Origin: Aureimonas sp. Leaf324
GTDB lineage: Bacteria; Pseudomonadota; Alphaproteobacteria; Rhizobiales; Rhizobiaceae
Direction of reading: 5' to 3'
Assembly: GCF_001423245.1 (NCBI RefSeq)
Contig: NZ_LMOH01000001.1
Span: forward strand, 340,563 to 404,562
DNA: 64,000 bases
The number at the start of each line of letters is the position of its first letter. The stretch's first letter is position 1. The translations under genes were made by a program, and so were the position numbers. The notes beneath the pieces were generated by a model. It was given only the letters and a program-made list of their open reading frames with translations. It searched no databases and was not told the origin of the DNA. Positions 1-64,000 of this stretch are shown one piece after another.

Positions 1-1
1 C

Positions 2-640
2 AGTGCCAGGGCCGACGTCGCGGTCGGCGAGCACACGATCCGCGTCGATGCTCTCGATGCGACGGGACGTGTCGTCAGCCGTGTGGAGGTGCCGTTCCAG
101 CGGCCAGAAGGGAACGCGATGGCCGCTATCGCGGCGCCACCCCAGCCCGAAGGCGAGAACTCGGCTGCGCCAGGCTCGAGCGCCGCGGACGCTCCGGGCT
201 CGCCGTCGTCCGACTTCGCGCCGGGCGGAATGGCGTCGATGCAGCCGGGCACGGCGTCCCCAGGCGGGACTGGTTCACTGAGCACGTCGTCTCCGCCTTC
301 GGCTCCGTCGACGGCGCAGTCCCCAGCTTTGGTCGAGCCGCCCCGACAGGCCGGGGAGGCGATCCCTAGCGGCGGGCCATTACCGACCGACGATGCAACA
401 AGCGGCTCGGAACCCCCGACGGTCCGTCAGGCTCCGCTGGAAGCCGCGGCGTCGCGCGTCATCATCCGGCGTGGCGATACGCTCTGGGGCATTTCGCGTG
501 AGACCTACGGCCGCGGCAGTCGCTACACGGTGATCTATCTCGCCAACGGCGACCAGATCCGCAATCCCGACCGGATCTATCCCGGACAGGTGTTCCGCGT
601 TCCCGAAGCCACGGCCACCGCCGAGCCGCCGCGCGGCTGA
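2..640 (+). CDS. LysM-domain protein, C-terminal part (5' end outside window)
   Basis: The frame is already open at the left edge, so only about the last 212 codons are present. The first visible residues (GEHTIRVDALDATGRVVSR) look like the end of an Ig-like extracellular repeat. A linker of about 110 residues rich in Pro, Ala, Ser and Gly follows. The last 50 residues form a LysM module, with RRGDTLWGISRETYGRG at its start and NPDRIYPGQVFRVP at its end. LysM binds the glycan of peptidoglycan, so the protein is probably periplasmic or wall-associated. Large proteins with Ig-like repeats and a terminal LysM are common in rhizobia, but their role is not settled. The next gene on the same strand starts about 180 bases later. 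Confidence 0.8.
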   Translation, partial: SARADVAVGEHTIRVDALDATGRVVSRVEVPFQRPEGNAMAAIAAPPQPEGENSAAPGSSAADAPGSPSSDFAPGGMASMQPGTASPGGTGSLSTSSPPSAPSTAQSPALVEPPRQAGEAIPSGGPLPTDDATSGSEPPTVRQAPLEAAASRVIIRRGDTLWGISRETYGRGSRYTVIYLANGDQIRNPDRIYPGQVFRVPEATATAEPPRG

Positions 641-817
641 CGCACTGTCACCGCCCGATCGCGGTCGCAACGGGGGCGACGGGGTGGTCCTGCGGGAAGA
701 GGGGGGATAGAAGCGTTCCAAAACGGGGGGCCGCCGCCGGCCTGCCGCCCGTCGCGATGGAATGCTACGATCTTGTCCCAGACACATAAGCCCGCCGCCG
801 CCGGCGAAGGTCGCGTC

Positions 818-2668
818 ATGTGGCGCACGCTGAAGAGCCTCTGGCCCTACATGTGGCCGGAAGGGCGCCCCGACCTCAGAGCCCGCGTTGTCTGGGCGAG
901 CTTCTACCTCGTGCTCGCCAAGCTTCTGACGGTTGGCATCCCGTACTTCTTCAAATGGGCGACCGATGCCCTCGACGGCAGCCACACGGCCCAGGAATGG
1001 TTGCCGCTTGTGCTCACCGGCGCAGTGACGCTGGTCGTCGCCTACAACGTCGCCCGTGTCGTGTCCGTCGCGCTCAACCAGCTGCGCGATTCGCTCTTTG
1101 CCAGTGTCGGGCAGCACGCGGTCCGCGTCCTCGCCTTCAAGACCTTCGTCCACATGCACCAGCTGTCGCTGCGCTTCCATCTGGAGCGGCGGACGGGCGG
1201 CTTGAGCCGCATCATCGAGCGCGGCACCAAGGGCATCGAGACGATCGTGCGCTTCACAATCCTCAACACGGTGCCGACGATCCTCGAATTCGCGCTGACG
1301 GCCGCGATCTTCGGCTTTGCCTACGGCTGGCGGTATCTCGTCGTGGTAGCCGTCACCGTGTTCGCCTACGGCTGGTTCACGATCAAGGCGAGCGACTGGC
1401 GCATCGCGATCCGCCGCGAGATGAACGACTCCGACACGGAAGCCAACACCAAGGCGATCGACTCGCTCCTGAACTTCGAGACGGTGAAGTATTTCGGGAA
1501 CGAGACCATGGAAGCCGAGCGGTTCGACCGCTCCATGGCGCGCTACGAGAAGGCGGCGACGCAGACCTGGACCTCGCTCGGCTGGCTCAACTTCGGGCAG
1601 GGCGTCATCTTCTCCGCCGGCATGGGCGTGACGATGGTCATGTCGGCGCTGGAAGTGAGGGCCGGCACGCAGACGCTCGGCGATTTCGTGTTCATCAACG
1701 CGATGCTGATGCAGCTTTCGGTCCCGCTCAACTTCATCGGCTTCGTCTATCGCGAGATTCGACAGGGCCTCACCGACATGGAGGAGATGTTCCGTCTCCT
1801 GCGGATCCGCGAGGAGGTTCGCGACCGGGACGGCGCGCCGGATCTCGTGGTCGGTGCGGGGGCCATTCGCTTCGAGGACGTGCATTTCAGCTACGATCCC
1901 GAGCGCCCCATCCTGAAGGGGGTGAGCTTCGAGGTGCCGGCCGGCAAGTCGGTGGCGATCGTCGGCCCGTCGGGCGCCGGCAAGTCGACGATCTCGCGCC
2001 TTCTCTTCCGCTTCTACGACGTCCAGTCTGGTCGCATCACGATCGACGGCCAGGATATCGCTTCAGTGCGGCAGGCCAGCGTGCGCGCCGCGATCGGCAT
2101 CGTCCCGCAGGACACGGTCCTCTTCAACGATACGATCGCCTACAACATCCGCTATGGCCGCACGGAAGCCGCCGAGGACGAGGTGAAGCAGGCTGCGGCG
2201 CTGGCGCAGGTCGCCCATTTCATCGAGGCGCTGCCGGATGGCTACGGCACGATGGTCGGCGAGCGTGGACTCAAGTTGTCGGGTGGCGAGAAGCAGCGCG
2301 TCGCCATCGCGCGCACGATCCTGAAAAGCCCGCCGATCCTTGTCCTCGACGAGGCGACGTCCGCGCTCGATACCCATACCGAACAGGAAATCCAGAGCGC
2401 GCTGCAGCTTGTGTCGCGCCAGCGCACGACGCTGACCATCGCCCACCGCCTGTCGACGATCATCGATGCCGATGAAATCATCGTGCTGCGTTCGGGCGTC
2501 ATCGTAGAGCGCGGGTCGCACCGCGCACTTCTGGCGGCTGGCGGGCTCTACGCCGAGATGTGGACGATGCAGCGCGAGGCGAGCGAGGCGGAGGAGGCGC
2601 TGCGCCGCGCGCGCGAAGCGGACGCACTGGGCGTCATCGAGCGTCGACGCCCCGCAGGGGTCGAGTAG
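818..2668 (+). CDS. Atm1-type ABC exporter (fused permease and ATPase)
   Basis: Half-size ABC exporter of 616 residues that works as a homodimer in the inner membrane. The N-terminal half holds the transmembrane domain. The C-terminal half has Walker [10 protein letters not shown] (about residue 383), signature LSGGEKQRVAIART and Walker B ILVLDEATSALD. Length and the start WRTLKSLWPYMWPEGRPDLR fit the Atm1/HMT1 family, which exports glutathione-linked sulfur or metal species in mitochondria and alphaproteobacteria. The ATG at 818 is chosen because GAAGG lies 7 bases upstream. An in-frame TTG at 773 would add 15 residues but has no clear ribosome site. Substrate is inferred from the family only. 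Confidence 0.92.
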   Translation: MWRTLKSLWPYMWPEGRPDLRARVVWASFYLVLAKLLTVGIPYFFKWATDALDGSHTAQEWLPLVLTGAVTLVVAYNVARVVSVALNQLRDSLFASVGQHAVRVLAFKTFVHMHQLSLRFHLERRTGGLSRIIERGTKGIETIVRFTILNTVPTILEFALTAAIFGFAYGWRYLVVVAVTVFAYGWFTIKASDWRIAIRREMNDSDTEANTKAIDSLLNFETVKYFGNETMEAERFDRSMARYEKAATQTWTSLGWLNFGQGVIFSAGMGVTMVMSALEVRAGTQTLGDFVFINAMLMQLSVPLNFIGFVYREIRQGLTDMEEMFRLLRIREEVRDRDGAPDLVVGAGAIRFEDVHFSYDPERPILKGVSFEVPAGKSVAIVGPSGAGKSTISRLLFRFYDVQSGRITIDGQDIASVRQASVRAAIGIVPQDTVLFNDTIAYNIRYGRTEAAEDEVKQAAALAQVAHFIEALPDGYGTMVGERGLKLSGGEKQRVAIARTILKSPPILVLDEATSALDTHTEQEIQSALQLVSRQRTTLTIAHRLSTIIDADEIIVLRSGVIVERGSHRALLAAGGLYAEMWTMQREASEAEEALRRAREADALGVIERRRPAGVE

Positions 2669-2758
2669 GTCGCGCCATGCGGCGTTGAGCCTCAAGAGGT
2701 TTGCCCCTATGTGTCGAGGCCTGCCGCATCTTCGGCGCTGATAAGGATTCCCGTCTCG

Positions 2759-3457
2759 ATGGACATGATCGCCTCGATCCGAAACGTCTTCGTTCCGATC
2801 CATCGGGCCGGCTATCCGTTCATCGCCGGTTTCTTCGTCGCCTCCGTGCTGCTCGGCCTTCTTTGGGAGCCGCTGCTCTGGATCGGCTTTATCCTCACCG
2901 TCTGGTGCACCTACTTCTTCCGCGATCCGCCGCGCACGACGCCGGTCGGCGAGGACCTCGTCGTCAGCCCCGCGGATGGCAAGGTGTCGCTGGTCGGGCT
3001 GGTGCGTCCGCCGGCCGATCTCGGCCTCGGCGACGAGCCGCTGCTGCGCATCTCGATCTTCATGAACGTCTTCGACTGCCACGTGAACCGCGCGCCGGTC
3101 CGCGGGCGCATCGACCGGATCATCTACAAGGAAGGCCTGTTCAAGAACGCCGAGCTCGACAAGGCGAGCGAGGTCAACGAGCGCTCGGGAATGGTCATCG
3201 CCAACGCGCATGGCGAGGTCGGCGTGGTGCAGATTGCCGGCGCCGTCGCCCGCCGCATCGTCGTGTTCTCCCGCGCCGGCGAGCATCTGGAGACGGGTGA
3301 GCGCTTCGGCCTCATCCGTTTCGGCTCGCGCCTCGACATCTACCTGCCGGACGGTGCCGTGCCGCGTGTCGCCGAAGGGCAGAAGGCCGTCGCGGGCGAG
3401 ACCGTGATCGCCGAATACGGTGCCGGCCACCCGGCCTGGACCTTCCGGCGGGATTGA
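2759..3457 (+). CDS. psd: Phosphatidylserine decarboxylase proenzyme
   Basis: Makes phosphatidylethanolamine from phosphatidylserine. The 232-residue product is the short bacterial form. It has a membrane-anchoring hydrophobic N-terminus (about residues 20-53), the stretch [11 protein letters not shown] and the self-cleavage site RFGSR. Cleavage between Gly189 and Ser190 should yield the pyruvoyl cofactor from Ser190. The ATG at 2759 is preferred, with AAGGA 11 bases upstream; a GTG at 2711 in frame would add 16 non-conserved residues. The synthase gene for its substrate starts 4 bases after the stop, so the two are surely co-transcribed. Confidence 0.95.
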
Positions 3458-3461
3458 GGCG

Positions 3462-4238
3462 ATGGCCGAGCCGATCGCACCGCCGCCCGCTGCGTCCTCG
3501 CGCATCACCATCCGGCAGATCCTGCCGAACCTCGTCACGATCCTGTCGATCTGCGCCGGTGTGACCGGCATCCGCTTCGCCTTCGAGGGTCGCTTCGAAC
3601 TCGCCGTCGGGCTGGTGCTGGGGGCGGCGTTCCTCGACGGCATCGACGGGCGCATCGCGCGTCTGGTGAACGGTCAGAGCCGGTTCGGCGCCGAGATGGA
3701 CTCGCTCGCCGATATCGTCAATTTCGGCGTGGCACCGGCGCTTCTTCTCTACGCCTACACGCTGCACGATGTCGGCTCGTTCGGCTGGATCTGCGCGCTC
3801 CTCTACATCTCGGGCTGCGCGCTGCGCCTCGCCCGGTTCAACACGATGCTGGACGAGCCGAACAAGCCGGCCTGGAAGAGCGCCTACTTCACCGGTATCC
3901 CATCGCCGGCCGGGGCGGGCCTCGCGCTGTTTCCCGTCTACCTCGGGTTCACCTCGAACGTCGCCCTGCCGGACATCACGCCGGCGGCCGCAGCGATCTA
4001 CCTCGTCGTCGTCGGCGTGCTGATGGCCAGCCACATCCCCACCTATTCCGGCAAGACGATCAGCATCCCGCTCCGCCGCGAATACGTCGCGCCCGCCGTG
4101 CTCGTCGTCGTCCTCTACATCGGCCTTCTTCTCAGCTTCTTCTGGGAAACGCTCACCTTCTCGGCGATCGCCTACTACGCAACCATCCCGTTCTCCATCC
4201 GCTCCTACCGCGCGCAAGCGCGTCGGACGAGCCTCTGA
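3462..4238 (+). CDS. pssA: CDP-diacylglycerol--serine O-phosphatidyltransferase
   Basis: Transfers phosphatidyl from CDP-diacylglycerol to serine at the inner membrane, making the substrate of Psd. The 258-residue protein has the CDP-alcohol phosphotransferase motif from DGIDGRIAR to GAEMDSLAD, with all the expected Asp residues. About eight hydrophobic segments follow, as in the integral-membrane type II synthase of alphaproteobacteria. GGATTGAGG just upstream of ATG 3462 serves as ribosome site and spans the psd stop codon. The psd-pssA pair is a standard operon in this order. Confidence 0.95.
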   Translation: MAEPIAPPPAASSRITIRQILPNLVTILSICAGVTGIRFAFEGRFELAVGLVLGAAFLDGIDGRIARLVNGQSRFGAEMDSLADIVNFGVAPALLLYAYTLHDVGSFGWICALLYISGCALRLARFNTMLDEPNKPAWKSAYFTGIPSPAGAGLALFPVYLGFTSNVALPDITPAAAAIYLVVVGVLMASHIPTYSGKTISIPLRREYVAPAVLVVVLYIGLLLSFFWETLTFSAIAYYATIPFSIRSYRAQARRTSL

Positions 4239-4251
4239 GGTCACCGGCAAG

Positions 4252-4806
4252 ATGGCCAAGCAGTTTGAACGGATCGAGCCCGCACATCGCGCGATGATGG
4301 GCCGTCAGGCGATCTTCTTCGTCGGATCTTCGGCGGGCGACAGTCGCGTCAACATCTCGCCGCGCTCGACCACCCATTTCCATGTGCTGGGGGACCGGTC
4401 GGTTGCCTACCTCGACCTGACCGGCAGTAGCAGCGAGACAGCGGCGCATGCGAAAGCCGGCGGCCGGGCGACGGTGATGTTCTGCACCTTCGACGGCGCG
4501 CCGCAGATCCTGCGTCTGTATGGGCGCCCGCGGATCGATTTCCGTGGCTCTGAGGCGTATGCGGCCTTTCTGGCCGATCACTACCCGCAGGGTGAGCCGG
4601 TTGGGGCGCGACAGGTCGTGACGATCGATCTCGACCTCGTCCAGACCTCGTGCGGCTTTGCCGTTCCGCTGTTCGAGCACGTCGGCGAGCGACCCGTCCT
4701 CGACCGCTGGGCCGAGGCGAAGGGCGAGGAGGGGCTCGTCGCCTATCGCCGCGAGAAGAACACGGTCAGCATCGACGGTCTGCCGACGGGCCTCGACGAG
4801 GCCTGA
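4252..4806 (+). CDS. Pyridoxamine 5'-phosphate oxidase-fold family protein
   Basis: A 184-residue protein of the split-barrel flavin-binding (PPOX-like) superfamily. The N-terminal half has the family's pattern: FFVGSSAG, VNISPRS, VAYLDLTGSSSET and a long strand RATVMFCTF. The C-terminal third (VLDRWAEAKGEEGLVAYRREKN) is typical of a subfamily widespread in proteobacteria and never tied to pyridoxal synthesis. It probably binds FMN, F420 or heme, but the substrate cannot be told. It starts 13 bases after pssA and may be its third cistron, with no evident link in function. It converges on the SDR gene with a 6-base gap. Confidence 0.8.
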   Translation: MAKQFERIEPAHRAMMGRQAIFFVGSSAGDSRVNISPRSTTHFHVLGDRSVAYLDLTGSSSETAAHAKAGGRATVMFCTFDGAPQILRLYGRPRIDFRGSEAYAAFLADHYPQGEPVGARQVVTIDLDLVQTSCGFAVPLFEHVGERPVLDRWAEAKGEEGLVAYRREKNTVSIDGLPTGLDEA

Positions 4807-4812
4807 CCCCGG

Positions 4813-5553
4813 TCAGTCCGGCATGTGATAGGTCATGAACCGGTTCTGTCTGACGTCGAACAGCCGGCCGGTCTCGGTGCAGGACGGATAGGCGAGCGGC
4901 AGGATGCGCGCAGCGACGTCGGACGGCGTCGGCAGCGTGTCCGGGTCCTCGCCGGGCATCGCAAGCGCCCGCATCGCCGTGCGCGTGCCACCGGGGTTCA
5001 CCAGATTGACGCGGAGCGCGAGATTCTGCGTCTCGGCGGCCCAAGAGCGGCCGAGCGCTTCGAGCGCCGCCTTGGTGGCTGCGTACAGCCCCCAATACGC
5101 CTTGCAGGAATGCGCCGCCCCCGACGACAGGAGGATCGCGCGCCCGGCATCGGATGCGCGCAGCAGCGGATCGACAGTGCGGATCAGGCGCCAGGCCGAT
5201 GTGACGTTGATGGCCATCGTGCGGTCGAAGGTCTTCGCCTCGATGTGGCCGATGGGACTGAGCGTGCCGAGAGCTCCAGCGTTGACGACGAGAACGTCGA
5301 GCTTGCCCCAACGCTCGTGGATTGCGGCCCCTAGCCGGTCGACACGCGCACCGTCGGTCAAGTCGAGCGGCACCAGAGTTGCGGAGCCTCCGGCCTTCTG
5401 GATTTCGTCGTCGAGTTCTTCGAGGCCGCCGACCGTGCGCGCGACGGCGACCACGTGGGCACCTTCGGCGGCGAGCTGTTTGGCCAGATGATAACCGATA
5501 CCGCGCGAGGCACCGGAAACGAGCGCGACGCGCCCTTCGAGCTGACCGGACAT
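4813..5553 (-). CDS. Short-chain dehydrogenase/reductase (SDR)
   Basis: Classical SDR of 246 residues. The Rossmann NAD(P) motif SGASRGIG is at the N-terminus, with NAG near residue 90, a catalytic Ser in LLSSGAAHS and the pair Tyr-x-x-x-Lys in LYAATKAA. The start at 5553 (MSGQLEGRVALVSGAS) puts the Rossmann motif at the right distance; the open frame further upstream is out of character. It lies 44 bases downstream of purF on the same strand, an arrangement kept in many rhizobia, though no role in purine synthesis is known. The substrate is unknown. Confidence 0.9.
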   Translation of the reverse strand: MSGQLEGRVALVSGASRGIGYHLAKQLAAEGAHVVAVARTVGGLEELDDEIQKAGGSATLVPLDLTDGARVDRLGAAIHERWGKLDVLVVNAGALGTLSPIGHIEAKTFDRTMAINVTSAWRLIRTVDPLLRASDAGRAILLSSGAAHSCKAYWGLYAATKAALEALGRSWAAETQNLALRVNLVNPGGTRTAMRALAMPGEDPDTLPTPSDVAARILPLAYPSCTETGRLFDVRQNRFMTYHMPD

Positions 5554-5597
5554 GCTGGGAACTCCTGACGCTGGAACGAGGCGGCGGGGCAGGCGGC

Positions 5598-7073
5598 TCA
5601 GCCGCTCGCCATCACCGCCAGACGGTGCACGTTGCTCGCCGCTTCCTTGTCCTGGAGGCGGGTCGGGTAGTCGCCCGTGAAATAGTGGTCGGTGAACTGC
5701 GGACGGGCGGCGTCGCGATCCGCGCCACCGACGGCGCGGTAGAGACCGTCGAGCGACAGGAAGGCGAGCGAGTCGGCCCCAATGAAGCGGCACATGGCGT
5801 CGAGCGAATCGTGCTGGTTCGCCAGCAGCTTCTCGGCGTCGGGCGTATCGATGCCGTAGAAATCCGGGAAGTAGATCATCGGGCTGGCAACGCGGATGTG
5901 CACCTCGCGCGCGCCGGCGTCGCGGATCATCTGAACGATCTTCACGGACGTCGTTCCGCGAACGATCGAATCATCGACCAACACGACCCGCTTGCCCTGG
6001 ATCATCGCGCGGTTCGCCGAGTGCTTCAGCTTCACGCCGAACGCGCGGATCTGCTGGGTCGGCTCGATGAAGGTGCGGCCGACATAGTGATTGCGGATGA
6101 TGCCGTATTCGAACGGGATGCCGCTCGCCTGTGCGAAACCAAGGGCGGCGGGCGTGCCGCCGTCCGGCACAGGCACGACGACATCGGCTTCCACCGGCGC
6201 TTCGGCGGCGAGGTTCACGCCCATGTTCTTGCGCGCGACATAGACGCTGCGACCGCCGACAACCGAGTCGGGCCGGGCGAAGTAGACGTATTCGAAGAGG
6301 CAGAGGCGCTCGGGCGGCGGGGAGGGCGCCTTTCGGGCGTCGATCGTGATCGAGCCGTCTGGTTGGATCTCGCAGATGACGACCTCGCCGTTCTCGACGT
6401 CGCGCACGTATTTCGCGCCGATGATGTCGAGCGCGCAGGTTTCCGAGCAGAAGATCGGCTTGCCATCGAGGTCGCCCATGACGAGCGGGCGGATGCCGAT
6501 CGGGTCGCGCGCGGCGATCAGCTTCGTGCGTGTCAGCGCCAGCATCGAGTAGCCGCCCTCGACCTTGCGGATCGCATCGATGAAGCGATCCGAGGAGGAC
6601 GAGTGCTTGGAGCGGGCGATGAGATGGAGGACCACCTCGGTATCGGACGTCGACTGGCAGATCGCACCGTCGGCGATGAGCTGCCGGCGAAGCGTCAGGC
6701 CGTTGGTGAAGTTGCCGTTGTGGGCGACCGCGATGCCGCCGACCTCGAGCTCGGCGAACAGCGGCTGGACGTTGCGCAGCGCGACTTCGCCGGTGGTGGA
6801 ATAGCGCGTGTGGCCGATCGCGACGAAGCCCGGCAGCTTCGCGAGCGTCGCGGGGTCGGTGTAGTGATCACCGACGAGGCCCATGCGTTTTTCGGTGTGG
6901 AACTGCTGCCCGTCGAAGGTGACGATGCCCGCCGCTTCCTGACCGCGATGCTGGAGGGCGTGAAGCCCGAGCGCCGTCAGCGTCGCAGCGTCCGGATGTC
7001 CGAGGATGCCGAACACGCCGCACTCCTCGTGCAGCGTGTCGCCGTCGAGTTCGTCGAAGGAGAGCTTGGTCAT
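5598..7073 (-). CDS. purF: Amidophosphoribosyltransferase
   Basis: First committed enzyme of purine synthesis: PRPP plus glutamine gives phosphoribosylamine. The 491-residue protein has a 17-residue propeptide before the N-terminal nucleophile Cys18 (EECGVFG). A class II glutaminase domain follows (HALQHRGQEAAG). The C-terminal phosphoribosyltransferase domain has the PRPP loop VVLVDDSIVRGTTS. Start MTKLSFDELDGD at 7073 is chosen because it leaves a short propeptide of normal size. cvpA lies about 155 bases upstream on the same strand, as in many proteobacteria. Confidence 0.97.
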   Translation of the reverse strand: MTKLSFDELDGDTLHEECGVFGILGHPDAATLTALGLHALQHRGQEAAGIVTFDGQQFHTEKRMGLVGDHYTDPATLAKLPGFVAIGHTRYSTTGEVALRNVQPLFAELEVGGIAVAHNGNFTNGLTLRRQLIADGAICQSTSDTEVVLHLIARSKHSSSSDRFIDAIRKVEGGYSMLALTRTKLIAARDPIGIRPLVMGDLDGKPIFCSETCALDIIGAKYVRDVENGEVVICEIQPDGSITIDARKAPSPPPERLCLFEYVYFARPDSVVGGRSVYVARKNMGVNLAAEAPVEADVVVPVPDGGTPAALGFAQASGIPFEYGIIRNHYVGRTFIEPTQQIRAFGVKLKHSANRAMIQGKRVVLVDDSIVRGTTSVKIVQMIRDAGAREVHIRVASPMIYFPDFYGIDTPDAEKLLANQHDSLDAMCRFIGADSLAFLSLDGLYRAVGGADRDAARPQFTDHYFTGDYPTRLQDKEAASNVHRLAVMASG

Positions 7074-7228
7074 CACACACCCGTTCTGGCCGCTTCCGGC
7101 CCGCTGCCCGGTTCCGCCCGGCATATGGGAACGGCGACCGAATTTCGCGAACAAAAATGCGATCGGCGCGATCGCATCGCGCCGACCCTGCTGTTCCTCC
7201 TCCGACCGATGGCGGACGCCACCGATGA

Positions 7229-7864
7229 TCAGTTCGCCGGTGCCTCCGCCGGCTGCTCCTCGCCGTCGCGGATCGCATCCTCGATCGATCCGGGCTGCTC
7301 TGCGGTCGGGTTCTCTCCGGCCGGCGCGCCGTCGGCAGCGGGAGCCGGGGTTCCGAAGCGGTCGCGGATCGTCTCCTGCGGATCATCGGGCAGCGCGCTG
7401 ACGAGGCGGTTGCCGAGTTCGTCGAGGAACGGCTTGGAGCGGGCCTGGGCCACCCAAGGCGGCTGGTTGCCCGACTGAGGCGGGGTCAGCCAGTTGAAGA
7501 ACACCACGGCGACGACGACAAGCAGCAGCCCCCGCGCCGCGCCGAACAGGAAGCCCAGCGTGCGGTCGATCGCGCCGATGCGCGAGTCGATGATGAAATC
7601 GGCGATCTTGAGCGTGATGAACGACACGACGATCAGCGTGCCGAAGAAGATGGCGGCGGCCGAGGCCACCAGCGCGATCTTCTCGTTGTGGATGTAGTTC
7701 GACATGAACGGCGTCAGCCGCTCGTAGAACGCATAAGCAGCCGCGGCGGCCGCGATCCAGCTCACGACCGACAGGATCTCGCGGGAAAATCCGCGAACCA
7801 TCGCCAGTAGCCCGGATACGAGCATGATGGCGATCAGGATCGCATCCAGCAGGGTGACGGTCAT
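7229..7864 (-). CDS. cvpA: CvpA family inner-membrane protein
   Basis: A 211-residue membrane protein with four hydrophobic segments within the first 140 residues (for example LLDAILIAIMLVSGLLAMV and GLLLVVVAVVFFNWL), followed by an acidic, Pro/Ala-rich cytoplasmic tail. The segment VRGFSREILSVVSWI is the family hallmark. CvpA is named for its need in colicin V export in E. coli, and more recent work links it to envelope stress tolerance. It sits between radA and purF, its usual place. Start MTVTLLDAIL at 7864 fits the family. Confidence 0.92.
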   Translation of the reverse strand: MTVTLLDAILIAIMLVSGLLAMVRGFSREILSVVSWIAAAAAAYAFYERLTPFMSNYIHNEKIALVASAAAIFFGTLIVVSFITLKIADFIIDSRIGAIDRTLGFLFGAARGLLLVVVAVVFFNWLTPPQSGNQPPWVAQARSKPFLDELGNRLVSALPDDPQETIRDRFGTPAPAADGAPAGENPTAEQPGSIEDAIRDGEEQPAEAPAN

Positions 7865-7944
7865 TCGTTTTCCGGTCTGGCTTCCATCGGGCGGCACGGC
7901 CGACGCCCGCTACCCGTGTCTTACACTGCGAAGACAGTGGAAAA

Positions 7945-9333
7945 TCAAGTCTCCGATTGAAGCTGGCGTCCCGCCACGCGCGCCACGAGGTGCGGCAGGC
8001 TCTCGATTTCGTGCGCCGCGACCTCCCGGTTTCGGGGGAGATCGGCGCTCGCCGAGGGCAGGACCGACTGGCGAAACCCGAGCTTCTCGGCCTCCTTCAA
8101 CCGCTGCCCGGCGTGGGCGACCGGGCGGACGGAGCCCGAGAGGCTGATCTCGCCGAAATAGACGCAGTCGGTCGGAAGCGGTTGTCCCGACAGCGACGAG
8201 ACGAGCGCGGCCGCGACCGCGAGATCGGCCGCCGGCTCCTGAATGCGATACCCGCCGGCGACGTTGAGGTAGACGTCGTGCTGACCGAGCCGGACGCCGC
8301 AATGCGCTTCCAGAACCGCCAGCACCATCGCGAGCCGGGGCTGGTCCCATCCGAGGACCGAGCGGCGCGGCGTGCCGAGCGTCGAGGGGGCGACAAGTGC
8401 CTGGATTTCGACAAGCACGGGGCGCGTCCCTTCCATGCCCGCGAAGACGGCCGCGCCCGGCGCCTGCCCATTGCGTTCGCCGAGGAACAGTTCGGAGGGG
8501 TTCTGCACCTCGCGAAGGCCGATGTCGCTCATCTCGAAGACGCCGATCTCGTCGGTCGGTCCGAAGCGGTTCTTGACCGTGCGCAGGATGCGGTAGTGGT
8601 GGCCGCCTTCGCCCTCGAAGTAGAGGACGGCATCCACCATATGCTCGACGACACGAGGGCCCGCGATCTGCCCCTCCTTCGTCACGTGGCCGACGAGGAT
8701 CACGGCGGCGCCGCTCGACTTCGCGTAGCGGATCAGCGCCTGGCTGCCGGCACGGACCTGCGTCACCGTGCCGGGCGCCGACTCGGCCATGTCGGTCCAG
8801 ACCGTCTGGATCGAGTCGATGATCACGAGATCGGGTCGCTTGTCCTGCCCGAGCGTCGCGAGAATGTCCTCGATGTTGGTCTCGGCCATCAGCTGGACGC
8901 TTGTATCGGCAGCCTTCAGCCGCTGGGCGCGAAGGCGAACCTGCGCCACCGCCTCTTCGCCGGAAACGTAGATCACCTTGTGCCCGCCGCGCGCGAGCGC
9001 CGCGGCTGCCTGCATCAGCAGCGTCGACTTGCCGATGCCGGGGTCGCCGCCGACCAGAAGGGCCGATCCGCGCACGAAACCGCCGCCCGTCACCCGGTCG
9101 AGTTCCGCGATGCCCGAGACGATGCGCGGCGCCTCCTCGGTCTCGCCCGACAGCGGCATGAGCGCCGCGGGGCGTCCCTTGCGCTTGGAGCGAAGCGGTC
9201 CGCCGCCGATGCCGTTGGTGTCGCTCTCCTCGACGATCGTGTTCCATTCGCCGCAAGCTTCGCACTTGCCCTGCCAGCGGGTGAACACCGAACCGCAGTT
9301 CTGGCAGATGAAGGTCGTCTTGTTCTTGGCCAT
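7945..9333 (-). CDS. radA: DNA repair protein RadA
   Basis: RecA-like branch-migration ATPase used in recombinational repair. The 462-residue product has, in order, a four-Cys zinc finger (CQNCGSVF and KCEACGEW), a RecA-type ATPase with Walker A GDPGIGKST, the diagnostic KNRFG motif and a C-terminal Lon-protease-like domain. Start MAKNKTTFICQNCG at 9333 is fixed by the zinc finger, which is normally N-terminal. The next gene upstream is the divergent poxB. In related genomes I recall alr and dnaB there. Confidence 0.97.
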   Translation of the reverse strand: MAKNKTTFICQNCGSVFTRWQGKCEACGEWNTIVEESDTNGIGGGPLRSKRKGRPAALMPLSGETEEAPRIVSGIAELDRVTGGGFVRGSALLVGGDPGIGKSTLLMQAAAALARGGHKVIYVSGEEAVAQVRLRAQRLKAADTSVQLMAETNIEDILATLGQDKRPDLVIIDSIQTVWTDMAESAPGTVTQVRAGSQALIRYAKSSGAAVILVGHVTKEGQIAGPRVVEHMVDAVLYFEGEGGHHYRILRTVKNRFGPTDEIGVFEMSDIGLREVQNPSELFLGERNGQAPGAAVFAGMEGTRPVLVEIQALVAPSTLGTPRRSVLGWDQPRLAMVLAVLEAHCGVRLGQHDVYLNVAGGYRIQEPAADLAVAAALVSSLSGQPLPTDCVYFGEISLSGSVRPVAHAGQRLKEAEKLGFRQSVLPSASADLPRNREVAAHEIESLPHLVARVAGRQLQSET

Positions 9334-9531
9334 GGGCACCGCGACGTGATCGTTGCCCCGTAGATGGCATGAGAACAAACGGGAAACAAGCATTCCGGCA
9401 TCATCGCGCGTGCAGGGGGCCGCGTCGTTCGTGGTGCATGGCTGCGTCGCTTGCCGCGCAAGGAACGGTCTCGGAAGGGGGCCGTTCTGACACGGTTCGC
9501 GGAAGAGCCGCAGCCGGCGCCGGAGTATGCG

Positions 9532-11250
9532 ATGACCACGATATCCGAGCTCATGATCCAGACCCTCGCGCAAGCCGGCGTCCGACGGATTTGGGGGGTT
9601 ACCGGCGACAGCCTGAACGCTCTGATTGCGGCGCAGGCGAAGGACGGCCGCATCGATTTCCTCCACGTGCGCCACGAGGAGGCCGCCGCCTTCGCTGCGG
9701 GGGCGGAGGCCGCCGCGACTGGGAACCTCGCGGTCTGCACCGGCAGCTGCGGGCCGGGCAATCTCCACCTCATCAACGGCCTCTACGACTGCCAGCGCAA
9801 TCACGTGCCGGTCCTCGCCATTGCCGCCCAGATTCCGTCGAGCGAGATCGGCCTCGGGTATTTTCAGGAAACCCATCCAACCGAGCTGTTCCGCGAGTGC
9901 AGCCATTTCTGCGAGCTGGTGAGCAACCCCCGCCAGATGCCGGAAGTGCTGCACCGCGCGATGCGCACGGCGATTGCCCGCAAGGGCGTGGCCGTGATCG
10001 TACTGCCCGGCGACGTGTCGATGCTGGACATCGAAGGCGACGTTCCGACGTTCGCTGCACCCATCCCCGCTCGCCGCGTGCCCGACGAGGCGGCGGTCGG
10101 GCAGGCGGCCGGGATCATCAACCTGTCCGAGCGTGTGACGATCCTAGCAGGCGCCGGTACGGCCGGCGCACACGATGCCGTCGTCGCCCTGGCCGACCGG
10201 CTGGCCGCACCCATCGTCCACGCCTATCGCGGCAAGGAGCACATGGAGTGGGACAACCCGTTCGACGTCGGCATGACTGGCCTGATCGGGTTTTCGTCGG
10301 GTTTTCACGCGCTGATGGAATGCGACGTGCTCCTGATGCTAGGCACCGACTTCCCCTACCGCAACTTCTACCCGAAGGGCGCCAAGGTCATTCAGGTGGA
10401 CACCGATCCGTCGGCGCTGGGCCGGCGCGTCCCGCTGGATCTCGCGGTCGAAGCCGACGCGGGGGAATTTGCTGCCGCGCTGGCCGAAAGGATCGCACCC
10501 GGCCGCGACCGGACGTTCCTCGACGCGGCGCTCGATCACTATCGAAAGGCGCGCAAGGGACTGGACGACCTTGCAACGCCTCGCGGAGTCGGCAAGCCGC
10601 TGCATCCGCAGTATGTCGCGCGGCTGGTCAGCGAACTCGCCAGCGAGGATACCATCGTGACCGCGGACGTCGGAACGCCATCGGTCTGGGCCGCGCGCTA
10701 TCTCCGGATGAACCGACGGCGCCGCCTGATCGGCTCGTTCAATCACGGCTCGATGGCGAACGCTCTGCCGCAGGCCCTCGGCGCGCAGGCGGCCTTTCCC
10801 GATCGACAGGTCGTGTCCCTGTCGGGCGATGGCGGTCTCGCGATGCTGATGGGCGAACTGCTGACGGCGGTCCAGATGAAGCTGCCGGTGAAGATCGTCG
10901 TCCTCAACAACGGCTCTCTCGGCTTCGTCGAGATGGAGCAGAAAGCGGCGGGCTATCTGCCGACCTATGTCGACCTTCAGAACCCGGATTTCGCGGCCAT
11001 GGCGCAGACGATCGGCCTGCGCGGCATCCGCGTGTCGGATTCGGAGGCGCTGGAGCCGGCGCTCCGCGAGGCCTTCGCGCACGACGGACCCGCCCTCGTC
11101 GACGTGGTGACCGCGCGGCAGGAGCTCTCGCTACCGCCCAAGATCCAGGCGGAGCAGGCCAAAGGCTTCAGCCTCTACATGCTCCGCGCCATCATGTCCG
11201 GGCGCGGCGACGAGATCGTGGAACTCGCCACGACGAACCTTCTTCGCTGA
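9532..11250 (+). CDS. poxB: Pyruvate oxidase / ubiquinone-dependent pyruvate dehydrogenase
   Basis: Thiamine diphosphate and FAD enzyme that turns pyruvate into acetate and CO2, passing electrons to quinone at the membrane. The 572-residue length equals that of E. coli PoxB. Close matches include [48 protein letters not shown] and the thiamine motif SGDGGLAML (about residue 430). The end, [16 protein letters not shown], resembles the membrane-binding peptide of the E. coli enzyme. GGAG lies 6 bases before ATG 9532. It is divergent from radA and convergent with dnaB, flanked by core genes on the other strand, which suggests insertion. Confidence 0.93.
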
Positions 11251-11290
11251 GCGATCGTGCCGCCTGCAACGAGGGTCGCGGGCGGCCAGC

Positions 11291-12775
11291 CTACTCGTAT
11301 CGCTCGGGCAGGTGGCTCTCCTCGGCGAGATCGGTGAAGCGCGTGAACTCGGCCTGGAAGGCCAGCTGCGCCGCGCCCGTCGGTCCGTGGCGCTGCTTGG
11401 CGATGATCACCTCGGCCTTTCCGCGCGCCTCGTTCATCTCCTGCTGCCATTTCATGTGCTCGTCGGTGCCGGGCTTCGGCTCCTTGGCCTGCAGGTAGTA
11501 TTCCTCGCGATACACGAACATCACGACGTCGGCGTCCTGCTCGATCGAGCCGGATTCGCGGAGGTCGGACAGCTGGGGACGCTTGTCGTCGCGGTTCTCG
11601 ACCTGACGCGACAGCTGCGAGAGGGCGATGATCGGAACGTGAAGCTCCTTCGCCAGCGCCTTCAGGCCGGTCGTGATCTCGGTGATTTCCTGGACGCGGT
11701 TGCCGGCGGTCTTGGCCGATCCCTGCATCAGCTGAACGTAGTCGATCACCATTACGTCGAGCCCGCGCTGGCGCTTGAGGCGCCGCGCGCGTGCCGCCAG
11801 CTGGGCGATCGAGATGCCGCCCGTCTGGTCGATGTAGAGCGGCGCCTTCTGCATCATTTCGGTGCAGGCGACGAGCTTGGAATATTCGGCATCGGTGATC
11901 GAGCCGCGCCGGATCTTCGACGACGAGACCTCCGACTGCTCGGAGATGATACGCGTCGCCAGCTGCTCGGCCGACATTTCCAGCGAGAAGAACCCGACGA
12001 CGCCGCCGTTCGCCGCCTTGAACGAGCCGTCGGCCTGCTCGGCGGGCTCGTAGGCCGCCGCGATGTTGAAGGCGATGTTGGTCACCAGCGACGTCTTGCC
12101 CATGGCGGGACGCCCGGCGAGGATGATGAGATCGGAATGCTGGAGCCCGCCGAGGCGTCGGTCGAGCTCCCGGATGCCGGTCGAGATGCCCGACAGGCCG
12201 CCGTCGCGGTCCTTGGCGGCGCCCGCCATCTCGATGGCCAGCGCCATCGCGTCTTCGAACGACTGGAAGCCGCCGTCGTAGCGGCCCGTCTCCGCCAGCG
12301 AGAAGAGCGCCTTTTCGGCGTCCTCGATCTGCTCCTTCGGCTCGGCGTCCACCGGGGCGTCGAAGGCGGCGTTGACCATGTCCTCGCCGATGCGGATCAG
12401 CGAGCGCCGGAGCGCCATGTCGTAGACGGCACGCCCGTAGTCGTTGGTGTTGATGATCGTCGTCGCTTCGGCGGCGAGCCGGGCGAGATACTGGGCGACC
12501 GTCATGTCGCCGATGCGGTCGTTCGCCGGAAGGAACGTCTTCAGCGTCACGGGCGTCGCGATCTTGCCCATGCGGATCATCGCCGAGCCTTTCGAAAAGA
12601 TCTCGCGGTGGATCGGCTCGTAGAAGTGCTCCGGCTTCAGATAGTCGTGGACGATGTAATAGGCGTCGTTGTTGACCAGAATGGCGCCGAGAAGCGCCTG
12701 CTCGGCTTCGATGTTGGCCGGCGCCTCGCGATAGAGCGGCGCCTCCTCCTCGAATTTGCGTGCGGCTTCCGCCAT
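11291..12775 (-). CDS. dnaB: Replicative DNA helicase
   Basis: Hexameric 5'-3' helicase of the replication fork. The 494-residue protein has the N-terminal helical domain (PANIEAEQALLGAILVN) and a RecA-like C-terminal domain with Walker A GRPAMGKTS, VMVIDYVQLM as Walker B and SQLSRQVENRDDKRP. No intein or insertion interrupts it. Start MAEAARKFEEEAP at 12775 fits the family. It lies downstream of rplI but is separated from it by a strong terminator and seems to have its own promoter. Confidence 0.97.
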   Translation of the reverse strand: MAEAARKFEEEAPLYREAPANIEAEQALLGAILVNNDAYYIVHDYLKPEHFYEPIHREIFSKGSAMIRMGKIATPVTLKTFLPANDRIGDMTVAQYLARLAAEATTIINTNDYGRAVYDMALRRSLIRIGEDMVNAAFDAPVDAEPKEQIEDAEKALFSLAETGRYDGGFQSFEDAMALAIEMAGAAKDRDGGLSGISTGIRELDRRLGGLQHSDLIILAGRPAMGKTSLVTNIAFNIAAAYEPAEQADGSFKAANGGVVGFFSLEMSAEQLATRIISEQSEVSSSKIRRGSITDAEYSKLVACTEMMQKAPLYIDQTGGISIAQLAARARRLKRQRGLDVMVIDYVQLMQGSAKTAGNRVQEITEITTGLKALAKELHVPIIALSQLSRQVENRDDKRPQLSDLRESGSIEQDADVVMFVYREEYYLQAKEPKPGTDEHMKWQQEMNEARGKAEVIIAKQRHGPTGAAQLAFQAEFTRFTDLAEESHLPERYE

Positions 12776-12808
12776 CGCTCGACCTCGTCGGATTGGGTAA
12801 ACATTCCT

Positions 12809-12836
12809 CTTAAACGAGTTGGGTCTTCCGGGCCAA
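12809..12836 (-). promoter_or_regulatory. Candidate dnaB promoter
   Basis: Read on the minus strand, TTGGCC (12831-12836) and TTTAAG (12809-12814) are 16 bases apart, about 30 bases before the dnaB start. They lie downstream of the rplI terminator, which implies a separate dnaB transcript. The -10 match is 4 of 6; this is a pattern match only. Confidence 0.35.
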
Positions 12837-12942
12837 CGGTTCGAGGGCGGGGACCTCAAAAACACCGGAGGCAGTGGACTGCCTTGGGACAATCGGTGGA
12901 CAAGCTGTGGACAGAATCGACCACGGTACCGGTCGTCGAACG

Positions 12943-12980
12943 AAAAAGGGGCTTCCGGTGGAAACCGGAAACCCCTTTTC
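12943..12980 (-). terminator. Rho-independent terminator of the rpsF-rplI operon
   Basis: On the minus strand this reads GGGG, TTCCGGT, a short loop, ACCGGAA and CCCC, followed by a run of five T. Stem and T-run are both strong. It lies about 45 bases after the rplI stop and ends the ribosomal operon before dnaB. Confidence 0.85.
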
Positions 12981-13025
12981 TTGCAACAGGCTGCGACGAA
13001 CGGATCGCTCGTCGCATAAGGCGTA

Positions 13026-13607
13026 TCAGCCGCGGTCGTCCTCGTCCTCGGCGCCTTCCTCGAAGAACTCGCCGCCGCCCGGGACCACGGCATCCTCGTT
13101 CTCGCCGTAGATCGCGTCGGCCGAGTTGAGCTTCTCGCCCTTGGCCTGACGCTCCGCCTCTTCCTGCGAACGCGCGACATTGACGTCGATCGTGACCTGC
13201 ACTTCGGCATGCAGGTTGAGCTTCACCGTGTGGAGGCCGATCGCTTTGATCGGAACGTTCAACTCCACCGAGTTGCGGTTCACGTTGTAGCCCTGCTCCT
13301 TCAGGATGTCGGCGATGTCGCGCGCCGAGACCGAACCGTAGAGCTGACCGGTCTCGCCGGCGGAGCGCACGATCACGAGACGCAGGCTATCGAGCTGGTC
13401 GGCGACGCCTTGAGCTTCCGAGCGACGCTCGTCGTTGCGGGCGATGAGCGAGGCCTTCTGCGACTCGAACTTGGCGCGGTTCGCCTCGTTGGCGCGGAGC
13501 GCGCGGCCGGTCGGCAGGAGGTAGTTGCGGGCGAAGCCGTCGCGCACGCGGACGGTGTCGCCGAGACCGCCGAGGCGGGCGATGCGCTCGAGAAGAATGA
13601 CTTCCAT
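13026..13607 (-). CDS. rplI: 50S ribosomal protein L9
   Basis: Large-subunit protein that binds 23S rRNA near the base of the L1 stalk. The 193-residue protein starts [19 protein letters not shown] and has the L9 signature [13 protein letters not shown]. The C-terminal domain carries an acidic extension ending [11 protein letters not shown], common in rhizobial L9. An AAGGAA ribosome site lies just upstream of ATG 13607. It is the last gene of the rpsF-rpsR-DUF2232-rplI operon, closed by the strong terminator downstream. Confidence 0.97.
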
Positions 13608-13630
13608 GGTTTTGTTCCTTTGGTTGAAGG

Positions 13631-14554
13631 TCAGGTGTTGGATGCGTCCGCCATCCGGTTTCGGGCCGTGTCGAAGACACCGAGAACCAGGAAGGCGAAA
13701 AGCGGGATGAAGAGGAGGATGATCGCGCCGTAGGCGGAGAAGAGAACCAGTCCTCGGGCAGGACGGCCGCGCGTGCGACGGTGCATCGCAGCGAGACCGA
13801 CAAGGGTGAAGCCCATGCCGAACGCGCCGGTCAACACGGCGCCGAGCATGCCGACGGTGCCGGGCGCGAAGGACGCGGCAAGACCCAGCGCGAAGATCGG
13901 CAACGCAACCCGCGGCAGCGCGGTGACCGTTGGGACGTCGTCCTTCGGACGGGGCAGGCGGCCGCTGATGCGCGTGATCGCGGCGGCGACGTAGAGACAG
14001 CCGATCCAGGTGAGAACCGAGATGATCGGCTGCACGAAGGGGATCGCCGACACCACGAGCTGGACGAAGCTCCGGATCTCCTGTTCGGCCGCGATCGTAC
14101 CATCCGGCTGCGACAGGAGAGCCTGCGTAACGGCGGCCTCGAGACCGGCGGCATCGTAGCTCATCAGGAGACCAAGCACGACGCAGGTGGCTGCGGCGAT
14201 GCACAGGATGGCGAAGAGAAGCCGTGAAACCGGATACCAGTCGAGGCCCGCGCCATCGTTTCGGGGGCGGGCGAGCCCGGCCATGTGCCCCACGGCCGCT
14301 GCCGGCAGCGCCGATCCGAGCAGCATCGTGATGCCGGACAGGAAGGATCCCATGAAAGCCGCGATCGCGACCGCCGAGGTCGCGGCGGCGATGAAGCCCG
14401 CACGGCTGCCCCAGCCGAGGCTCGCGATGAAGATGGGAACGGGAGCCGCGAGAGCCAGCACCACAGCGCCGGGCGACTGGGTCACCACACCGGCGAACAG
14501 AAGAGCCGCGGCGACGCCGGCGACCAGTCCGATAGGGAGGGCTGAGAACTGCAT
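13631..14554 (-). CDS. DUF2232 multi-pass membrane protein
   Basis: A 307-residue, very hydrophobic protein with seven or more predicted membrane segments (for example [15 protein letters not shown] and [17 protein letters not shown]). It fits the DUF2232 family, found in alphaproteobacteria between rpsR and rplI exactly as here. No catalytic motif is visible and the function is unknown. The rplI start lies 23 bases downstream, so it is part of the ribosomal transcript, although a hairpin precedes it and may lower its expression. Confidence 0.88.
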
Positions 14555-14661
14555 GGGCTCGTTTCGCTGTCCTGCCTGCGGCAGTTAGGGGCCGGATCAC
14601 CCCAACTCGGCTCTCGTCGAACCCCTGAACTCCACCGGCGCCGAACGCGGTGGAAAGGGGG

Positions 14662-14688
14662 AGGCGGCGGGCTTTCGGCCCGCCGCCT
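14662..14688 (-). promoter_or_regulatory. Hairpin between rpsR and the DUF2232 gene (possible attenuator)
   Basis: A perfect 11-base-pair GC-rich stem (AGGCGGCGGGC with its complement) and a 5-base loop lie 40 bases after the rpsR stop. On the minus strand the stem is followed by CCCCC and TTT rather than a clean T-run. It is therefore more likely a processing or attenuation site than a full terminator, because rplI downstream must also be expressed. Confidence 0.55.
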
Positions 14689-14729
14689 GATCTCTGGTGC
14701 GGACGCCCGATCCGGGCGCCGCGCCGTCC

Positions 14730-14978
14730 TTACTTGAGGACGTAAGGCAGGAGGCCGAGGAAGCGGGCGCGCTTGATCGCCTGGGCGAGGGCGCGCTGGT
14801 TCTTCTGCGACACCGCCGTGATGCGGGACGGGACGATCTTGCCGCGCTCGGAAATGTAGCGCTGCAGAAGACGGACATCCTTGTAGTCGATCTTCGGCGA
14901 GTCGCCCGACGCGAACGGGTCGGACTTGCGACGACGATGGAACGGACGACGCGTGGGGAGCTGAGCGATGTCGACCAT
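14730..14978 (-). CDS. rpsR: 30S ribosomal protein S18
   Basis: Small-subunit protein that pairs with S6 on 16S rRNA. The 82 residues contain the S18 core [18 protein letters not shown] and the conserved [21 protein letters not shown]. Its start codon overlaps the rpsF stop by one base (TAATG), so the two partners are translationally coupled and made in equal amounts. Confidence 0.98.
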
Positions 14979-15415
14979 TACGCGGCCTCCTCGTTGCGCG
15001 GACGGCGCGGACGATCATCGTCCTCGCGACGCGGACGATCCTCGCGGCGGGGGCGATCGCCACCGTCACGGTCGCCACGGCGCGGACGGTCGTCGCGCTT
15101 CTGCATCATCGCGGACTGACCCTCGTCGTGCTCTTCGACGCGGATGGTCATGTAACGCAGGATGTCCTCGTTGAAGCGCATCTGACGCTCCATCTCGTCG
15201 ACGGCCGCGGACGGCGCATCGATGTTCATCAGCGTGTAGTACGCCTTCCGGTTCTTCTTGATCCGGTAGGTGAGGGTCTTCAGACCCCAATTCTCGACCT
15301 TGCCGACCTTGCCGCCATTGGCCTCGATCACGCCGCGGTACTGATCCACGAGCGCCTCGACCTGCTGGCCGCTGATGTCCTGTCGGGCAAGGAAAACGTG
15401 CTCGTAAAGAGCCAT
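14978..15415 (-). CDS. rpsF: 30S ribosomal protein S6
   Basis: Partner of S18 in the 30S platform. The first 95 residues are a normal S6 fold ([34 protein letters not shown]). The last 40 residues are a charged tail made of repeated DRPRRED-like units. Such tails are known in rhizobial S6 and, in E. coli, the S6 C-terminus is modified with glutamate; here the tail ends NEEAA. It is the first gene of the operon. Confidence 0.98.
14996..15094 (-). repeat. Degenerate tandem repeat encoding the S6 charged tail
   Basis: About four imperfect copies of a 7-8 codon unit (consensus DDRPRRED) fall in residues 108-140 of S6. The DNA copies (GACGACCGTCC-like, minus strand) have diverged at third positions. 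This suggests the repeat is old and kept by selection rather than a fresh slippage product. Confidence 0.7.
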
Positions 15416-15684
15416 GGCGTTTGCCTTTCCATCGGTTGCGCATTTGCCCGGCGACAGCGGCTAAGCCTCTGCGACTCTCCTGGTGGCCAAGATGGCCGGG
15501 GGCGGAAAGGCGCGTCGATAGAGACGGTCGAGAGCGGGAACACGGGAAGTCGTACAAGGTGCGAACCTTGGCCAAGCGGTCCGAAATGAACCGCCTTCCG
15601 TTCAGCCCCCGGCTGACGCACGGGCAATGACGGTGCACGCCTTAGACGAGGACGGTCCCGATGGCAAGCCGCAACCTGCTTGTC

Positions 15685-17400
15685 TCAGCCCAGACACGCA
15701 TCGGCGCGAGAGCCCGCGACCGAGACGTTCGGCATCGGCCCACCAGCGAAGTAGGGCCCCTGCGCCCGCATCCGTCCGAACCGCTGCAGCGCGCGCCACT
15801 GTCGATCGGTTTCGATGCCGTCTGCCGACATTGCGATCCCGAGGCGCTGGCAGAGCGTCCAGACCGCACCCATCATCGCCTCGGCATCCGCGTCGCCCAG
15901 GATCCGTGCCGCCAGTTTCCTGTGGAGCTTCAGACGAGCGACGCCCAGCGATCGAAGATATCCAAGGTCCGGTCGACCGGCGCCGAATTCGGTGATGACG
16001 ATGCGCACGCCGGTTTCCGTCAAGCGCCGGATCGCGGGCGTCAACGCTTCGCCCAGCGACAGGACCGCACTTTCCGCGACCTGGAGTTCGAGCCGATCCG
16101 GGGAGAGGCCATGGTCGGCCAGAACGCGAAGGGTCGCATCGACGATGTCGGGATTCAGCAATGTCGCGGCATCGACCGTCACCGCCACATGGGGGCAGGC
16201 TCCGTCAGTCGGATGGTGCTCAACGAACCTCGAGACCGCGTGACGAACCGACCACAGATCCAGAAGGTAGGAAAGACCGGCCTCCCTCGCGAGTGCCCTG
16301 AGGCCCTCGGCAGCCAGCGTCTGGCCGGTTCGACCGTTCGTCCACGTCAATTCCGCTTCGACACTCTCGATCTCCCCGGACACGCTGTCGTGCTGCGCCT
16401 CGAACGCCAGGTCGATGACATCGTTCGCCATGGCCACGATGAGATCCGCCTGCAGCAGACGCTGGTCGAGCATCGACTGCTCGCGAAGCGGATCGAAGCA
16501 GGCGACGTCACCGCGTCCCTGATGCTTCACGTCGTAGAGAGCGATATCGGACGCGCGATGCAGCGCATCCCGGCGGGTCCCGTCCAAAGGTGCGGAGGCG
16601 ATGCCGACCGAGCAACCGATCGAGATGCGGTGGCCGAGAACCGACATCGGTTCGCCCACCGCCTCGACGATCTGGCGCGCCACCTCGACGGCCGTCTCCC
16701 GCGAAAGACCATCGAGCATCACGAAGAACTCGTCGCCGCCGAACCGGAAGACCTGACCGGCGTCGCCCACCGCGGCCCGTATCCGTTCGGCTGCCTGCCG
16801 CAGGACCAGATCGCCCATGGCGTGGCCGTGCTGGTCGTTGACCTCCTTGAATCGGTCGAGATCGAGCGCCAACGCGTGGATCTGTCCTTCGCCGGCGGCG
16901 AGCCGCTGCTCGACGGCGTCCCAGACCGACTGCAGGAGAGTGCGGTTGCCCAGACGCGTCAGCGGGTCATGGTGCGCCAGAAACTCCGCGTGCTCGGTGG
17001 CCCGCTTGAGTTCGGTGATGTCGGTCAGGCTGACGACGAAGTCGGGCTCGTCGGCCCGCGTCAGTTCGGCGACGCTCACCATCACCTGGCGATGGCTGTC
17101 CACGCCGGCGACGATGGCTTCAAAGTGATGACCGTGGCGCAGATTGTCTTCGAGCTCCGCGCCATCTGTCGGACAGAACGTTTCGATAAGGCAGGACAGC
17201 GCGGCCCCTCCACCGAAAAGGGCTTTCGCGGCTTCGTTGGCGAAGAGAAGCGAAGCATCGCGGCGAAGGACGAGCACGCCGACGGGAACGGTGGAAAGGA
17301 TTTCGAAGTCGCGGTGGGTGGTCGGGGCCGACACAAGGCCGCGACCATCCCGCCCGGTGTGATCCGTGCGTTCCGTCACTCGATTCGCTCCCTGCTTCAT
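15685..17400 (-). CDS. PAS-GGDEF-EAL protein with degenerate EAL domain
   Basis: A 571-residue signalling protein. Residues about 30-135 look like a PAS sensor (ILSTVPVGVLVLRRDASLLF). A complete diguanylate cyclase domain covers about 140-305, with GGDEF intact at 221-225. The inhibitory RxxD site is absent (Gly212 and Gly215 replace Arg and Asp). The C-terminal EAL-like domain (about 315-560) is altered at key points: EAL reads EAE (348-350), the DD pair reads TE (470-471) and the late Glu is Asp527. It should make c-di-GMP but probably not break it down. No membrane segment is seen. ATG 17400 is preferred; an upstream TTG at 17469 is in frame. It stands alone. Confidence 0.88.
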   Translation of the reverse strand: MKQGANRVTERTDHTGRDGRGLVSAPTTHRDFEILSTVPVGVLVLRRDASLLFANEAAKALFGGGAALSCLIETFCPTDGAELEDNLRHGHHFEAIVAGVDSHRQVMVSVAELTRADEPDFVVSLTDITELKRATEHAEFLAHHDPLTRLGNRTLLQSVWDAVEQRLAAGEGQIHALALDLDRFKEVNDQHGHAMGDLVLRQAAERIRAAVGDAGQVFRFGGDEFFVMLDGLSRETAVEVARQIVEAVGEPMSVLGHRISIGCSVGIASAPLDGTRRDALHRASDIALYDVKHQGRGDVACFDPLREQSMLDQRLLQADLIVAMANDVIDLAFEAQHDSVSGEIESVEAELTWTNGRTGQTLAAEGLRALAREAGLSYLLDLWSVRHAVSRFVEHHPTDGACPHVAVTVDAATLLNPDIVDATLRVLADHGLSPDRLELQVAESAVLSLGEALTPAIRRLTETGVRIVITEFGAGRPDLGYLRSLGVARLKLHRKLAARILGDADAEAMMGAVWTLCQRLGIAMSADGIETDRQWRALQRFGRMRAQGPYFAGGPMPNVSVAGSRADACLG

Positions 17401-17575
17401 GTTTGTCGTGCCGAGGGATTGCACTCTCGGTCCGGTCCCTAAAGGTCTCGGCGACCGGTTTTGTGCCAACGACTGCCGCAGCGTAAGGGCGCCAGGGTTT
17501 CCGGGACCTTAACGCCGGGACGAGCGTTCCATGGACGGCCATGCGTGAATGCGAGCGGCAAGCGGGTGCGTCGCC

Positions 17576-17604
17576 TTGACAGGCCGCGCCCACCTCCTCA
17601 CTAC
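17576..17604 (+). promoter_or_regulatory. Candidate promoter of fabD-fabG
   Basis: A perfect TTGACA at 17576-17581 with CACTAC 17 bases further on, about 30 bases before fabD. The -10 element is weak, as is common in alphaproteobacterial housekeeping promoters. Confidence 0.4.
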
Positions 17605-17633
17605 GCGACGATGGAACGAAGTGGGAGAAAGCG

Positions 17634-18575
17634 ATGACGCTCGCGGTTGTTTTTCCGGGACAGGGAAGCCAGGCCGTCGGAATGGGCCGCGAACTCGCGG
17701 ACGCCTTTCCCGAAAGCCGCCGCGTCTTCGAGGAGGTGGACGAGGCGCTCGGCGAGAAGCTCAGCGACGTCATCTGGAACGGCCCGGAAGACCGGTTGAC
17801 CCTCACCGCCAATGCCCAGCCGGCCCTGATGGCGGTCTCGCTGGCAGCCATGCGGGCGATGGAGGCTCGCGGGTTCGATCTGGGTGCGTCGGCCGACTTC
17901 GTGGCCGGTCATTCCCTGGGGGAATATTCCGCGCTCGCCGCCGCCGGCTCGCTCTCGATCGCCGATGCCGCACGGCTCCTGCGAATCCGCGGCGACGCGA
18001 TGCAGGCGGCCGTCGCGCCGGGCGAAGGGGCGATGGCTGCGGTTCTCGGGCTCGATCATGAGACCCTGCAGTCCGTCTGCGCCGAGGCCGGGCAGGGCGG
18101 CGTCTGCCAGATCGCCAACGACAACGGCGGCGGACAGATCGTCATTTCCGGCACGAAAGCGTCGGTCGAGCGAGCCATGGAGGCGGCGCTGGCTGCCGGC
18201 GCAAAGCGGGCGATCGCATTGTCCGTCTCGGCGCCGTTCCACTCCATGCTGATGCAGCCGGCTGCCGAGGCGATGCGGGAAGCCTTGAGCGGCGCCAAGC
18301 TCGTCTCGCCCCGTGTTCCGCTTGTCGCCAACGTCCTCGCCTCCGCGATCTCCGACCCCGAAGAAATTCGGGCGCATCTCGTCGAGCAGGTCACGGGGCA
18401 GGTGCGCTGGCGTGAGAGCATGACCTATCTCGCCGATGCCGGCGTCGATCTTCTTTTCGAAGTGGGTTCCGGCAAGGTCCTGGCCGGTCTTGCCAAGCGC
18501 ATCGATCCGCGACTTTCGGCGGTCAGCATCGGCAAGCCGGCCGACATCGAGCCGGCGCTGTCGCGCCTCGCCTGA
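17634..18575 (+). CDS. fabD: Malonyl-CoA:ACP transacylase
   Basis: Loads malonyl groups onto acyl carrier protein for fatty acid synthesis. The 313-residue protein has the nucleophile Ser94 in GHSLGEYS, His201 in PFHSM and the N-terminal FPGQGSQ. The GTGGGAGAAAG just upstream serves as ribosome site for ATG 17634. fabG follows after 26 bases; with acpP and fabF it makes the standard fab cluster. Confidence 0.97.
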   Translation: MTLAVVFPGQGSQAVGMGRELADAFPESRRVFEEVDEALGEKLSDVIWNGPEDRLTLTANAQPALMAVSLAAMRAMEARGFDLGASADFVAGHSLGEYSALAAAGSLSIADAARLLRIRGDAMQAAVAPGEGAMAAVLGLDHETLQSVCAEAGQGGVCQIANDNGGGQIVISGTKASVERAMEAALAAGAKRAIALSVSAPFHSMLMQPAAEAMREALSGAKLVSPRVPLVANVLASAISDPEEIRAHLVEQVTGQVRWRESMTYLADAGVDLLFEVGSGKVLAGLAKRIDPRLSAVSIGKPADIEPALSRLA

Positions 18576-18601
18576 CACACTCCAACGCAAGGAAGCGGCA
18601 C

Positions 18602-19339
18602 ATGTTCGATCTTTCCGGCCGCAAGGCCCTCGTCACGGGCGCCAGCGGCGGTATCGGCGAAGCCATCGCACGCACGCTCCATCAGGCCGGTGCGACGGTC
18701 GGCCTCCACGGCACGCGCCGCGAGAAGCTCGATGAACTCGCGGGCTCGCTCGGCGAACGCGTCCATGTGTTTCCGGCGGATCTCGGCAGCCGCGAGGGGC
18801 AGAGCGGCCTCGCGGAAGCCGCCGACAAGGAGCTCGGCGGCGTCGACATCCTCGTCAACAACGCCGGCATCACCAAGGACGGCCTGTTCGTCCGCATGTC
18901 GGACGACGACTGGGATCGCGTTCTCGAGGTCGACCTCACGGCCGTCTTCCGCCTGACGCGCGCGTTGACCCATCAGATGATGCGCCGCCGCTACGGCCGC
19001 ATCGTCAACATCACGTCGATCGTCGGCGTCACCGGCAACCCAGGCCAGACCAATTATTGCGCGGCGAAGGCCGGCATGATCGGATTTTCGAAGTCGCTCG
19101 CCCAGGAAATCGCGTCGCGCAACGTGACCGTGAACTGCATTGCGCCGGGCTTCATCGAGAGCGCCATGACCGGCAAGCTCAACGAGAAGCAGACGGAGGC
19201 CATCATGGGGGCGATCCCCATGCGCCGCATGGGCCAGCCCGCGGAAATCGCTGCTGCGGCGCTCTATCTCGCCTCCGAGCAGGCGGCCTATGTCACGGGC
19301 CAGACGCTGCACGTGAACGGCGGCATGGCGATGATCTGA
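18602..19339 (+). CDS. fabG: 3-oxoacyl-ACP reductase
   Basis: NADPH-dependent SDR that reduces 3-oxoacyl-ACP in the elongation cycle. The 245 residues have TGASGGIGE for cofactor binding, NNAG at 86-89 and the triad Ser139, Tyr152 and Lys156 (NYCAAKAG). It ends in HVNGGMAMI, as FabG does. Its place between fabD and acpP separates it from the many other SDRs. Confidence 0.97.
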   Translation: MFDLSGRKALVTGASGGIGEAIARTLHQAGATVGLHGTRREKLDELAGSLGERVHVFPADLGSREGQSGLAEAADKELGGVDILVNNAGITKDGLFVRMSDDDWDRVLEVDLTAVFRLTRALTHQMMRRRYGRIVNITSIVGVTGNPGQTNYCAAKAGMIGFSKSLAQEIASRNVTVNCIAPGFIESAMTGKLNEKQTEAIMGAIPMRRMGQPAEIAAAALYLASEQAAYVTGQTLHVNGGMAMI

Positions 19340-19450
19340 ACCCGGCTTGGCCAGCGCGCTTTTGCCATGCTAAGCCGCAGGTCTCGCCGATCTACCGAAT
19401 CCGCCCACATCTGGCAGATGGGGCTCGGATCAGCACTGGCGGGGTAACGC

Positions 19451-19479
19451 TTGATTAACGGGACCCCGGCGGCTAACGA
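19451..19479 (+). promoter_or_regulatory. Candidate acpP promoter
   Basis: TTGATT (19451-19456) and TAACGA (19474-19479) are 17 bases apart, 33 bases before the acpP start. acpP is usually among the most abundant proteins, so its own promoter after fabG is expected. Pattern match only. Confidence 0.35.
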
Positions 19480-19512
19480 AACGGCGAAAGCCATCTCAAC
19501 AGAGGAATGACC

Positions 19513-19749
19513 ATGAGCGATACCGCTGAACGGGTGAAGAAGATCGTCGTCGAGCACCTGGGCGTCGAGCAGGAGAAGGTCACTGAGAACGCTTCGTTCA
19601 TCGACGACCTCGGCGCCGACAGCCTCGACACGGTCGAGCTCGTCATGGCGTTCGAAGAGGAATTCGGCGTCGAGATTCCGGACGACGCGGCCGAGACGAT
19701 CCTCACGGTCGGCGATGCCGTGAAGTTCATCGAGAAGAACAAGGCCTGA
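19513..19749 (+). CDS. acpP: Acyl carrier protein
   Basis: Carrier of growing acyl chains on a phosphopantetheine arm. The 78-residue acidic protein has the attachment Ser in [19 protein letters not shown]. The ATG at 19513 ([10 protein letters not shown]) is chosen over the one at 19507 because AGAGGA at 19501-19506 is then 6 bases away, while it would touch the first ATG, and because 78 residues is the usual length. Confidence 0.98.
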
Positions 19750-19756
19750 CATCGGC

Positions 19757-19782
19757 GGGCGGGCTTGGCCCGCCCTTCATTT
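19757..19782 (+). terminator. Hairpin after acpP (partial terminator)
   Basis: A perfect 8-bp stem (GGGCGGGC, loop TTG, GCCCGCCC) followed by TTCATTT. The T-run is imperfect, so some read-through into fabF, whose start is 19 bases after the stem, is likely. This would explain more ACP than FabF from one transcript. Confidence 0.6.
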
Positions 19783-19793
19783 AAGAGTTCGGA

Positions 19794-21059
19794 ATGAGAC
19801 GAGTCGTCATCACCGGCGTCGGAATGGTCAGCCCTCTCGGGGCGGGCGTCGATGTGACATGGAAGCGCCTGCTGGAGGGCCGAAGCGCGGCCCGCCGGGT
19901 CGAGACGTTCGACGTCTCGGATCTCCCGTGTCAGATCGCTTGCCAGATCCCGCGCGGTGACGGATCTGACGGCACCTTCAATGCCGATCTCTGGATGGAG
20001 CCCAAAGAGCAGCGCAAGGTCGACGATTTCATTGTCTACGCCGTGGCGGCTGCTGCCGAAGCGCTCGACGACGCCGACTGGCATCCCGAAAACTACGACG
20101 ATCAGTGTGCCACCGGCGTTCTGATCGGCTCGGGCATCGGCGGTCTCGAGGGTATCGAGCGCCATTCCCTCGTCCTCGCCGAGAAGGGCCCTCGGCGGAT
20201 CAGTCCTTTCTTCATTCCCGGCAGTCTCATCAATCTGGCGTCCGGCCACGTCTCGATCCGCAACGGGTTGAAGGGTCCGAACCATTCCGTCGTGACGGCC
20301 TGCTCGACCGGCGCTCATGCGATCGGAGACGCGGCTCGTCTCGTGATGCTGGGCGATGCGGACGTGATGGTCGCCGGCGGTGCGGAATCGCCTGTCGGGC
20401 GCTTGTCGCTTGCTGGCTTTGCCGCCTGCCGCGCCCTCTCCACCAGCTATAACGACGACCCGACGGCTGCCTCTCGGCCTTACGACAAAGGACGGGACGG
20501 TTTCGTGATGGGTGAGGGCGCCGGCATCGTCGTCCTTGAGGAACTGGAGCACGCGCGCGCTCGCGGAGCCCGGATCTACGCCGAAGTCGTCGGTTACGGA
20601 CTGTCGGGCGATGCCCATCACATCACGGCCCCGGCCGAAGACGGCGACGGCGCCTATCGCTGCATGAAGGCCGCCCTGAAGCGGGCCGGCATCACAGCCG
20701 ACCAGATCGACTATATCAACGCACACGGAACCTCGACGCCGCTCGGCGACGAGATCGAACTGCGGGCGATCGAGCGTCTCGTCGGCGACGCGGCTTCGAA
20801 GATCTCGATGTCGTCCACGAAGTCGGCGATCGGACATCTCCTCGGCGCGGCCGGTGCCGTTGAGGCCATCTTCGCCACGCTGGCCATCCGCGACAACGTG
20901 GCCCCGCCGACGCTCAACCTGACCGACCCATCGGTCGAAACCCAGATCGATCTCGTTCCGCTGAAGAAGCGGGAGAAGCAGATCGACATCGCCCTGTCGA
21001 ACTCGTTTGGGTTCGGCGGCACCAACGCATCGGTGGTCCTGCGTCGCTTCGAAGGCTGA
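19794..21059 (+). CDS. fabF: 3-oxoacyl-ACP synthase II
   Basis: Condensing enzyme that extends acyl-ACP with malonyl-ACP. The 421-residue protein has the active-site Cys170 in TACSTGAHAIGDA and the two catalytic His in NAHGTSTPLGD and IGHLLGAAGAVE. The end FGFGGTNASVVLRR is typical of KAS II. It directly follows acpP in the usual order. Confidence 0.97.
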   Translation: MRRVVITGVGMVSPLGAGVDVTWKRLLEGRSAARRVETFDVSDLPCQIACQIPRGDGSDGTFNADLWMEPKEQRKVDDFIVYAVAAAAEALDDADWHPENYDDQCATGVLIGSGIGGLEGIERHSLVLAEKGPRRISPFFIPGSLINLASGHVSIRNGLKGPNHSVVTACSTGAHAIGDAARLVMLGDADVMVAGGAESPVGRLSLAGFAACRALSTSYNDDPTAASRPYDKGRDGFVMGEGAGIVVLEELEHARARGARIYAEVVGYGLSGDAHHITAPAEDGDGAYRCMKAALKRAGITADQIDYINAHGTSTPLGDEIELRAIERLVGDAASKISMSSTKSAIGHLLGAAGAVEAIFATLAIRDNVAPPTLNLTDPSVETQIDLVPLKKREKQIDIALSNSFGFGGTNASVVLRRFEG

Positions 21060-21203
21060 AGGCAACCGGCTTTCGCCACATTCGGATGCTGCTACCTGCT
21101 GAGTGATCCGGCAGTCGGGGCGGCCGTGCCCGCCGGTGATCAGGCCGGGCGGGCGGGCGCGATGAATGGGCGCTCACCTGCAACGGGTACAGGGAGGTCC
21201 GCC

Positions 21204-22352
21204 GTGACCCATGGTTTCGACGAACAGCTTCCGCCAGCCAGCGAGGAGCCGACCCGACGCACCAAGCCGAAGCGCCGATCGCGTCATGCGCGAAACGGCT
21301 TCGTCATCCTCATGAATTTCGGCTTCAGCCTCGCGCTTCTCGCGGCCATCGCCGGCGGTCTTGTCTTCTACTGGGGCAAGCAGACCTTCGACAGCGCCGG
21401 GCCGCTCCAGACCGAGGCGACCTATCTCGTGAGCCGCGGGGCGGGGCTCGAGAGCATCGCCGCCGGTTTGGAGCGCGCGGGCATCGTCAGCGACGCCCAG
21501 GTCTTCGAGTACGGCGTGCGCGTCGCCTCCATGGAAGGCTTGAGCGGGCGCGGCGATACCGGCATCCGAGCGGGCGAATACGCCTTCGCTTCCGGCTCCA
21601 GCATGCGCGACGTGATGGACACTCTTCGCAGCGGCAACTCCATTCAGCATGCCGTGACGATCCCCGAGGGCTGGACGATCCAGCAGATCTACGCCCGCCT
21701 CCAATCCGACCCGATCTTGGTGGGCGACATGCCGCCGATGGTCGCCGAGGGAACGCTGCTGCCGGAGACCTACACCTTCACGCGTGGCATGACCCGCGCC
21801 GCCATGGTCGACCGCATGAAGGAAGCGCAGTCCGAGCTCGTCGAAGAGATTTGGAAGGGCCGGCAGGATGACCTGCCGGTCAAGGACATCGGCGAGTTCG
21901 TGACGCTGGCCTCCATCGTCGAGAAGGAAACCGGCATCGCGTCCGAGCGGCCTCATGTGGCCTCGGTGTTCGTCAACCGCCTGCGTGAGGGCATGCGGCT
22001 GCAGTCGGATCCGACGATCATCTACGGAGTCTGGGGCGGGGCCGGCAAACCGTCGGACGAGCCGATCCGCCAGTCGCATATCGCCAGCAACAGCCCTTAC
22101 AACACCTATGTGATCCGGGGTCTTCCGCCCGGCCCAATCGCCAACCCCGGTCGAGCGTCGCTGGAGGCGGTCGCGCATCCGCTGGACACGAAGGACCTGT
22201 ATTTCGTGGCGGACGGGACTGGCGGCCATGCCTTCGCCCGCACGTTGAACGAGCACAACGCCAACGTTCGCCGTTATCGCGATATCGAGCGCGCCGCTGC
22301 CGCGGCGCGGGCAGACGCTGAGCCGGCAGGCGACCCAGCCGTTGCGCAGTAA
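21204..22352 (+). CDS. mltG: Endolytic murein transglycosylase
   Basis: Inner-membrane lytic transglycosylase that cuts nascent glycan strands and ends their growth. The 382-residue protein has a basic, disordered N-terminus, one membrane segment (VILMNFGFSLALLAAIAGGL), a LysM-like part and the YceG domain with the catalytic Glu in LASIVEKETG (about residue 240). GTG 21204 is chosen because AGGGAGG ends 6 bases before it; the ATG at 21162 and GTG at 21126 have no such site. mltG between fabF and yicC-gmk is a rhizobial arrangement. Confidence 0.95.
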   Translation: MTHGFDEQLPPASEEPTRRTKPKRRSRHARNGFVILMNFGFSLALLAAIAGGLVFYWGKQTFDSAGPLQTEATYLVSRGAGLESIAAGLERAGIVSDAQVFEYGVRVASMEGLSGRGDTGIRAGEYAFASGSSMRDVMDTLRSGNSIQHAVTIPEGWTIQQIYARLQSDPILVGDMPPMVAEGTLLPETYTFTRGMTRAAMVDRMKEAQSELVEEIWKGRQDDLPVKDIGEFVTLASIVEKETGIASERPHVASVFVNRLREGMRLQSDPTIIYGVWGGAGKPSDEPIRQSHIASNSPYNTYVIRGLPPGPIANPGRASLEAVAHPLDTKDLYFVADGTGGHAFARTLNEHNANVRRYRDIERAAAAARADAEPAGDPAVAQ

Positions 22353-22399
22353 ATCTGCGGCAAACCGGCCCCAGCGGATCGAGGAGCTTTGTTGAGCGC

Positions 22400-23290
22400 A
22401 TGCCGGTGAACAGCATGTCGGGGTTCGCCCGCGTCGAGGGCACGACGCGCGGAGCGGACTTCGTCTGGGAAATCCGCTCCGTCAACGGCAAGACGCTGGA
22501 GGTTCGGCTGCGGCTGCCGCCCGGCTACGAGGGAATCGAGACGGACGTCCGCCGTATCGTGGCAAGCCGTTTCGGCCGGGGTAACCTTCAGGTTTCGCTC
22601 AGCGTCCGCCGTGCGGAAGACGAGGCGCTGCCTTTCGTGATCCATCGCGAGATGCTGGATGCGGTGTTGCGGCTTTCCGGTGAACTCGTCAGGGATGGAT
22701 ACGCGACGCTGCCGTCCGCCGATGGCCTTTTGGCGCTGCGCGGCGTGATCGATGTAGCCGAGCGCGTTCCGAGTCCGGAAGACGACGCCTTGCGCCAGCG
22801 GGACGTCCTCGCCGGACTGGAAGACGCGGTGGAGCATCTAGTGGCATCCCGCGCGGCCGAGGGTCGGCAGCTGCAGTCCGTCCTCGAGGACCGTCTGGGC
22901 GAGATCGAGCGTCTGGTCGAGGATGCCGAGCGCGATCCGAGCCGACGCATGGATGTCATTCGCGATCGTCTCGCCCGTCAGGTGGCGGAACTGACGCACG
23001 CCTCCGCCTCTCTCGATCCGGCGCGGCTCCACGCCGAGGCCGCCCTGATCGCCACGAGAGCCGATATCCGCGAGGAGCTCGATCGCCTCCGGGCTCATCT
23101 TCACGCCGCGCGCGAACTTCTGGCGCAGGATGCGCCGATCGGACGCCGCTTCGACTTCCTGGCGCAGGAATTTAACCGGGAATCGAATACGGTGTGCTCC
23201 AAGTCCAATGCGGCTTCGTTGACCGCCATCGGCCTTCAGTTGAAGGTCGTCGTCGACCAGCTGCGCGAACAGGTTCAGAACATCGAATGA
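22400..23290 (+). CDS. yicC: YicC-family endoribonuclease
   Basis: A 296-residue protein with the N-terminal YicC domain ([25 protein letters not shown]) and the C-terminal DUF1732 domain ([31 protein letters not shown]). E. coli YicC has been reported as an RNase that degrades the small RNA RyhB; other proteins of the family are little studied. Its stop overlaps the gmk start (ATGA), so the two are translationally coupled, a link conserved across many bacteria. Confidence 0.92.
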
Positions 23291-23976
23291 AACTTCAGGC
23301 CGACATCGAGTCCCCCATCCGGATCGCCAGACGCGGACTCATGCTCGTCATTTCGTCGCCGTCCGGGGCCGGGAAATCGACCATCGCGCGCAGCCTGCTC
23401 GAGCAGGACACCCGCTTTTCCCTGTCGGTCAGTGTGACCACCCGCACGCGTCGCCCGAGCGAGATCGATGGCGTGCACTACCACTTCATTTCGCGGGACG
23501 AGTTCTTCCGCCTGCGCGACGGCGACGCCTTGCTTGAATGGGCCGAGGTTCACGGCAATCTCTACGGCACCCCGCGCGAGGCTGCCGAGAAGGCGATGCG
23601 GGACGGGCGCGACATGTTGTTCGACATCGACTGGCAGGGCGCGCTTCAGCTGCAGGAGAAGGCGAAGGCCGACATCGTGTCGATCTTCATCCTGCCGCCG
23701 TCGATGGAGGAGCTGAAGTCGCGCCTTCTGCGTCGCGCCGAGGATTCCAGCGATACGATCGCGATGCGCCTGCGCAATGCCAAAGTCGAGATCGAGCGCT
23801 GGCGGGACTACGAGTATGTCGTGATCAACGACGATCTCAACCGCGCGTTCTCCGCTGTCCAGTCTATCGTCAATGCCGAGCGTCTGCGGCGGGATCGGCG
23901 TCCCGGCCTCTTCGACTTCACCTCGGTCCTTCTGGAACAGGCGTCCGCTGATATCGGCAAGCTCGACGGGATCTGA
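23287..23976 (+). CDS. gmk: Guanylate kinase
   Basis: Phosphorylates GMP to GDP with ATP. The 229-residue protein has the P-loop [10 protein letters not shown], the GMP-binding stretch [17 protein letters not shown] and the lid segment [20 protein letters not shown]. It begins inside the yicC stop codon with a 4-base overlap, and converges on rsmA with only 5 bases between the stops. Confidence 0.96.
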
Positions 23977-23981
23977 TCGCG

Positions 23982-24815
23982 TCAGCCGGTCAGTGCGTTG
24001 GCGAGACGAACGAACTCCTCAACCGACAGCGTTTCGGCGCGCCGCGTTGGATCGATTCCCGCGCGATCCAGGAGCGCCTCTCCCCCGACCGGCTTGACGC
24101 TCTGCCGAAGCATCTTGCGGCGCTGGCCGAAGGCGGCGGCCGTCACGCGTTCGATGTCGGCGAGACGAGCAGCAAGGGGGGCGGGCTTCGGCACGATGCG
24201 AACGATCGCCGACGTGACCTTCGGCGGCGGTGTGAACGCCTCGCGCGAGACGTCGAAGAGAATTTCCGCGTCGCAGCGCCATCCGCACAGGACACCGAGG
24301 CGCCCGTAATGGTCGTCGTCGGGACCGGCGACGATCCGCTCGGCGACCTCCTTCTGGAACATCAGCGTCAGATCCGTCCAGCGCGGCGGCCAGACCGGAA
24401 CCGTGATCCAGTTGAGAAGCAACTGCGTGCCGACATTGTATGGCAGGTTGGCGACGATCTTGAACGGCCCGTCGGTCAGGTCCGCGGGATCGATCGCCAG
24501 CGCATCGCCTTCGACCACCTCCAGCCGACCGGGATAATGGGCGGCGATCGCCTCCAGCGCCGGAATGCAGCGCGGGTCCTTTTCGATCGCGACGACCTTG
24601 CCGGCGCCATTCGCCAGAAGCGCCCGCGTCAGACCGCCCGGGCCGGGGCCGACCTCCACCACGGTCGTGCCGTCCAGCGGTGCGGCCTGCCGTGCGATGC
24701 GGCCCGTCAGGTTGAGATCCAGAAGGAAGTTCTGCCCCAGTGCCCTGCGGGGATCGAGTCCGTGCGCTTCCAGCACCTCGCGCAGCGGCGGCAGCCCATC
24801 GAACGCTACGCTCAC
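23982..24815 (-). CDS. rsmA: 16S rRNA dimethyladenosine transferase (KsgA)
   Basis: Adds two methyl groups to each of two adjacent adenines near the 3' end of 16S rRNA and acts as a late 30S assembly check. The 277-residue protein has the SAM-binding motif [12 protein letters not shown] and the catalytic NLPYNVGT. It starts at a GTG (24815) that overlaps the pdxA stop (GTGA), and no better ATG exists before the conserved ALGQNFLLD. It is the last gene of the lptF-to-rsmA series. Confidence 0.95.
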
Positions 24816-25852
24816 GCCGGCGAATCCTCGACCGCATCGCCGATGCCCGCCATGCGTCCTGCGAGGCGGAGGGCAGCGATGAAGCTGTTCGGTCGCGCCG
24901 TGCCGGTTCCTGCAAGGTCCGCGGCGGTGCCGTGATCGGGCGACGTCCGAATGATGGGAAGGCCGAGCGTCACGTTGACGGTCTCGTCGAAGGCGAGGGT
25001 CTTGGCGGGGATCAGCGCCTGATCGTGATACATGCAGACGGCGACGTCGTAACGCGCGCGGGCTTCGGGATGGAACATCGTGTCGCCCGGCAGCGGGCCG
25101 ACAACTTCGAACCCTTCCGTTCTCAGGATCTCGACCGCCGGACGGATGACCGCCTCGTCTTCGCGACCGATCGCGCCACGCTCGCCGGCGTGCGGATTGA
25201 GGCCCGACACCGCGAGGCGCGGTCGCTCCAGCCCGAAGCGGAGGCTGAGATCGCGGGCCACGATGCGAGCGGTCGAAAGGATGAGTTCGCAGGTCAGCGT
25301 CGCCGGAACGTCGGCCAGCGGAATGTGGATGGTGACGGGCACGCAGGAGAGGTCCGGCCCCGTTAGGAGCATGACGGGCTGGCATGCCCGGCCTGTGAGG
25401 CTCGCGCAGAGATCGGCGAGATACTCCGTGTGGCCGGGATGGCGGAAGCCGGCGTCATAGAGCGCCTTCTTGTCGATCGGGTTGGTAACGATGGCCGCCG
25501 CCGCACCGTCGAGGACGAGACGCGTCGCCCGGTCGATCGCCTCGATCGTGCCGGCCGCGTTGGCGGGATCGGGTCGGCCCGGCGCTTCGGAATGCGGGTT
25601 GACGAGCGGCAGGATGTCGAGGAACCGCCCATCGGCGCCGGACTCGTCCGGACTGCCGATGGTCCGCACCTGAACGTCGAGAGCGAGGCGTTCAGCTCGG
25701 CGGGCCACCATCTCGGGATCGGCAAGCAGGAAGAAACGGGGGAGGCCGAGAGACTGGCGGCGCTGAAAGGCCGCCAGCGTGATGTCGACGCCGACACCGG
25801 AGGGCTCGCCGACCGAAACGGCCAGCGGAAGGGAACTCGACGGGAAGGACAC
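24812..25852 (-). CDS. pdxA: 4-hydroxythreonine-4-phosphate dehydrogenase
   Basis: Vitamin B6 pathway enzyme that oxidises 4-phosphohydroxythreonine. The 346-residue protein has [10 protein letters not shown] at the N-terminus, the metal-binding His in HPGHTEYL and the [11 protein letters not shown] stretch. It begins at GTG 25852 just one base after the surA-like stop, and overlaps rsmA by 4 bases. surA-pdxA-rsmA is a conserved order in proteobacteria. Confidence 0.95.
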
Positions 25853-25853
25853 C

Positions 25854-26795
25854 TCAGCGACGAACGATCGTCGCCTTGTCCTTCAGCTTGTTCAGGTAGT
25901 CCTTGTCTGGCTCCTTCTTGCCCATGGCGGCGAGATCCTTTTCCTGGAACACCATGGCAGCCACCTGATCGTCCGACACCGTCCGCGTGTCGCAGACGCC
26001 GATCAACTCGACACCGCGCTCGGTCGCCTGCGGCTTGGTCGCGCGGCCGCGGGTGGTGTTCATAATGTCGTCCTTCCAGCGCGGCGGAAGTTCCGGCTCG
26101 GCGACCCGGCCGAGGTCGCGCACGGTCACGTCGCGCAGGCCTCGTGCCGTCTCATAAGTCGCCTGGCAATTGGTGAAGCGCTGGCGAAGATTGTTCGCTT
26201 CCGACATGCGACGGTCGAGCTGCGAGCTCCGCTTGTCGTTGGGAACGACGAAGATGACCTGCTGAAGCGAGTATTCCGTGACCTTCGGCTTCGCGCCGCC
26301 CTCTTTCAGCATGCGCGCGACGACGTCCTGCTCGGACAGCCGTTCGGTCTGGCGGACGTTGGCGATTACGGCCTGGCCCCAGCCCATCTGGACACGGATG
26401 TAATCCTTGAAGCCCTTGGCCGAAAAGCCGGCGCGAGAAAGGACCTCGGTCAACTGGGCTTCGGTCAGCTTGTTGTCCTTGGCGAAACGGCCGAAGGCTT
26501 CGTCGATCGCCGCGTCGGGAATGCTGATGCGGCGGCGCGCGATTTCCTGCCGCTTGATCGCTTCGTCGATCAGTTCGTTCGTGGCCGCCTCGGCGCCGCC
26601 CGGGGCCCGGCGCAGCTTCAGGAAGGCCGCTCGCTGCTGGATCTGGTAGGTGGTGATCGGCTGCTTGTTCACGACAACCTTGATCTCGGACTCGGCGAAA
26701 CTCGGCGAGGAGAAGGTGGCGGTCGCGGCCAGCGCGAGGGGCGAGGCGAGCAGCGAACAGACCGCGAGTCGGACGGTGAAGTTACGTGCGATCAT
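25854..26795 (-). CDS. SurA-like periplasmic chaperone / peptidyl-prolyl isomerase
   Basis: Periplasmic folding factor for outer-membrane barrels. The 313-residue protein has a signal peptide (cleavage probably after SPSFA, about residue 36), the SurA N-terminal helical domain ([21 protein letters not shown]) and one parvulin-like region from about residue 175 ([10 protein letters not shown]). E. coli SurA is about 430 residues with two parvulin domains; this shorter form is usual in rhizobia and its isomerase residues are poorly kept. It follows lptD, a barrel protein that depends on SurA. Start MIARNFTVR at 26795 opens the signal peptide. Confidence 0.88.
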
Positions 26796-26898
26796 GGTCT
26801 CTCGTGTCTCCCGATTTCCGCCAGCGGGCCCAACGGCCAACGCGCTCGACGCTTGGCTAGCGTCGAGCTTTGGCGAAACAATGGTCTTCTAGCCGCAA

Positions 26899-29346
26899 TC
26901 AGCCGCCGCTTCCAAGCCCGAAACCGAAATCTGCGTCCACAAGCGTGCGCAGCGCAAGCTTGAACATCAGCTTGGACTCCGACGACTGCAGGTTGTAGCG
27001 GTCGTTGGTGTTCTGGTATTCGGCGATCAGGCTGAAACATTCGTCGGCATAGCCGACGCCGAAGGACCGGTTGATCACCGCCTCGTTCTCGATGTCGTAG
27101 GAGATCGAGCCGAAGGTGCGGATCTGGTCGGTGACCTTCAGCGATGCCGAGGTCGTGACCTGGTGGCGATCCTCCGGGAAGCTGTAGATCGGCTGGGCGC
27201 CGATCAGAGAGTAGGTCACGGCGGTATCGAGCCGGCCGACGGTGACGCCGGCCATCACGTCGGCGCGGTTCACGTCGAGCGTTTCCTCGTCGAAGCGTCC
27301 CTGCGCGCCGAGGCTGATTCCGTAGGGCGTCGAGAGCGAGACGGCGGACACGTAGTCCGACCGGTCGGTCTCGAGACCGGAATCGAAGCCGACGAGCGCG
27401 TAGTCGAGCTGGGCGTAGGGGTTTTCCCCGGCGAGGTGGAACGACTGCCCGATCAGCGCATCCAGCGAGTAGCCCGCGCCGAAGACGCCGCTGTACTGGA
27501 CGCCGACATTGGCGCGCGTGCCGCCCTCGATCCGGTCGTAACCCGAGAACTTGTCCTCATCGAAGAGATTGGCCGCATTGAAGACGAGGCTCTGGGCGTC
27601 CTCGTTCGGCAGGCGGCCCGCATCCATCTCGTTCGGGCGGACGAGCAGCTGCGCGATCGGCGTGATGACGTGCTGCGTGTTCGCGGTCTCGATCAGGTAG
27701 GGGTAGCGAGCTTCCAGCCCCGCCTTCGCCATCGCGCGGCCGCCGGCCTCGTCCACCTCGACGCCGCCAAGGCCGAGCGCGCTGCCATCGGCGTAGCCGA
27801 ACTGGCTCATGTCGGCGCGGTAGAGGTCGCCGCGACCGGAGAGCGAGGGCGTGATCTGAAGACCCGCGTCGGTCGTGTAGGTCCGGCGCCAGCGGGCGTC
27901 GAAGGTCGCGCGCGAGTAGTCGCCTTCCAGTCCGTTGCGCCGGAAATAGTCGGTGCGGAACGGGAAGCCGTTGCCCTGCTCGCAGATGCCCGAGACGGTG
28001 AACTCGCTCTGGCAGATCAGCAGGAAGCCGGGGCTGGACGCGTTCCGCGTGAGGTTCGTCACGTTGACGTTGTATTCGAGCTGGCCGCCGAGGACCGGGT
28101 TTTCCTCGATCCGCTGATAGTCGAGCGTCGGCCAGACATAGGGCTGCACGCGGTCGGTCAGCGTGTTCTCGGTCTGGACGTCGAACTTCTGGCCTCGCAG
28201 GTCGAAGAAGCTCTGGTCGCCGAGGCCGGTCAGGTAGACCTCGGACGTCCGATAGATCTGCGAGAAATTCTCGATCTCGTAGACGTTCGAGAAGTTCGGA
28301 TCGGTCTGGGCAAGAATGTCCCAGCCGAACGTCCAGCGATCGTTGAGAGCGAAGCGGCCCGTCGTTCCGACCATGCCCCGCGCGTCGTCCACTGAATCGG
28401 CGAAGCTCGTGACGTTGTCCGACCGGAAGTCACCGAAGCGCTCGGGGTTGGCCTGGCTGATGCCCGCCGTCTGCAGGGTGATGTAGCCGTTCTCGAACGC
28501 CTTGCGGTATTCGGCCTCGGCGAGGAAGCCCTGCTTGGTGAAGTAGGTGCCGGCGATCGTCGCGTCGGAGGAGTCGTCGATCGCGAAATAGTAGGGGATG
28601 CGGACGCCGAAACCGGTCTTGTCCGACGACTTGAAAGAAGGCGCGAGGAGGCCGCTCTGCCGCTTCACCGTCGGGTCCGGCGAGGCGAAATAGGGGAGGT
28701 AGGCGAGCGGCTTTCCGAACAGCTCGAAGCGCGCGCCGTAGTAGCGGATGACCTTGGCGTTCTGGTCCCAGACGATGCGCCGCGCCTTCACCTGCCACAA
28801 GGGCGGGCGGTCGGGGTGCTTCTCGCAGGCCTCGCAGGCGGTGTAGATGCCGCGCTCGAACGTCGTCACCGCACCGTCGCGGCGGACGGCCTGACCGGCG
28901 GCGAAGCGCGTGTTGTCCGGCGTCTCGATGCGCAGTGCCTGGACGAAGCCGTTGGCGAAGTCGTCGGTGACATCGATCGAATCGGCATAGATCCGGTTGC
29001 CTGTCGGCTCGATCAGTTCGACGTCGCCGGAGGCCACAAGCCTCCGGCTAGCCTGATCGTAGAGGATGTCCTTCGCCACGAGCTTGTAGGGGCCGTAGTC
29101 GATCTGGACACCGCCGGCCGCGCGCACGACCTGACGGTCGCTGTCGTAGGTGACGGTATCGGCCTCCAGGAACAGCTGTGTTCCTTCGGGCACCGAGACC
29201 GAGCCGCCGAGTTGCCCGAGCGAAGCTTGCGCCAGCGCAGGCGAAGCCGAGGCGAGGGCGGCCACGGCCACACCCGCCAACAGAGCGCCCTTCGCCTTCG
29301 ACCAGCCCCCGGTCTCGGCACGGCGCGGGTTCCCCCTCGCTGTCAT
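26899..29346 (-). CDS. lptD: LPS-assembly protein LptD
   Basis: Outer-membrane barrel that inserts lipopolysaccharide in the outer leaflet together with LptE. The 815-residue precursor has a signal peptide (ALASASPALAQ), an OstA/LptA-like jellyroll (EADTVTYDSDRQVVRAAGGV) and a long barrel domain. A CxxC pair (CEACEK) lies at the domain border, and the C-terminal part has a single Cys (YADECFSLI) instead of the adjacent pair of E. coli. ATG 29346 is chosen because AGGAGG is 9 bases upstream; the ATG at 29355 abuts it. The lptG stop lies one base away. Confidence 0.94.
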   Translation of the reverse strand: MTARGNPRRAETGGWSKAKGALLAGVAVAALASASPALAQASLGQLGGSVSVPEGTQLFLEADTVTYDSDRQVVRAAGGVQIDYGPYKLVAKDILYDQASRRLVASGDVELIEPTGNRIYADSIDVTDDFANGFVQALRIETPDNTRFAAGQAVRRDGAVTTFERGIYTACEACEKHPDRPPLWQVKARRIVWDQNAKVIRYYGARFELFGKPLAYLPYFASPDPTVKRQSGLLAPSFKSSDKTGFGVRIPYYFAIDDSSDATIAGTYFTKQGFLAEAEYRKAFENGYITLQTAGISQANPERFGDFRSDNVTSFADSVDDARGMVGTTGRFALNDRWTFGWDILAQTDPNFSNVYEIENFSQIYRTSEVYLTGLGDQSFFDLRGQKFDVQTENTLTDRVQPYVWPTLDYQRIEENPVLGGQLEYNVNVTNLTRNASSPGFLLICQSEFTVSGICEQGNGFPFRTDYFRRNGLEGDYSRATFDARWRRTYTTDAGLQITPSLSGRGDLYRADMSQFGYADGSALGLGGVEVDEAGGRAMAKAGLEARYPYLIETANTQHVITPIAQLLVRPNEMDAGRLPNEDAQSLVFNAANLFDEDKFSGYDRIEGGTRANVGVQYSGVFGAGYSLDALIGQSFHLAGENPYAQLDYALVGFDSGLETDRSDYVSAVSLSTPYGISLGAQGRFDEETLDVNRADVMAGVTVGRLDTAVTYSLIGAQPIYSFPEDRHQVTTSASLKVTDQIRTFGSISYDIENEAVINRSFGVGYADECFSLIAEYQNTNDRYNLQSSESKLMFKLALRTLVDADFGFGLGSGG

Positions 29347-29347
29347 A

Positions 29348-30427
29348 CTAACCATCCTCCTGATGGAGCAGGATCGTCGTCCCGAACAATCCTGCCGCCA
29401 CGACCGGGAACCACGCCGCGATGACGGGCGGAACCACGGAATTGCTTCCCAGCGCCTGCGCGAGGAAAGTAACGACGTAAAGCACGAAGCCGGCCGCGAT
29501 GCCACTGACGATCATGCGTCCGGACTGGCCGATGCGCGTGTAGCGCACAGCCACGGTTGCGGCGACCAGCACCATCGCCACGAACAGCGCAGGCCTTGCA
29601 ATCAAGGCGTTCAGCCGCATCGCAAAGGCATCGGCGTTGTAGCCGAGGCTGCGGGCGACCTCGATCTTGGGCGCGAGTTCCCAGATGGAGATCGTCTCCG
29701 GATCGGCGAGCCGCTGCTCGATGTATTCGGGCAGGAGTGTCGTCGGGATCACACGCTCACCCTCGTTGACGGGGGGCGATCCGATTCGGGTGACGCTCGC
29801 GTTCTCGATGTGCCAGGCGCCGTCGCGAAGGTGCGCGACGGGCGCGTCGATGCGCTCGCGCACGACACCCTCGCCGTCGAGCAGGAAGGCGGTCACGCTT
29901 CCGAGCGTCGCACCGCGATCGGCCACGATCTTGGCGCCGATGATCGACTCGACGCCGTTGCCGTTCTGGCGCAGCCAGGGCGCACGCTCGGTCGTCGTCT
30001 GCATCGACCCGGCATTCTCGGTCTGAAGCTGTGCGGCCTTGCCCTGCGCAAACGAGGCGAGAGGGTTGTAGATCGCGACCGACACGACGCCGATGAGGAA
30101 GGCGCCGGCGATGAACGGCGCCAGCATCTGCCAAACCGACACGCCTGCCGCGCGGGCGACCACGAGCTCCATCTTCCGGTTCAGCGAAACCAGCGTGAAG
30201 ATCGCCGAGAAGAGGACGATGAACGGGAAGGCCTGCTCGATGAAGGCGGGCACGCGCAGCGCCGAGATCGTGGCGATCGTGTCGAAGCCGACGTCGCCGG
30301 GAAGGCCGCGGCGGCTGACCTCGATCATGTCGACGAGATAGACGAGCGCGAACACCGCGACGAACGTCGACAGGAAGCTGACGAGGAAGCGGCGAAAGAA
30401 GTAGAGGTTCAGCGTCCACCGCGTCAT
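29348..30427 (-). CDS. lptG: LPS export permease LptG
   Basis: One of the two inner-membrane permeases of the LptB2FGC transporter. The 359-residue protein has three N-terminal and three C-terminal membrane segments around a periplasmic beta-jellyroll, as in the YjgP/YjgQ family. MTRWTLNLYFFRRFLVSF is the typical start. It overlaps lptF by 4 bases (ATGA) and is followed directly by lptD, so permeases and outer-membrane endpoint share a transcript. Confidence 0.94.
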   Translation of the reverse strand: MTRWTLNLYFFRRFLVSFLSTFVAVFALVYLVDMIEVSRRGLPGDVGFDTIATISALRVPAFIEQAFPFIVLFSAIFTLVSLNRKMELVVARAAGVSVWQMLAPFIAGAFLIGVVSVAIYNPLASFAQGKAAQLQTENAGSMQTTTERAPWLRQNGNGVESIIGAKIVADRGATLGSVTAFLLDGEGVVRERIDAPVAHLRDGAWHIENASVTRIGSPPVNEGERVIPTTLLPEYIEQRLADPETISIWELAPKIEVARSLGYNADAFAMRLNALIARPALFVAMVLVAATVAVRYTRIGQSGRMIVSGIAAGFVLYVVTFLAQALGSNSVVPPVIAAWFPVVAAGLFGTTILLHQEDG

Positions 30428-31614
30428 GCGCCGGCCGCCTTTCCGTTGCGGCTGCTCGGGATCAGGCGCCGGAGGTGGGCGCCCAGCCAGAGCATCGCGT
30501 CGCTGACGGCCCGCACGGCCCGCGTCTCGCTGACATTGACGTTGCGCCACAGGAGCACGAGGTCGAGCGCGATCGCGCCGAGCGGCAGGCCATAGGCGAG
30601 CGCCACGTAGCGCGGGTCGTCGCTCACGAGCGAGAGAGCGACGAAGCCCCCCGCCTTGAGAAGAAGCGACCCGCCGAGCCCGAGCGCCATCGCCGGGCCC
30701 GGACCTTGGCGATTGGTGCGGGGGTGTCCTGCCACGACAAGCGCCCAGAGCGCGAAGGCGATGGGATAGAGCCAGTCGGTCCGGCGCTGGGCCAGCTCTT
30801 CGGTGAAGCGGTTGGGGTGAAGCTGGTAGACGCGATCGTTGGGATCGGGATTGAGAAGCTCGCGCGTCGAGCGCTCGGACATGCGCACCCAATCGCGCGT
30901 TTCGATCGGCCGCAGGTTGGCGAGGTCGAAGGCGTAAGTCTGGAATTCGATGATCGATACCGAGCCGTCGCTGTTGCGCTTGCGGTGAAGCTGTCCGTCA
31001 TCAAGCACGAGGTAGGACTGCCCCTCGCGCTCCACGATCGATGCTTCGCGGGCGAAGTAGGTGAGATCGAGCGTCGGGTCGCGGGTGTCGGCGAGGAAGA
31101 GGCCGCGCACGTTCGGCCCGCGCGCCTCGTCGATGCTCATGATCAACCCGTCCTGCACCTGCTCGAAGCGTCCGGGCTGGAGGAAGAGGCTGATCGCGTC
31201 GGCATTGATGGAGCGGATGCCGTTCTGGAACGCGCTGGAGGCGGCGGGGCCGACGACGTGGGAGTTGAAGAGGATCAGTCCGGCCGCGACGGCCGCGAGG
31301 ATCATGAGCGGTTTGGTGATGACGCTTCGCGAGCCGCCGGACGCCGCGATCACGGCCCGCTCGGAATCGGCGTTCAGCGAGTTCAGCGTCTGCACCGCGC
31401 CGATCAGAAGCGCGAAGGGCAGGACCCCGGCGGCGAGATCCGGCATCAGCATCAGGGCGATCCAGAAGATGTCGCCCGCAGCCGTCGCCGTCGTGCGCAC
31501 GATATCGAGCCGCTGCAGGACCTGCACGATCCAGACGATCAGAACGAGCGCCGTGAGCGAGCCGGCCGTATAGGCCAGGGCTCTGCGGAAGATATATCGT
31601 TCGATCAGCTTCAT
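30424..31614 (-). CDS. lptF: LPS export permease LptF
   Basis: Second permease of the lipopolysaccharide transporter. The 396 residues start MKLIERYIFRRALAYTAG, the family hallmark. The architecture is membrane triplet, periplasmic domain, membrane triplet (ALLIGAVQTLNSLNADSE joins the first helices). Start at 31614 is chosen because the frame upstream of it is not conserved. It leads the lptF-lptG-lptD-surA-pdxA-rsmA run and is divergent from pepA across a 247-base gap that must hold both promoters. Confidence 0.94.
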   Translation of the reverse strand: MKLIERYIFRRALAYTAGSLTALVLIVWIVQVLQRLDIVRTTATAAGDIFWIALMLMPDLAAGVLPFALLIGAVQTLNSLNADSERAVIAASGGSRSVITKPLMILAAVAAGLILFNSHVVGPAASSAFQNGIRSINADAISLFLQPGRFEQVQDGLIMSIDEARGPNVRGLFLADTRDPTLDLTYFAREASIVEREGQSYLVLDDGQLHRKRNSDGSVSIIEFQTYAFDLANLRPIETRDWVRMSERSTRELLNPDPNDRVYQLHPNRFTEELAQRRTDWLYPIAFALWALVVAGHPRTNRQGPGPAMALGLGGSLLLKAGGFVALSLVSDDPRYVALAYGLPLGAIALDLVLLWRNVNVSETRAVRAVSDAMLWLGAHLRRLIPSSRNGKAAGA

Positions 31615-31861
31615 GCCGTGGTCGTCTCGACAGTCCCGTTCAAACCGCCGTTCTCCGGCGCGGTACCGAACCGCACGGTTCGACATACTAGGCCGCCGTA
31701 GACTGAGCCAGCTTGGCTAAAGAAGGGCGAACAAACGTGGTTAACGCTTTGTCTTCCCCGGCACGACCCTTGCAATGCAACACTCCGTCACCAGAATGAC
31801 GACCGAATCCCTCAGCGCCGGAGCACAGGTCCCGGCGCCTCGATAGCGCATCGGAGACCGC

Positions 31862-33361
31862 ATGTCCGTCCAGCCCACTATCGCCTTTGCGCCGCTCCAG
31901 ATGCCCGGGACGGGCACGCTCGTGATTCTCGCGGGAACCGAAGGCACGCTTCCGTCGGATGTCGCGCCGGACGTGGCGGATGCCGTGCAGAAGGCGATCG
32001 GCGTCGCGAAGTTCAAGGGCAAGGAGCTTTCGAGCGTCGAGGCGATCGCGCCGGCCGGGTCCTCGCTGGAGCGCATCATCGTCGTCGGCACGGCGGGCGA
32101 CAAGCCGTTCGGCGAAGAGGAGTGGCTGCGGCTGGGCGGCACGATCGCGGGCGGCACGAAGGGCGAAGGGCCGGTCACGGTGTGGGGCGACGGGGGCGCG
32201 ACGACCGCGACGCCGCGCGACCTTGCGACGATCGGTCTCGGCATTCTTCTGCGCGCCTATAAGTTCGACCGCTACAAGTCGAAGAAGTCGACGCCGGGCG
32301 AGGAGGCCGAGGCCGAGACGTCCCGGACGTACACCATCGCGTCGGCGACGCCGGACGAGGCGCGCGAGGCTTTCGTCGCCGCACAAGCGCTGGCGGACGG
32401 TGTGATTCTGTCGCGCGATCTCGTCAACGAGCCCGCCAACGTCCTCACCACGACCGAATACGCCTCGCGCATCGAAGCGCTCGCTTCCGACGGGCTCGAG
32501 ATCGAGGTGCTGGACGAGGCGCGGATGGCGGAGCTGAAGATGCGCGCGCTGCTCGGCGTGGCGCAGGGCTCGCCGATGCCGCCGCGTCTGTGCATCATGC
32601 GTTGGAACGGCGGCGCGGACGGTGAGGCGCCGGTCGCCTTCGTCGGCAAGGGCGTGATCTTCGATACCGGCGGCGTCTCGATCAAGCCGGCTGCCGGCAT
32701 GGACGAGATGAAGGGCGATATGGGCGGCTCGGCTGCCGTCGTCGGCCTGATGCGGGCGCTCGCCGGCCGCAAGGCGAAGGTCAACGCCATCGGCGTCGTC
32801 GGGCTCGTCGAAAACGCGGTGGACGGCAACGCGCAGCGTCCCGGCGACATCGTGACGGCCATGTCAGGCACCACCATCGAGGTGCTGAACACGGACGCCG
32901 AGGGTCGCCTCGTGCTGGCGGACGCGCTCTGGTATACGCAGGAGCGCTTCAAGCCCAAGTTCATGGTGAACCTTGCGACGCTGACGGGCGCGATCATCGT
33001 CGCGCTCGGCAACCATCACGCCGGCCTCTTCTCCAACAACGACGAACTGGCCGACCGGCTTCTGGCCGCGGGTCTCGAGACCGGCGAGAAGGTCTGGCGG
33101 ATGCCGCTCGGCAAGGAATACGACAAGATGATCGAGGGCAAGTTCGCCGACATCAAGAACATCGGCAACGGCCGCGCGGCGGGCGCCACGACCGCCGCCC
33201 AGTTCCTCCAGCGCTTCGTCAACGACGTGCCCTGGGCGCATCTCGATGTCGCCGGCACGGCGATGGGCTCGCCCGCGAACGAGTACAACCAGTCCTGGGC
33301 CTCCGGCTTCGGGGTTCGGCTTCTCAACAAGCTCGTGGAAGACCACTACGAGGCGCGTTGA
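31862..33361 (+). CDS. pepA: Leucyl aminopeptidase
   Basis: Cytosolic hexameric M17 metallopeptidase that removes N-terminal residues. The 499-residue protein has the metal and catalytic motifs GKGVIFDTGGVSIKP, GDMGGSAAV and the M17 signature NTDAEGRL. E. coli PepA also binds DNA in recombination; whether this one does cannot be told. Its stop codon lies next to holC, a pairing conserved in many proteobacteria. Confidence 0.96.
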   Translation: MSVQPTIAFAPLQMPGTGTLVILAGTEGTLPSDVAPDVADAVQKAIGVAKFKGKELSSVEAIAPAGSSLERIIVVGTAGDKPFGEEEWLRLGGTIAGGTKGEGPVTVWGDGGATTATPRDLATIGLGILLRAYKFDRYKSKKSTPGEEAEAETSRTYTIASATPDEAREAFVAAQALADGVILSRDLVNEPANVLTTTEYASRIEALASDGLEIEVLDEARMAELKMRALLGVAQGSPMPPRLCIMRWNGGADGEAPVAFVGKGVIFDTGGVSIKPAAGMDEMKGDMGGSAAVVGLMRALAGRKAKVNAIGVVGLVENAVDGNAQRPGDIVTAMSGTTIEVLNTDAEGRLVLADALWYTQERFKPKFMVNLATLTGAIIVALGNHHAGLFSNNDELADRLLAAGLETGEKVWRMPLGKEYDKMIEGKFADIKNIGNGRAAGATTAAQFLQRFVNDVPWAHLDVAGTAMGSPANEYNQSWASGFGVRLLNKLVEDHYEAR

Positions 33362-33366
33362 GCCGC

Positions 33367-33819
33367 ATGGCCGAGGTGCTGTTCTACCACCTGACCGAAA
33401 GCCGGATGGAGGACGCGCTGCCCGACCTCCTCGAGAAGTCGGTCGCACGCGGCTGGCGCGTCGTGGTGCAGGCGGTGACGCCCGAGCGCCGCGACGCCCT
33501 CGACCAGCACCTCTGGACCTACAAGGACGACAGCTTCCTTCCCCACGGCTCCGATGCCGACGGGGGAGGCGCTCTCCAGCCGATCCTCCTGACGGTCGAG
33601 CCGGAGCAGCGCGCCAACGATCCGCATGTCCGCTTCATGGTGGAAGGGGCCGTACCCGTCGACCTGACGCCGTACCAGCGCGGCGTCTACCTTTTCGATG
33701 GGGACGACCCCGACCAGCTTTCGACCGCGCGCGAGCGGTGGAAGGCTGAAAAGTCCGCCGGTCATGCCGTGACCTACTGGCAGCAGACCGAAGGCGGGCG
33801 CTGGTCGAAGAAGGCGTGA
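33367..33819 (+). CDS. holC: DNA polymerase III chi subunit
   Basis: Clamp-loader accessory protein that links the replisome to single-strand binding protein. The 150-residue product starts MAEVLFYHLTESRMEDALP and has ERRDALDQHLWTYKDDSFLPHG, typical of alphaproteobacterial chi. ATG 33367 is preferred; a TTG at 33358 overlaps the pepA stop. It converges on the hydrolase gene with a 7-base gap. Confidence 0.93.
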   Translation: MAEVLFYHLTESRMEDALPDLLEKSVARGWRVVVQAVTPERRDALDQHLWTYKDDSFLPHGSDADGGGALQPILLTVEPEQRANDPHVRFMVEGAVPVDLTPYQRGVYLFDGDDPDQLSTARERWKAEKSAGHAVTYWQQTEGGRWSKKA

Positions 33820-33826
33820 TCCGAGA

Positions 33827-34621
33827 TCAGATCGCCGTGCCGTCCACGAAGTCGAGGACGGCGGAGGCGTAGCCGTCGGGGTCCTCCAGCGGGGCGGAGT
33901 GGCCGACGGCCGGCAGGATCAGAAGCTTGGCACCCGGAATGGTCGAGGCGAGGTACTCCGTGTGCTCGCGGCTGATCGCCTCGTCGTGCTCGCCAATCGC
34001 GATCTCGGTCGGCACCGGGATCGTTTCGAGTTCGGCTTGGGAGAAGTTCGGCTCGTTGGCCCAGAGCGCTTCGATCTCGTCCTTGATGTTGTCGTAGTGC
34101 TTGAGTTCGGGCCGTTTCGGATCGTCGGGCTTGAAGCCGAGGAAGCCGTCCGGCGTCGCGTTCGCTGCCTGGACGAAGAGGCGCGACAGGCGCTCCGGGT
34201 GGCGAATGGCGATGTCGAGCCCGATGATGCCGCCGTCGCTCCAGCCGACCAGCGCGACTTGCGAGATGTGCAACTGGTCGAGAAGCGCGAGGTAGTCGTC
34301 CGCCATCAGGTCGTAGGTGATGACGTCCTCGGTGCTGGTCGAGCGACCCTGCCCGCGGCTGTCCGCTACGATGACGCTGTGGTGCTCCGAGAGTGTCGCG
34401 AGCTGCGCCCGCCAGACGCGGCTGTCCGACAGGCCACCGTGGATCATCAGGATCGGCGGCCCCTCGCCGTAGACGCGGAAGAAGAGGTTGATGCCGTTGA
34501 CCTCGGCAAAGCCGGTCTGGAGCGGAATGGGTTCGTCGAAACCGCGGCTGCGCGGTTCGTCCGCCGGAAAGGCGGACAGCGTGAGAACGGCAAGGACTGC
34601 CGAAAGGATGGGACGCCGCAT
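33827..34621 (-). CDS. Secreted alpha/beta-fold hydrolase
   Basis: A 264-residue hydrolase with an N-terminal export signal (MRRPILSAVLAVLTLSAFPA). It has a complete triad: Ser128 in GWSDGG, Asp213 in GEHDE and His241 in VGHSAP. The oxyanion stretch ILMIHGGLSDSRVW is intact. It should act in the periplasm on an ester, lactone or peptide; the substrate is unknown. It stands alone, convergent with holC. Confidence 0.87.
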   Translation of the reverse strand: MRRPILSAVLAVLTLSAFPADEPRSRGFDEPIPLQTGFAEVNGINLFFRVYGEGPPILMIHGGLSDSRVWRAQLATLSEHHSVIVADSRGQGRSTSTEDVITYDLMADDYLALLDQLHISQVALVGWSDGGIIGLDIAIRHPERLSRLFVQAANATPDGFLGFKPDDPKRPELKHYDNIKDEIEALWANEPNFSQAELETIPVPTEIAIGEHDEAISREHTEYLASTIPGAKLLILPAVGHSAPLEDPDGYASAVLDFVDGTAI

Positions 34622-34728
34622 GACGAACCGCTCGCTGGGCCGCCTCGGTGACGTACCGGCTGCCTCACCGTCAAGCTAGCGCCGTCCTATGGCAGTCTCA
34701 AGGATTCGTGAAGGATTTTCGACAGTGC

Positions 34729-36627
34729 TCAGTCCGCCATAGCGGAATCGTGCTCTTCGGTGAATTCGAGCCAGTCCGCCTCGCATTTCTCCAGGGTCTT
34801 CTCGGCCGAAGACTTCTGGCGGCCGAGATCGGCCGCCTTGGCGGGATCGCGCGTGTAGAGCGCGGGATCGGCGAGCTTCTCGTCGAGGTCCTTGATCGTC
34901 GCCTGAAGTCGCGACATCTGGACCTCGAGGTTGGTGATCTTCTTCTTCAGGGGCTTCAGCGCCTCGCGCTTCTCGGCCGCCAGGCGTCGCTGGTCGACCT
35001 TCGAGACGACAAGGGCAGGGGCATCCTCGATCGCTTCGCCCTGATTGCCGCCGCCCGAGCGCGCACCTGACAGGATCAGCTTCTTGTAGTCGTCGAGATC
35101 GCCGTCGTAACGCTTGACGGTACCGTCGCCGACGATCCACAGCCGGTCCATCGTCGCTTCGACCATGTGGCGGTCGTGGCTGATGAGGATGACGGCGCCG
35201 GGGAAGTCGTTCAAGGCATGGACGAGGCTCTCGCGCGCCTCGATGTCGAGGTGGTTCGTCGGCTCGTCGAGGATCAGGAGGTTCGGCGCGTCGATCGTGG
35301 CGAGGCCCATCAGGAGGCGCGCCTTCTCGCCGCCGGACAGGCTGTCGGCAACCGTATCCATCTTCTGCGTCGGCAGGCCCATCTGCGCGACGCGCGCGCG
35401 CACCTTGGCTTCCGGTGCATCCGGCATGAACCGCCGCACGTGCTGCACGGCGGTCTCGTTCGGGCGCAGGTCGTCGATCTGGTGCTGTGCGAACATCGCG
35501 ATCTTGAGGCCCGGCGCGCGCGTGACCGAACCGCGCTGGGCGGTCAGCCGCTCGGCGATCAGCTTGGCGAAGGTCGACTTGCCGTTGCCGTTGGCGCCGA
35601 GCAGCGCGATGCGGTCGTCCGCGTCGATCCGGATGTCGAGGCCGCGCAGGATCGAGCGCTCCGCGCTGTAGCCGACCGAGACGCCTTCCATGCGGATGAT
35701 CGGGGAGGCGAGGATCTTCTCCGGCTTCGGGAAGGCGAACGGCGTGACATGCTCCTCGACGATGGCCTGCAGCGGCTTCATCCGCTCCAGCGCCTTCAAT
35801 CGGGACTGCGCCTGCCGGGCCTTCGACGCCTTGGCGCGGAAGCGCTCGACGAAGGCCTCCATATGCTTGCGGGCGGCGTCCTGCTTGGCGATCGCCTTGC
35901 CGAGAAGCTCCAGCTTCTCGGCGCGCTGCCGCTCGAAGCTGTCGTAGTCGCCGCGATAGAAGACGAGCTTCTTCTGGTCTAGATGGATGATCGCGTTGAC
36001 CGCATTGTTCAGGACATCGCGATCGTGACTGATGATGAGCACGGTGTAGGGGTAGCGCGAGACGAAGTTCTCGAGCCAGAGCGTGCCTTCGAGGTCGAGA
36101 TAGTTCGTCGGCTCGTCGAGGAGCAGAAGGTCGGGCCGCGAGAACAGGACGGCCGCCAGCGCCACGCGCATTCGCCAGCCGCCGGAGAAGGACGAGACGG
36201 GACGCGCCTGCGCAAATGCGTCGAAGCCGAGGCCGTCAAGGATCGCGGCCGCCCGCGCTTCGGCCGAATGGCTCTCGATGTCGGCGAGGCGCAGGTGCAC
36301 TTCCGAAATCCGCTGCGGGTCGGTGGCGGTGTCGGCCTCCTCGAGCAGCGCGACGCGCTCGAGGTCCGCCGCCAATACCACCTCCAGCAGCGATTGTTCG
36401 GTGCCCGGCGCTTCCTGCGCGACCTGCCCGATCCGCGTGTTGCGAGGGATCGAGACGCCGCCGCTTTCGGACGCGAGATCGCCGGTGATGACCCGGAAGA
36501 GCGTCGACTTGCCGGCCCCGTTCCGGCCGACAAGACCGGCCTTCGTTCCGGCCGGGATCGACAGGCTCGCGTGATCGATCAGGAGGCGCCCCGCGACGCG
36601 GGCGGACAGGTCGGTGATCTGAAGCAT
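34729..36627 (-). CDS. ABC-F family ATPase
   Basis: Soluble protein of 632 residues with two ATPase domains and no membrane part. The first has GRNGAGKST, FSGGWRMRVALA and LLLLDEPTNYLD; the second has GANGNGKST, LSGGEKARLLMG and LLILDEPTNHLD. A linker of about 80 charged residues joins them and a C-terminal coiled coil (about 545-625) follows. The family acts on the ribosome E site or on stalled translation. Length and the C-terminal coil suit the Uup/YheS side rather than EttA. A resistance role is not indicated. Confidence 0.92.
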   Translation of the reverse strand: MLQITDLSARVAGRLLIDHASLSIPAGTKAGLVGRNGAGKSTLFRVITGDLASESGGVSIPRNTRIGQVAQEAPGTEQSLLEVVLAADLERVALLEEADTATDPQRISEVHLRLADIESHSAEARAAAILDGLGFDAFAQARPVSSFSGGWRMRVALAAVLFSRPDLLLLDEPTNYLDLEGTLWLENFVSRYPYTVLIISHDRDVLNNAVNAIIHLDQKKLVFYRGDYDSFERQRAEKLELLGKAIAKQDAARKHMEAFVERFRAKASKARQAQSRLKALERMKPLQAIVEEHVTPFAFPKPEKILASPIIRMEGVSVGYSAERSILRGLDIRIDADDRIALLGANGNGKSTFAKLIAERLTAQRGSVTRAPGLKIAMFAQHQIDDLRPNETAVQHVRRFMPDAPEAKVRARVAQMGLPTQKMDTVADSLSGGEKARLLMGLATIDAPNLLILDEPTNHLDIEARESLVHALNDFPGAVILISHDRHMVEATMDRLWIVGDGTVKRYDGDLDDYKKLILSGARSGGGNQGEAIEDAPALVVSKVDQRRLAAEKREALKPLKKKITNLEVQMSRLQATIKDLDEKLADPALYTRDPAKAADLGRQKSSAEKTLEKCEADWLEFTEEHDSAMAD

Positions 36628-36679
36628 GGCCGGCTTTTGCCATGTTTGCCGCAGGGGCGAAAGTCCGACGGTTATGCTC

Positions 36680-37186
36680 TCAAGCGCGACCCGTGTCCCG
36701 GAGGAACGCGACGAGATCCATCAAGGGTCCGGGGAGGCCGAACCCGGTGATCACGGCGCTTGCCTGACCGCGATGGTGGGTCTGGTGGTTGAAGACATGC
36801 AGCAGCGTCGGACCGAGACGTGCTTCGATGAGGCCGGGATTCGTGAGCGGCGAGTAGCGGACGGTCCTCGCAAGATCGCCTTCGGACAAGGAGCCGACAT
36901 AGGAGGCGAGCCGCGCGTCTTCGGCCTCGCGCGCGGCACGAAGCGCGTCGATCTCGGTATAGAGGATCGCGTCGAGCCGGTCCGGCGCCGTTCCCTCGCC
37001 GGTGAAGCGCCTCAGCCATATCCGGTCGGCGCACAGGATATGGTTGATCGTCCCGAGGAGGGAACGGAAGAAGACGCCGCGATCCTCCTCGAACTGGTCC
37101 GCCGTGAGGCCGCTCGCGCTCTCGAAAAGCCGTCGGTTGGCCCATTCGTTGTAGGCCGCGAGGGTGACGAACTGTTCCTGATACAC
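36680..37186 (-). CDS. DinB-family putative metalloenzyme
   Basis: A 168-residue four-helix-bundle protein of the DinB/YfiT superfamily. The three metal-binding His are probably those in GTINHILCADRIWLRRF and the two in HVFNHQTHHRG. Members include mycothiol- and bacillithiol-dependent transferases; the thiol used here is unknown. GTG 37186 (GAGG 7 bases upstream) gives MYQEQFVTLAAYNEWANRRL, the normal family start. The ATG at 37225 would add 13 residues and overlap the start of the divergent GST gene. Confidence 0.82.
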   Translation of the reverse strand: MYQEQFVTLAAYNEWANRRLFESASGLTADQFEEDRGVFFRSLLGTINHILCADRIWLRRFTGEGTAPDRLDAILYTEIDALRAAREAEDARLASYVGSLSEGDLARTVRYSPLTNPGLIEARLGPTLLHVFNHQTHHRGQASAVITGFGLPGPLMDLVAFLRDTGRA

Positions 37187-37217
37187 GACAATGCCTCGAG
37201 CTTCGGGAGAATCGATC

Positions 37218-37922
37218 GTGACCATCTTGCTCTACGACCTCGTCGGCAGCGACCCCTCGCGCCCGTTCTCGCCACATTGCTGGAAGGCGCGCATGGCGCT
37301 CGCGCACAAGGGGCTGGCGTTCGAGGCGTTGCCGACGCGCTTCACCGAGGTTTCCGACGTCGAGGGCGGCGGGGGTGCCCGCGGACGGACGGTGCCCGTG
37401 ATCCGCGACGGCGAAACGGTGGTGCAGGACAGTTTCGCCATCGCGGAATATCTCGACGACACCTATCCCGATCGCCCGGCGCTCTTTCAAGGCCAAAGCG
37501 GCCGGGCGCTCGCGCGATTCGTCGAAAGCTGGACGCAACGCACCCTCCACCCGGCCATCGTCCGGGCGACGATCCTCGATATCCATGCGGCGCAGGACGA
37601 CGAGAACAAGGCGTTCTTTCGCGCCAAGCGCGAGAAGGCCTTCGGCAAGCCGCTCGAGGAGGTGCAGGACGGACGGACGGAAGAGAAGCGGCTTGCGGCG
37701 TCGAAGTCTCTGGAGCCGCTGCGCGCCACGCTGCGCAACCAGCCGTTCCTGGCGGGCGAGCGTCCGATGTTCGCGGATTACATCGTGTTCGGCGGGTTCC
37801 AGTGGCTGCGGGTGCTCTCCACCTTTCGGCTGCTCGACGACGGCGATCCGATCGCCGACTGGTTCGAGCGTTGCCTCGACCTGCATGGCGGGCTTGGTCG
37901 GCAGGTTCCTTCGGCAGCTTGA
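37218..37922 (+). CDS. Glutathione S-transferase, LigE/beta-etherase-like
   Basis: A 234-residue GST with an N-terminal thioredoxin fold (ILLYDLVGSDPSRPFSPHCW, TVPVIRDGETVVQDSFAIAEYLD) and a helical C-terminal domain ending in LHGGLGR. The pattern matches the LigE-like class, whose founder cleaves beta-aryl ethers of lignin in sphingomonads. Many alphaproteobacteria carry such proteins with no lignin pathway, so the substrate is open. GTG 37218 follows GGGAG at a good distance. Confidence 0.88.
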   Translation: MTILLYDLVGSDPSRPFSPHCWKARMALAHKGLAFEALPTRFTEVSDVEGGGGARGRTVPVIRDGETVVQDSFAIAEYLDDTYPDRPALFQGQSGRALARFVESWTQRTLHPAIVRATILDIHAAQDDENKAFFRAKREKAFGKPLEEVQDGRTEEKRLAASKSLEPLRATLRNQPFLAGERPMFADYIVFGGFQWLRVLSTFRLLDDGDPIADWFERCLDLHGGLGRQVPSAA

Positions 37923-37935
37923 GCGCGTCTTCGCC

Positions 37936-37964
37936 TTGCCGCCGGGCAGGGGCACGGCTATAGA
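37936..37964 (+). promoter_or_regulatory. Candidate ndk promoter
   Basis: TTGCCG (37936-37941), a 17-base spacer and TATAGA (37959-37964), 40 bases before ndk. This is the best -35/-10 match noticed in the window. Confidence 0.5.
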
Positions 37965-38004
37965 CCGCGCCATCTTCAGCCCTTTGACTTTGGGATAACG
38001 GCCA

Positions 38005-38427
38005 ATGGCGATCGAACGCACCTTCTCCATGATCAAGCCCGATGCGACGCGTCGTAACCTCACCGGCGCGATCACCAAGATGCTGGAAGAGGGTGGCCTG
38101 CGCGTCGTCGCTTCCAAGCGCGTCTGGATGAGCCGTCGCGAGGCCGAGGGCTTCTACGCGGTCCACAAGGAGCGCCCGTTCTTCGGTGAGCTCGTCGAGT
38201 CGATGTCGGCCGGCCCGACGATCGTTCAGGTGCTCGAGGGCGAGAACGCCATCTCGCGCAACCGCGAGCTCATGGGCGCGACCAACCCGGCGCAGGCCGC
38301 CGAGGGCACGATCCGCAAGGCGCACGCCCTCTCGATCGGCGAAAACTCGGTGCACGGTTCGGACGCTCCCGAGACCGCCAAGGAAGAGATCGCCTACTGG
38401 TTCTCCGAGACCGAAATCGTCGGCTGA
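38005..38427 (+). CDS. ndk: Nucleoside-diphosphate kinase
   Basis: Balances nucleoside triphosphates by a ping-pong phosphohistidine mechanism. The 140-residue protein has the catalytic His117 in ENSVHGSD and the start [14 protein letters not shown]. Length and residue number match the E. coli enzyme. It is monocistronic, between its own promoter and a strong terminator. Confidence 0.98.
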
Positions 38428-38452
38428 ACTGAAGCATAGAAGACGTGACACG

Positions 38453-38485
38453 GGGCGGCGGATCGTAAGGTCCGCCGCCCTTTTT
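38453..38485 (+). terminator. Rho-independent terminator of ndk
   Basis: GGGCGGCGGA pairs with TCCGCCGCCC around a short loop, followed by TTTTT. It begins 25 bases after the ndk stop. Confidence 0.9.
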
Positions 38486-38657
38486 GTTGCCGGCTCGCAT
38501 CACTGCGGTAAGAGCAAGTCCCTCAGCGAACGGAACGACTTGCGACCGAATGTGACGTGTCGATGAATGGGAGTTCGCAGGCGCCGATGGACGGTGCGAT
38601 TTAGGACGCCGGGCATGGCCGGCATCGGCCGCAGCGCCACAGTGGGAGAGACGGCGC

Positions 38658-39392
38658 ATGGCGGTCATCGCCATCGGAAGCGTTCGCAGCGGCGGAACCT
38701 CGACACTTGCCCTGACGCTCGCCGGCGCGATCGCCGACGCTGGCGGATCGGTCCTTCTGATCGACGCTGCGCGAAACCCGGACCTCGTCCGCTGGTCCCG
38801 CCGCCCGGGGTGCCCCGACCTCATCTCCGTGGCTCGGCCGACCAACGATGAAGGGTTGCGGGAGCTGACGCATCTCGGTCGACGCGAGGGGCGTACCGTC
38901 GTCATCGACGCGGGGTTCAAGCGAGACCGCCTTCGAGCCGCCTTCGAAATCGCGCGGATGTCGCTGATCCCGGTTCGATTCTCTCCGCTGTCCGTCGCGG
39001 CGGCGGTCGAGACGGATCGCCTGATCGACGGCATCAACCGTCGCCGCTCCGGCGGGAGGGCCTTCGTCGCGACGGCCATCACCCGAATCTCGAGCCGCAT
39101 CGCGCGCACGGTCGAAAAGGAACTTTGCGAAAGCCGCACGGTCCGGCTGCCCGCCGGGCTTTCGCTGCGTGCCGCCTTTGAAGCGCCGTTTCTTCTCGGC
39201 GGCACGGTGCACAGCTTGAGCGACGGAGACGCGCCGGGGCTCGATCGCGCCCGCGCGGAGGCCGAGAGCTTTCTCTTCGAACTCGATCTTTACGGTCTGC
39301 GGCGCCCGGCCTGTCCGCTCGCGGCGCCATCGCTCGTGGCGAACATGGACGAGACGCCCGGCGATCGGGCTGGGATACTTGCTCCGGCCTGA
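38658..39392 (+). CDS. ParA/VirC1-like protein with degenerate P-loop
   Basis: A 244-residue protein with the layout of the MinD/ParA/VirC1 ATPase family: a P-loop region at residues 5-20, LLIDA at 34-37, TVVIDAG at 80-86 (Walker B) and IPVRFSPLSV at 104-113. The P-loop reads VRSGGTST (9-16) where ParA proteins have KGGxGKT[TS], so both the signature lysine and the catalytic lysine are missing. ATP binding may be lost or altered. No parB, plasmid or conjugation gene is near; ndk is upstream and moaE convergent. Function is unknown. Confidence 0.7.
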   Translation: MAVIAIGSVRSGGTSTLALTLAGAIADAGGSVLLIDAARNPDLVRWSRRPGCPDLISVARPTNDEGLRELTHLGRREGRTVVIDAGFKRDRLRAAFEIARMSLIPVRFSPLSVAAAVETDRLIDGINRRRSGGRAFVATAITRISSRIARTVEKELCESRTVRLPAGLSLRAAFEAPFLLGGTVHSLSDGDAPGLDRARAEAESFLFELDLYGLRRPACPLAAPSLVANMDETPGDRAGILAPA

Positions 39393-39395
39393 CCG

Positions 39396-39857
39396 CTACA
39401 GGCGGTGCCAGCGATCGGCAGCGGCGTCGTCGGTGTCCTTCGCCTCGACCCAGCCTCCGGCGGTGCCGTCGACGAGATGCTCGCGCTTCCAGAACGGAGC
39501 CTTCGACTTCATGTAGTCCATGAGGAACGAGGCCGCCTCGAAGGCGGCGTGGCGATGCTCCGAAGCGCAGGCGACGAAGACGATCTCCTCGCCGGGTGCG
39601 ATCATCCCGTAACGATGCACGCACCTGACGCCGAGCAGGGACCAGCGGCGGGCCGCCTCGTCGGCCATCTCGCGGATCGCCCGTTCCGCCATGCCGGGAT
39701 AGTGCTCAATCTCGAGCGCCGACAATCGCCCGCCCTCGTCGCGGCAGTAGCCAGTGAAGGTCACGACCGCACCGGCACGGCCGCCGGGGGCGGCGCGGCT
39801 TGCTTCGGCACCAAGATCGATCCGGTCGGACGTGACGGCGATGCTGACGTCGCTCAC
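39396..39857 (-). CDS. moaE: Molybdopterin synthase catalytic subunit
   Basis: Adds two sulfurs to precursor Z with MoaD as donor, giving molybdopterin. The 153 residues contain TFTGYCRDEGGRLSALEIE, HRYGMIAPGEEIVFVA and the active-site Lys region MDYMKSKAPFWKRE. It starts at GTG 39857 one base after the moaD stop, and converges on the ParA-like gene with a 3-base gap. Confidence 0.96.
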   Translation of the reverse strand: MSDVSIAVTSDRIDLGAEASRAAPGGRAGAVVTFTGYCRDEGGRLSALEIEHYPGMAERAIREMADEAARRWSLLGVRCVHRYGMIAPGEEIVFVACASEHRHAAFEAASFLMDYMKSKAPFWKREHLVDGTAGGWVEAKDTDDAAADRWHRL

Positions 39858-39858
39858 G

Positions 39859-40110
39859 TCAACCGCCCGTCATCGGTGGGAAGATCGCGATTTCCTTGCA
39901 GTTGCCGATGGGCTGGGAGTGGGGCACGTGCTCCTGGTCGATCGCCACGCGCACCATCTGCGGTGCCTGCAGCGCGGCGTCGTAGTTGTCGCCGCGACCC
40001 TTCAGCCAATGCAGGAGATCCTGCACGGTGACGACACCGGCAGGCAGAACCACCTCTTCCTCACCGACACCGATCCGCTCGCGGACCCAGGCGAAATAGA
40101 CGAGCTTCAT
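39859..40110 (-). CDS. moaD: Molybdopterin synthase sulfur-carrier subunit
   Basis: Ubiquitin-like 83-residue sulfur carrier ending in the required Gly-Gly (FPPMTGG). Start MKLVYFAWVRERIG at 40110 is typical; the longer frame upstream lacks similarity. It pairs with moaE, one base away, and follows pgsA on the same strand. The cofactor could serve the molybdopterin oxidoreductase 7 kb away among others. Confidence 0.95.
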   Translation of the reverse strand: MKLVYFAWVRERIGVGEEEVVLPAGVVTVQDLLHWLKGRGDNYDAALQAPQMVRVAIDQEHVPHSQPIGNCKEIAIFPPMTGG

Positions 40111-40148
40111 GACGGGCCTCCCGATCTGCCGGCGGCTCCTCGCCGCCG

Positions 40149-40730
40149 TTACACGTCGATATGGCGCAAACCGGCGCGGAAGTAATCGTACCCCGTATAA
40201 AGCGTGATGATCGCCGCGATCCAGAGGAGCACGATCCCGGCCTGCGTTACGTGGGCGACGATCTGGTCGCCGGCAGGACCCGCCAGCAGGAACGAGATCG
40301 CCACCATCTGGGTCGCCGTCTTCCACTTGGCGAGCCGCGTGACGGGAACCGAGACCTTGAGTTCGGCGAGATACTCGCGAAGGCCCGAAACCAGGATCTC
40401 GCGACAGAGGATCACGATCGCTGCCCAGATCGTCCAGCCGGCGATCGTGCCGTCAGCGGCCAGAAGGAGGAGGGCGGCGGCGACCAGAAGCTTGTCGGCG
40501 ATCGGATCAAGCATCCGCCCGATCGTGGACGTCTGCTGCCACGCACGCGCGAGATAGCCGTCGAGCCAGTCCGTCACGCTGGCGGCGACGAACAGCCCGA
40601 GCGCCGACCAGCGCGCGGCGTCCGAGCCGTGTAGGCGGCCTTCTACGAAGAAGCACAGCACCACGAGTGGAACGGCGGCGATCCGGGCGTAGGTCAGGAT
40701 GTTGGGAAGACTGTACGCCTGGGATGCCAT
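40149..40730 (-). CDS. pgsA: Phosphatidylglycerophosphate synthase
   Basis: Commits CDP-diacylglycerol to phosphatidylglycerol and cardiolipin. The 193-residue membrane protein has the CDP-alcohol phosphotransferase motif in TDWLDGYLAR and GRMLDPIADK. The start SLPNILTYARIAAVPLVV matches bacterial PgsA. uvrC-pgsA-moaD-moaE is a common rhizobial run on one strand. Confidence 0.96.
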   Translation of the reverse strand: MASQAYSLPNILTYARIAAVPLVVLCFFVEGRLHGSDAARWSALGLFVAASVTDWLDGYLARAWQQTSTIGRMLDPIADKLLVAAALLLLAADGTIAGWTIWAAIVILCREILVSGLREYLAELKVSVPVTRLAKWKTATQMVAISFLLAGPAGDQIVAHVTQAGIVLLWIAAIITLYTGYDYFRAGLRHIDV

Positions 40731-40859
40731 GGGTTCGGTCCGTTTGGAGGGACGAGTCGGCCGAGGGTTACGCGCGTTCGATGAAGGCTGTTCAAACGCG
40801 GCATGGTGCCCCCCGTCAACATCGGGACAGGAAAAAGGACCGGTGAGGGCCCGTCTGCG

Positions 40860-42917
40860 CTACTGACGCTCGTGAAAATGATCGTAGATCGTCCGCGCCA
40901 TCGCGGCCGAAATGCCCTCGACCTTCAGAAGATCATCGAAGGCCGCGCGCGACACCGCCTTGGCCGTGCCGAAATGGTGGAGGAGCGCCCGCTTGCGCGA
41001 AGGACCGATCCCGCCGATCTCGTCGAGCGGGTTCTTGGTCAGCTCCTTCTTCCGCTTGGCGCGATGCGTGCCGATGGCGAACCGGTGCGCCTCGTCGCGT
41101 AAGCGCTGCAGGAAGTAGAGAACCGGATCGCGCGGGGGCAGCGAGAAGGGCTCGCGGCCCTGAACGATGAAGCGCTCGCGGCCGGCATCGCGGTCGACGC
41201 CCTTGGCGACGCCGATCGTCGTCACCTTGTCGGCGATGCCGAGGTCCGACAGGATCGTCCGCACGGCCGAGATCTGCCCCTTGCCGCCGTCGATCAGCAC
41301 GAGATCCGGCCAGGCCGGCATGTCGGCCGTGTCGACCGGCTCGTCGGGCTCCGCGACCGGGGCAGGCTGTGGACCCGCATCGCCGTGCTCCTTCAGGAGG
41401 CGCGAGAAGCGACGCGTCATCACCTCGCGCATCATGCCGAAGTCGTCGCCCGGGGTGATGTCGGCGCCACGGATGTTGAACTTGCGGTACTGATTCTTCG
41501 CGAACCCCTGCGGCCCGGCGACGATCATCGCCCCCACGGCATTGGTGCCCATGATGTGGGAGTTGTCGAAGACCTCGATGCGGCGGGGGATCTCGGCGAG
41601 CCCGAACGTTTCCTTCAGCCCCGCCAGAAGACGTGCCTGCGACGAGGTTTCGGCCAGCCGCCGGCCGAGAGCTTCGCGCGCGTTGCTGGTCGCATGGTCG
41701 ACGAGGTCCTTCTTCTCGCCGCGCTTCGGCACCGCGATCTCGACGCGTCGTTCCGCCTTGGCACCAAGCGCGCCGGCGAGAAGCTCGCGGTCCTCCACAT
41801 CGACCGGCAGCAGGATGAGCGAGGCGGGCGGCTTGTCGTCGTAGAACTGGGCCAGAAAGGCGCCGAGCACCTCGCCGGGTTCGAGCGACGGGTCGGCCTT
41901 CGGGAAGTAGGCGCGGTTGCCCCAGTTCTGGCCGGTGCGGAAGAAGAAGACCTGGATGCAGGTCAGCCCGCCTTCCTGATGGATGGCGAAGACGTCGGCC
42001 TCCTCGACGCCTTGGGGGTTGATGCCCTGGTGCGATTGGATGTGCGACAGCGCCGACAGGCGGTCGCGATAGACCGCCGCACGTTCGAAATCGAGGTCGT
42101 TCGACGCCTCCTGCATCGCCTTGGCGATCGACTGCTTCACCTGACCCGAGCGCCCGGACAAAAAGCCCTTCGCCTCTTCGACGAGTTCGCGGTAGCCGTC
42201 CTGCGAGATCTCGCCGGTGCAGGGACCGGAGCAGCGCTTGATCTGGTAGAGGAGGCACGGGCGAGTTCGCGTCTCGAAGACGCTGTCGGTGCAGGTGCGC
42301 AGCAGGAAGGCGCGCTGGAGCGAGGCGACCGTGCGGCCCACCGCGCCGCCGGAGGCGAAGGGGCCGAAGAAGCTGCCCTTTCGCGATCGTGCGCCGCGAT
42401 GCTTGAAGATCGCCGGCGCCTTGTGATCGTCGGTGACGAGAATGTAGGGAAACGATTTGTCGTCCCGCATCAGGACGTTGAAGCGGGGCCGCAGGCGCTT
42501 GATGAGGTTGGCTTCGAGGAGGAGCGCTTCCGTCTCCGTTCGCGTCGTGACGAACTCCATGTGCCGCGTCGCGCGGATCATGCGCATGATGCGATTGTTG
42601 TGGCCGGCGAGGCGCGTGTAGCTCGCCACCCGCTTCTTCAGCGATTTAGCCTTGCCGACGTAGAGAACCTCGTTCGCCTCGTCGAACATCCGGTAGACGC
42701 CGGGGCTGTTCGGCAGCCGCTTCTGGAACTCCGAAATGAGTTCGGCGCCGGTCAGCGTCTGGTCGACGTCGCGCCCGCCGTCCGCCCATTCGATCGACGC
42801 GACCAGCGAGGCGGCAGTGTTCGTGTCGACGCCGGTTCCGGCCTCGCTCGCATCGTCCGCGAAATCCTCGTCGGTGTCGAAGTCGTCGTCGATCTCGGGT
42901 GTCAGTTCGTCAGCCAT
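40860..42917 (-). CDS. uvrC: Excinuclease ABC subunit C
   Basis: Dual-incision nuclease of nucleotide excision repair. The 685-residue protein has an N-terminal GIY-YIG domain (GVYRMFD at 73-79, YVGKA at 86-90), a UVR motif ([14 protein letters not shown]), the RNase H-like domain ([27 protein letters not shown]) and a C-terminal helix-hairpin-helix pair. The first 70 residues are an acidic extension ([15 protein letters not shown]) absent from E. coli UvrC but frequent in rhizobia. Start at 42917 begins this extension; the frame further up is spurious. Confidence 0.96.
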
Positions 42918-43292
42918 GTCGTCTTCGCCGGGAAAGCGGGGTTGGATGCCTCGGCCCTGCCGGACGGACCGACGGCGCCTGCGCCGGAACGGAGCTGCCC
43001 GGCGGGCCGCGTCCTGCGCTTTGCTTCCCCATATATGATTCACCATGCTCGCGCTTTGCAGGGGTATTCCGGCACGAGAAAGGCGGGATCCCCGATAGAG
43101 CGCCCTTAGAAAAAGGCGAGTGTCACCGCCGTGCAATTGGCGACGGGCTCCGATGACGATTACATGATGAGCAACGAAAGCTGGCCTGCTCGCGACGCAT
43201 CGGTTGGCTGGCTTCGGAACGCCGGACCATCGAAGGCGTTGAGGTCGCAAGAGTTTTTTGAAGGGCAGCATCGCCTTTCGCGGAGTCGGACC
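42918..43292. other. 375-base intergenic region between divergent uvrC and omp genes
   Basis: No convincing gene. The uvrC side has CATATAT (around 43033), a possible minus-strand -10 element. The omp side has TTGGCG (43137-43142), 17 bases, then TTACAT (43160-43165), which would give a leader of about 120 bases. A weak in-frame ATG at 43131 would put 54 non-conserved residues before the signal peptide and is rejected. A leader this long could be a target of small-RNA control, as for many porins, but nothing in the sequence proves it. Confidence 0.5.
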
Positions 43293-43946
43293 ATGAAGGT
43301 GTTTCGCACCTTGGCCTTGAGTGGATTGTTGTTGACGCCGATGGCGAATGCCATCGCCGCGGATGCCGTCGTGGCCGAGCCCGCGCCGCTGATCGCGCCC
43401 GAGGCATCGGTCTACACGTGGTCCGGTCCCTATGCCGGCGGCTTCGTCGGCTACAACTTCGCCAAGATGGACCAGACGGGCGGCGCCAAGTTCGACGGCG
43501 AGGGCGTGGTCGGCGGCGTCTATGCCGGCTACTCGCTGCAGTCCGGCAGCCTCGTCTACGGTGCTGAAGCGGATGTCGGCGCGTCGGACCTGACGGCCGG
43601 CGGCTTCAACGTCGCGACGGGCGTCCCGATCTCCGCCGATTCGACGGCCTTCGGCTCGCTCCGCGCCACGATCGGCGTCGCCTACGACCCGATCATGCTG
43701 TTTGCGACCGGCGGCGTCGCGGTCGCCAACAAGGAGTTGTCGCTCGGTAATGTGTCCGACGACCAGACCCATGTCGGCTACACGGTGGGTGCCGGCGTGC
43801 AGGCGAAGGTGACCGATAACGTCACGTCCCGCGTCGAGTACCGGTATTCCGACTTCGAGGCGAAGGACTACGATCTGGGCAACGTCACGGTCTCGTCCGG
43901 CTTCGACGAGCACTCGATCCGCGCCGGCCTCGCCCTCAAGTTCTGA
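43293..43946 (+). CDS. Omp25/Omp31-like outer-membrane beta-barrel protein
   Basis: A 217-residue outer-membrane protein. It has a signal peptide ([23 protein letters not shown]), then [14 protein letters not shown], the hallmark of the rhizobial Omp25/RopB family, and about eight beta-strands ending in the barrel-terminal Phe ([10 protein letters not shown]). In Brucella the family helps keep the outer membrane stable and is a main antigen; here the role is inferred as structural. GGAG lies about 8 bases before ATG 43293. Confidence 0.92.
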
Positions 43947-43967
43947 GATCGAAATTTGGGTCAAGCA

Positions 43968-44008
43968 AAAGGGCGGTCGTGCCGAGCACGCCGCCCTCGT
44001 TTCGTTGT
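43968..44008. terminator. Terminator between the omp gene and the convergent GST gene
   Basis: A long stem of AGGGCGG and CGTGC pairs with GCACG and CCGCCCT with one unpaired T, followed by a T-rich tract on the + strand and preceded by AAAA, which gives TTTT on the minus strand. It could serve both convergent genes. Confidence 0.7.
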
Positions 44009-44017
44009 GGCCCCCGT

Positions 44018-44614
44018 TTAGGCGACGGGCTTGAGCGCCGCGAGATCCGGATGGGTTTCGAAGAAGCGGTCGAGCCACGCGGCCAGGGCAGGGTGGCGGC
44101 CGTTCAGCTCTTCGGGAAAGCGCAGCTGAACCCAGGCGAGGTCCGATGCGACAGCGAGATGCGCCAGCGTCGGCTTTTCGGGCAGCTTCTCGACCTCCAG
44201 CTCCAGCGCATCCAGAGCGCGATGGGCCCGGCGCCACTGCTTATCCATCCACGGCTCGTACCACATGGGCTCGGGCCGATAGCGCTTCTCGTAGAGCGCG
44301 GCCATCGCGGCCTCGGTCATGCCGTCGGCCAGAGCCTCGACCCGCTTCGTCGCGGCCCAGGCGTCGGGCGCCTGTGGAATGATCGGGTTTCCGGCGAGAC
44401 GGTCCAGATATTCGCAGATCACCCGGCTGTCGTAGAGCGTCGACCCGTCGTCGAGGATCAGGGCCGGGATCTTGCCGATCGGGTTGGAGTGCGTGAGCTC
44501 AGGGCCCTCGTCGGCCGTGTTCGTCGGAACGAGCTCGAAGTCGAGGTCGCAGAGATGCGCGGCCATGCGCACCTTGGAGGAATAGGGCGAGGGCTTCGAG
44601 TAGAGGAGGCGCAT
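44018..44614 (-). CDS. Glutathione S-transferase family protein
   Basis: A 198-residue GST. The N-terminal domain begins [18 protein letters not shown] with the likely catalytic Ser in PSPYSSK, followed by [20 protein letters not shown]. The C-terminal domain is all helical. It resembles the YibF-like class found singly in many proteobacteria, of unknown substrate. The secreted four-Cys protein gene lies 17 bases upstream on the same strand, so both may share a transcript. Confidence 0.9.
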
Positions 44615-44631
44615 GGCGAAGCTCGAACCTT

Positions 44632-45078
44632 TCAGAAGCGACGCAGCGATTCGCAGTTGGCGCCGTAGATCTTCCAGGGGTCGAGGCCGAGCACGCAGCC
44701 CTCGGCGCGCCAGCTGAGGCCCGCATAGCCCATCGGATACTCGATGACGTAGTAGACCGCGCGGTGCTCGCCGCTCGAAATCAGCGCAGTTCCCTGGCAG
44801 TAGCGCCGCTCGATTTCCTTGTGCCCGCCCCTCGGCTGGTAGTCCTTCTCGAAGAGGCCGCTGAATTCGACCACCGCGAGCGAGGCCGGGATCGTATTCG
44901 GTGCGCCGTATTCGAACTGGTCCTCCACCTGCGCCATGACGCGGGCGTCGTCGCAGGCCGGCACCTTGGCGGTGGTGACGATCACGGCCGGGGCGGTCTC
45001 GACATAGTCCGCGGCGGCGGCCGGGCCGGCGATGGAGGCCGCGACCAGGGCGGAGACGGCGGCGAAGCAGGAGCGCAT
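44632..45078 (-). CDS. Small secreted protein of unknown function with four cysteines
   Basis: A 148-residue precursor with a clear signal peptide (MRSCFAAVSALVAASIAG, cleavage about residue 23). The mature part keeps four Cys (42, 94, 128 and 142), enough for two disulfides, and two Trp (W123 and W135). ERRYCQGTALISSGEHRAVYYVI suggests a small beta-rich fold. No known domain is recognised by eye; similar short periplasmic proteins occur in rhizobia. It lies just upstream of the GST gene on the same strand. Confidence 0.72.
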   Translation of the reverse strand: MRSCFAAVSALVAASIAGPAAAADYVETAPAVIVTTAKVPACDDARVMAQVEDQFEYGAPNTIPASLAVVEFSGLFEKDYQPRGGHKEIERRYCQGTALISSGEHRAVYYVIEYPMGYAGLSWRAEGCVLGLDPWKIYGANCESLRRF

Positions 45079-45153
45079 GCGTCGGATCCTTGCGATGGCT
45101 AGGAATGCTTCGGCAGGCGAAGCATCGTCAGATGCGTTTATATTGCACCCGGA

Positions 45154-45996
45154 TCATTCGGCGACCAGCGCAATGATGCCACAATTGCCGCGGTCCGCGA
45201 CGCCGAGGACGGGAACGAGGGCCTGCAGGATTGTCTGGGCTTCGGTGGCGAACGTGAATGGCGGGTTCACGACTGCAAAGCCGGTGCCGACAAGCCGCTG
45301 GTCCGCGCTGAACGGCTCGCGGAAGAAGTCTGCCGCGATGACGTTGCGCATCCCGCTCTCGCGCAGCGCCGCATGGAAGGCCTCGTACTCCGCCCGCCGC
45401 TTGATCGGATACCAGATCGCGTAGGTTCCGCCGGGCCACCGCTGCCAGGCCTCGCCGACGCGGGCGACGATCCGCTCGAACTCGCCGACCTCCTCGAACG
45501 GGGGGTCGATCAGCACCAGCCCGCGCTTTTCCTTCGGCGGAAGATGGGCGCCGAGCGCCAGCCAGCCGTCGAGCTCGATCGTCTTGACCTGAACGTCGCC
45601 GGCGAAGGTCTCGGCGAGGGCCTTCGCGTCGACCGGGTGGAGTTCGTAGGCGGAGAGGCGGTCCTGCCGGCGCAGAAGGTGCCGGGCGATCCAAGGGCTG
45701 CCGGGATAGCTCTGCGGTCCGAGTTCCGCGCCCGCCGCTTCGACGGCTTCGCGGTAGGGCGCAAGCAGCGCGTGGTCCCAGACGTCCGACCGCCGCACGG
45801 CCTCGATACCGGCCTCGGCCTCGCCGGTTCTCAGCGCCTCGTCGGCGTCGAGGTCGTATCGGCCGCGTCCGGCATGCGTATCCATCACGCGGAAGGGTTT
45901 GTCCTTGCGCTTCAGGTACTCGATCAGCCGGCAGACGAGGGCGTGCTTCACCACATCGGCGAAGTTTCCGGCGTGAAAGGCATGCCGATAGTTCAA
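45154..45996 (-). CDS. rlmJ: 23S rRNA (adenine-2030-N6)-methyltransferase
   Basis: SAM-dependent enzyme that methylates A2030 of 23S rRNA. With a TTG start at 45996 the protein begins MNYRHAFHAGNFADVVKH, is 280 residues long as in E. coli, and puts the catalytic Asp of IDPPF at residue 164, the E. coli position. ACGGAG lies about 9 bases before the TTG. A start at 46062 would add 22 unconserved residues. It is divergent from the Old Yellow Enzyme gene over 124 bases. Confidence 0.93.
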   Translation of the reverse strand: MNYRHAFHAGNFADVVKHALVCRLIEYLKRKDKPFRVMDTHAGRGRYDLDADEALRTGEAEAGIEAVRRSDVWDHALLAPYREAVEAAGAELGPQSYPGSPWIARHLLRRQDRLSAYELHPVDAKALAETFAGDVQVKTIELDGWLALGAHLPPKEKRGLVLIDPPFEEVGEFERIVARVGEAWQRWPGGTYAIWYPIKRRAEYEAFHAALRESGMRNVIAADFFREPFSADQRLVGTGFAVVNPPFTFATEAQTILQALVPVLGVADRGNCGIIALVAE

Positions 45997-46120
45997 TGTC
46001 CGACGCTCCGTGAACGCAGCATTCGCAATGAGGGGGATGCTGCAGCGCGAACCCGCGCCCATATGGGGCGTTGGTAGCGCGAAACGCGGCGCGCCGCGAA
46101 CCCAGAATCAGGACAGACCC

Positions 46121-47233
46121 ATGGCCGACAAGAAGTTCTTCCAGCCGTTCGACCTCGGACCGCTTCACCTCGCGAACCGGGCCGTCATGGCGCCGCTGAC
46201 CCGCAGCCGCGCCACGAGCGACGGCGTGCCCAAGGACATGCATGTCGAATACTACCGCCAGCGCGCCGGCGCCGGCCTCATCATCTCGGAAGCCACCAAC
46301 ATCTCCGAGGAAGGGCGCGGCTACGCCTGGACGCCCGGCATCTTCAACGACCAGCAGGTCACGGCCTGGAAGAAGGTGACCGATGCGGTCCATGCCGAGG
46401 GCGGCAAGATCGTGCTGCAGCTCTGGCATGTCGGCCGGATCTCGCATCCGGACCTCCAGCCTGGCAACCGGCCCCCGGTCGCCCCCTCGGCCGTGAAGCC
46501 GAGCGGCAAGGCCTTCACCGAGGAGGGCTTCAAGGACCACGAGACGCCGCGTGCCCTTGCGGAGAGCGAGCTTCCGCGGGTGATCGAGGATTACGTGAAG
46601 GCGACGCGCAACGCGCGCGCGGCCGGCTTCGACGGCGTCGAGGTCCATTCGGCGAACGGCTATCTCCTCGACCAGTTCCTGCGCGACGGCACCAACACGC
46701 GCACCGACCGCTACGGCGGCTCGATCGAGAACCGCATGCGCTTCCCGCTTGAGGTGCTCGACGCGGTGATCGCGGCCTGGGACCATGACCACGTCGGCGT
46801 CCGCATCTCGCCGGTGACGGTGATGGGCGGTTCGAGCGAGAGCGACCAGCAGGGCTTGTTCAACGCCTATGTCGAGGAGCTGAACAAGCGCAAGCCGCTC
46901 TATCTCCACGTGATCGAGGGCCAGACCGGCGGCGACCGGAACAAGGACAACTTCGACTACGCGGCGCTTCGCCAGCGTTTCGACGGCGTCTACATGGGCA
47001 ACAACAACTACGAGCCGCAGTTCGCGATCGAGCAGATCGAAAAGGGCGAGATCGATCTGGCCTGCTTCGGCAAGCTCTTCATCTCGAACCCCGATCTCGT
47101 GACCCGCATCGAGGTCGGCGCGCCGCTCAACGAGTGGGACAACGACACGTTCTACGGCGGCGACGAGCACGGCTACACCGACTATCCCGCCCTCTCGCCG
47201 GAAGAGCGGGCGCGCTACGCGCAGGCCGCCTGA
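46121..47233 (+). CDS. Old Yellow Enzyme-family alkene reductase
   Basis: FMN-dependent NAD(P)H enzyme that reduces activated double bonds, nitro compounds or nitrate esters. The 370-residue TIM-barrel has NRAVMAPLTRSRA, QLWHVGRISHP, the substrate-binding His and Asn in VEVHSANGYL, and NTRTDRYGGSIENR, as in NemA. In E. coli nemA is controlled by NemR; no such regulator is seen here. A terminator follows directly, so it is monocistronic. Confidence 0.93.
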   Translation: MADKKFFQPFDLGPLHLANRAVMAPLTRSRATSDGVPKDMHVEYYRQRAGAGLIISEATNISEEGRGYAWTPGIFNDQQVTAWKKVTDAVHAEGGKIVLQLWHVGRISHPDLQPGNRPPVAPSAVKPSGKAFTEEGFKDHETPRALAESELPRVIEDYVKATRNARAAGFDGVEVHSANGYLLDQFLRDGTNTRTDRYGGSIENRMRFPLEVLDAVIAAWDHDHVGVRISPVTVMGGSSESDQQGLFNAYVEELNKRKPLYLHVIEGQTGGDRNKDNFDYAALRQRFDGVYMGNNNYEPQFAIEQIEKGEIDLACFGKLFISNPDLVTRIEVGAPLNEWDNDTFYGGDEHGYTDYPALSPEERARYAQAA

Positions 47234-47247
47234 TTTGCTGCTTTGAG

Positions 47248-47274
47248 AGGCCGGGCGAAATGCCCGGCCTTTTC
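47248..47274 (+). terminator. Rho-independent terminator after the alkene reductase gene
   Basis: GGCCGGGC and GCCCGGCC form an 8-bp stem with a 5-base loop, followed by TTTT. It lies 15 bases after the stop codon. Confidence 0.88.
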
Positions 47275-47342
47275 AGTTTCGATCAGCGTTCCGCATCGAT
47301 CGCATTGCGAAAAAGAATGGGCGAGGGCGCGTCGGCTCGATT

Positions 47343-49460
47343 ATGGTCGCCCCTATGAACCAGCACGTCCAGACCCGCAAGGGCTATACCGCCTGTCCGC
47401 ACGACTGCCCGTCGACCTGCGCTCTCGAGGTCGAGATCATCGACGAGCGCACGATCGGCCGCGTGCGCGGCGCCGAGGACAACAGCTACACCGCGGGCGT
47501 GATCTGCGCCAAGGTCGCGCGATATGCCGAGCGCGTGCACCATCCCGATCGCCTGCTGAAGCCGCTGCAGCGCGTGGGTGCCAAGGGGGCGGGCGGCTGG
47601 CGCGAGATCGGCTGGGATGACGCGCTCGATCTCGTGGCCGAAAAGTTCCTGCAGGCGGAAGCGCGATACGGGTCCGAGGCGGTCTGGCCGTACTACTATG
47701 CCGGCACGATGGGGCTGGTGCAGCGCGACGGCATCAACCGTCTGCGTCACGCCAAGCGCTACTCCGGCGAGTTCGACACGATCTGCACCAACACGGCCTG
47801 GACCGGCTTCGTTGCCGGGACCGGCAAGCTCGCAGGCGTCGATCCGCGCGAGATGGCAAAGTCCGACTGCGTCGTGATCTGGGGCACCAATGCGGTCGCG
47901 ACGCAGGTCAACGTCATGACCCATGCGGTGCGCGCGCGGAAAGAGCGCGGCGCGCCGATCGTCGTGATCGACATCTACGACAACCCGACGATGAAGCAGG
48001 CGGACATCGCCCTGAAGCTTCGGCCCGGCACGGACGGCGCGCTCGCCTGCGCGCTCATGCACATCGCCTTCCGAGACGGGACGGCGGATCGCGCCTATCT
48101 CGATCGCTACGGTGACGATCCCACGGGGCTCGAGGCGCATCTCGCCAGCCGCACGCCGGAATGGGCGAGCGGGATCACGGGGCTGACGGTCGCCGAGATC
48201 GAACGCTTTGCGGCCCTCATCGGGCGCACGCCCCGCACGTTCTTCCGGCTCGGCTACGGCTTCTCGCGCCAGCGCAACGGGGCCGTTGCCATGCACGCCG
48301 CGCTGTCGGTGCCCACCGTCTACGGCCACTGGCAGCACGAGGGCGGCGGCGCCTTCCACAACAACGGTGCCCTCTGGCGCTTCGACAAGGCGCTGATCGA
48401 GGGGCTCGGCGATCTCGACCATTCGATTCGCCATCTCGACCAGTCGCGGATCGGCGCGGTCCTGACCGGCGATGCCGGGGCGCTCGCGGGCGGCCCGCCG
48501 GTGACGGCGATGCTCGTGCAGAACACCAACCCCGCCAATGTCGCGCCCGAGCAGCGAGACGTCGTGCGCGGCTTGATGCGGGATGACCTCTTCGTCGCCG
48601 TCCATGAGCAGTTCATGACGGACACGGCGAAGCTCGCCGACCTCGTGCTGCCTGCCGCGACCTCGATGGAATACGACGACATCTATCGGGGCGGCGGGCA
48701 GAGCCACATTCTGTTCGGCCCAAAGCTCATCGAGCATCCCGACACGGTGCGGACCAATCACTTCGTCATCGAGGAACTGGCCAAACGGCTCGGCGTCGCC
48801 GACCGACCGGGCTTCGGGATGACCGAACGCGAGTTGATCGACGATCTCCTGGTCCGCAGCGGCTACGAGGGCCTCGCGTCGCTGGAGCGCGATCGCTGGC
48901 TGGACGTGCAGCCGGACTTTGCCGAGGCGCATTACCTCGACGGGTTCGCAGCGCCCGGCGGCAAGTTCCGCTTCCGTGTGGACTGGGCTGGCCTCGTCGC
49001 CCCGAACCGGCCGCCGCCGTCGATGGGCCTGCTCGGCCCCGTCGAACGGCTTCCGAGCTTTCCCGACCATGCCGACCTGATCGAGGATACGGACGCTGAG
49101 CATCCCTACCGGCTGGCGACCCCGCCCGCACGGCAGTTCCTCAACTCATCTTTTGCCGAGACGGAAGGATCCCGCAAGCGCGAGGGGCGGCCGGAATTGC
49201 GGATGCACCCGGACGATGCCGCACGTGAAGGCGTGACGGACGGTCAGCGGGTCGAGATCGGCAACGCCCGAGGCGAGATCGTGCTGCCGGTCAAGATCGA
49301 CGCGGGCACCAAACCCGGCGTCCTGATCCACGAAGGCCTTTGGCCGAACGGCGCGTTCGAACGCGGCGAGGGGATCAACGTCCTGACCGGAGCCGACCCG
49401 GCGGCGCCCTTCGGCGGCGCGGCCTTCCACGACAACAAGGTCTGGATACGCCCCGTCTGA
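47343..49460 (+). CDS. Molybdopterin oxidoreductase (DMSO-reductase superfamily)
   Basis: A 705-residue molybdenum enzyme. The N-terminus binds a 4Fe-4S cluster through Cys18, Cys22, Cys26 and Cys55 (CPHDCPSTC and GVICAK). The predicted molybdenum ligand is Cys148 in ICTNTAWTG. The cofactor-binding C-terminal domain has GQRVEIGNARGEI. There is no twin-arginine signal, so it works in the cytoplasm, and no partner subunit lies nearby. The substrate is unknown; formate, polysulfide or sulfoxide cannot be told apart. The second ATG at 47355 is also possible. It converges on purN. Confidence 0.88.
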   Translation: MVAPMNQHVQTRKGYTACPHDCPSTCALEVEIIDERTIGRVRGAEDNSYTAGVICAKVARYAERVHHPDRLLKPLQRVGAKGAGGWREIGWDDALDLVAEKFLQAEARYGSEAVWPYYYAGTMGLVQRDGINRLRHAKRYSGEFDTICTNTAWTGFVAGTGKLAGVDPREMAKSDCVVIWGTNAVATQVNVMTHAVRARKERGAPIVVIDIYDNPTMKQADIALKLRPGTDGALACALMHIAFRDGTADRAYLDRYGDDPTGLEAHLASRTPEWASGITGLTVAEIERFAALIGRTPRTFFRLGYGFSRQRNGAVAMHAALSVPTVYGHWQHEGGGAFHNNGALWRFDKALIEGLGDLDHSIRHLDQSRIGAVLTGDAGALAGGPPVTAMLVQNTNPANVAPEQRDVVRGLMRDDLFVAVHEQFMTDTAKLADLVLPAATSMEYDDIYRGGGQSHILFGPKLIEHPDTVRTNHFVIEELAKRLGVADRPGFGMTERELIDDLLVRSGYEGLASLERDRWLDVQPDFAEAHYLDGFAAPGGKFRFRVDWAGLVAPNRPPPSMGLLGPVERLPSFPDHADLIEDTDAEHPYRLATPPARQFLNSSFAETEGSRKREGRPELRMHPDDAAREGVTDGQRVEIGNARGEIVLPVKIDAGTKPGVLIHEGLWPNGAFERGEGINVLTGADPAAPFGGAAFHDNKVWIRPV

Positions 49461-49465
49461 CGGAG

Positions 49466-49484
49466 GGCCGCAGCACCTGCGGCC
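49466..49484. terminator. Hairpin between convergent molybdenum enzyme and purN genes
   Basis: GGCCGCAG and CTGCGGCC make a perfect 8-bp stem with a 3-base loop in the 54-base gap. No T-run follows on either strand, so it is a weak candidate for a shared terminator. Confidence 0.4.
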
Positions 49485-49514
49485 TAATCAAGCTCTCTGT
49501 CCGGTGTTCGAGCG

Positions 49515-50204
49515 TCAGGACTCGCGGCCGTCGGGCGCGACAAGCACCGTCGGTGATGCCGGGCGCGGCGTCCCGCTGCGCGTTTCCGCTATGACCGCAC
49601 GGCCGCCGTCCTGACGCACGGTGCCCTCGGCGACGAGGCGAAGCGCATGCGGATACAGGCGGTGTTCGGCCCGCAGCAGCCGGTTGGCGAGGGTGTCGGG
49701 CGTGTCGCCGCGCTCCACCGTGATCGCGGCCTGCGCGATGATCGGGCCTTCGTCCATGTCGTCCGTCACGAAGTGCACGGTGCATCCGTGGATGCGCATG
49801 CCCGCCTCCAGCACACGCTCGTGCGTGTGCAGCCCCGGAAAGAGCGGCAGGAGGGACGGATGGATGTTGATCATCCGCCCGGCGTAGTGCCCGACGAAAA
49901 GCGGCGTCAGCAACCGCATGTAACCCGCCAGGCAGATGATGTCGGGGCGGTAGGCATCGAGCTGTTCGATCAGTGCCCGTTCGTGGGCCGCTCGATCGGG
50001 GAAGAGCCGCTGGTCGACCCCCTCGGCCGGAATGCCGTAACGTGCGGCGGTCGCAAGGCCGCCGGCGTCCGGCTTGTTCGAGAGGACCGCGACGATCTCG
50101 GCCGGGTAGGACGGGTCCATGGCCGCGCCGATCAGTGCGCTCATGTTGGAGCCGCGTCCCGAGATCAGGACAGCGACCCGCTTGCGTGCGGCTTCCTCGC
50201 TCAC
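49515..50204 (-). CDS. purN: Phosphoribosylglycinamide formyltransferase
   Basis: Third step of purine synthesis, using 10-formyltetrahydrofolate. The 229-residue protein has [14 protein letters not shown] for the ribonucleotide and the active-site residues in [13 protein letters not shown] and DDMDEGPII. The C-terminus is about 15 residues longer than in E. coli and looks disordered. It starts at a GTG that overlaps the purM stop (GTGA), giving translational coupling. Confidence 0.96.
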
Positions 50205-51274
50205 AGCGCGAGCTGCCCGTTGAAGGTGACCGCCGCCTCGGCCTCGCGCGGAAGGATGCGGCCGAGCGGGACCACCGTCTCGCCCTCGCTCTGCAGGATC
50301 GCGGCGACCGCAGCGGCTTCCGCCTCGCTCACCACGACGATCATGCCGACGCCGCAGTTGAAGGTGCGCAGCATCTCGGCCTCGGCGATGCCGCCCTCGC
50401 TGGCAAGCCAGGAGAAGACCGGCGGGACCGGAATGGCGTGGAGGTCGAGATCGGCGCGCAGATGCTCCGGCAGCACGCGCGGAATGTTTTCGGGGAACCC
50501 GCCGCCCGTGATGTGGGCCAGCGCCTTGATGCCGTCGCCCTCGCGGATCGCAGCCAGCAGCGGCTTCACGTAGATACGCGTCGGAGCGATCAGGACCTCG
50601 GCGAGGCTGCGGCCCTCAGCTTCGAAGGGAGCCGGGGCGTCGTAGCGCGCGCCGGCCTTCTCCACCACGCGGCGGACGAGCGAATAGCCGTTGGAATGCA
50701 CGCCGGACGATACGAGCCCGAGGATCACGTCGCCGGACGCGAGTTCGCCGCTCGGCAAGAGGCGTCCGCGCTCGGCGGCGCCCACCGCGAAGCCTGCCAG
50801 ATCATAGTCCTTCTCGGCGTAGAGACCCGGCATTTCGGCCGTCTCGCCGCCGATCAACGCGCAGCCCGCCTGGCGGCAGCCCTCGGCAATGCCGGCGACG
50901 ATCGCCTCGCCCTGCGCCGGGTCGAGCTTCCCGGTCGCGAAATAGTCGAGGAAGAACAGCGGTTCGGCGCCCTGAACCACGAGATCGTTGACGCACATCG
51001 CCACGAGGTCGATGCCGATCGTGTCGTGCAGGCCGGTGTCGATCGCGATCTTGAGCTTGGTGCCGACCCCGTCGTTGGCGGCCACCAGTACCGGATCGGT
51101 GAAGCCCGCAGCCTTCAGGTCGAACAGCCCGCCAAAACCGCCGATCTCGCCGTCGGCGCCGGGCCGGCGGGTCGATCGCACCAACGGCTTGATGCGTTGC
51201 ACCAGTTCGTTGCCCGCGTCGATGTCGACGCCGGCTGCGGCATAGGTCAAACCGGTCTTGGGATCAGCGGTCAT
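50201..51274 (-). CDS. purM: Phosphoribosylformylglycinamidine cyclo-ligase
   Basis: Fifth step of purine synthesis (AIR synthetase). The 357-residue protein starts [19 protein letters not shown] and has [26 protein letters not shown] and [15 protein letters not shown], all typical of PurM. purM-purN is the standard operon. It lies 87 bases from the GFA-type gene upstream on the same strand. Confidence 0.97.
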
Positions 51275-51361
51275 GGCAGGGCCCTCTTTGGGTCGCGAGT
51301 TCGCATGATCGGACTATGCGGGCAAGACGCGTGGGTCCTCGAATGTCGAGTTTTGAGCCGC

Positions 51362-51784
51362 CTAAGCCGCAAGAATCGATGGAAAGTCGTCGGGCTCGGG
51401 AAACGTCTCGAAACTGAACGCCGCCGGCGTGCGAACCCACGGCAGCTTTTCGGCGGTGCAGGTTTCCATGAACGGCTCGAGTGGCACCGAGGCGTCGAGC
51501 ATCGGCGCGCGGACGTTGATAAAATCGTCCATGCCCTCGGGGCGGGTGAAGGCCCATGTGAGGCAGTACGCGCAGAAATCGTGCTTCGGCCCGCCGTGCA
51601 GGCCCCCAATGGCCGTCTCGCCGGCCAGGACGGCGAAGCTTACGGCCGGGAACAGGGCCGAGAGCGAGAAGGCGCTCGCCGTCATTTTCTGGCACCCAGT
51701 GCAGTGGCAGGCCATCGTTACGAGCGGCTTTCCTCGCACGGCGATCCGCAACCGGCCGCACCGGCAAACCCCGTTGGTTTCCAT
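51362..51784 (-). CDS. GFA-type zinc protein (glutathione-dependent formaldehyde-activating family)
   Basis: A 140-residue protein with the full zinc pattern of the GFA/CENP-V fold: Cys7 and Cys9 (CRCG), Cys26, Cys28 and Cys31 (CHCTGC), and Cys71 and Cys74 (CAYC). The founder was proposed to help glutathione trap formaldehyde, a role later questioned; most members have no known substrate. It lies upstream of purM on the same strand, in a place where related genomes usually have only the purM promoter. Confidence 0.87.
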   Translation of the reverse strand: METNGVCRCGRLRIAVRGKPLVTMACHCTGCQKMTASAFSLSALFPAVSFAVLAGETAIGGLHGGPKHDFCAYCLTWAFTRPEGMDDFINVRAPMLDASVPLEPFMETCTAEKLPWVRTPAAFSFETFPEPDDFPSILAA

Positions 51785-51900
51785 CCCGTCCGCGACTCCC
51801 TACTGCCTCATCGACCCTTGACCGGTTTCGGCGGGCCTGCCTATCTCGATTTCGTTCGCGCGCGCCCGAAATATCCCGCACGTGCGAACGGAGGAATGAC

Positions 51901-53073
51901 ATGGTCCGCGATCGTAGCCGACTTCTCAAGCGTCAGGTCCTGTTCTGGAGCCTCGCCGCGGTCGGGGTGGTCCTGTTTCTCTGGCTGTTCCGCGGCATCC
52001 TTCTGCCCTTCGTGCTGGGCATGGTGATGGCCTATTTCCTCGATCCGATCGCCGACTGGCTAGTGCGGCGGGGCATGTCGCGGCTGGCCGCCAGCATCGT
52101 CATTCTCGTCACGTTCGTGATCCTGATCGCCTTGGTCCTCCTCGTGCTCGTCCCGGTCATCGGCGGCCAGATCGCAGGCTTCGTCGCCCGACTGCCGCAG
52201 TATCTCGGTCGCCTCCAGGAACTGGCCGACGATCTACGGCAAGGGCCGCTCTCGCGTTTCATCGAGAACGACCAGCAGTCGGTGCAGCAGGATTTCCAGG
52301 CGCTGGTCCGTCAGCTCTCGGGCTTCGTGACGTCCTTCGTCTCGTCGCTGTGGACGTCCAGCCTTGCGGTCGTGAACTTCCTGTCGCTCTTCGTCGTCAC
52401 GCCGGTCGTCGCCTTCTACCTCCTGCTCGACTGGGACCGGATGATCGACAAGACCGACGCGCTGGTGCCGCGCCAGCACGTCGCGACCGTGCGGCGCCTG
52501 GCGCGTGAGATCGATCGGTCGGTCGCGGGCTTCGTGCGCGGGCAGGGCAGCGTCTGCCTGATTCTCGGCACCTATTACGCGGTCGGCCTGACGCTCGTCG
52601 GGCTCAATTTCGGCCTTCTCATCGGCTTCTTCGCCGGCGTGATCTCGTTCGTCCCCTATGTCGGCTCGGCGGTCGGCCTTGTGATCGCGCTCGGCGTCGC
52701 ACTGGTCCAGTTCTCGCCGGACTGGGTCTGGGTGGCGGCGGCCGCCGGCGTCTTCTTTTCCGGCCAGTTCATCGAGGGCAACATCCTCCAGCCGAAGCTC
52801 GTCGGCGCGTCCGTCGGGCTCCATCCGGTGTGGCTGATGTTCGCGCTGTTTGCCTTCGGCGCGATCTTCGGCTTCGTCGGGCTTCTGATCGCCGTGCCGG
52901 CGGCGGCGGCGGTCGGCGTGCTCGTCCGCTTCGCCCTGCAGAAGTATCTGGAAAGCGAGATGTATTTCGGCCGTGAGATCGTCGCGACGCCGCAGCCGAT
53001 CCAGATCGAAGGCGACGGGCTCAACGCCGCCCTTCGCAGCCAGTTCGACCCGCGCGGCGGCAAGGCTGACTGA
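51901..53073 (+). CDS. perM: AI-2E family transporter (PerM-like)
   Basis: A 390-residue membrane protein with about eight membrane segments (for example LLPFVLGMVMAYFLDPIADWL) and the family motif ISFVPYVGSAVGL. The AI-2E family is named after the proposed autoinducer exporter TqsA, but other members act as Na+/H+ antiporters, so the substrate is unknown. It leads the perM-hdaA-ppk-ppx series and is divergent from the GFA-purM side. hdaA starts 4 bases after its stop. Confidence 0.9.
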   Translation: MVRDRSRLLKRQVLFWSLAAVGVVLFLWLFRGILLPFVLGMVMAYFLDPIADWLVRRGMSRLAASIVILVTFVILIALVLLVLVPVIGGQIAGFVARLPQYLGRLQELADDLRQGPLSRFIENDQQSVQQDFQALVRQLSGFVTSFVSSLWTSSLAVVNFLSLFVVTPVVAFYLLLDWDRMIDKTDALVPRQHVATVRRLAREIDRSVAGFVRGQGSVCLILGTYYAVGLTLVGLNFGLLIGFFAGVISFVPYVGSAVGLVIALGVALVQFSPDWVWVAAAAGVFFSGQFIEGNILQPKLVGASVGLHPVWLMFALFAFGAIFGFVGLLIAVPAAAAVGVLVRFALQKYLESEMYFGREIVATPQPIQIEGDGLNAALRSQFDPRGGKAD

Positions 53074-53077
53074 GCGG

Positions 53078-53761
53078 ATGCGCAGGCCCCAGCAACTGCC
53101 GCTGGACCTTCCGGCGCGCTCGTCCATGGCGCGCGACGACCTGATGGTCGGGTCGGCCAACGCACTCGCAGTGGAGGCGATCGACCGCTGGCCCGACTGG
53201 CCGCATCCGGTCGTCTTGATCTCGGGACCGCCCGGTTCCGGCAAGACGCATCTTGCCTCGGCCTGGCGCGAGATGTCCGGCGCCACCGTCTGGCCGGATG
53301 ACGCGTTCGATCCGGCGGCTTCGCGCCCTCCGTTCGCAGCCTTGGTCGAGGACATCGATCGCAAGAACCACGACGAACCGGCGCTGTTCGCCCTTTTGAA
53401 TGCCGCGCGGCTCGGCGGCGGCACTGTCCTCCTGACCTCGCGTCTGCCGGCAGGCGCGCTCGACGTGAAGCTTCCCGATCTCCGCTCGCGTCTGCGGGCC
53501 GCGACTGCGGTCGAGTTGCGCGCGCCGGACGAATCTCTTCTCGTCGGGGTCATCATGAAAGTCGCCGCCGATCGTCAAATCGAGCTCGATCCGCGCGTCG
53601 TCGAATTCGCGCTGCCACGCATGGAGCGCTCATTCGAGGCGGCCTCCGACTTCGTGCGGCGGCTCGATCAGGCCTCGCTCGCCGGCAAGCTTCGGATCGG
53701 GCGCTCGCTGGCGCAGCGAATCCTCGAAGAAATGGCATTGGAAACGAATCGAGCGTCATGA
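53078..53761 (+). CDS. hdaA: DnaA-inactivating regulator HdaA
   Basis: DnaA-like ATPase that, with the sliding clamp, promotes hydrolysis of DnaA-bound ATP and stops re-initiation. The 227-residue protein has an N-terminal clamp-binding motif QLPLDL (6-11) and Walker A GPPGSGKT (50-57). It lacks the DNA-binding domain of DnaA. The Walker B region is VEDIDR. Start ATG 53078 is fixed by the clamp motif, which sits at the extreme N-terminus in Hda proteins. This is its usual place before ppk in rhizobia. Confidence 0.9.
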   Translation: MRRPQQLPLDLPARSSMARDDLMVGSANALAVEAIDRWPDWPHPVVLISGPPGSGKTHLASAWREMSGATVWPDDAFDPAASRPPFAALVEDIDRKNHDEPALFALLNAARLGGGTVLLTSRLPAGALDVKLPDLRSRLRAATAVELRAPDESLLVGVIMKVAADRQIELDPRVVEFALPRMERSFEAASDFVRRLDQASLAGKLRIGRSLAQRILEEMALETNRAS

Positions 53762-53825
53762 AACAGTCGCGCGGCCCCGCTAAGCGACCGTGACCCCCGT
53801 GCGTTCCGAACCGACAGAGCATCCG

Positions 53826-56189
53826 ATGAGCGAGACCAGCGCGACCGACCAGCCCAAGCCCAGCCGTCCGGCGACCCGCCGCAGGGGCCCGTCGCGCGAT
53901 GCGGTTCGCGCCAAAGGCGGGGCGGAGGCTGTTGCGGATGCGGACATGGACGTCGAGGTCGAAAGCGACGAGCCGGAGCCGGATCAGCCCCTGATGGAGG
54001 CTGTCGGCATCCTGCCGGCCCCCGTGCCTCCGGTGCAGGTGCCGACGGTCGAGGAGCTTCCGGCCGACCGCTACGTGAACCGCGAGGTGTCCTGGCTGCA
54101 GTTCAATCGCCGGGTGCTGGAAGAGTCGCAGAACCTCAACCATCCGCTGCTGGAGCGCGTGCGCTTCCTGTCGATCTCGGCCGGCAACCTCGACGAGTTC
54201 TTCATGGTGCGCGTCGCCGGTCTCGCGGGGCAGGTGCGCGCGAGCCTTTCGGTCCGCAGCGACGACGGCCTCCTGCCGCAGGAGCAGCTGGACCGGGTTC
54301 TGACGGAGGTCGGTCAGCTGCAGGAGGAGCAGCAGGCCTCGCTCGCGGAGTTGGTGAAGGCGCTGCGCGCCGAGAACATCCTGATCGTCGGCGCGGGCGA
54401 GCTGAAGAAGGACGACCGCGTCTGGCTGGAGCGCCACTTCGACGAGGCGATCTTCCCGGTGCTGACGCCGCTGTCGGTTGATCCGGCGCACCCGTTCCCG
54501 TTCATCCCGAACCTCGGGTTCTCGATGGCGCTGTCGCTGATCCGCGAGCGCGATTCGCAGACCATGAACGCGCTTCTTCGCCTGCCGACGGCGCTTCAGC
54601 GCTTCGTCGAGATGCCACTGACGGAGGCCGGCGTTGCGCGATTCGTGCCGCTGGAAAGCGTCGTCGCGCTGTTCATTTCCAAGCTCTTCCCGGGATACCG
54701 GGTGCGCGGGCAGGGCACGTTCCGCATCATCCGCGACTCGGACATCGAGGTCGAGGAAGAGGCCGAAGACCTCGTCCGCACCTTCGAGAGCGCCCTCAAG
54801 CGCCGTCGCCGCGGATCGGTGATCCGGATCGAGTTCGACCACGTGATGCCGGAAGGGCTGCGCAACTTCGTCGCCAGCGAACTCAACGTATCCGAGTCGC
54901 GCGTCTCGATCATGGACGGCATGCTGGCGCTCGACGCGGTGTCCCAGATCGTCAAGCTGCCGCGGGACGACCTGAAGTTCTCGCCTTATATCCCGCGCTT
55001 CCCCGAACGGATTCGCGAACACAACGGCGATTGCTTCGCGGCCATCCGCGAGAAGGACATCGTCGTCCACCACCCCTACGAATCGTTCGACGTGGTCGTG
55101 CAGTTCCTGCGGCAGGCCGCGTTCGACCCGAACGTCGTCGCCATCAAACAGACGCTCTACCGGACCTCGAACGACTCACCGATCGTGCGCGCGCTGATCG
55201 ACGCGGCGGAAGCCGGAAAGTCGGTCACGGCGCTGGTCGAGCTCAAGGCGCGCTTCGACGAGGAAGCCAACATCAAATGGGCGCGCGATCTCGAGCGTGC
55301 CGGCGTTCAGGTCGTCTTCGGCTTCATCGAGAAGAAGACCCACTCCAAGCTTTCGCTCGTCGTGCGCCGCGAGGAGGGGAAGATCGTGTCCTTCTGCCAT
55401 ATCGGCACGGGCAACTATCACCCGATCACGGCCAAGATCTATACGGACCTGTCCTACTTCACGGCCGATCCGGACATCGCGCACGACGTCTCGCTGATCT
55501 TCAACTACATCACCGGCTATGCCGAGCCGACGGATCTGCGCAAGATTGCCATCTCGCCGCTCACCTTGCGCAAGCGCATCCTGCAGATGATCGACGAGGA
55601 GATCGCGCACGAGAAGGCGGGGCGTCAGGGCCAGATCTGGTTCAAGATGAACTCGCTGGTCGATCCGCAGATCATCGACGCGCTCTACCGGGCAAGCCAG
55701 GCGGGGGTCGAGATCGATCTCGTGGTGCGCGGTATCTGCTGCCTGAAGCCCCGCGTGCCCGGCCTGTCGGACAATATCCGCGTGAAGTCGATCGTCGGCC
55801 GCTTCCTGGAGCACAGCCGCATCTTCTGCTTCGGCGCCGGCCATGGCTTGCCTTCGGAAAAGGCGATCGTCTACATGGGTTCCGCCGACATGATGCCCCG
55901 AAATCTGGATCGGCGGGTCGAAACGCTGGTGCCCATCACGACGCCCACCGTCCACAGCCAGGTCCTCTCGCAGATCATGCTGGCCAACATCCTGGACAAC
56001 CAGCAGAGTTGGTCGGTTCTCTCCGATGGAACCTCGCGGCGGATCGCGCCGTCGGAGGGTGAGCAGCCGTTCAACGCCCAGCGCTATTTCATGACCAATC
56101 CAAGCCTGTCGGGACGCGGAAAGGCCCTGAAGACGAATGCTCCCAAGCTCATCGCGAGACAACGTGCGGAGCATTCCCGCTTCGACTGA
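53826..56189 (+). CDS. ppk1: Polyphosphate kinase 1
   Basis: Membrane-associated enzyme that builds polyphosphate from ATP. The 787-residue protein has the N domain ([18 protein letters not shown]), the head domain and the catalytic domains, with the conserved His506 in KKTHSKLS and His525 in [10 protein letters not shown]. About 80 disordered residues rich in Pro, Ala and acid precede the N domain. ATG 53826 is chosen; a GTG at 53790 is in frame. The ppx start overlaps its 3' end, so synthesis and breakdown of polyphosphate are coupled. Confidence 0.95.
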
Positions 56190-57696
56190 CGAAGCGGCCC
56201 ACGGCCGGATGCCCGGGCGGGTGCCGGTCGCCGTGGTGGATATCGGCTCGAACTCGGTGCGCCTCGTGGTTTACGAGGGCAACAGCCGGGCGCCCACCAT
56301 GCTCTTCAACGAGAAGGTGCTGAGCGGCCTCGGTCGCGGTCTCGCCGCGACCAACCGTCTCGACGACAAGGCCGTCGCCAGCGCCATCGCGGCGCTGACG
56401 CGCTTCCGGGCCCTATGCGACCAGTTCCGTGTCGGCGAGATCCATCCGATCGCGACCGCGGCGGCCCGCGAGGCGACCAACGGTCCCGACTTCGTGCGGG
56501 CGGCGGAAGCCGCGATCGGCTGCCCGATCACCATTCTTTCCGGCGCCGACGAGGCGAAGTACGCGGCCGAGGGCGTGATCGCCGGCTTCCACGCGCCGAA
56601 CGGCATCACAGGCGACCTCGGCGGCGGCAGTCTCGAGATCGTCGATGTCGCGGACGGGCGGATCGGAAACGGCGTCACCATGCCGCTCGGCGGCCTTCGC
56701 CTGCAGGACATGTCGAGCGGCGACCTCGCGAAGGCCCGTCAGATCGCCGACAGCCACATGATCGCGACGGGCTTTGCGCCGATCGCCGCCGGCCGGCCGT
56801 TCTATGCCGTCGGCGGCACGTGGCGAAACCTGATGAAGCTCCACATGGAGCAGACCGGCTATCCGATCCACGTCATGCACGGCTACGCCGTGAAGGCGGC
56901 CGACCTCGGCGAGTTTCTGACCGCCGTCGTCAAGAACGACCCGGAGAAGCTGCCCGGCATTGCCGCGATCTCGCGCAACCGTCGCTCGCTGCTGGCCTTC
57001 GGCGCCGTTGCGTTGCAAGCGGTCATCCAGACGCTGAAGCCCTCCGAGATCATCATGTCCGCCTACGGCGTGCGCGAGGGCTACCTCCACGAGCGGTTGA
57101 GCGACGAGGAGAAAGCCAAGGATCCGCTGCTCGAAGCCGCCCATGAACTCTCGTTCCTGCGTTCGCGCTCGGCGCGCCACAACGAGGAACTGATCGACTG
57201 GTCGACCCGCACGTTCACCGCGCTCGGCATCGCCGAGTCCGTGGCGGAGCAGCGGCTTCGGAAAGCGGCCTGCCTCCTGACCGACATCGCCTGGCGCGCC
57301 CATCCGGATTATCGCGGGACGCAGGCTTACTCGCTCGTGCTCAATGCCGCGTTTCCAGCAGTCGACCACCCCGGTCGCGCCTACCTGAGCCTCGCCAACT
57401 ACTATCGCTACGAGGGCGAGTTCGATCCCGTCGACGTTGAGCGCATGAGCAGCATCGTCGATGCCCGAATGATCCATCTGGCAAGGGTCTTCGCGGCGCT
57501 GGTTCGCGTCACCTATCTTCTCACCGCCGCCATGCCGGGCGTGATCGAGCGCCTGCGCTGGGCGCAGGATCCCCGCGGCGGTTTCACGCTGGTCGTTCCG
57601 AAAGACCTCGCCGGGCTGATCGGGGAGCGGCCGGAAGCGCGGCTGCAGGCTTTCGCTCGCGTCGTGGAGCGCACGTTGCGCATGGAGGCGCGCTGA
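56164..57696 (+). CDS. ppx: Exopolyphosphatase / (p)ppGpp phosphohydrolase family
   Basis: Ppx/GppA phosphatase of the ASKHA fold, releasing phosphate from polyphosphate or pppGpp. The 510-residue protein has [15 protein letters not shown] and [12 protein letters not shown], the two phosphate loops. The C-terminal half contains a helical HD-like domain. Three starts are possible: ATG 56137, GTG 56164 and ATG 56209. 56164 is chosen because homologues seem to have 20-30 residues before VDIGSNS; it overlaps ppk1 by 26 bases. It converges on rnd. Confidence 0.93.
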
Positions 57697-57723
57697 CGGA
57701 TGCGGGAGCCGCTGGAGAGACGG

Positions 57724-57746
57724 CGGCCGGGTAGGGCGCCCGGCCG
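57724..57746. terminator. Hairpin between convergent ppx and rnd
   Basis: CGGCCGGG pairs with CCCGGCCG around a 7-base loop in the 56-base gap. There is no T-run on either strand, so this may only slow polymerase or protect 3' ends. Confidence 0.4.
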
Positions 57747-57752
57747 ATCCCG

Positions 57753-58904
57753 TCAGAGCTTCACGACCTCTACCCGGCGGTTGCGGTAGACCAGCGCGGA
57801 CTGGCCATCGAGAAGTTCCAGCGCGCGATCTCCGAACAGCTCGCGTCGCCAGCCTTCCAGAGCCGGCACATCAGCGTCGGCGCCGTTGACGGCCAGCTTT
57901 TCTAGATCGTCTCCTGAGGCGATCAAACGACCGGCGACGCCTCGTTCGTCCACAACGATCTTCAGGAGCACGCGCAGGAACTCGACCGCCGAGGCCGTAC
58001 CTTCCGGCTGGTTCGGCGGGCGCGGGATCGCCGGAAGCTCGTTTTTCGGGATCGCCAGCGCCCGGCCGACAGCGGCGAGAATTTCACGGCCTGCGTTCGA
58101 CCGCTCGAAACCCTTCGAAACGGTGCGCAGGCGGGACAAGGCCGTCTCGTCGCGCGGCTGCTGCTGGGCGATCTCGTAGACCGCGTCGTCCTTGAGGATG
58201 CGGGAACGCGGCTGGTCGCGCTGACGCGCCTCGCGTTCGCGCCACGCCGCCACCTCTTTCAAGACAGCCAGTTCGATCGGCTTCCTCACACGAAGCTTCA
58301 ACCGCTTCCACGCGTCGTCCGGATGGATGTCGTAGGTCTTGGGATCCGTGAGAACCGACATCTCATCCGCCAGCCATGACTCGCGCTCCTCGACCGCCAA
58401 CGCCGACTTGAGGAAGCGATAGGCGTCGCGCAGATAGGTCACGTCGGCCAGCGCGTATTCCAGCTGATCCTGCGACAGGGGCCGCCGGCGCCAGTCCGTG
58501 AACCGCGAGGTCTTGTCGATCCGCCCCTTCGACGTCCGGGCGACCAGCTGGTCGTAGGCGATCGACTCGCCGAAGCCGCAGACCATGGCGGCGACCTGCG
58601 TATCGAAGAGCGGGACGGGGATGAGGCCGCCGAGCTTGTGGATGATTTCGACGTCCTGCCTTGCGGCGTGAAAGACCTTGATCACCTTGTCGTCGGCCAT
58701 CAGCGCGAAGAAGGGCGCGAGGTCGATGCCATCGGCCAGCGGATCGACAAGCACCGCAAGGTCGTCCGACGCCATCTGAATCAGGCAGAGTTCCGGCCAG
58801 AAGGTCGTCTCGCGGATGAATTCCGTATCGACCGTGACGAACTCAGCGCGGGACAGGGTGTTGCACGCGTCTTGCAGCGCGGCGGTCGTGGTGATCGGCT
58901 CCAT
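57753..58904 (-). CDS. rnd: Ribonuclease D
   Basis: 3'-5' exoribonuclease for tRNA maturation. The 383-residue protein has the DEDD residues in VTVDTEFIRE (Asp and Glu), FHAARQDVEII and YALADVTYLRDAY, followed by one or two HRDC domains. AGGGAGGG lies just before ATG 58904 (MEPITTTAALQ). Its position between ppx and aspS is conserved in rhizobia. Confidence 0.95.
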   Translation of the reverse strand: MEPITTTAALQDACNTLSRAEFVTVDTEFIRETTFWPELCLIQMASDDLAVLVDPLADGIDLAPFFALMADDKVIKVFHAARQDVEIIHKLGGLIPVPLFDTQVAAMVCGFGESIAYDQLVARTSKGRIDKTSRFTDWRRRPLSQDQLEYALADVTYLRDAYRFLKSALAVEERESWLADEMSVLTDPKTYDIHPDDAWKRLKLRVRKPIELAVLKEVAAWREREARQRDQPRSRILKDDAVYEIAQQQPRDETALSRLRTVSKGFERSNAGREILAAVGRALAIPKNELPAIPRPPNQPEGTASAVEFLRVLLKIVVDERGVAGRLIASGDDLEKLAVNGADADVPALEGWRRELFGDRALELLDGQSALVYRNRRVEVVKL

Positions 58905-59020
58905 CCCTCCCTTATAGGACGAGTTTCGGCTGCATGGCACGGGCCCCCGTCCGCCTGACCAGCTTTCCACCATTTTCGTTCAGCCGGAGCGCCCCGAAGG
59001 GAGCGGCGTCCCCAAGATTC

Positions 59021-59049
59021 TTGACAGGATGGCACCTGCATGCGCTTGT
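59021..59049 (+). promoter_or_regulatory. Candidate aspS promoter
   Basis: A perfect TTGACA at 59021-59026, with GCTTGT 17 bases on, 75 bases before aspS. The -10 match is poor (2 of 6), so only the -35 element supports the call. Confidence 0.3.
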
Positions 59050-59124
59050 CCGCGCGAATTTCGGGTGGGGCGAGGCGTCCCGTTTCCAACCCAGACCCGC
59101 CGGATCAGCCGAGAGAAGACTGCC

Positions 59125-60915
59125 ATGCATCGCTACCGTTCCCATACCTGCGCTCAGCTTCGCCCCGAGCATGTCGGGAACTCGGTACGCCTGTCGGGCT
59201 GGGCGCATCGCATTCGCGACCACGGCGGCCTGCTCTTCATCGACCTTCGCGATCACTACGGCCTGACGCAGATCGTGGTGGACCCCGAGTCGCCCGCATT
59301 CAAGACCGCCGAAACCGTGCGCGGCGAGTGGGTCATCCGCATCGACGGCGAGGTGAAGGCGCGTACGCCCGAAACCGTCAATGCCAAACTGCCGACGGGC
59401 GAGATCGAGGTCTTCGCGCGCGAGATCGAGGTGCTCGGCCCCGCCAAGGAACTGCCGCTGCCGGTCTTCGGCGAGCCGGAATACCCGGAGGACGTGCGGC
59501 TCCGCTACCGCTTCCTGGATCTGCGCCGCGAGACGCTTCACCGCAACATCATGCGCCGCACGCAGGTCGTCGCGTCGATGCGCCGGCGGATGAACGAGAT
59601 CGGCTTCAACGAATTTCAGACGCCGATCCTGACGGCATCGAGCCCGGAGGGCGCGCGAGACTTCCTGGTGCCGTCGCGCCTCCACAACGGCATGTTCTAC
59701 GCGTTGCCGCAGGCGCCGCAGCAGTACAAGCAGCTGCTGATGATGTCGGGCTTCGACCGCTATTTCCAGATCGCGCCGTGCTTCCGCGACGAGGACCCCC
59801 GCGCCGACCGGTTCTACGGCGAATTCTACCAGCTCGATCTGGAAATGAGCTTCGTCGAACAGGAAGACATCTTCCAGACGATGGAGCCGGTGATCCGCGG
59901 CATCTTCGAGGAGTTCGCGGACGGCAAGCCGGTCAGCCAGACGTTCCGCCGCATTCCCTATGCCGAGTCCATCCGTCGCTACGGCTCCGACAAGCCCGAC
60001 CTGCGCAACCCGATCGAGATGCAGGCGGTGACCGAGCACTTCGCGGGCTCGGGCTTCAAGGTCTTCGCGGGCATGATCGCGTCCGACCCGGCCGTCGAGG
60101 TCTGGGCGATCCCGGCGAAGACTGGCGGCTCCAGAGCCTTCTGCGACCGCATGAACGCTTGGGCACAGGGCGAGGGGCAGCCCGGCCTCGGCTACATCTT
60201 CTGGCGCGAGGAAGACGGCAAGCTCGGCGGCGCCGGGCCGCTCGCCAAGAACATCGGCGAGGAGCGCACAGAGGCCGTTCGCACCCAGCTTGGTCTCGAG
60301 GCGGGCGACGCCTGCTTCTTCGTCGCCGGGCGCCCGGAGAAGTTCTACGCATTCGCGGGCTCGGCGCGCACGCGCGTCGGCGAGGAGCTGAACCTCGTCG
60401 ATCGCGACCGGTTCGAGCTTGCCTGGATCATCGACTTTCCGTTCTACGAGTGGGACGAGGACAACAAGAAGGTCGACTTCGCCCACAACCCGTTCTCGAT
60501 GCCGCAGGGCGGCATGGAGGCGTTGCAGGGCGGCGAGCCGCTGGCCATCAAGGCGTTCCAGTACGACATCGTCTGCAACGGGTTCGAGATCGCGTCCGGC
60601 GGCATCCGCAACCAGCTGCCCGAGGTGATGGTGAAGGCCTTCGAGATCGCGGGCTATAGCCAGGCCGACGTCGAGGAGCGCTTCGGCGGGCTCTACCGCG
60701 CGTTCCAGTACGGCGCGCCGCCGCATGGCGGCATGGCGGCGGGCGTCGACCGCATCGTCATGCTGCTCTGCGGCGCCAAGAACCTGCGCGAGATCGCGCT
60801 GTTCCCGATGAACCAGCAGGCGCACGACCTCCTGATGGGCGCGCCCGCGGAGGCGACCCCGGCGCAGCTGCGCGACCTCGGCATCCGCACGATCCCGCAG
60901 CCGCCGAAGGGCTGA
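59125..60915 (+). CDS. aspS: Aspartyl-tRNA synthetase
   Basis: Class II synthetase that charges tRNA-Asp. The 596-residue protein has the anticodon-binding OB fold at the N-terminus, motif 2 in [10 protein letters not shown], the bacterial GAD insertion domain and motif 3 in [23 protein letters not shown] is the ribosome site before ATG 59125. Whether it also charges tRNA-Asn depends on a gatCAB operon elsewhere. It is followed by a strong terminator. Confidence 0.97.
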
Positions 60916-60940
60916 GGTCGACTGGCTTTGCAGAAAACGA

Positions 60941-60964
60941 AAGGGCGCTGCGGCGCCCTTTTTT
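60941..60964 (+). terminator. Rho-independent terminator after aspS
   Basis: GGGCGC, loop TGCG, GCGCCC, then TTTTTT. The T-run touches the stop codon of the convergent 2H phosphoesterase gene, whose own 3' end therefore overlaps this element. Confidence 0.92.
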
Positions 60965-61478
60965 ATAACCGCCCCACGAAGCCGTATTCGCCCGCAAGCT
61001 CCCACGGCCCGCCGCGATAGTGCCATAGAAGGAGCCCCGTGCCCTCCGCTTCGAACGGCGAGAATGCGGCTTTCAGGTCGGCACAGAGCGCCTTGGCGTC
61101 TCTCGCCGGAGCCTTGTTCTGGATCGTGACGTGCGGCGCGAAGCCCGCAGCATCCTGGCGTGTCAGGTCGCCCGCCCAGCGTTCGGCAAGCCGTGCACGC
61201 AGCGATTTCAGAGCGTCGCAGCGGATCTCGTAGGCCGATCCGTAGCCGAGGAAGCGGATGCCCTGCGCGATCAACTGCAACGGCGGCGTTTCTCCGGCCA
61301 GCGCGGCAAGATCGCGATGGATCGCCGGCAGCCGCTCGCCGGGAAGCTTGTGAAAGAGCGTCAGGTGTGCCGGCAGCATGTTGCGCGCCGGCGGGAAGTA
61401 CCGCCGACGCATGGCGTCGAAACGCTCGAAGCTCGCCGCGTCGAAGCGCAGCGTCAGGATCAGCGGGTCGATGTCCAC
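60963..61478 (-). CDS. 2'-5' RNA ligase-like 2H phosphoesterase
   Basis: A 171-residue member of the 2H superfamily, with both catalytic motifs present: His38-x-Thr40 in AHLTLFHKL and His116-x-Thr118 in PHVTIQNKA. E. coli ThpR joins or opens 2'-5' RNA bonds and hydrolyses cyclic nucleotides; the true substrate of this one is unknown. It lies 16 bases downstream of the secreted 392-residue protein gene on the same strand, so both may form one transcript. Confidence 0.85.
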   Translation of the reverse strand: MDIDPLILTLRFDAASFERFDAMRRRYFPPARNMLPAHLTLFHKLPGERLPAIHRDLAALAGETPPLQLIAQGIRFLGYGSAYEIRCDALKSLRARLAERWAGDLTRQDAAGFAPHVTIQNKAPARDAKALCADLKAAFSPFEAEGTGLLLWHYRGGPWELAGEYGFVGRL

Positions 61479-61494
61479 GCCGATCCCGCCGCGA

Positions 61495-62673
61495 TCAATT
61501 GCCGGAGCGAACCGAGAGGTTAAGCACCTGCGGCAGCGTCTGCGGCGCTCCCATCGCGGCCCCGAGGATCTGCGTCGCCGGTACCGGTGCGGGCGGGGCG
61601 ATCGAAATGCGGAGCGCCTTCGGGTTCTCGAGGAAGTCCTTCACCGCGCCGGTAACCTGCGCCTGGAAATCCGGGTTCTGGATGTAGGCCAACGCCAGCG
61701 GCAGAGAGCCGACGAGGCCGGACACCATCTGCTCGCGCGTCTGGTTGTTCTGCTTGGCGTAATAGTCGAGGAGGCGGTTGGTCAGCGAGTTGTCGGCGAA
61801 GGAGAGTTCGGCGGACTGCAGGTAGAGCTGCGAGATCAGCCCGATCACCGCCATCCCGCTGGCATCGTTCTGCCCGCCGCTTGCCTGCATCTGCTGGCTG
61901 AGCTGGCTCAGCGACTGGATGAAGCTCGGGGTGTAACCCGTGATCGTGTAGGCGAAATTCAGCGTCCCGGCATTGTCGACGACAATCTGCAGCGGGTCGA
62001 GAGTCAAGGCACCGGACTGCGGGTTCCACGAGCCGTTGCCCGTCACCGTTCCTGCGAGCTGCTGATACCCGAGGTCGGCCATCACGGCCGGGCCACCTTC
62101 TCCACCCGACGCCTGCGTATCGACGGTGAATCGCTGGACCCCGAACGTGCCGCTGTAGGCGGTGCCGTTGCCCCCGCCGGTGCGCAGTTCGACGCCGTCG
62201 ATCCCGAGCACCTGACGGCCTTCATGCTCGGCCGTGACGTTCGCAACCGCCATGCGATCGAAGAACACCGGCGAGGCGGCGGCCGCGCCAGTCGCCGGGG
62301 GAATCTGCATGCCCTCGATCACGATGCCGGACGCGCGCGTCCGAGTCGGTCCCTCCGTGCGGTCGACGTCCGAGGGCGTGACGCGCTCGACCCGCCAGCC
62401 TTCGGGCGTCGAACCGGTGACGCCCTGGAAACGGAGATCGCCGAGCGGAAGCGGGCTGTCGCCGGGAGCGCCGCCGTGGACCTTCGCGCCCGACAGAACG
62501 ACGTCGTTCCCATCGCTGGTGGCGCCCGTGTAATCCAGCACCACCTGCTGGCTGGCCATCACAGCCTTCAACCGATCCCCGAAAGCCTGAGCGTCCGCCG
62601 CCAGCGACGACGTCGTGCCCGCAAGGACGAAAGCGAGGCCCGCGAGAACACGGCGGGACGGGAGGACGCGCAT
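61495..62673 (-). CDS. Secreted protein of unknown function
   Basis: A 392-residue precursor with a signal peptide (LAGLAFVLAGTTSSLAADA, cleavage about residue 25). The mature part begins with a repeating pattern of short beta-strands (VVLDYTGATSDGNDVVLSGA, VFFDRMAVANVTAE, GVELRTGGGNGTAY) that suggests a beta-helix or DUF945-like layered fold. The C-terminal 150 residues are more helical (SFIQSLSQLSQQMQ). No catalytic motif is seen. Similar proteins appear in rhizobia near aspS, but I know of no studied one. Probably periplasmic or on the outer-membrane inner face. Confidence 0.72.
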   Translation of the reverse strand: MRVLPSRRVLAGLAFVLAGTTSSLAADAQAFGDRLKAVMASQQVVLDYTGATSDGNDVVLSGAKVHGGAPGDSPLPLGDLRFQGVTGSTPEGWRVERVTPSDVDRTEGPTRTRASGIVIEGMQIPPATGAAAASPVFFDRMAVANVTAEHEGRQVLGIDGVELRTGGGNGTAYSGTFGVQRFTVDTQASGGEGGPAVMADLGYQQLAGTVTGNGSWNPQSGALTLDPLQIVVDNAGTLNFAYTITGYTPSFIQSLSQLSQQMQASGGQNDASGMAVIGLISQLYLQSAELSFADNSLTNRLLDYYAKQNNQTREQMVSGLVGSLPLALAYIQNPDFQAQVTGAVKDFLENPKALRISIAPPAPVPATQILGAAMGAPQTLPQVLNLSVRSGN

Positions 62674-62859
62674 GAAGACACCTTTCTGACGGTTGCGATA
62701 CCGGTGGCCGCGTTGGCCGCACCGGACGAACCCGCGGGGAACGCCGCTAATATGGCTGCTCCAACCGTTTAGGAAAGAGACCGGAGCGCGGCGACTGGGT
62801 CACGATCGCGTTTTGTTCTTCTCTTGTTCCTTGTCATGCTTTCGGCTAAGGCCGGGATC

Positions 62860-64000
62860 ATGGGCAAGCCAGTGGATACTCCGCCGAACGGCGGCGACAT
62901 CGAACCGATCGATCTGAAGGCGGCGCTGGAAGAGCGATACCTCGCCTATGCCCTGTCCACCATCATGGGGCGAGCGCTGCCGGACGTGCGCGACGGGCTG
63001 AAGCCGGTGCATCGACGCATCGTGCACGCGATGCGCGTGCTGCGGCTCGATCCGGGTCAGGGCTACAAGAAATGTGCGCGCATCGTCGGCGACGTGATGG
63101 GCAAGTTCCATCCGCATGGCGATGCCTCGATCTACGATGCCCTCGTGCGTCTCGCCCAGGATTTCTCGATTCGCTACCCGCTGATCGACGGTCAGGGCAA
63201 CTTCGGCAACGTCGACGGCGATAGCGCGGCGGCTATGCGCTACACCGAAGCGCGGATGACCGATGTCGCGACGCTGATCCTGCGCGGCATCGACGAGAAC
63301 GCCGTCGATTTTCGTCCGACCTACAACGAGGAGGACCAGGAGCCGGTCGTCCTGCCGGGGGCGTTCCCCAATCTCCTGGCCAACGGTTCCTCGGGGATCG
63401 CCGTCGGCATGGCGACCTCGATCCCGCCCCACAATGCGGCGGAGATCTGCGACGCGGCGCTGAAGCTGATCGAGCAGCCGGATGCCGACGTCGATACGCT
63501 CCTGAAATTCGTGCAGGGTCCCGATTTCCCGACCGGTGGCATAGTGGTCGACGGTCGCGAGACGATCCGCGAGGCCTACGCCACGGGGCGCGGATCGTTT
63601 CGCGTTCGCGCGCGCTGGGAGAGGGAGGAGCAGGGGCGCGGCGGCTATGTCGTGGTCGTGACCGAGATCCCCTACCAGGTTCAGAAGTCGCGGCTGATCG
63701 AGAAGATCGCGGACCTCCTGACCGCCAAACGCCTGCCGCTGCTCGCCGATATCCGCGACGAATCGGCCGAGGACGTGCGCATCGTCCTGGAGCCGAAGGC
63801 CCGGACCGTGGATCCGGTGCTCCTGATGGAGTCGCTGTTCCGCCTGACCGATCTCGAATCGCGCATCCCGCTGAACATGAACGTCCTGTCGGGCGGCAAG
63901 GTCCCGAAGGTCCTGTCGCTCCGCGAGGTGCTGGTCGAGTGGCTGGCGCATCAGCGCGAGGTGCTGATCCGGCGCTCGCAGTATCGGCTCGACCAGATCG
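62860..64000 (+). CDS. parC: DNA topoisomerase IV subunit A (5' part; runs off window)
   Basis: Breaks and rejoins both strands to unlink sister chromosomes. The first 380 codons are present. The winged-helix and tower domains are recognised by [26 protein letters not shown] and the catalytic Tyr128 in MRYTEARM. The quinolone-determining stretch reads [11 protein letters not shown] with Ser90 present. ATG 62860 is preferred because AAGG lies 8 bases upstream; an ATG at 62836 is in frame. It follows aspS, as in other rhizobia. It is ParC rather than GyrA by its lack of the long GyrA N-terminus and by neighbourhood. Confidence 0.93.

Follow-up and report, generated by a model that had tools for sequence, protein, structure and literature searches.

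A conserved lysine-free ParA subfamily with an altered ATP site in Aureimonas and related genera

The window analysed here is a 64,000-nucleotide stretch of the genome of Aureimonas sp. Leaf324 (NCBI RefSeq assembly GCF_001423245.1, contig NZ_LMOH01000001.1). It contains an intact gene for a protein of ParA fold, located between ndk and the convergent moaE gene (Table 1). The likely ribosome binding site of this gene is also found upstream in the two closest relatives shown (L056 and L033). An Rfam search of positions 38300-39700 detected no RNA element. A preliminary description of the gene, made from the letters of the window, stated that no partition gene is near, and the Pfam assignments of the two adjoining genes agree with this.

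Table 1. Genes and sequence features at the locus, in window coordinates
Feature	Position	Strand	Remarks
ndk (nucleoside diphosphate kinase)	38005..38427	+	upstream neighbour, same strand; PF00334, E 1.5e-52
Likely ribosome binding site GGAGAG	38645..38650	+	7 bases 5' of the ATG; upstream sequence
ParF/ParA-fold gene, group A copy	38658..39392	+	244 aa, lysine-free, intact; ATG start, TGA stop
Altered P-loop GSVRSG-GTST, residues 7-16	38676..38705	+	P-loop Lys replaced by T14, signature Lys by R10; one residue deleted
Motif 2 DAARNPD, residues 36-42	38763..38783	+	first Asp kept; catalytic second Asp replaced by Ala38
Walker B strand TVVIDAG, residues 80-86	38895..38915	+	Asp84 in 40/40 rows; next residue of ordinary ParA deleted
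RFSPLS, residues 107-112, family-specific	38976..38993	+	Arg107 40/40, Ser112 40/40
C-terminal block, residues 144-183	39087..39206	+	strongly conserved SRIAR..E, GL..RAAFEAPFL.GGT
moaE	39396..39857	-	convergent neighbour, 3 bases downstream; PF02391, E 3e-34

No Pfam or NCBIfam model scores above its cut-off with the window protein. The NCBIfam model ParA_partition (NF041546) matches residues 13-190 with an E-value of 5.3e-17 and 62 bits, against a curated cut-off of 180 bits; a second copy in the same genome (copy B, see below) reaches 67 bits. The name VirC1-like, given to the protein in the preliminary description, proved weak, with VirC1 scoring 11.8 bits over residues 1-47 against a Pfam cut-off of 24. 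AlphaFold2, supplied with an alignment of 10 sequences, predicts that residues 1-215 adopt a ParA fold (pLDDT 80, pTM 0.80). The solved structure closest to the predicted model is ParF of plasmid TP228 (Foldseek E 3.4e-12), the best fold match being ParF-ADP (Z 27.4, rmsd 1.7 over 202 residues). By sequence, too, ParF is the top PDB hit, with E 1.2e-4 for the single sequence and 7e-11 for a profile.

Relatives were collected by tblastn of the window protein against the window and 44 fetched loci, which yielded 44 matches, locus L074 giving none. Removal of four ordinary ParAs and six duplicates left 34 distinct rows, and six rows from other genera completed a set of 40. Twelve of these make up group A, located at the moaE place or branching with rows that are, and 28 make up group B (L041, L043-L048, L050-L052, L054, L055, L058, L059, L061-L065, L067-L069, L038, L082, L083, L085, L086 and L088). 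As a control we used ordinary ParA loci, that is, lower-scoring matches fetched as loci, which are a subset of all the matches listed; GGxGK[ST] and DxDP are present in 60/60 (57 distinct ORFs).

Alignment with ordinary ParA places a deletion after G12 of the window protein, with S15 and T16 matching the Thr residues that follow the P-loop Lys. The earlier reading of the Walker A motif as VRSGGTST, lacking both lysines, is correct for the window protein, in which R10 stands at the signature Lys and T14 at the P-loop Lys. As a statement about the whole family, a conserved loss of lysines holds for one of the two positions. The P-loop Lys is present in 0 of 40 distinct rows (Ser in 20, Thr in 16, Cys and Ala in 2 each), which refutes a local mutation, whereas signature position 10 is still Lys in 33 rows and is Arg in 7, including the window protein. 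Three further changes had gone unmentioned: the loop is one residue shorter in 40/40 distinct family rows, a residue is deleted after the Walker B Asp, and the second Asp of motif 2, at position 38, is replaced by Ala (27 rows), Gly (7) or Ser (6). Set against the hallmarks of the ParA/MinD deviant Walker A proteins, the family has the ParA fold, as judged from the predicted model and the PDB comparison, and the Walker B Asp (D84, 40/40), but neither KGGxGK[ST] with both lysines (P-loop Lys 0/40) nor the motif 2 DxD with its catalytic second Asp (0/40, versus 60/60 in ordinary ParA).

The altered site is itself strongly conserved. G7, G13, T16, D36 and D84 are found in 40/40 family rows and Ser or Thr at position 15 in 39/40; the full set of G7, S8, K/R10, G13, S/T15, T16, D36 and D84 is kept at each position in at least 39/40 rows, so that the Mg-side residues D36, Ser/Thr15 and D84 are retained. 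R39 is present in 36/40 rows, with Pro at this position in 15/15 ordinary ParA rows, and D42 in 39/40. Position 107 is Arg in 40/40 rows (Gln in 11/15 and Arg in 3/15 ordinary rows) and position 112 is Ser in 40/40 versus Asp in 15/15. From the alignment, R39, R107 and D42 look like charged residues near the altered site, their placement toward the nucleotide being putative. The outline of the C-terminal block is common to the lysine-free family and ordinary ParA.

Estimates of dN/dS by the Nei-Gojobori method range from 0.035 to 0.254 over 13 pairs, in two of which dS exceeds 1.3 and is near saturation; the family, altered loop included, is under purifying selection. Together with the fixed charged residues R39, D42 and R107 nearby, this makes the site look remodelled rather than decayed. 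The strand opposite to 38658-39392 is open along its entire length, as is common in GC-rich DNA, and might raise the suspicion of a reading-frame artefact or a decaying gene. We regard this as practically excluded: conservation refutes it, with dN/dS at most 0.254, and it is the plus frame that matches ParA_partition, while the opposite frame has no Pfam or NCBIfam match at E up to 1. Judged by its sequences, the lysine-free ParA subfamily is a conserved and apparently catalytically stripped group, a stronger case than the preliminary description had made.

The position of the gene, beside moaE and ndk, is kept as well. Copy A adjoins moaE in 9/12 group A rows and has ndk directly upstream in 7/12, and no homologue with a normal loop occupies the moaE place among the family members found. 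The three remaining A rows are A. ureilytica-type copies, of which that of Aureimonas sp. AU20 (L168, NZ_CP006368.1 414963-415709) lies on the 489-kb plasmid pAU20a; it is flanked on one side by an iron ABC transporter and on the other by a MarR regulator, followed by sbcD, and is annotated as a hypothetical protein. For copy B, recX is no more than about 5 kb away in 23/28 rows, and it is the adjacent gene in the 16 rows of the window's genus. Overall, 32/40 rows are at one of these two fixed places. In G043, a genome of another genus, A is found at ndk/moaE and recX is about 3.5 kb from B; with both copies at their places there, the duplication probably predates the genus. Identity falls to about 40% across the two paralogues.

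In a tree calculated without the loop columns, all 40 rows fall on one side of a long branch (100*, length 3.16); B forms one clade (98*), and A is not resolved as a single clade. The tree was made by a quick method with 15 chosen ordinary ParAs as outgroup and carries a long-branch warning for L112, its nearest ordinary row. One row, L063 (G040), groups with B in the tree, yet its neighbour is the ABC-F gene that elsewhere borders the A place, which hints that the A and B places may have exchanged copies.

No ParB-, ParG- or MinE-like gene was recognised around 14 loci, scanned mostly by eye, with Pfam applied only to the window's neighbours. A partition protein captured onto the chromosome and still at work on a replicon is a very improbable account of the family. 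Plasmid ParAs are its closest ordinary relatives in the plasmid collection, and one family copy resides on pAU20a; but the two fixed places, moaE for 9/12 A rows and recX for 23/28 B rows, and the lack of a recognised partition partner speak against it, as does the view that ParA partition needs ATP turnover.

A link to the Aureimonas rRNA-operon plasmid was considered separately and rejected. A. ureilytica reportedly carries its only rrn operon on a plasmid that has no partition genes (PMC10645730), and group A is present in A. ureilytica strains. However, the one 16S gene detected in the window's assembly (G000:C1:656691-658173) shares the 663-kb contig of the window, so that this strain seems not to belong to the rrn-plasmid type, and the family also occurs in further genera. 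Our rRNA search detected 16S in 6/21 genomes only.

Ala-Ala closes the variable tail of 28/28 group B proteins and forms the C-terminus of 3/12 group A proteins. Ala-Ala C-terminal ends are read by ClpXP, and a protease tag is possible for group B. As a degradation tag we set this aside as a side idea, since Ala-Ala is already enriched in ordinary ParAs (25/47, against 33/288 heuristic background ORFs) and the rows are mutually related.

Within the genus the family is found in 16/21 genomes, eight of them with two copies. Five genomes (G005, G011, G013, G014 and G017) have no member at E 1e-40, and there the family seems dispensable. In the wider genome family, where the best 18 or fewer candidates per genome were scored, 13/151 sampled genomes have a member (at least 272 bits), the next match being at 107 bits. 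Searches of samples of the order (397 genomes, E 1e-20) and the class (385 genomes, E 1e-22), with these strict E-values and at most the seven best candidates per genome scored, returned no new member beyond those already known (G000 and G040); the other matches reach at most 104 bits, and all those fetched as loci show ordinary loops. Named family loci comprise eight from Aureimonas and one from Fulvimarina, labelled Aurantimonadaceae in the tree output; the remaining loci come from the genome family to which the window belongs, and the lysine-free family spans further genera. A phage search with the window protein gave one weak match (H16), a ParA-like one at 34.8% identity, encoded by a 7-kb phage-labelled record from human faeces (MT837352.1, 1819-2409). 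Titles and opening lines of abstracts in the open-licence PMC literature yielded no description of the lysine-free family.

What might such a protein do? We infer that the window protein does not hydrolyse nucleotide, still binds it, dimerises and serves as a scaffold. The whole reading, to which we assign a probability of about 48% from the sequences, the predicted model and analogues, is that of a hydrolysis-dead, nucleotide-binding orphan ParA dimer acting as a stable scaffold or regulator; the preliminary description had likewise pointed to a regulator or scaffold, should the loss prove conserved. A chromosomal orphan of ParF type would carry a remodelled ATP site that is unable to drive the hydrolysis cycle of ParA. 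The shortened loop would probably still bind nucleotide, in the simplest case ATP together with Mg, and the protein would stay a long-lived dimer bound to DNA or a partner. The presumed analogues are engineered Asp-to-Ala ParAs locked as ATP dimers and the lysine-free BcsQ, which holds ATP.

The stronger case against hydrolysis comes from the lost catalytic Asp rather than from the missing lysines. In motif 2 of Myxococcus xanthus ParA, D58, D60 and N64 are described as coordinating the Mg ion and the attacking water (PMC12462528); by spacing, these residues would correspond to D36, position 38 and D42 of the window protein. According to the same source, the D60A variant, which no longer has the water-positioning Asp, shows no ATPase activity and assembles with ATP into a dimer that is highly stable. 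Soj D44A is reported to have crystallised as a dimer (PMC9178275). A locked, nucleotide-holding dimer is the simplest reading because loss of this Asp gives a stable ATP dimer in ParA and because BcsQ, with the same three replacements, is ATP-bound by the title of its R156E mutant structure (PDB 6ybb). The missing lysines alone do not amount to a loss of ATP binding: there is a BcsQ structure with ATP, and ATP binding is reported for TadZ (PMC10482377). Nor do they prove a loss of hydrolysis: Eubacterium rectale TadZ, which lacks both lysines, is described as having ATPase activity, and activity is said to survive a change of either lysine to Ala in a mycobacterial MinD homologue (PMC10482377).

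The BcsQ parallel is incomplete, the loop deletion of the family having no counterpart there, and this leaves room for a nucleotide-free pseudoenzyme, a fixed ParA-fold adaptor working through protein or DNA contacts. We consider it a doubtful alternative, though one to be weighed seriously. Loss of the P-loop Lys and the catalytic Asp in 40/40 rows, the shortened loop, the deletion after the Walker B Asp, the exchange of Asp (15/15 ordinary rows) for Ser (40/40) at position 112 and the strong conservation of the C-terminal block, residues 144-183, would all fit it; but an unused pocket should drift, and the site residues are kept in at least 39/40 rows across two paralogues.

The D42, R39 and R107 pattern, together with the TadZ and MinD homologue reports, also makes compensated or changed chemistry possible. 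In the compensated case, R39/R107 or K10 would stand in for the P-loop Lys and D42 for the catalytic Asp, and a slow ParA-like cycle would persist. D42, at the place of M. xanthus ParA N64 by spacing, could indeed replace the lost Asp; the charged residues R107 (40/40), R39 (36/40) and D42 (39/40) are mostly missing in the 15 ordinary rows, and there is a precedent in TadZ, where a lysine is reportedly supplied from an adjacent helix (PMC10482377). We nonetheless judge such an ATPase improbable: two catalytic groups would both need replacing, and the scan of 14 loci, mostly by eye, recognised no ParB/ParG/MinE-like activator gene. A re-engineered site appears to us just as improbable; there the phosphate-binding charge would have moved from the P-loop Lys to R39, R107 and K/R10, and the acid of position 38 to D42, within a shortened loop. 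Such a site could bind or convert another ligand, or keep ATP permanently, with the switch replaced by control of abundance, for example through the Ala-Ala end of group B.

The textbook case of a positional switch driven by ATP is the ParA family. A lineage that lacks both catalytic groups and has kept the altered site in two old paralogues raises the question of which ParA tasks need hydrolysis, and its sequences suggest that a ParA-type switch may have been turned into a lasting binding protein. It provides a case beside BcsQ, in which the same three replacements (Lys to Arg, Lys to Thr, loss of the catalytic Asp) are found, and the two can be compared as natural locked-state ParAs. There is also a gap in annotation, with no Pfam or NCBIfam model at its cut-off and one member deposited as 'hypothetical protein'.

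Among known systems, ParF (PDB 4e03, 4dzz and 5u1g) resembles the lysine-free family in fold and length, but has KGGSGKTT and DTDP, neither of which is intact in the family; it also has a ParB-type partner (by the title of 5u1g), and no such gene was recognised beside the family. The nearest ordinary relatives by sequence are small Rhizobiales plasmid ParAs (ParA_partition, VirC1) at 33-34% identity. They have the C-terminal RAAF..GGTL block in common with the family but keep GGxGK[ST] and DxDP (60/60 ordinary loci), both of which the family has lost. TadZ/CpaE, which acts in pilus localisation, is described as carrying an atypical receiver domain (PMC10482377), whereas the window protein consists of just the ParA domain, which begins at residue 1, and a short variable tail; Pfam gave no receiver match.

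BcsQ, a protein of cellulose secretion in E. coli, resembles the window protein in the site itself. Its Walker A is listed as RGGVGTT (PMC9178275), and the E. coli BL21 protein reads RGGVGTTT and DACP; as in the window protein, the signature Lys is replaced by Arg, the P-loop Lys by Thr, and the second Asp of motif 2 is lost. BcsQ, however, keeps the full loop length, while the lysine-free family is one residue shorter. The one experiment for which PMC7439463 mentions nucleotides with BcsRQ is a flotation test, and they had no effect there. Membership of the window protein in BcsQ was rejected, as the model scores 20 bits over residues 1-40 against a cut-off of 157.85 and the overall sequence is unlike; no BcsQ exceeds the cut-off in any of the 21 genus genomes, and no bcs cellulose operon accompanies the window copy, which is flanked by ndk and moaE, or, by eye, other loci (14 inspected). 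BcsQ and the window protein are hardly alike past roughly the first 40 residues (BLAST E 0.68; hhalign 17% probability over 33 columns), while the alignment with an ordinary small ParA covers 211 columns, so that convergence is the best reading of the BcsQ likeness. Lysine-free ParA relatives are already known in BcsQ and TadZ, and the novelty of the family described here lies in the subfamily rather than in the principle.
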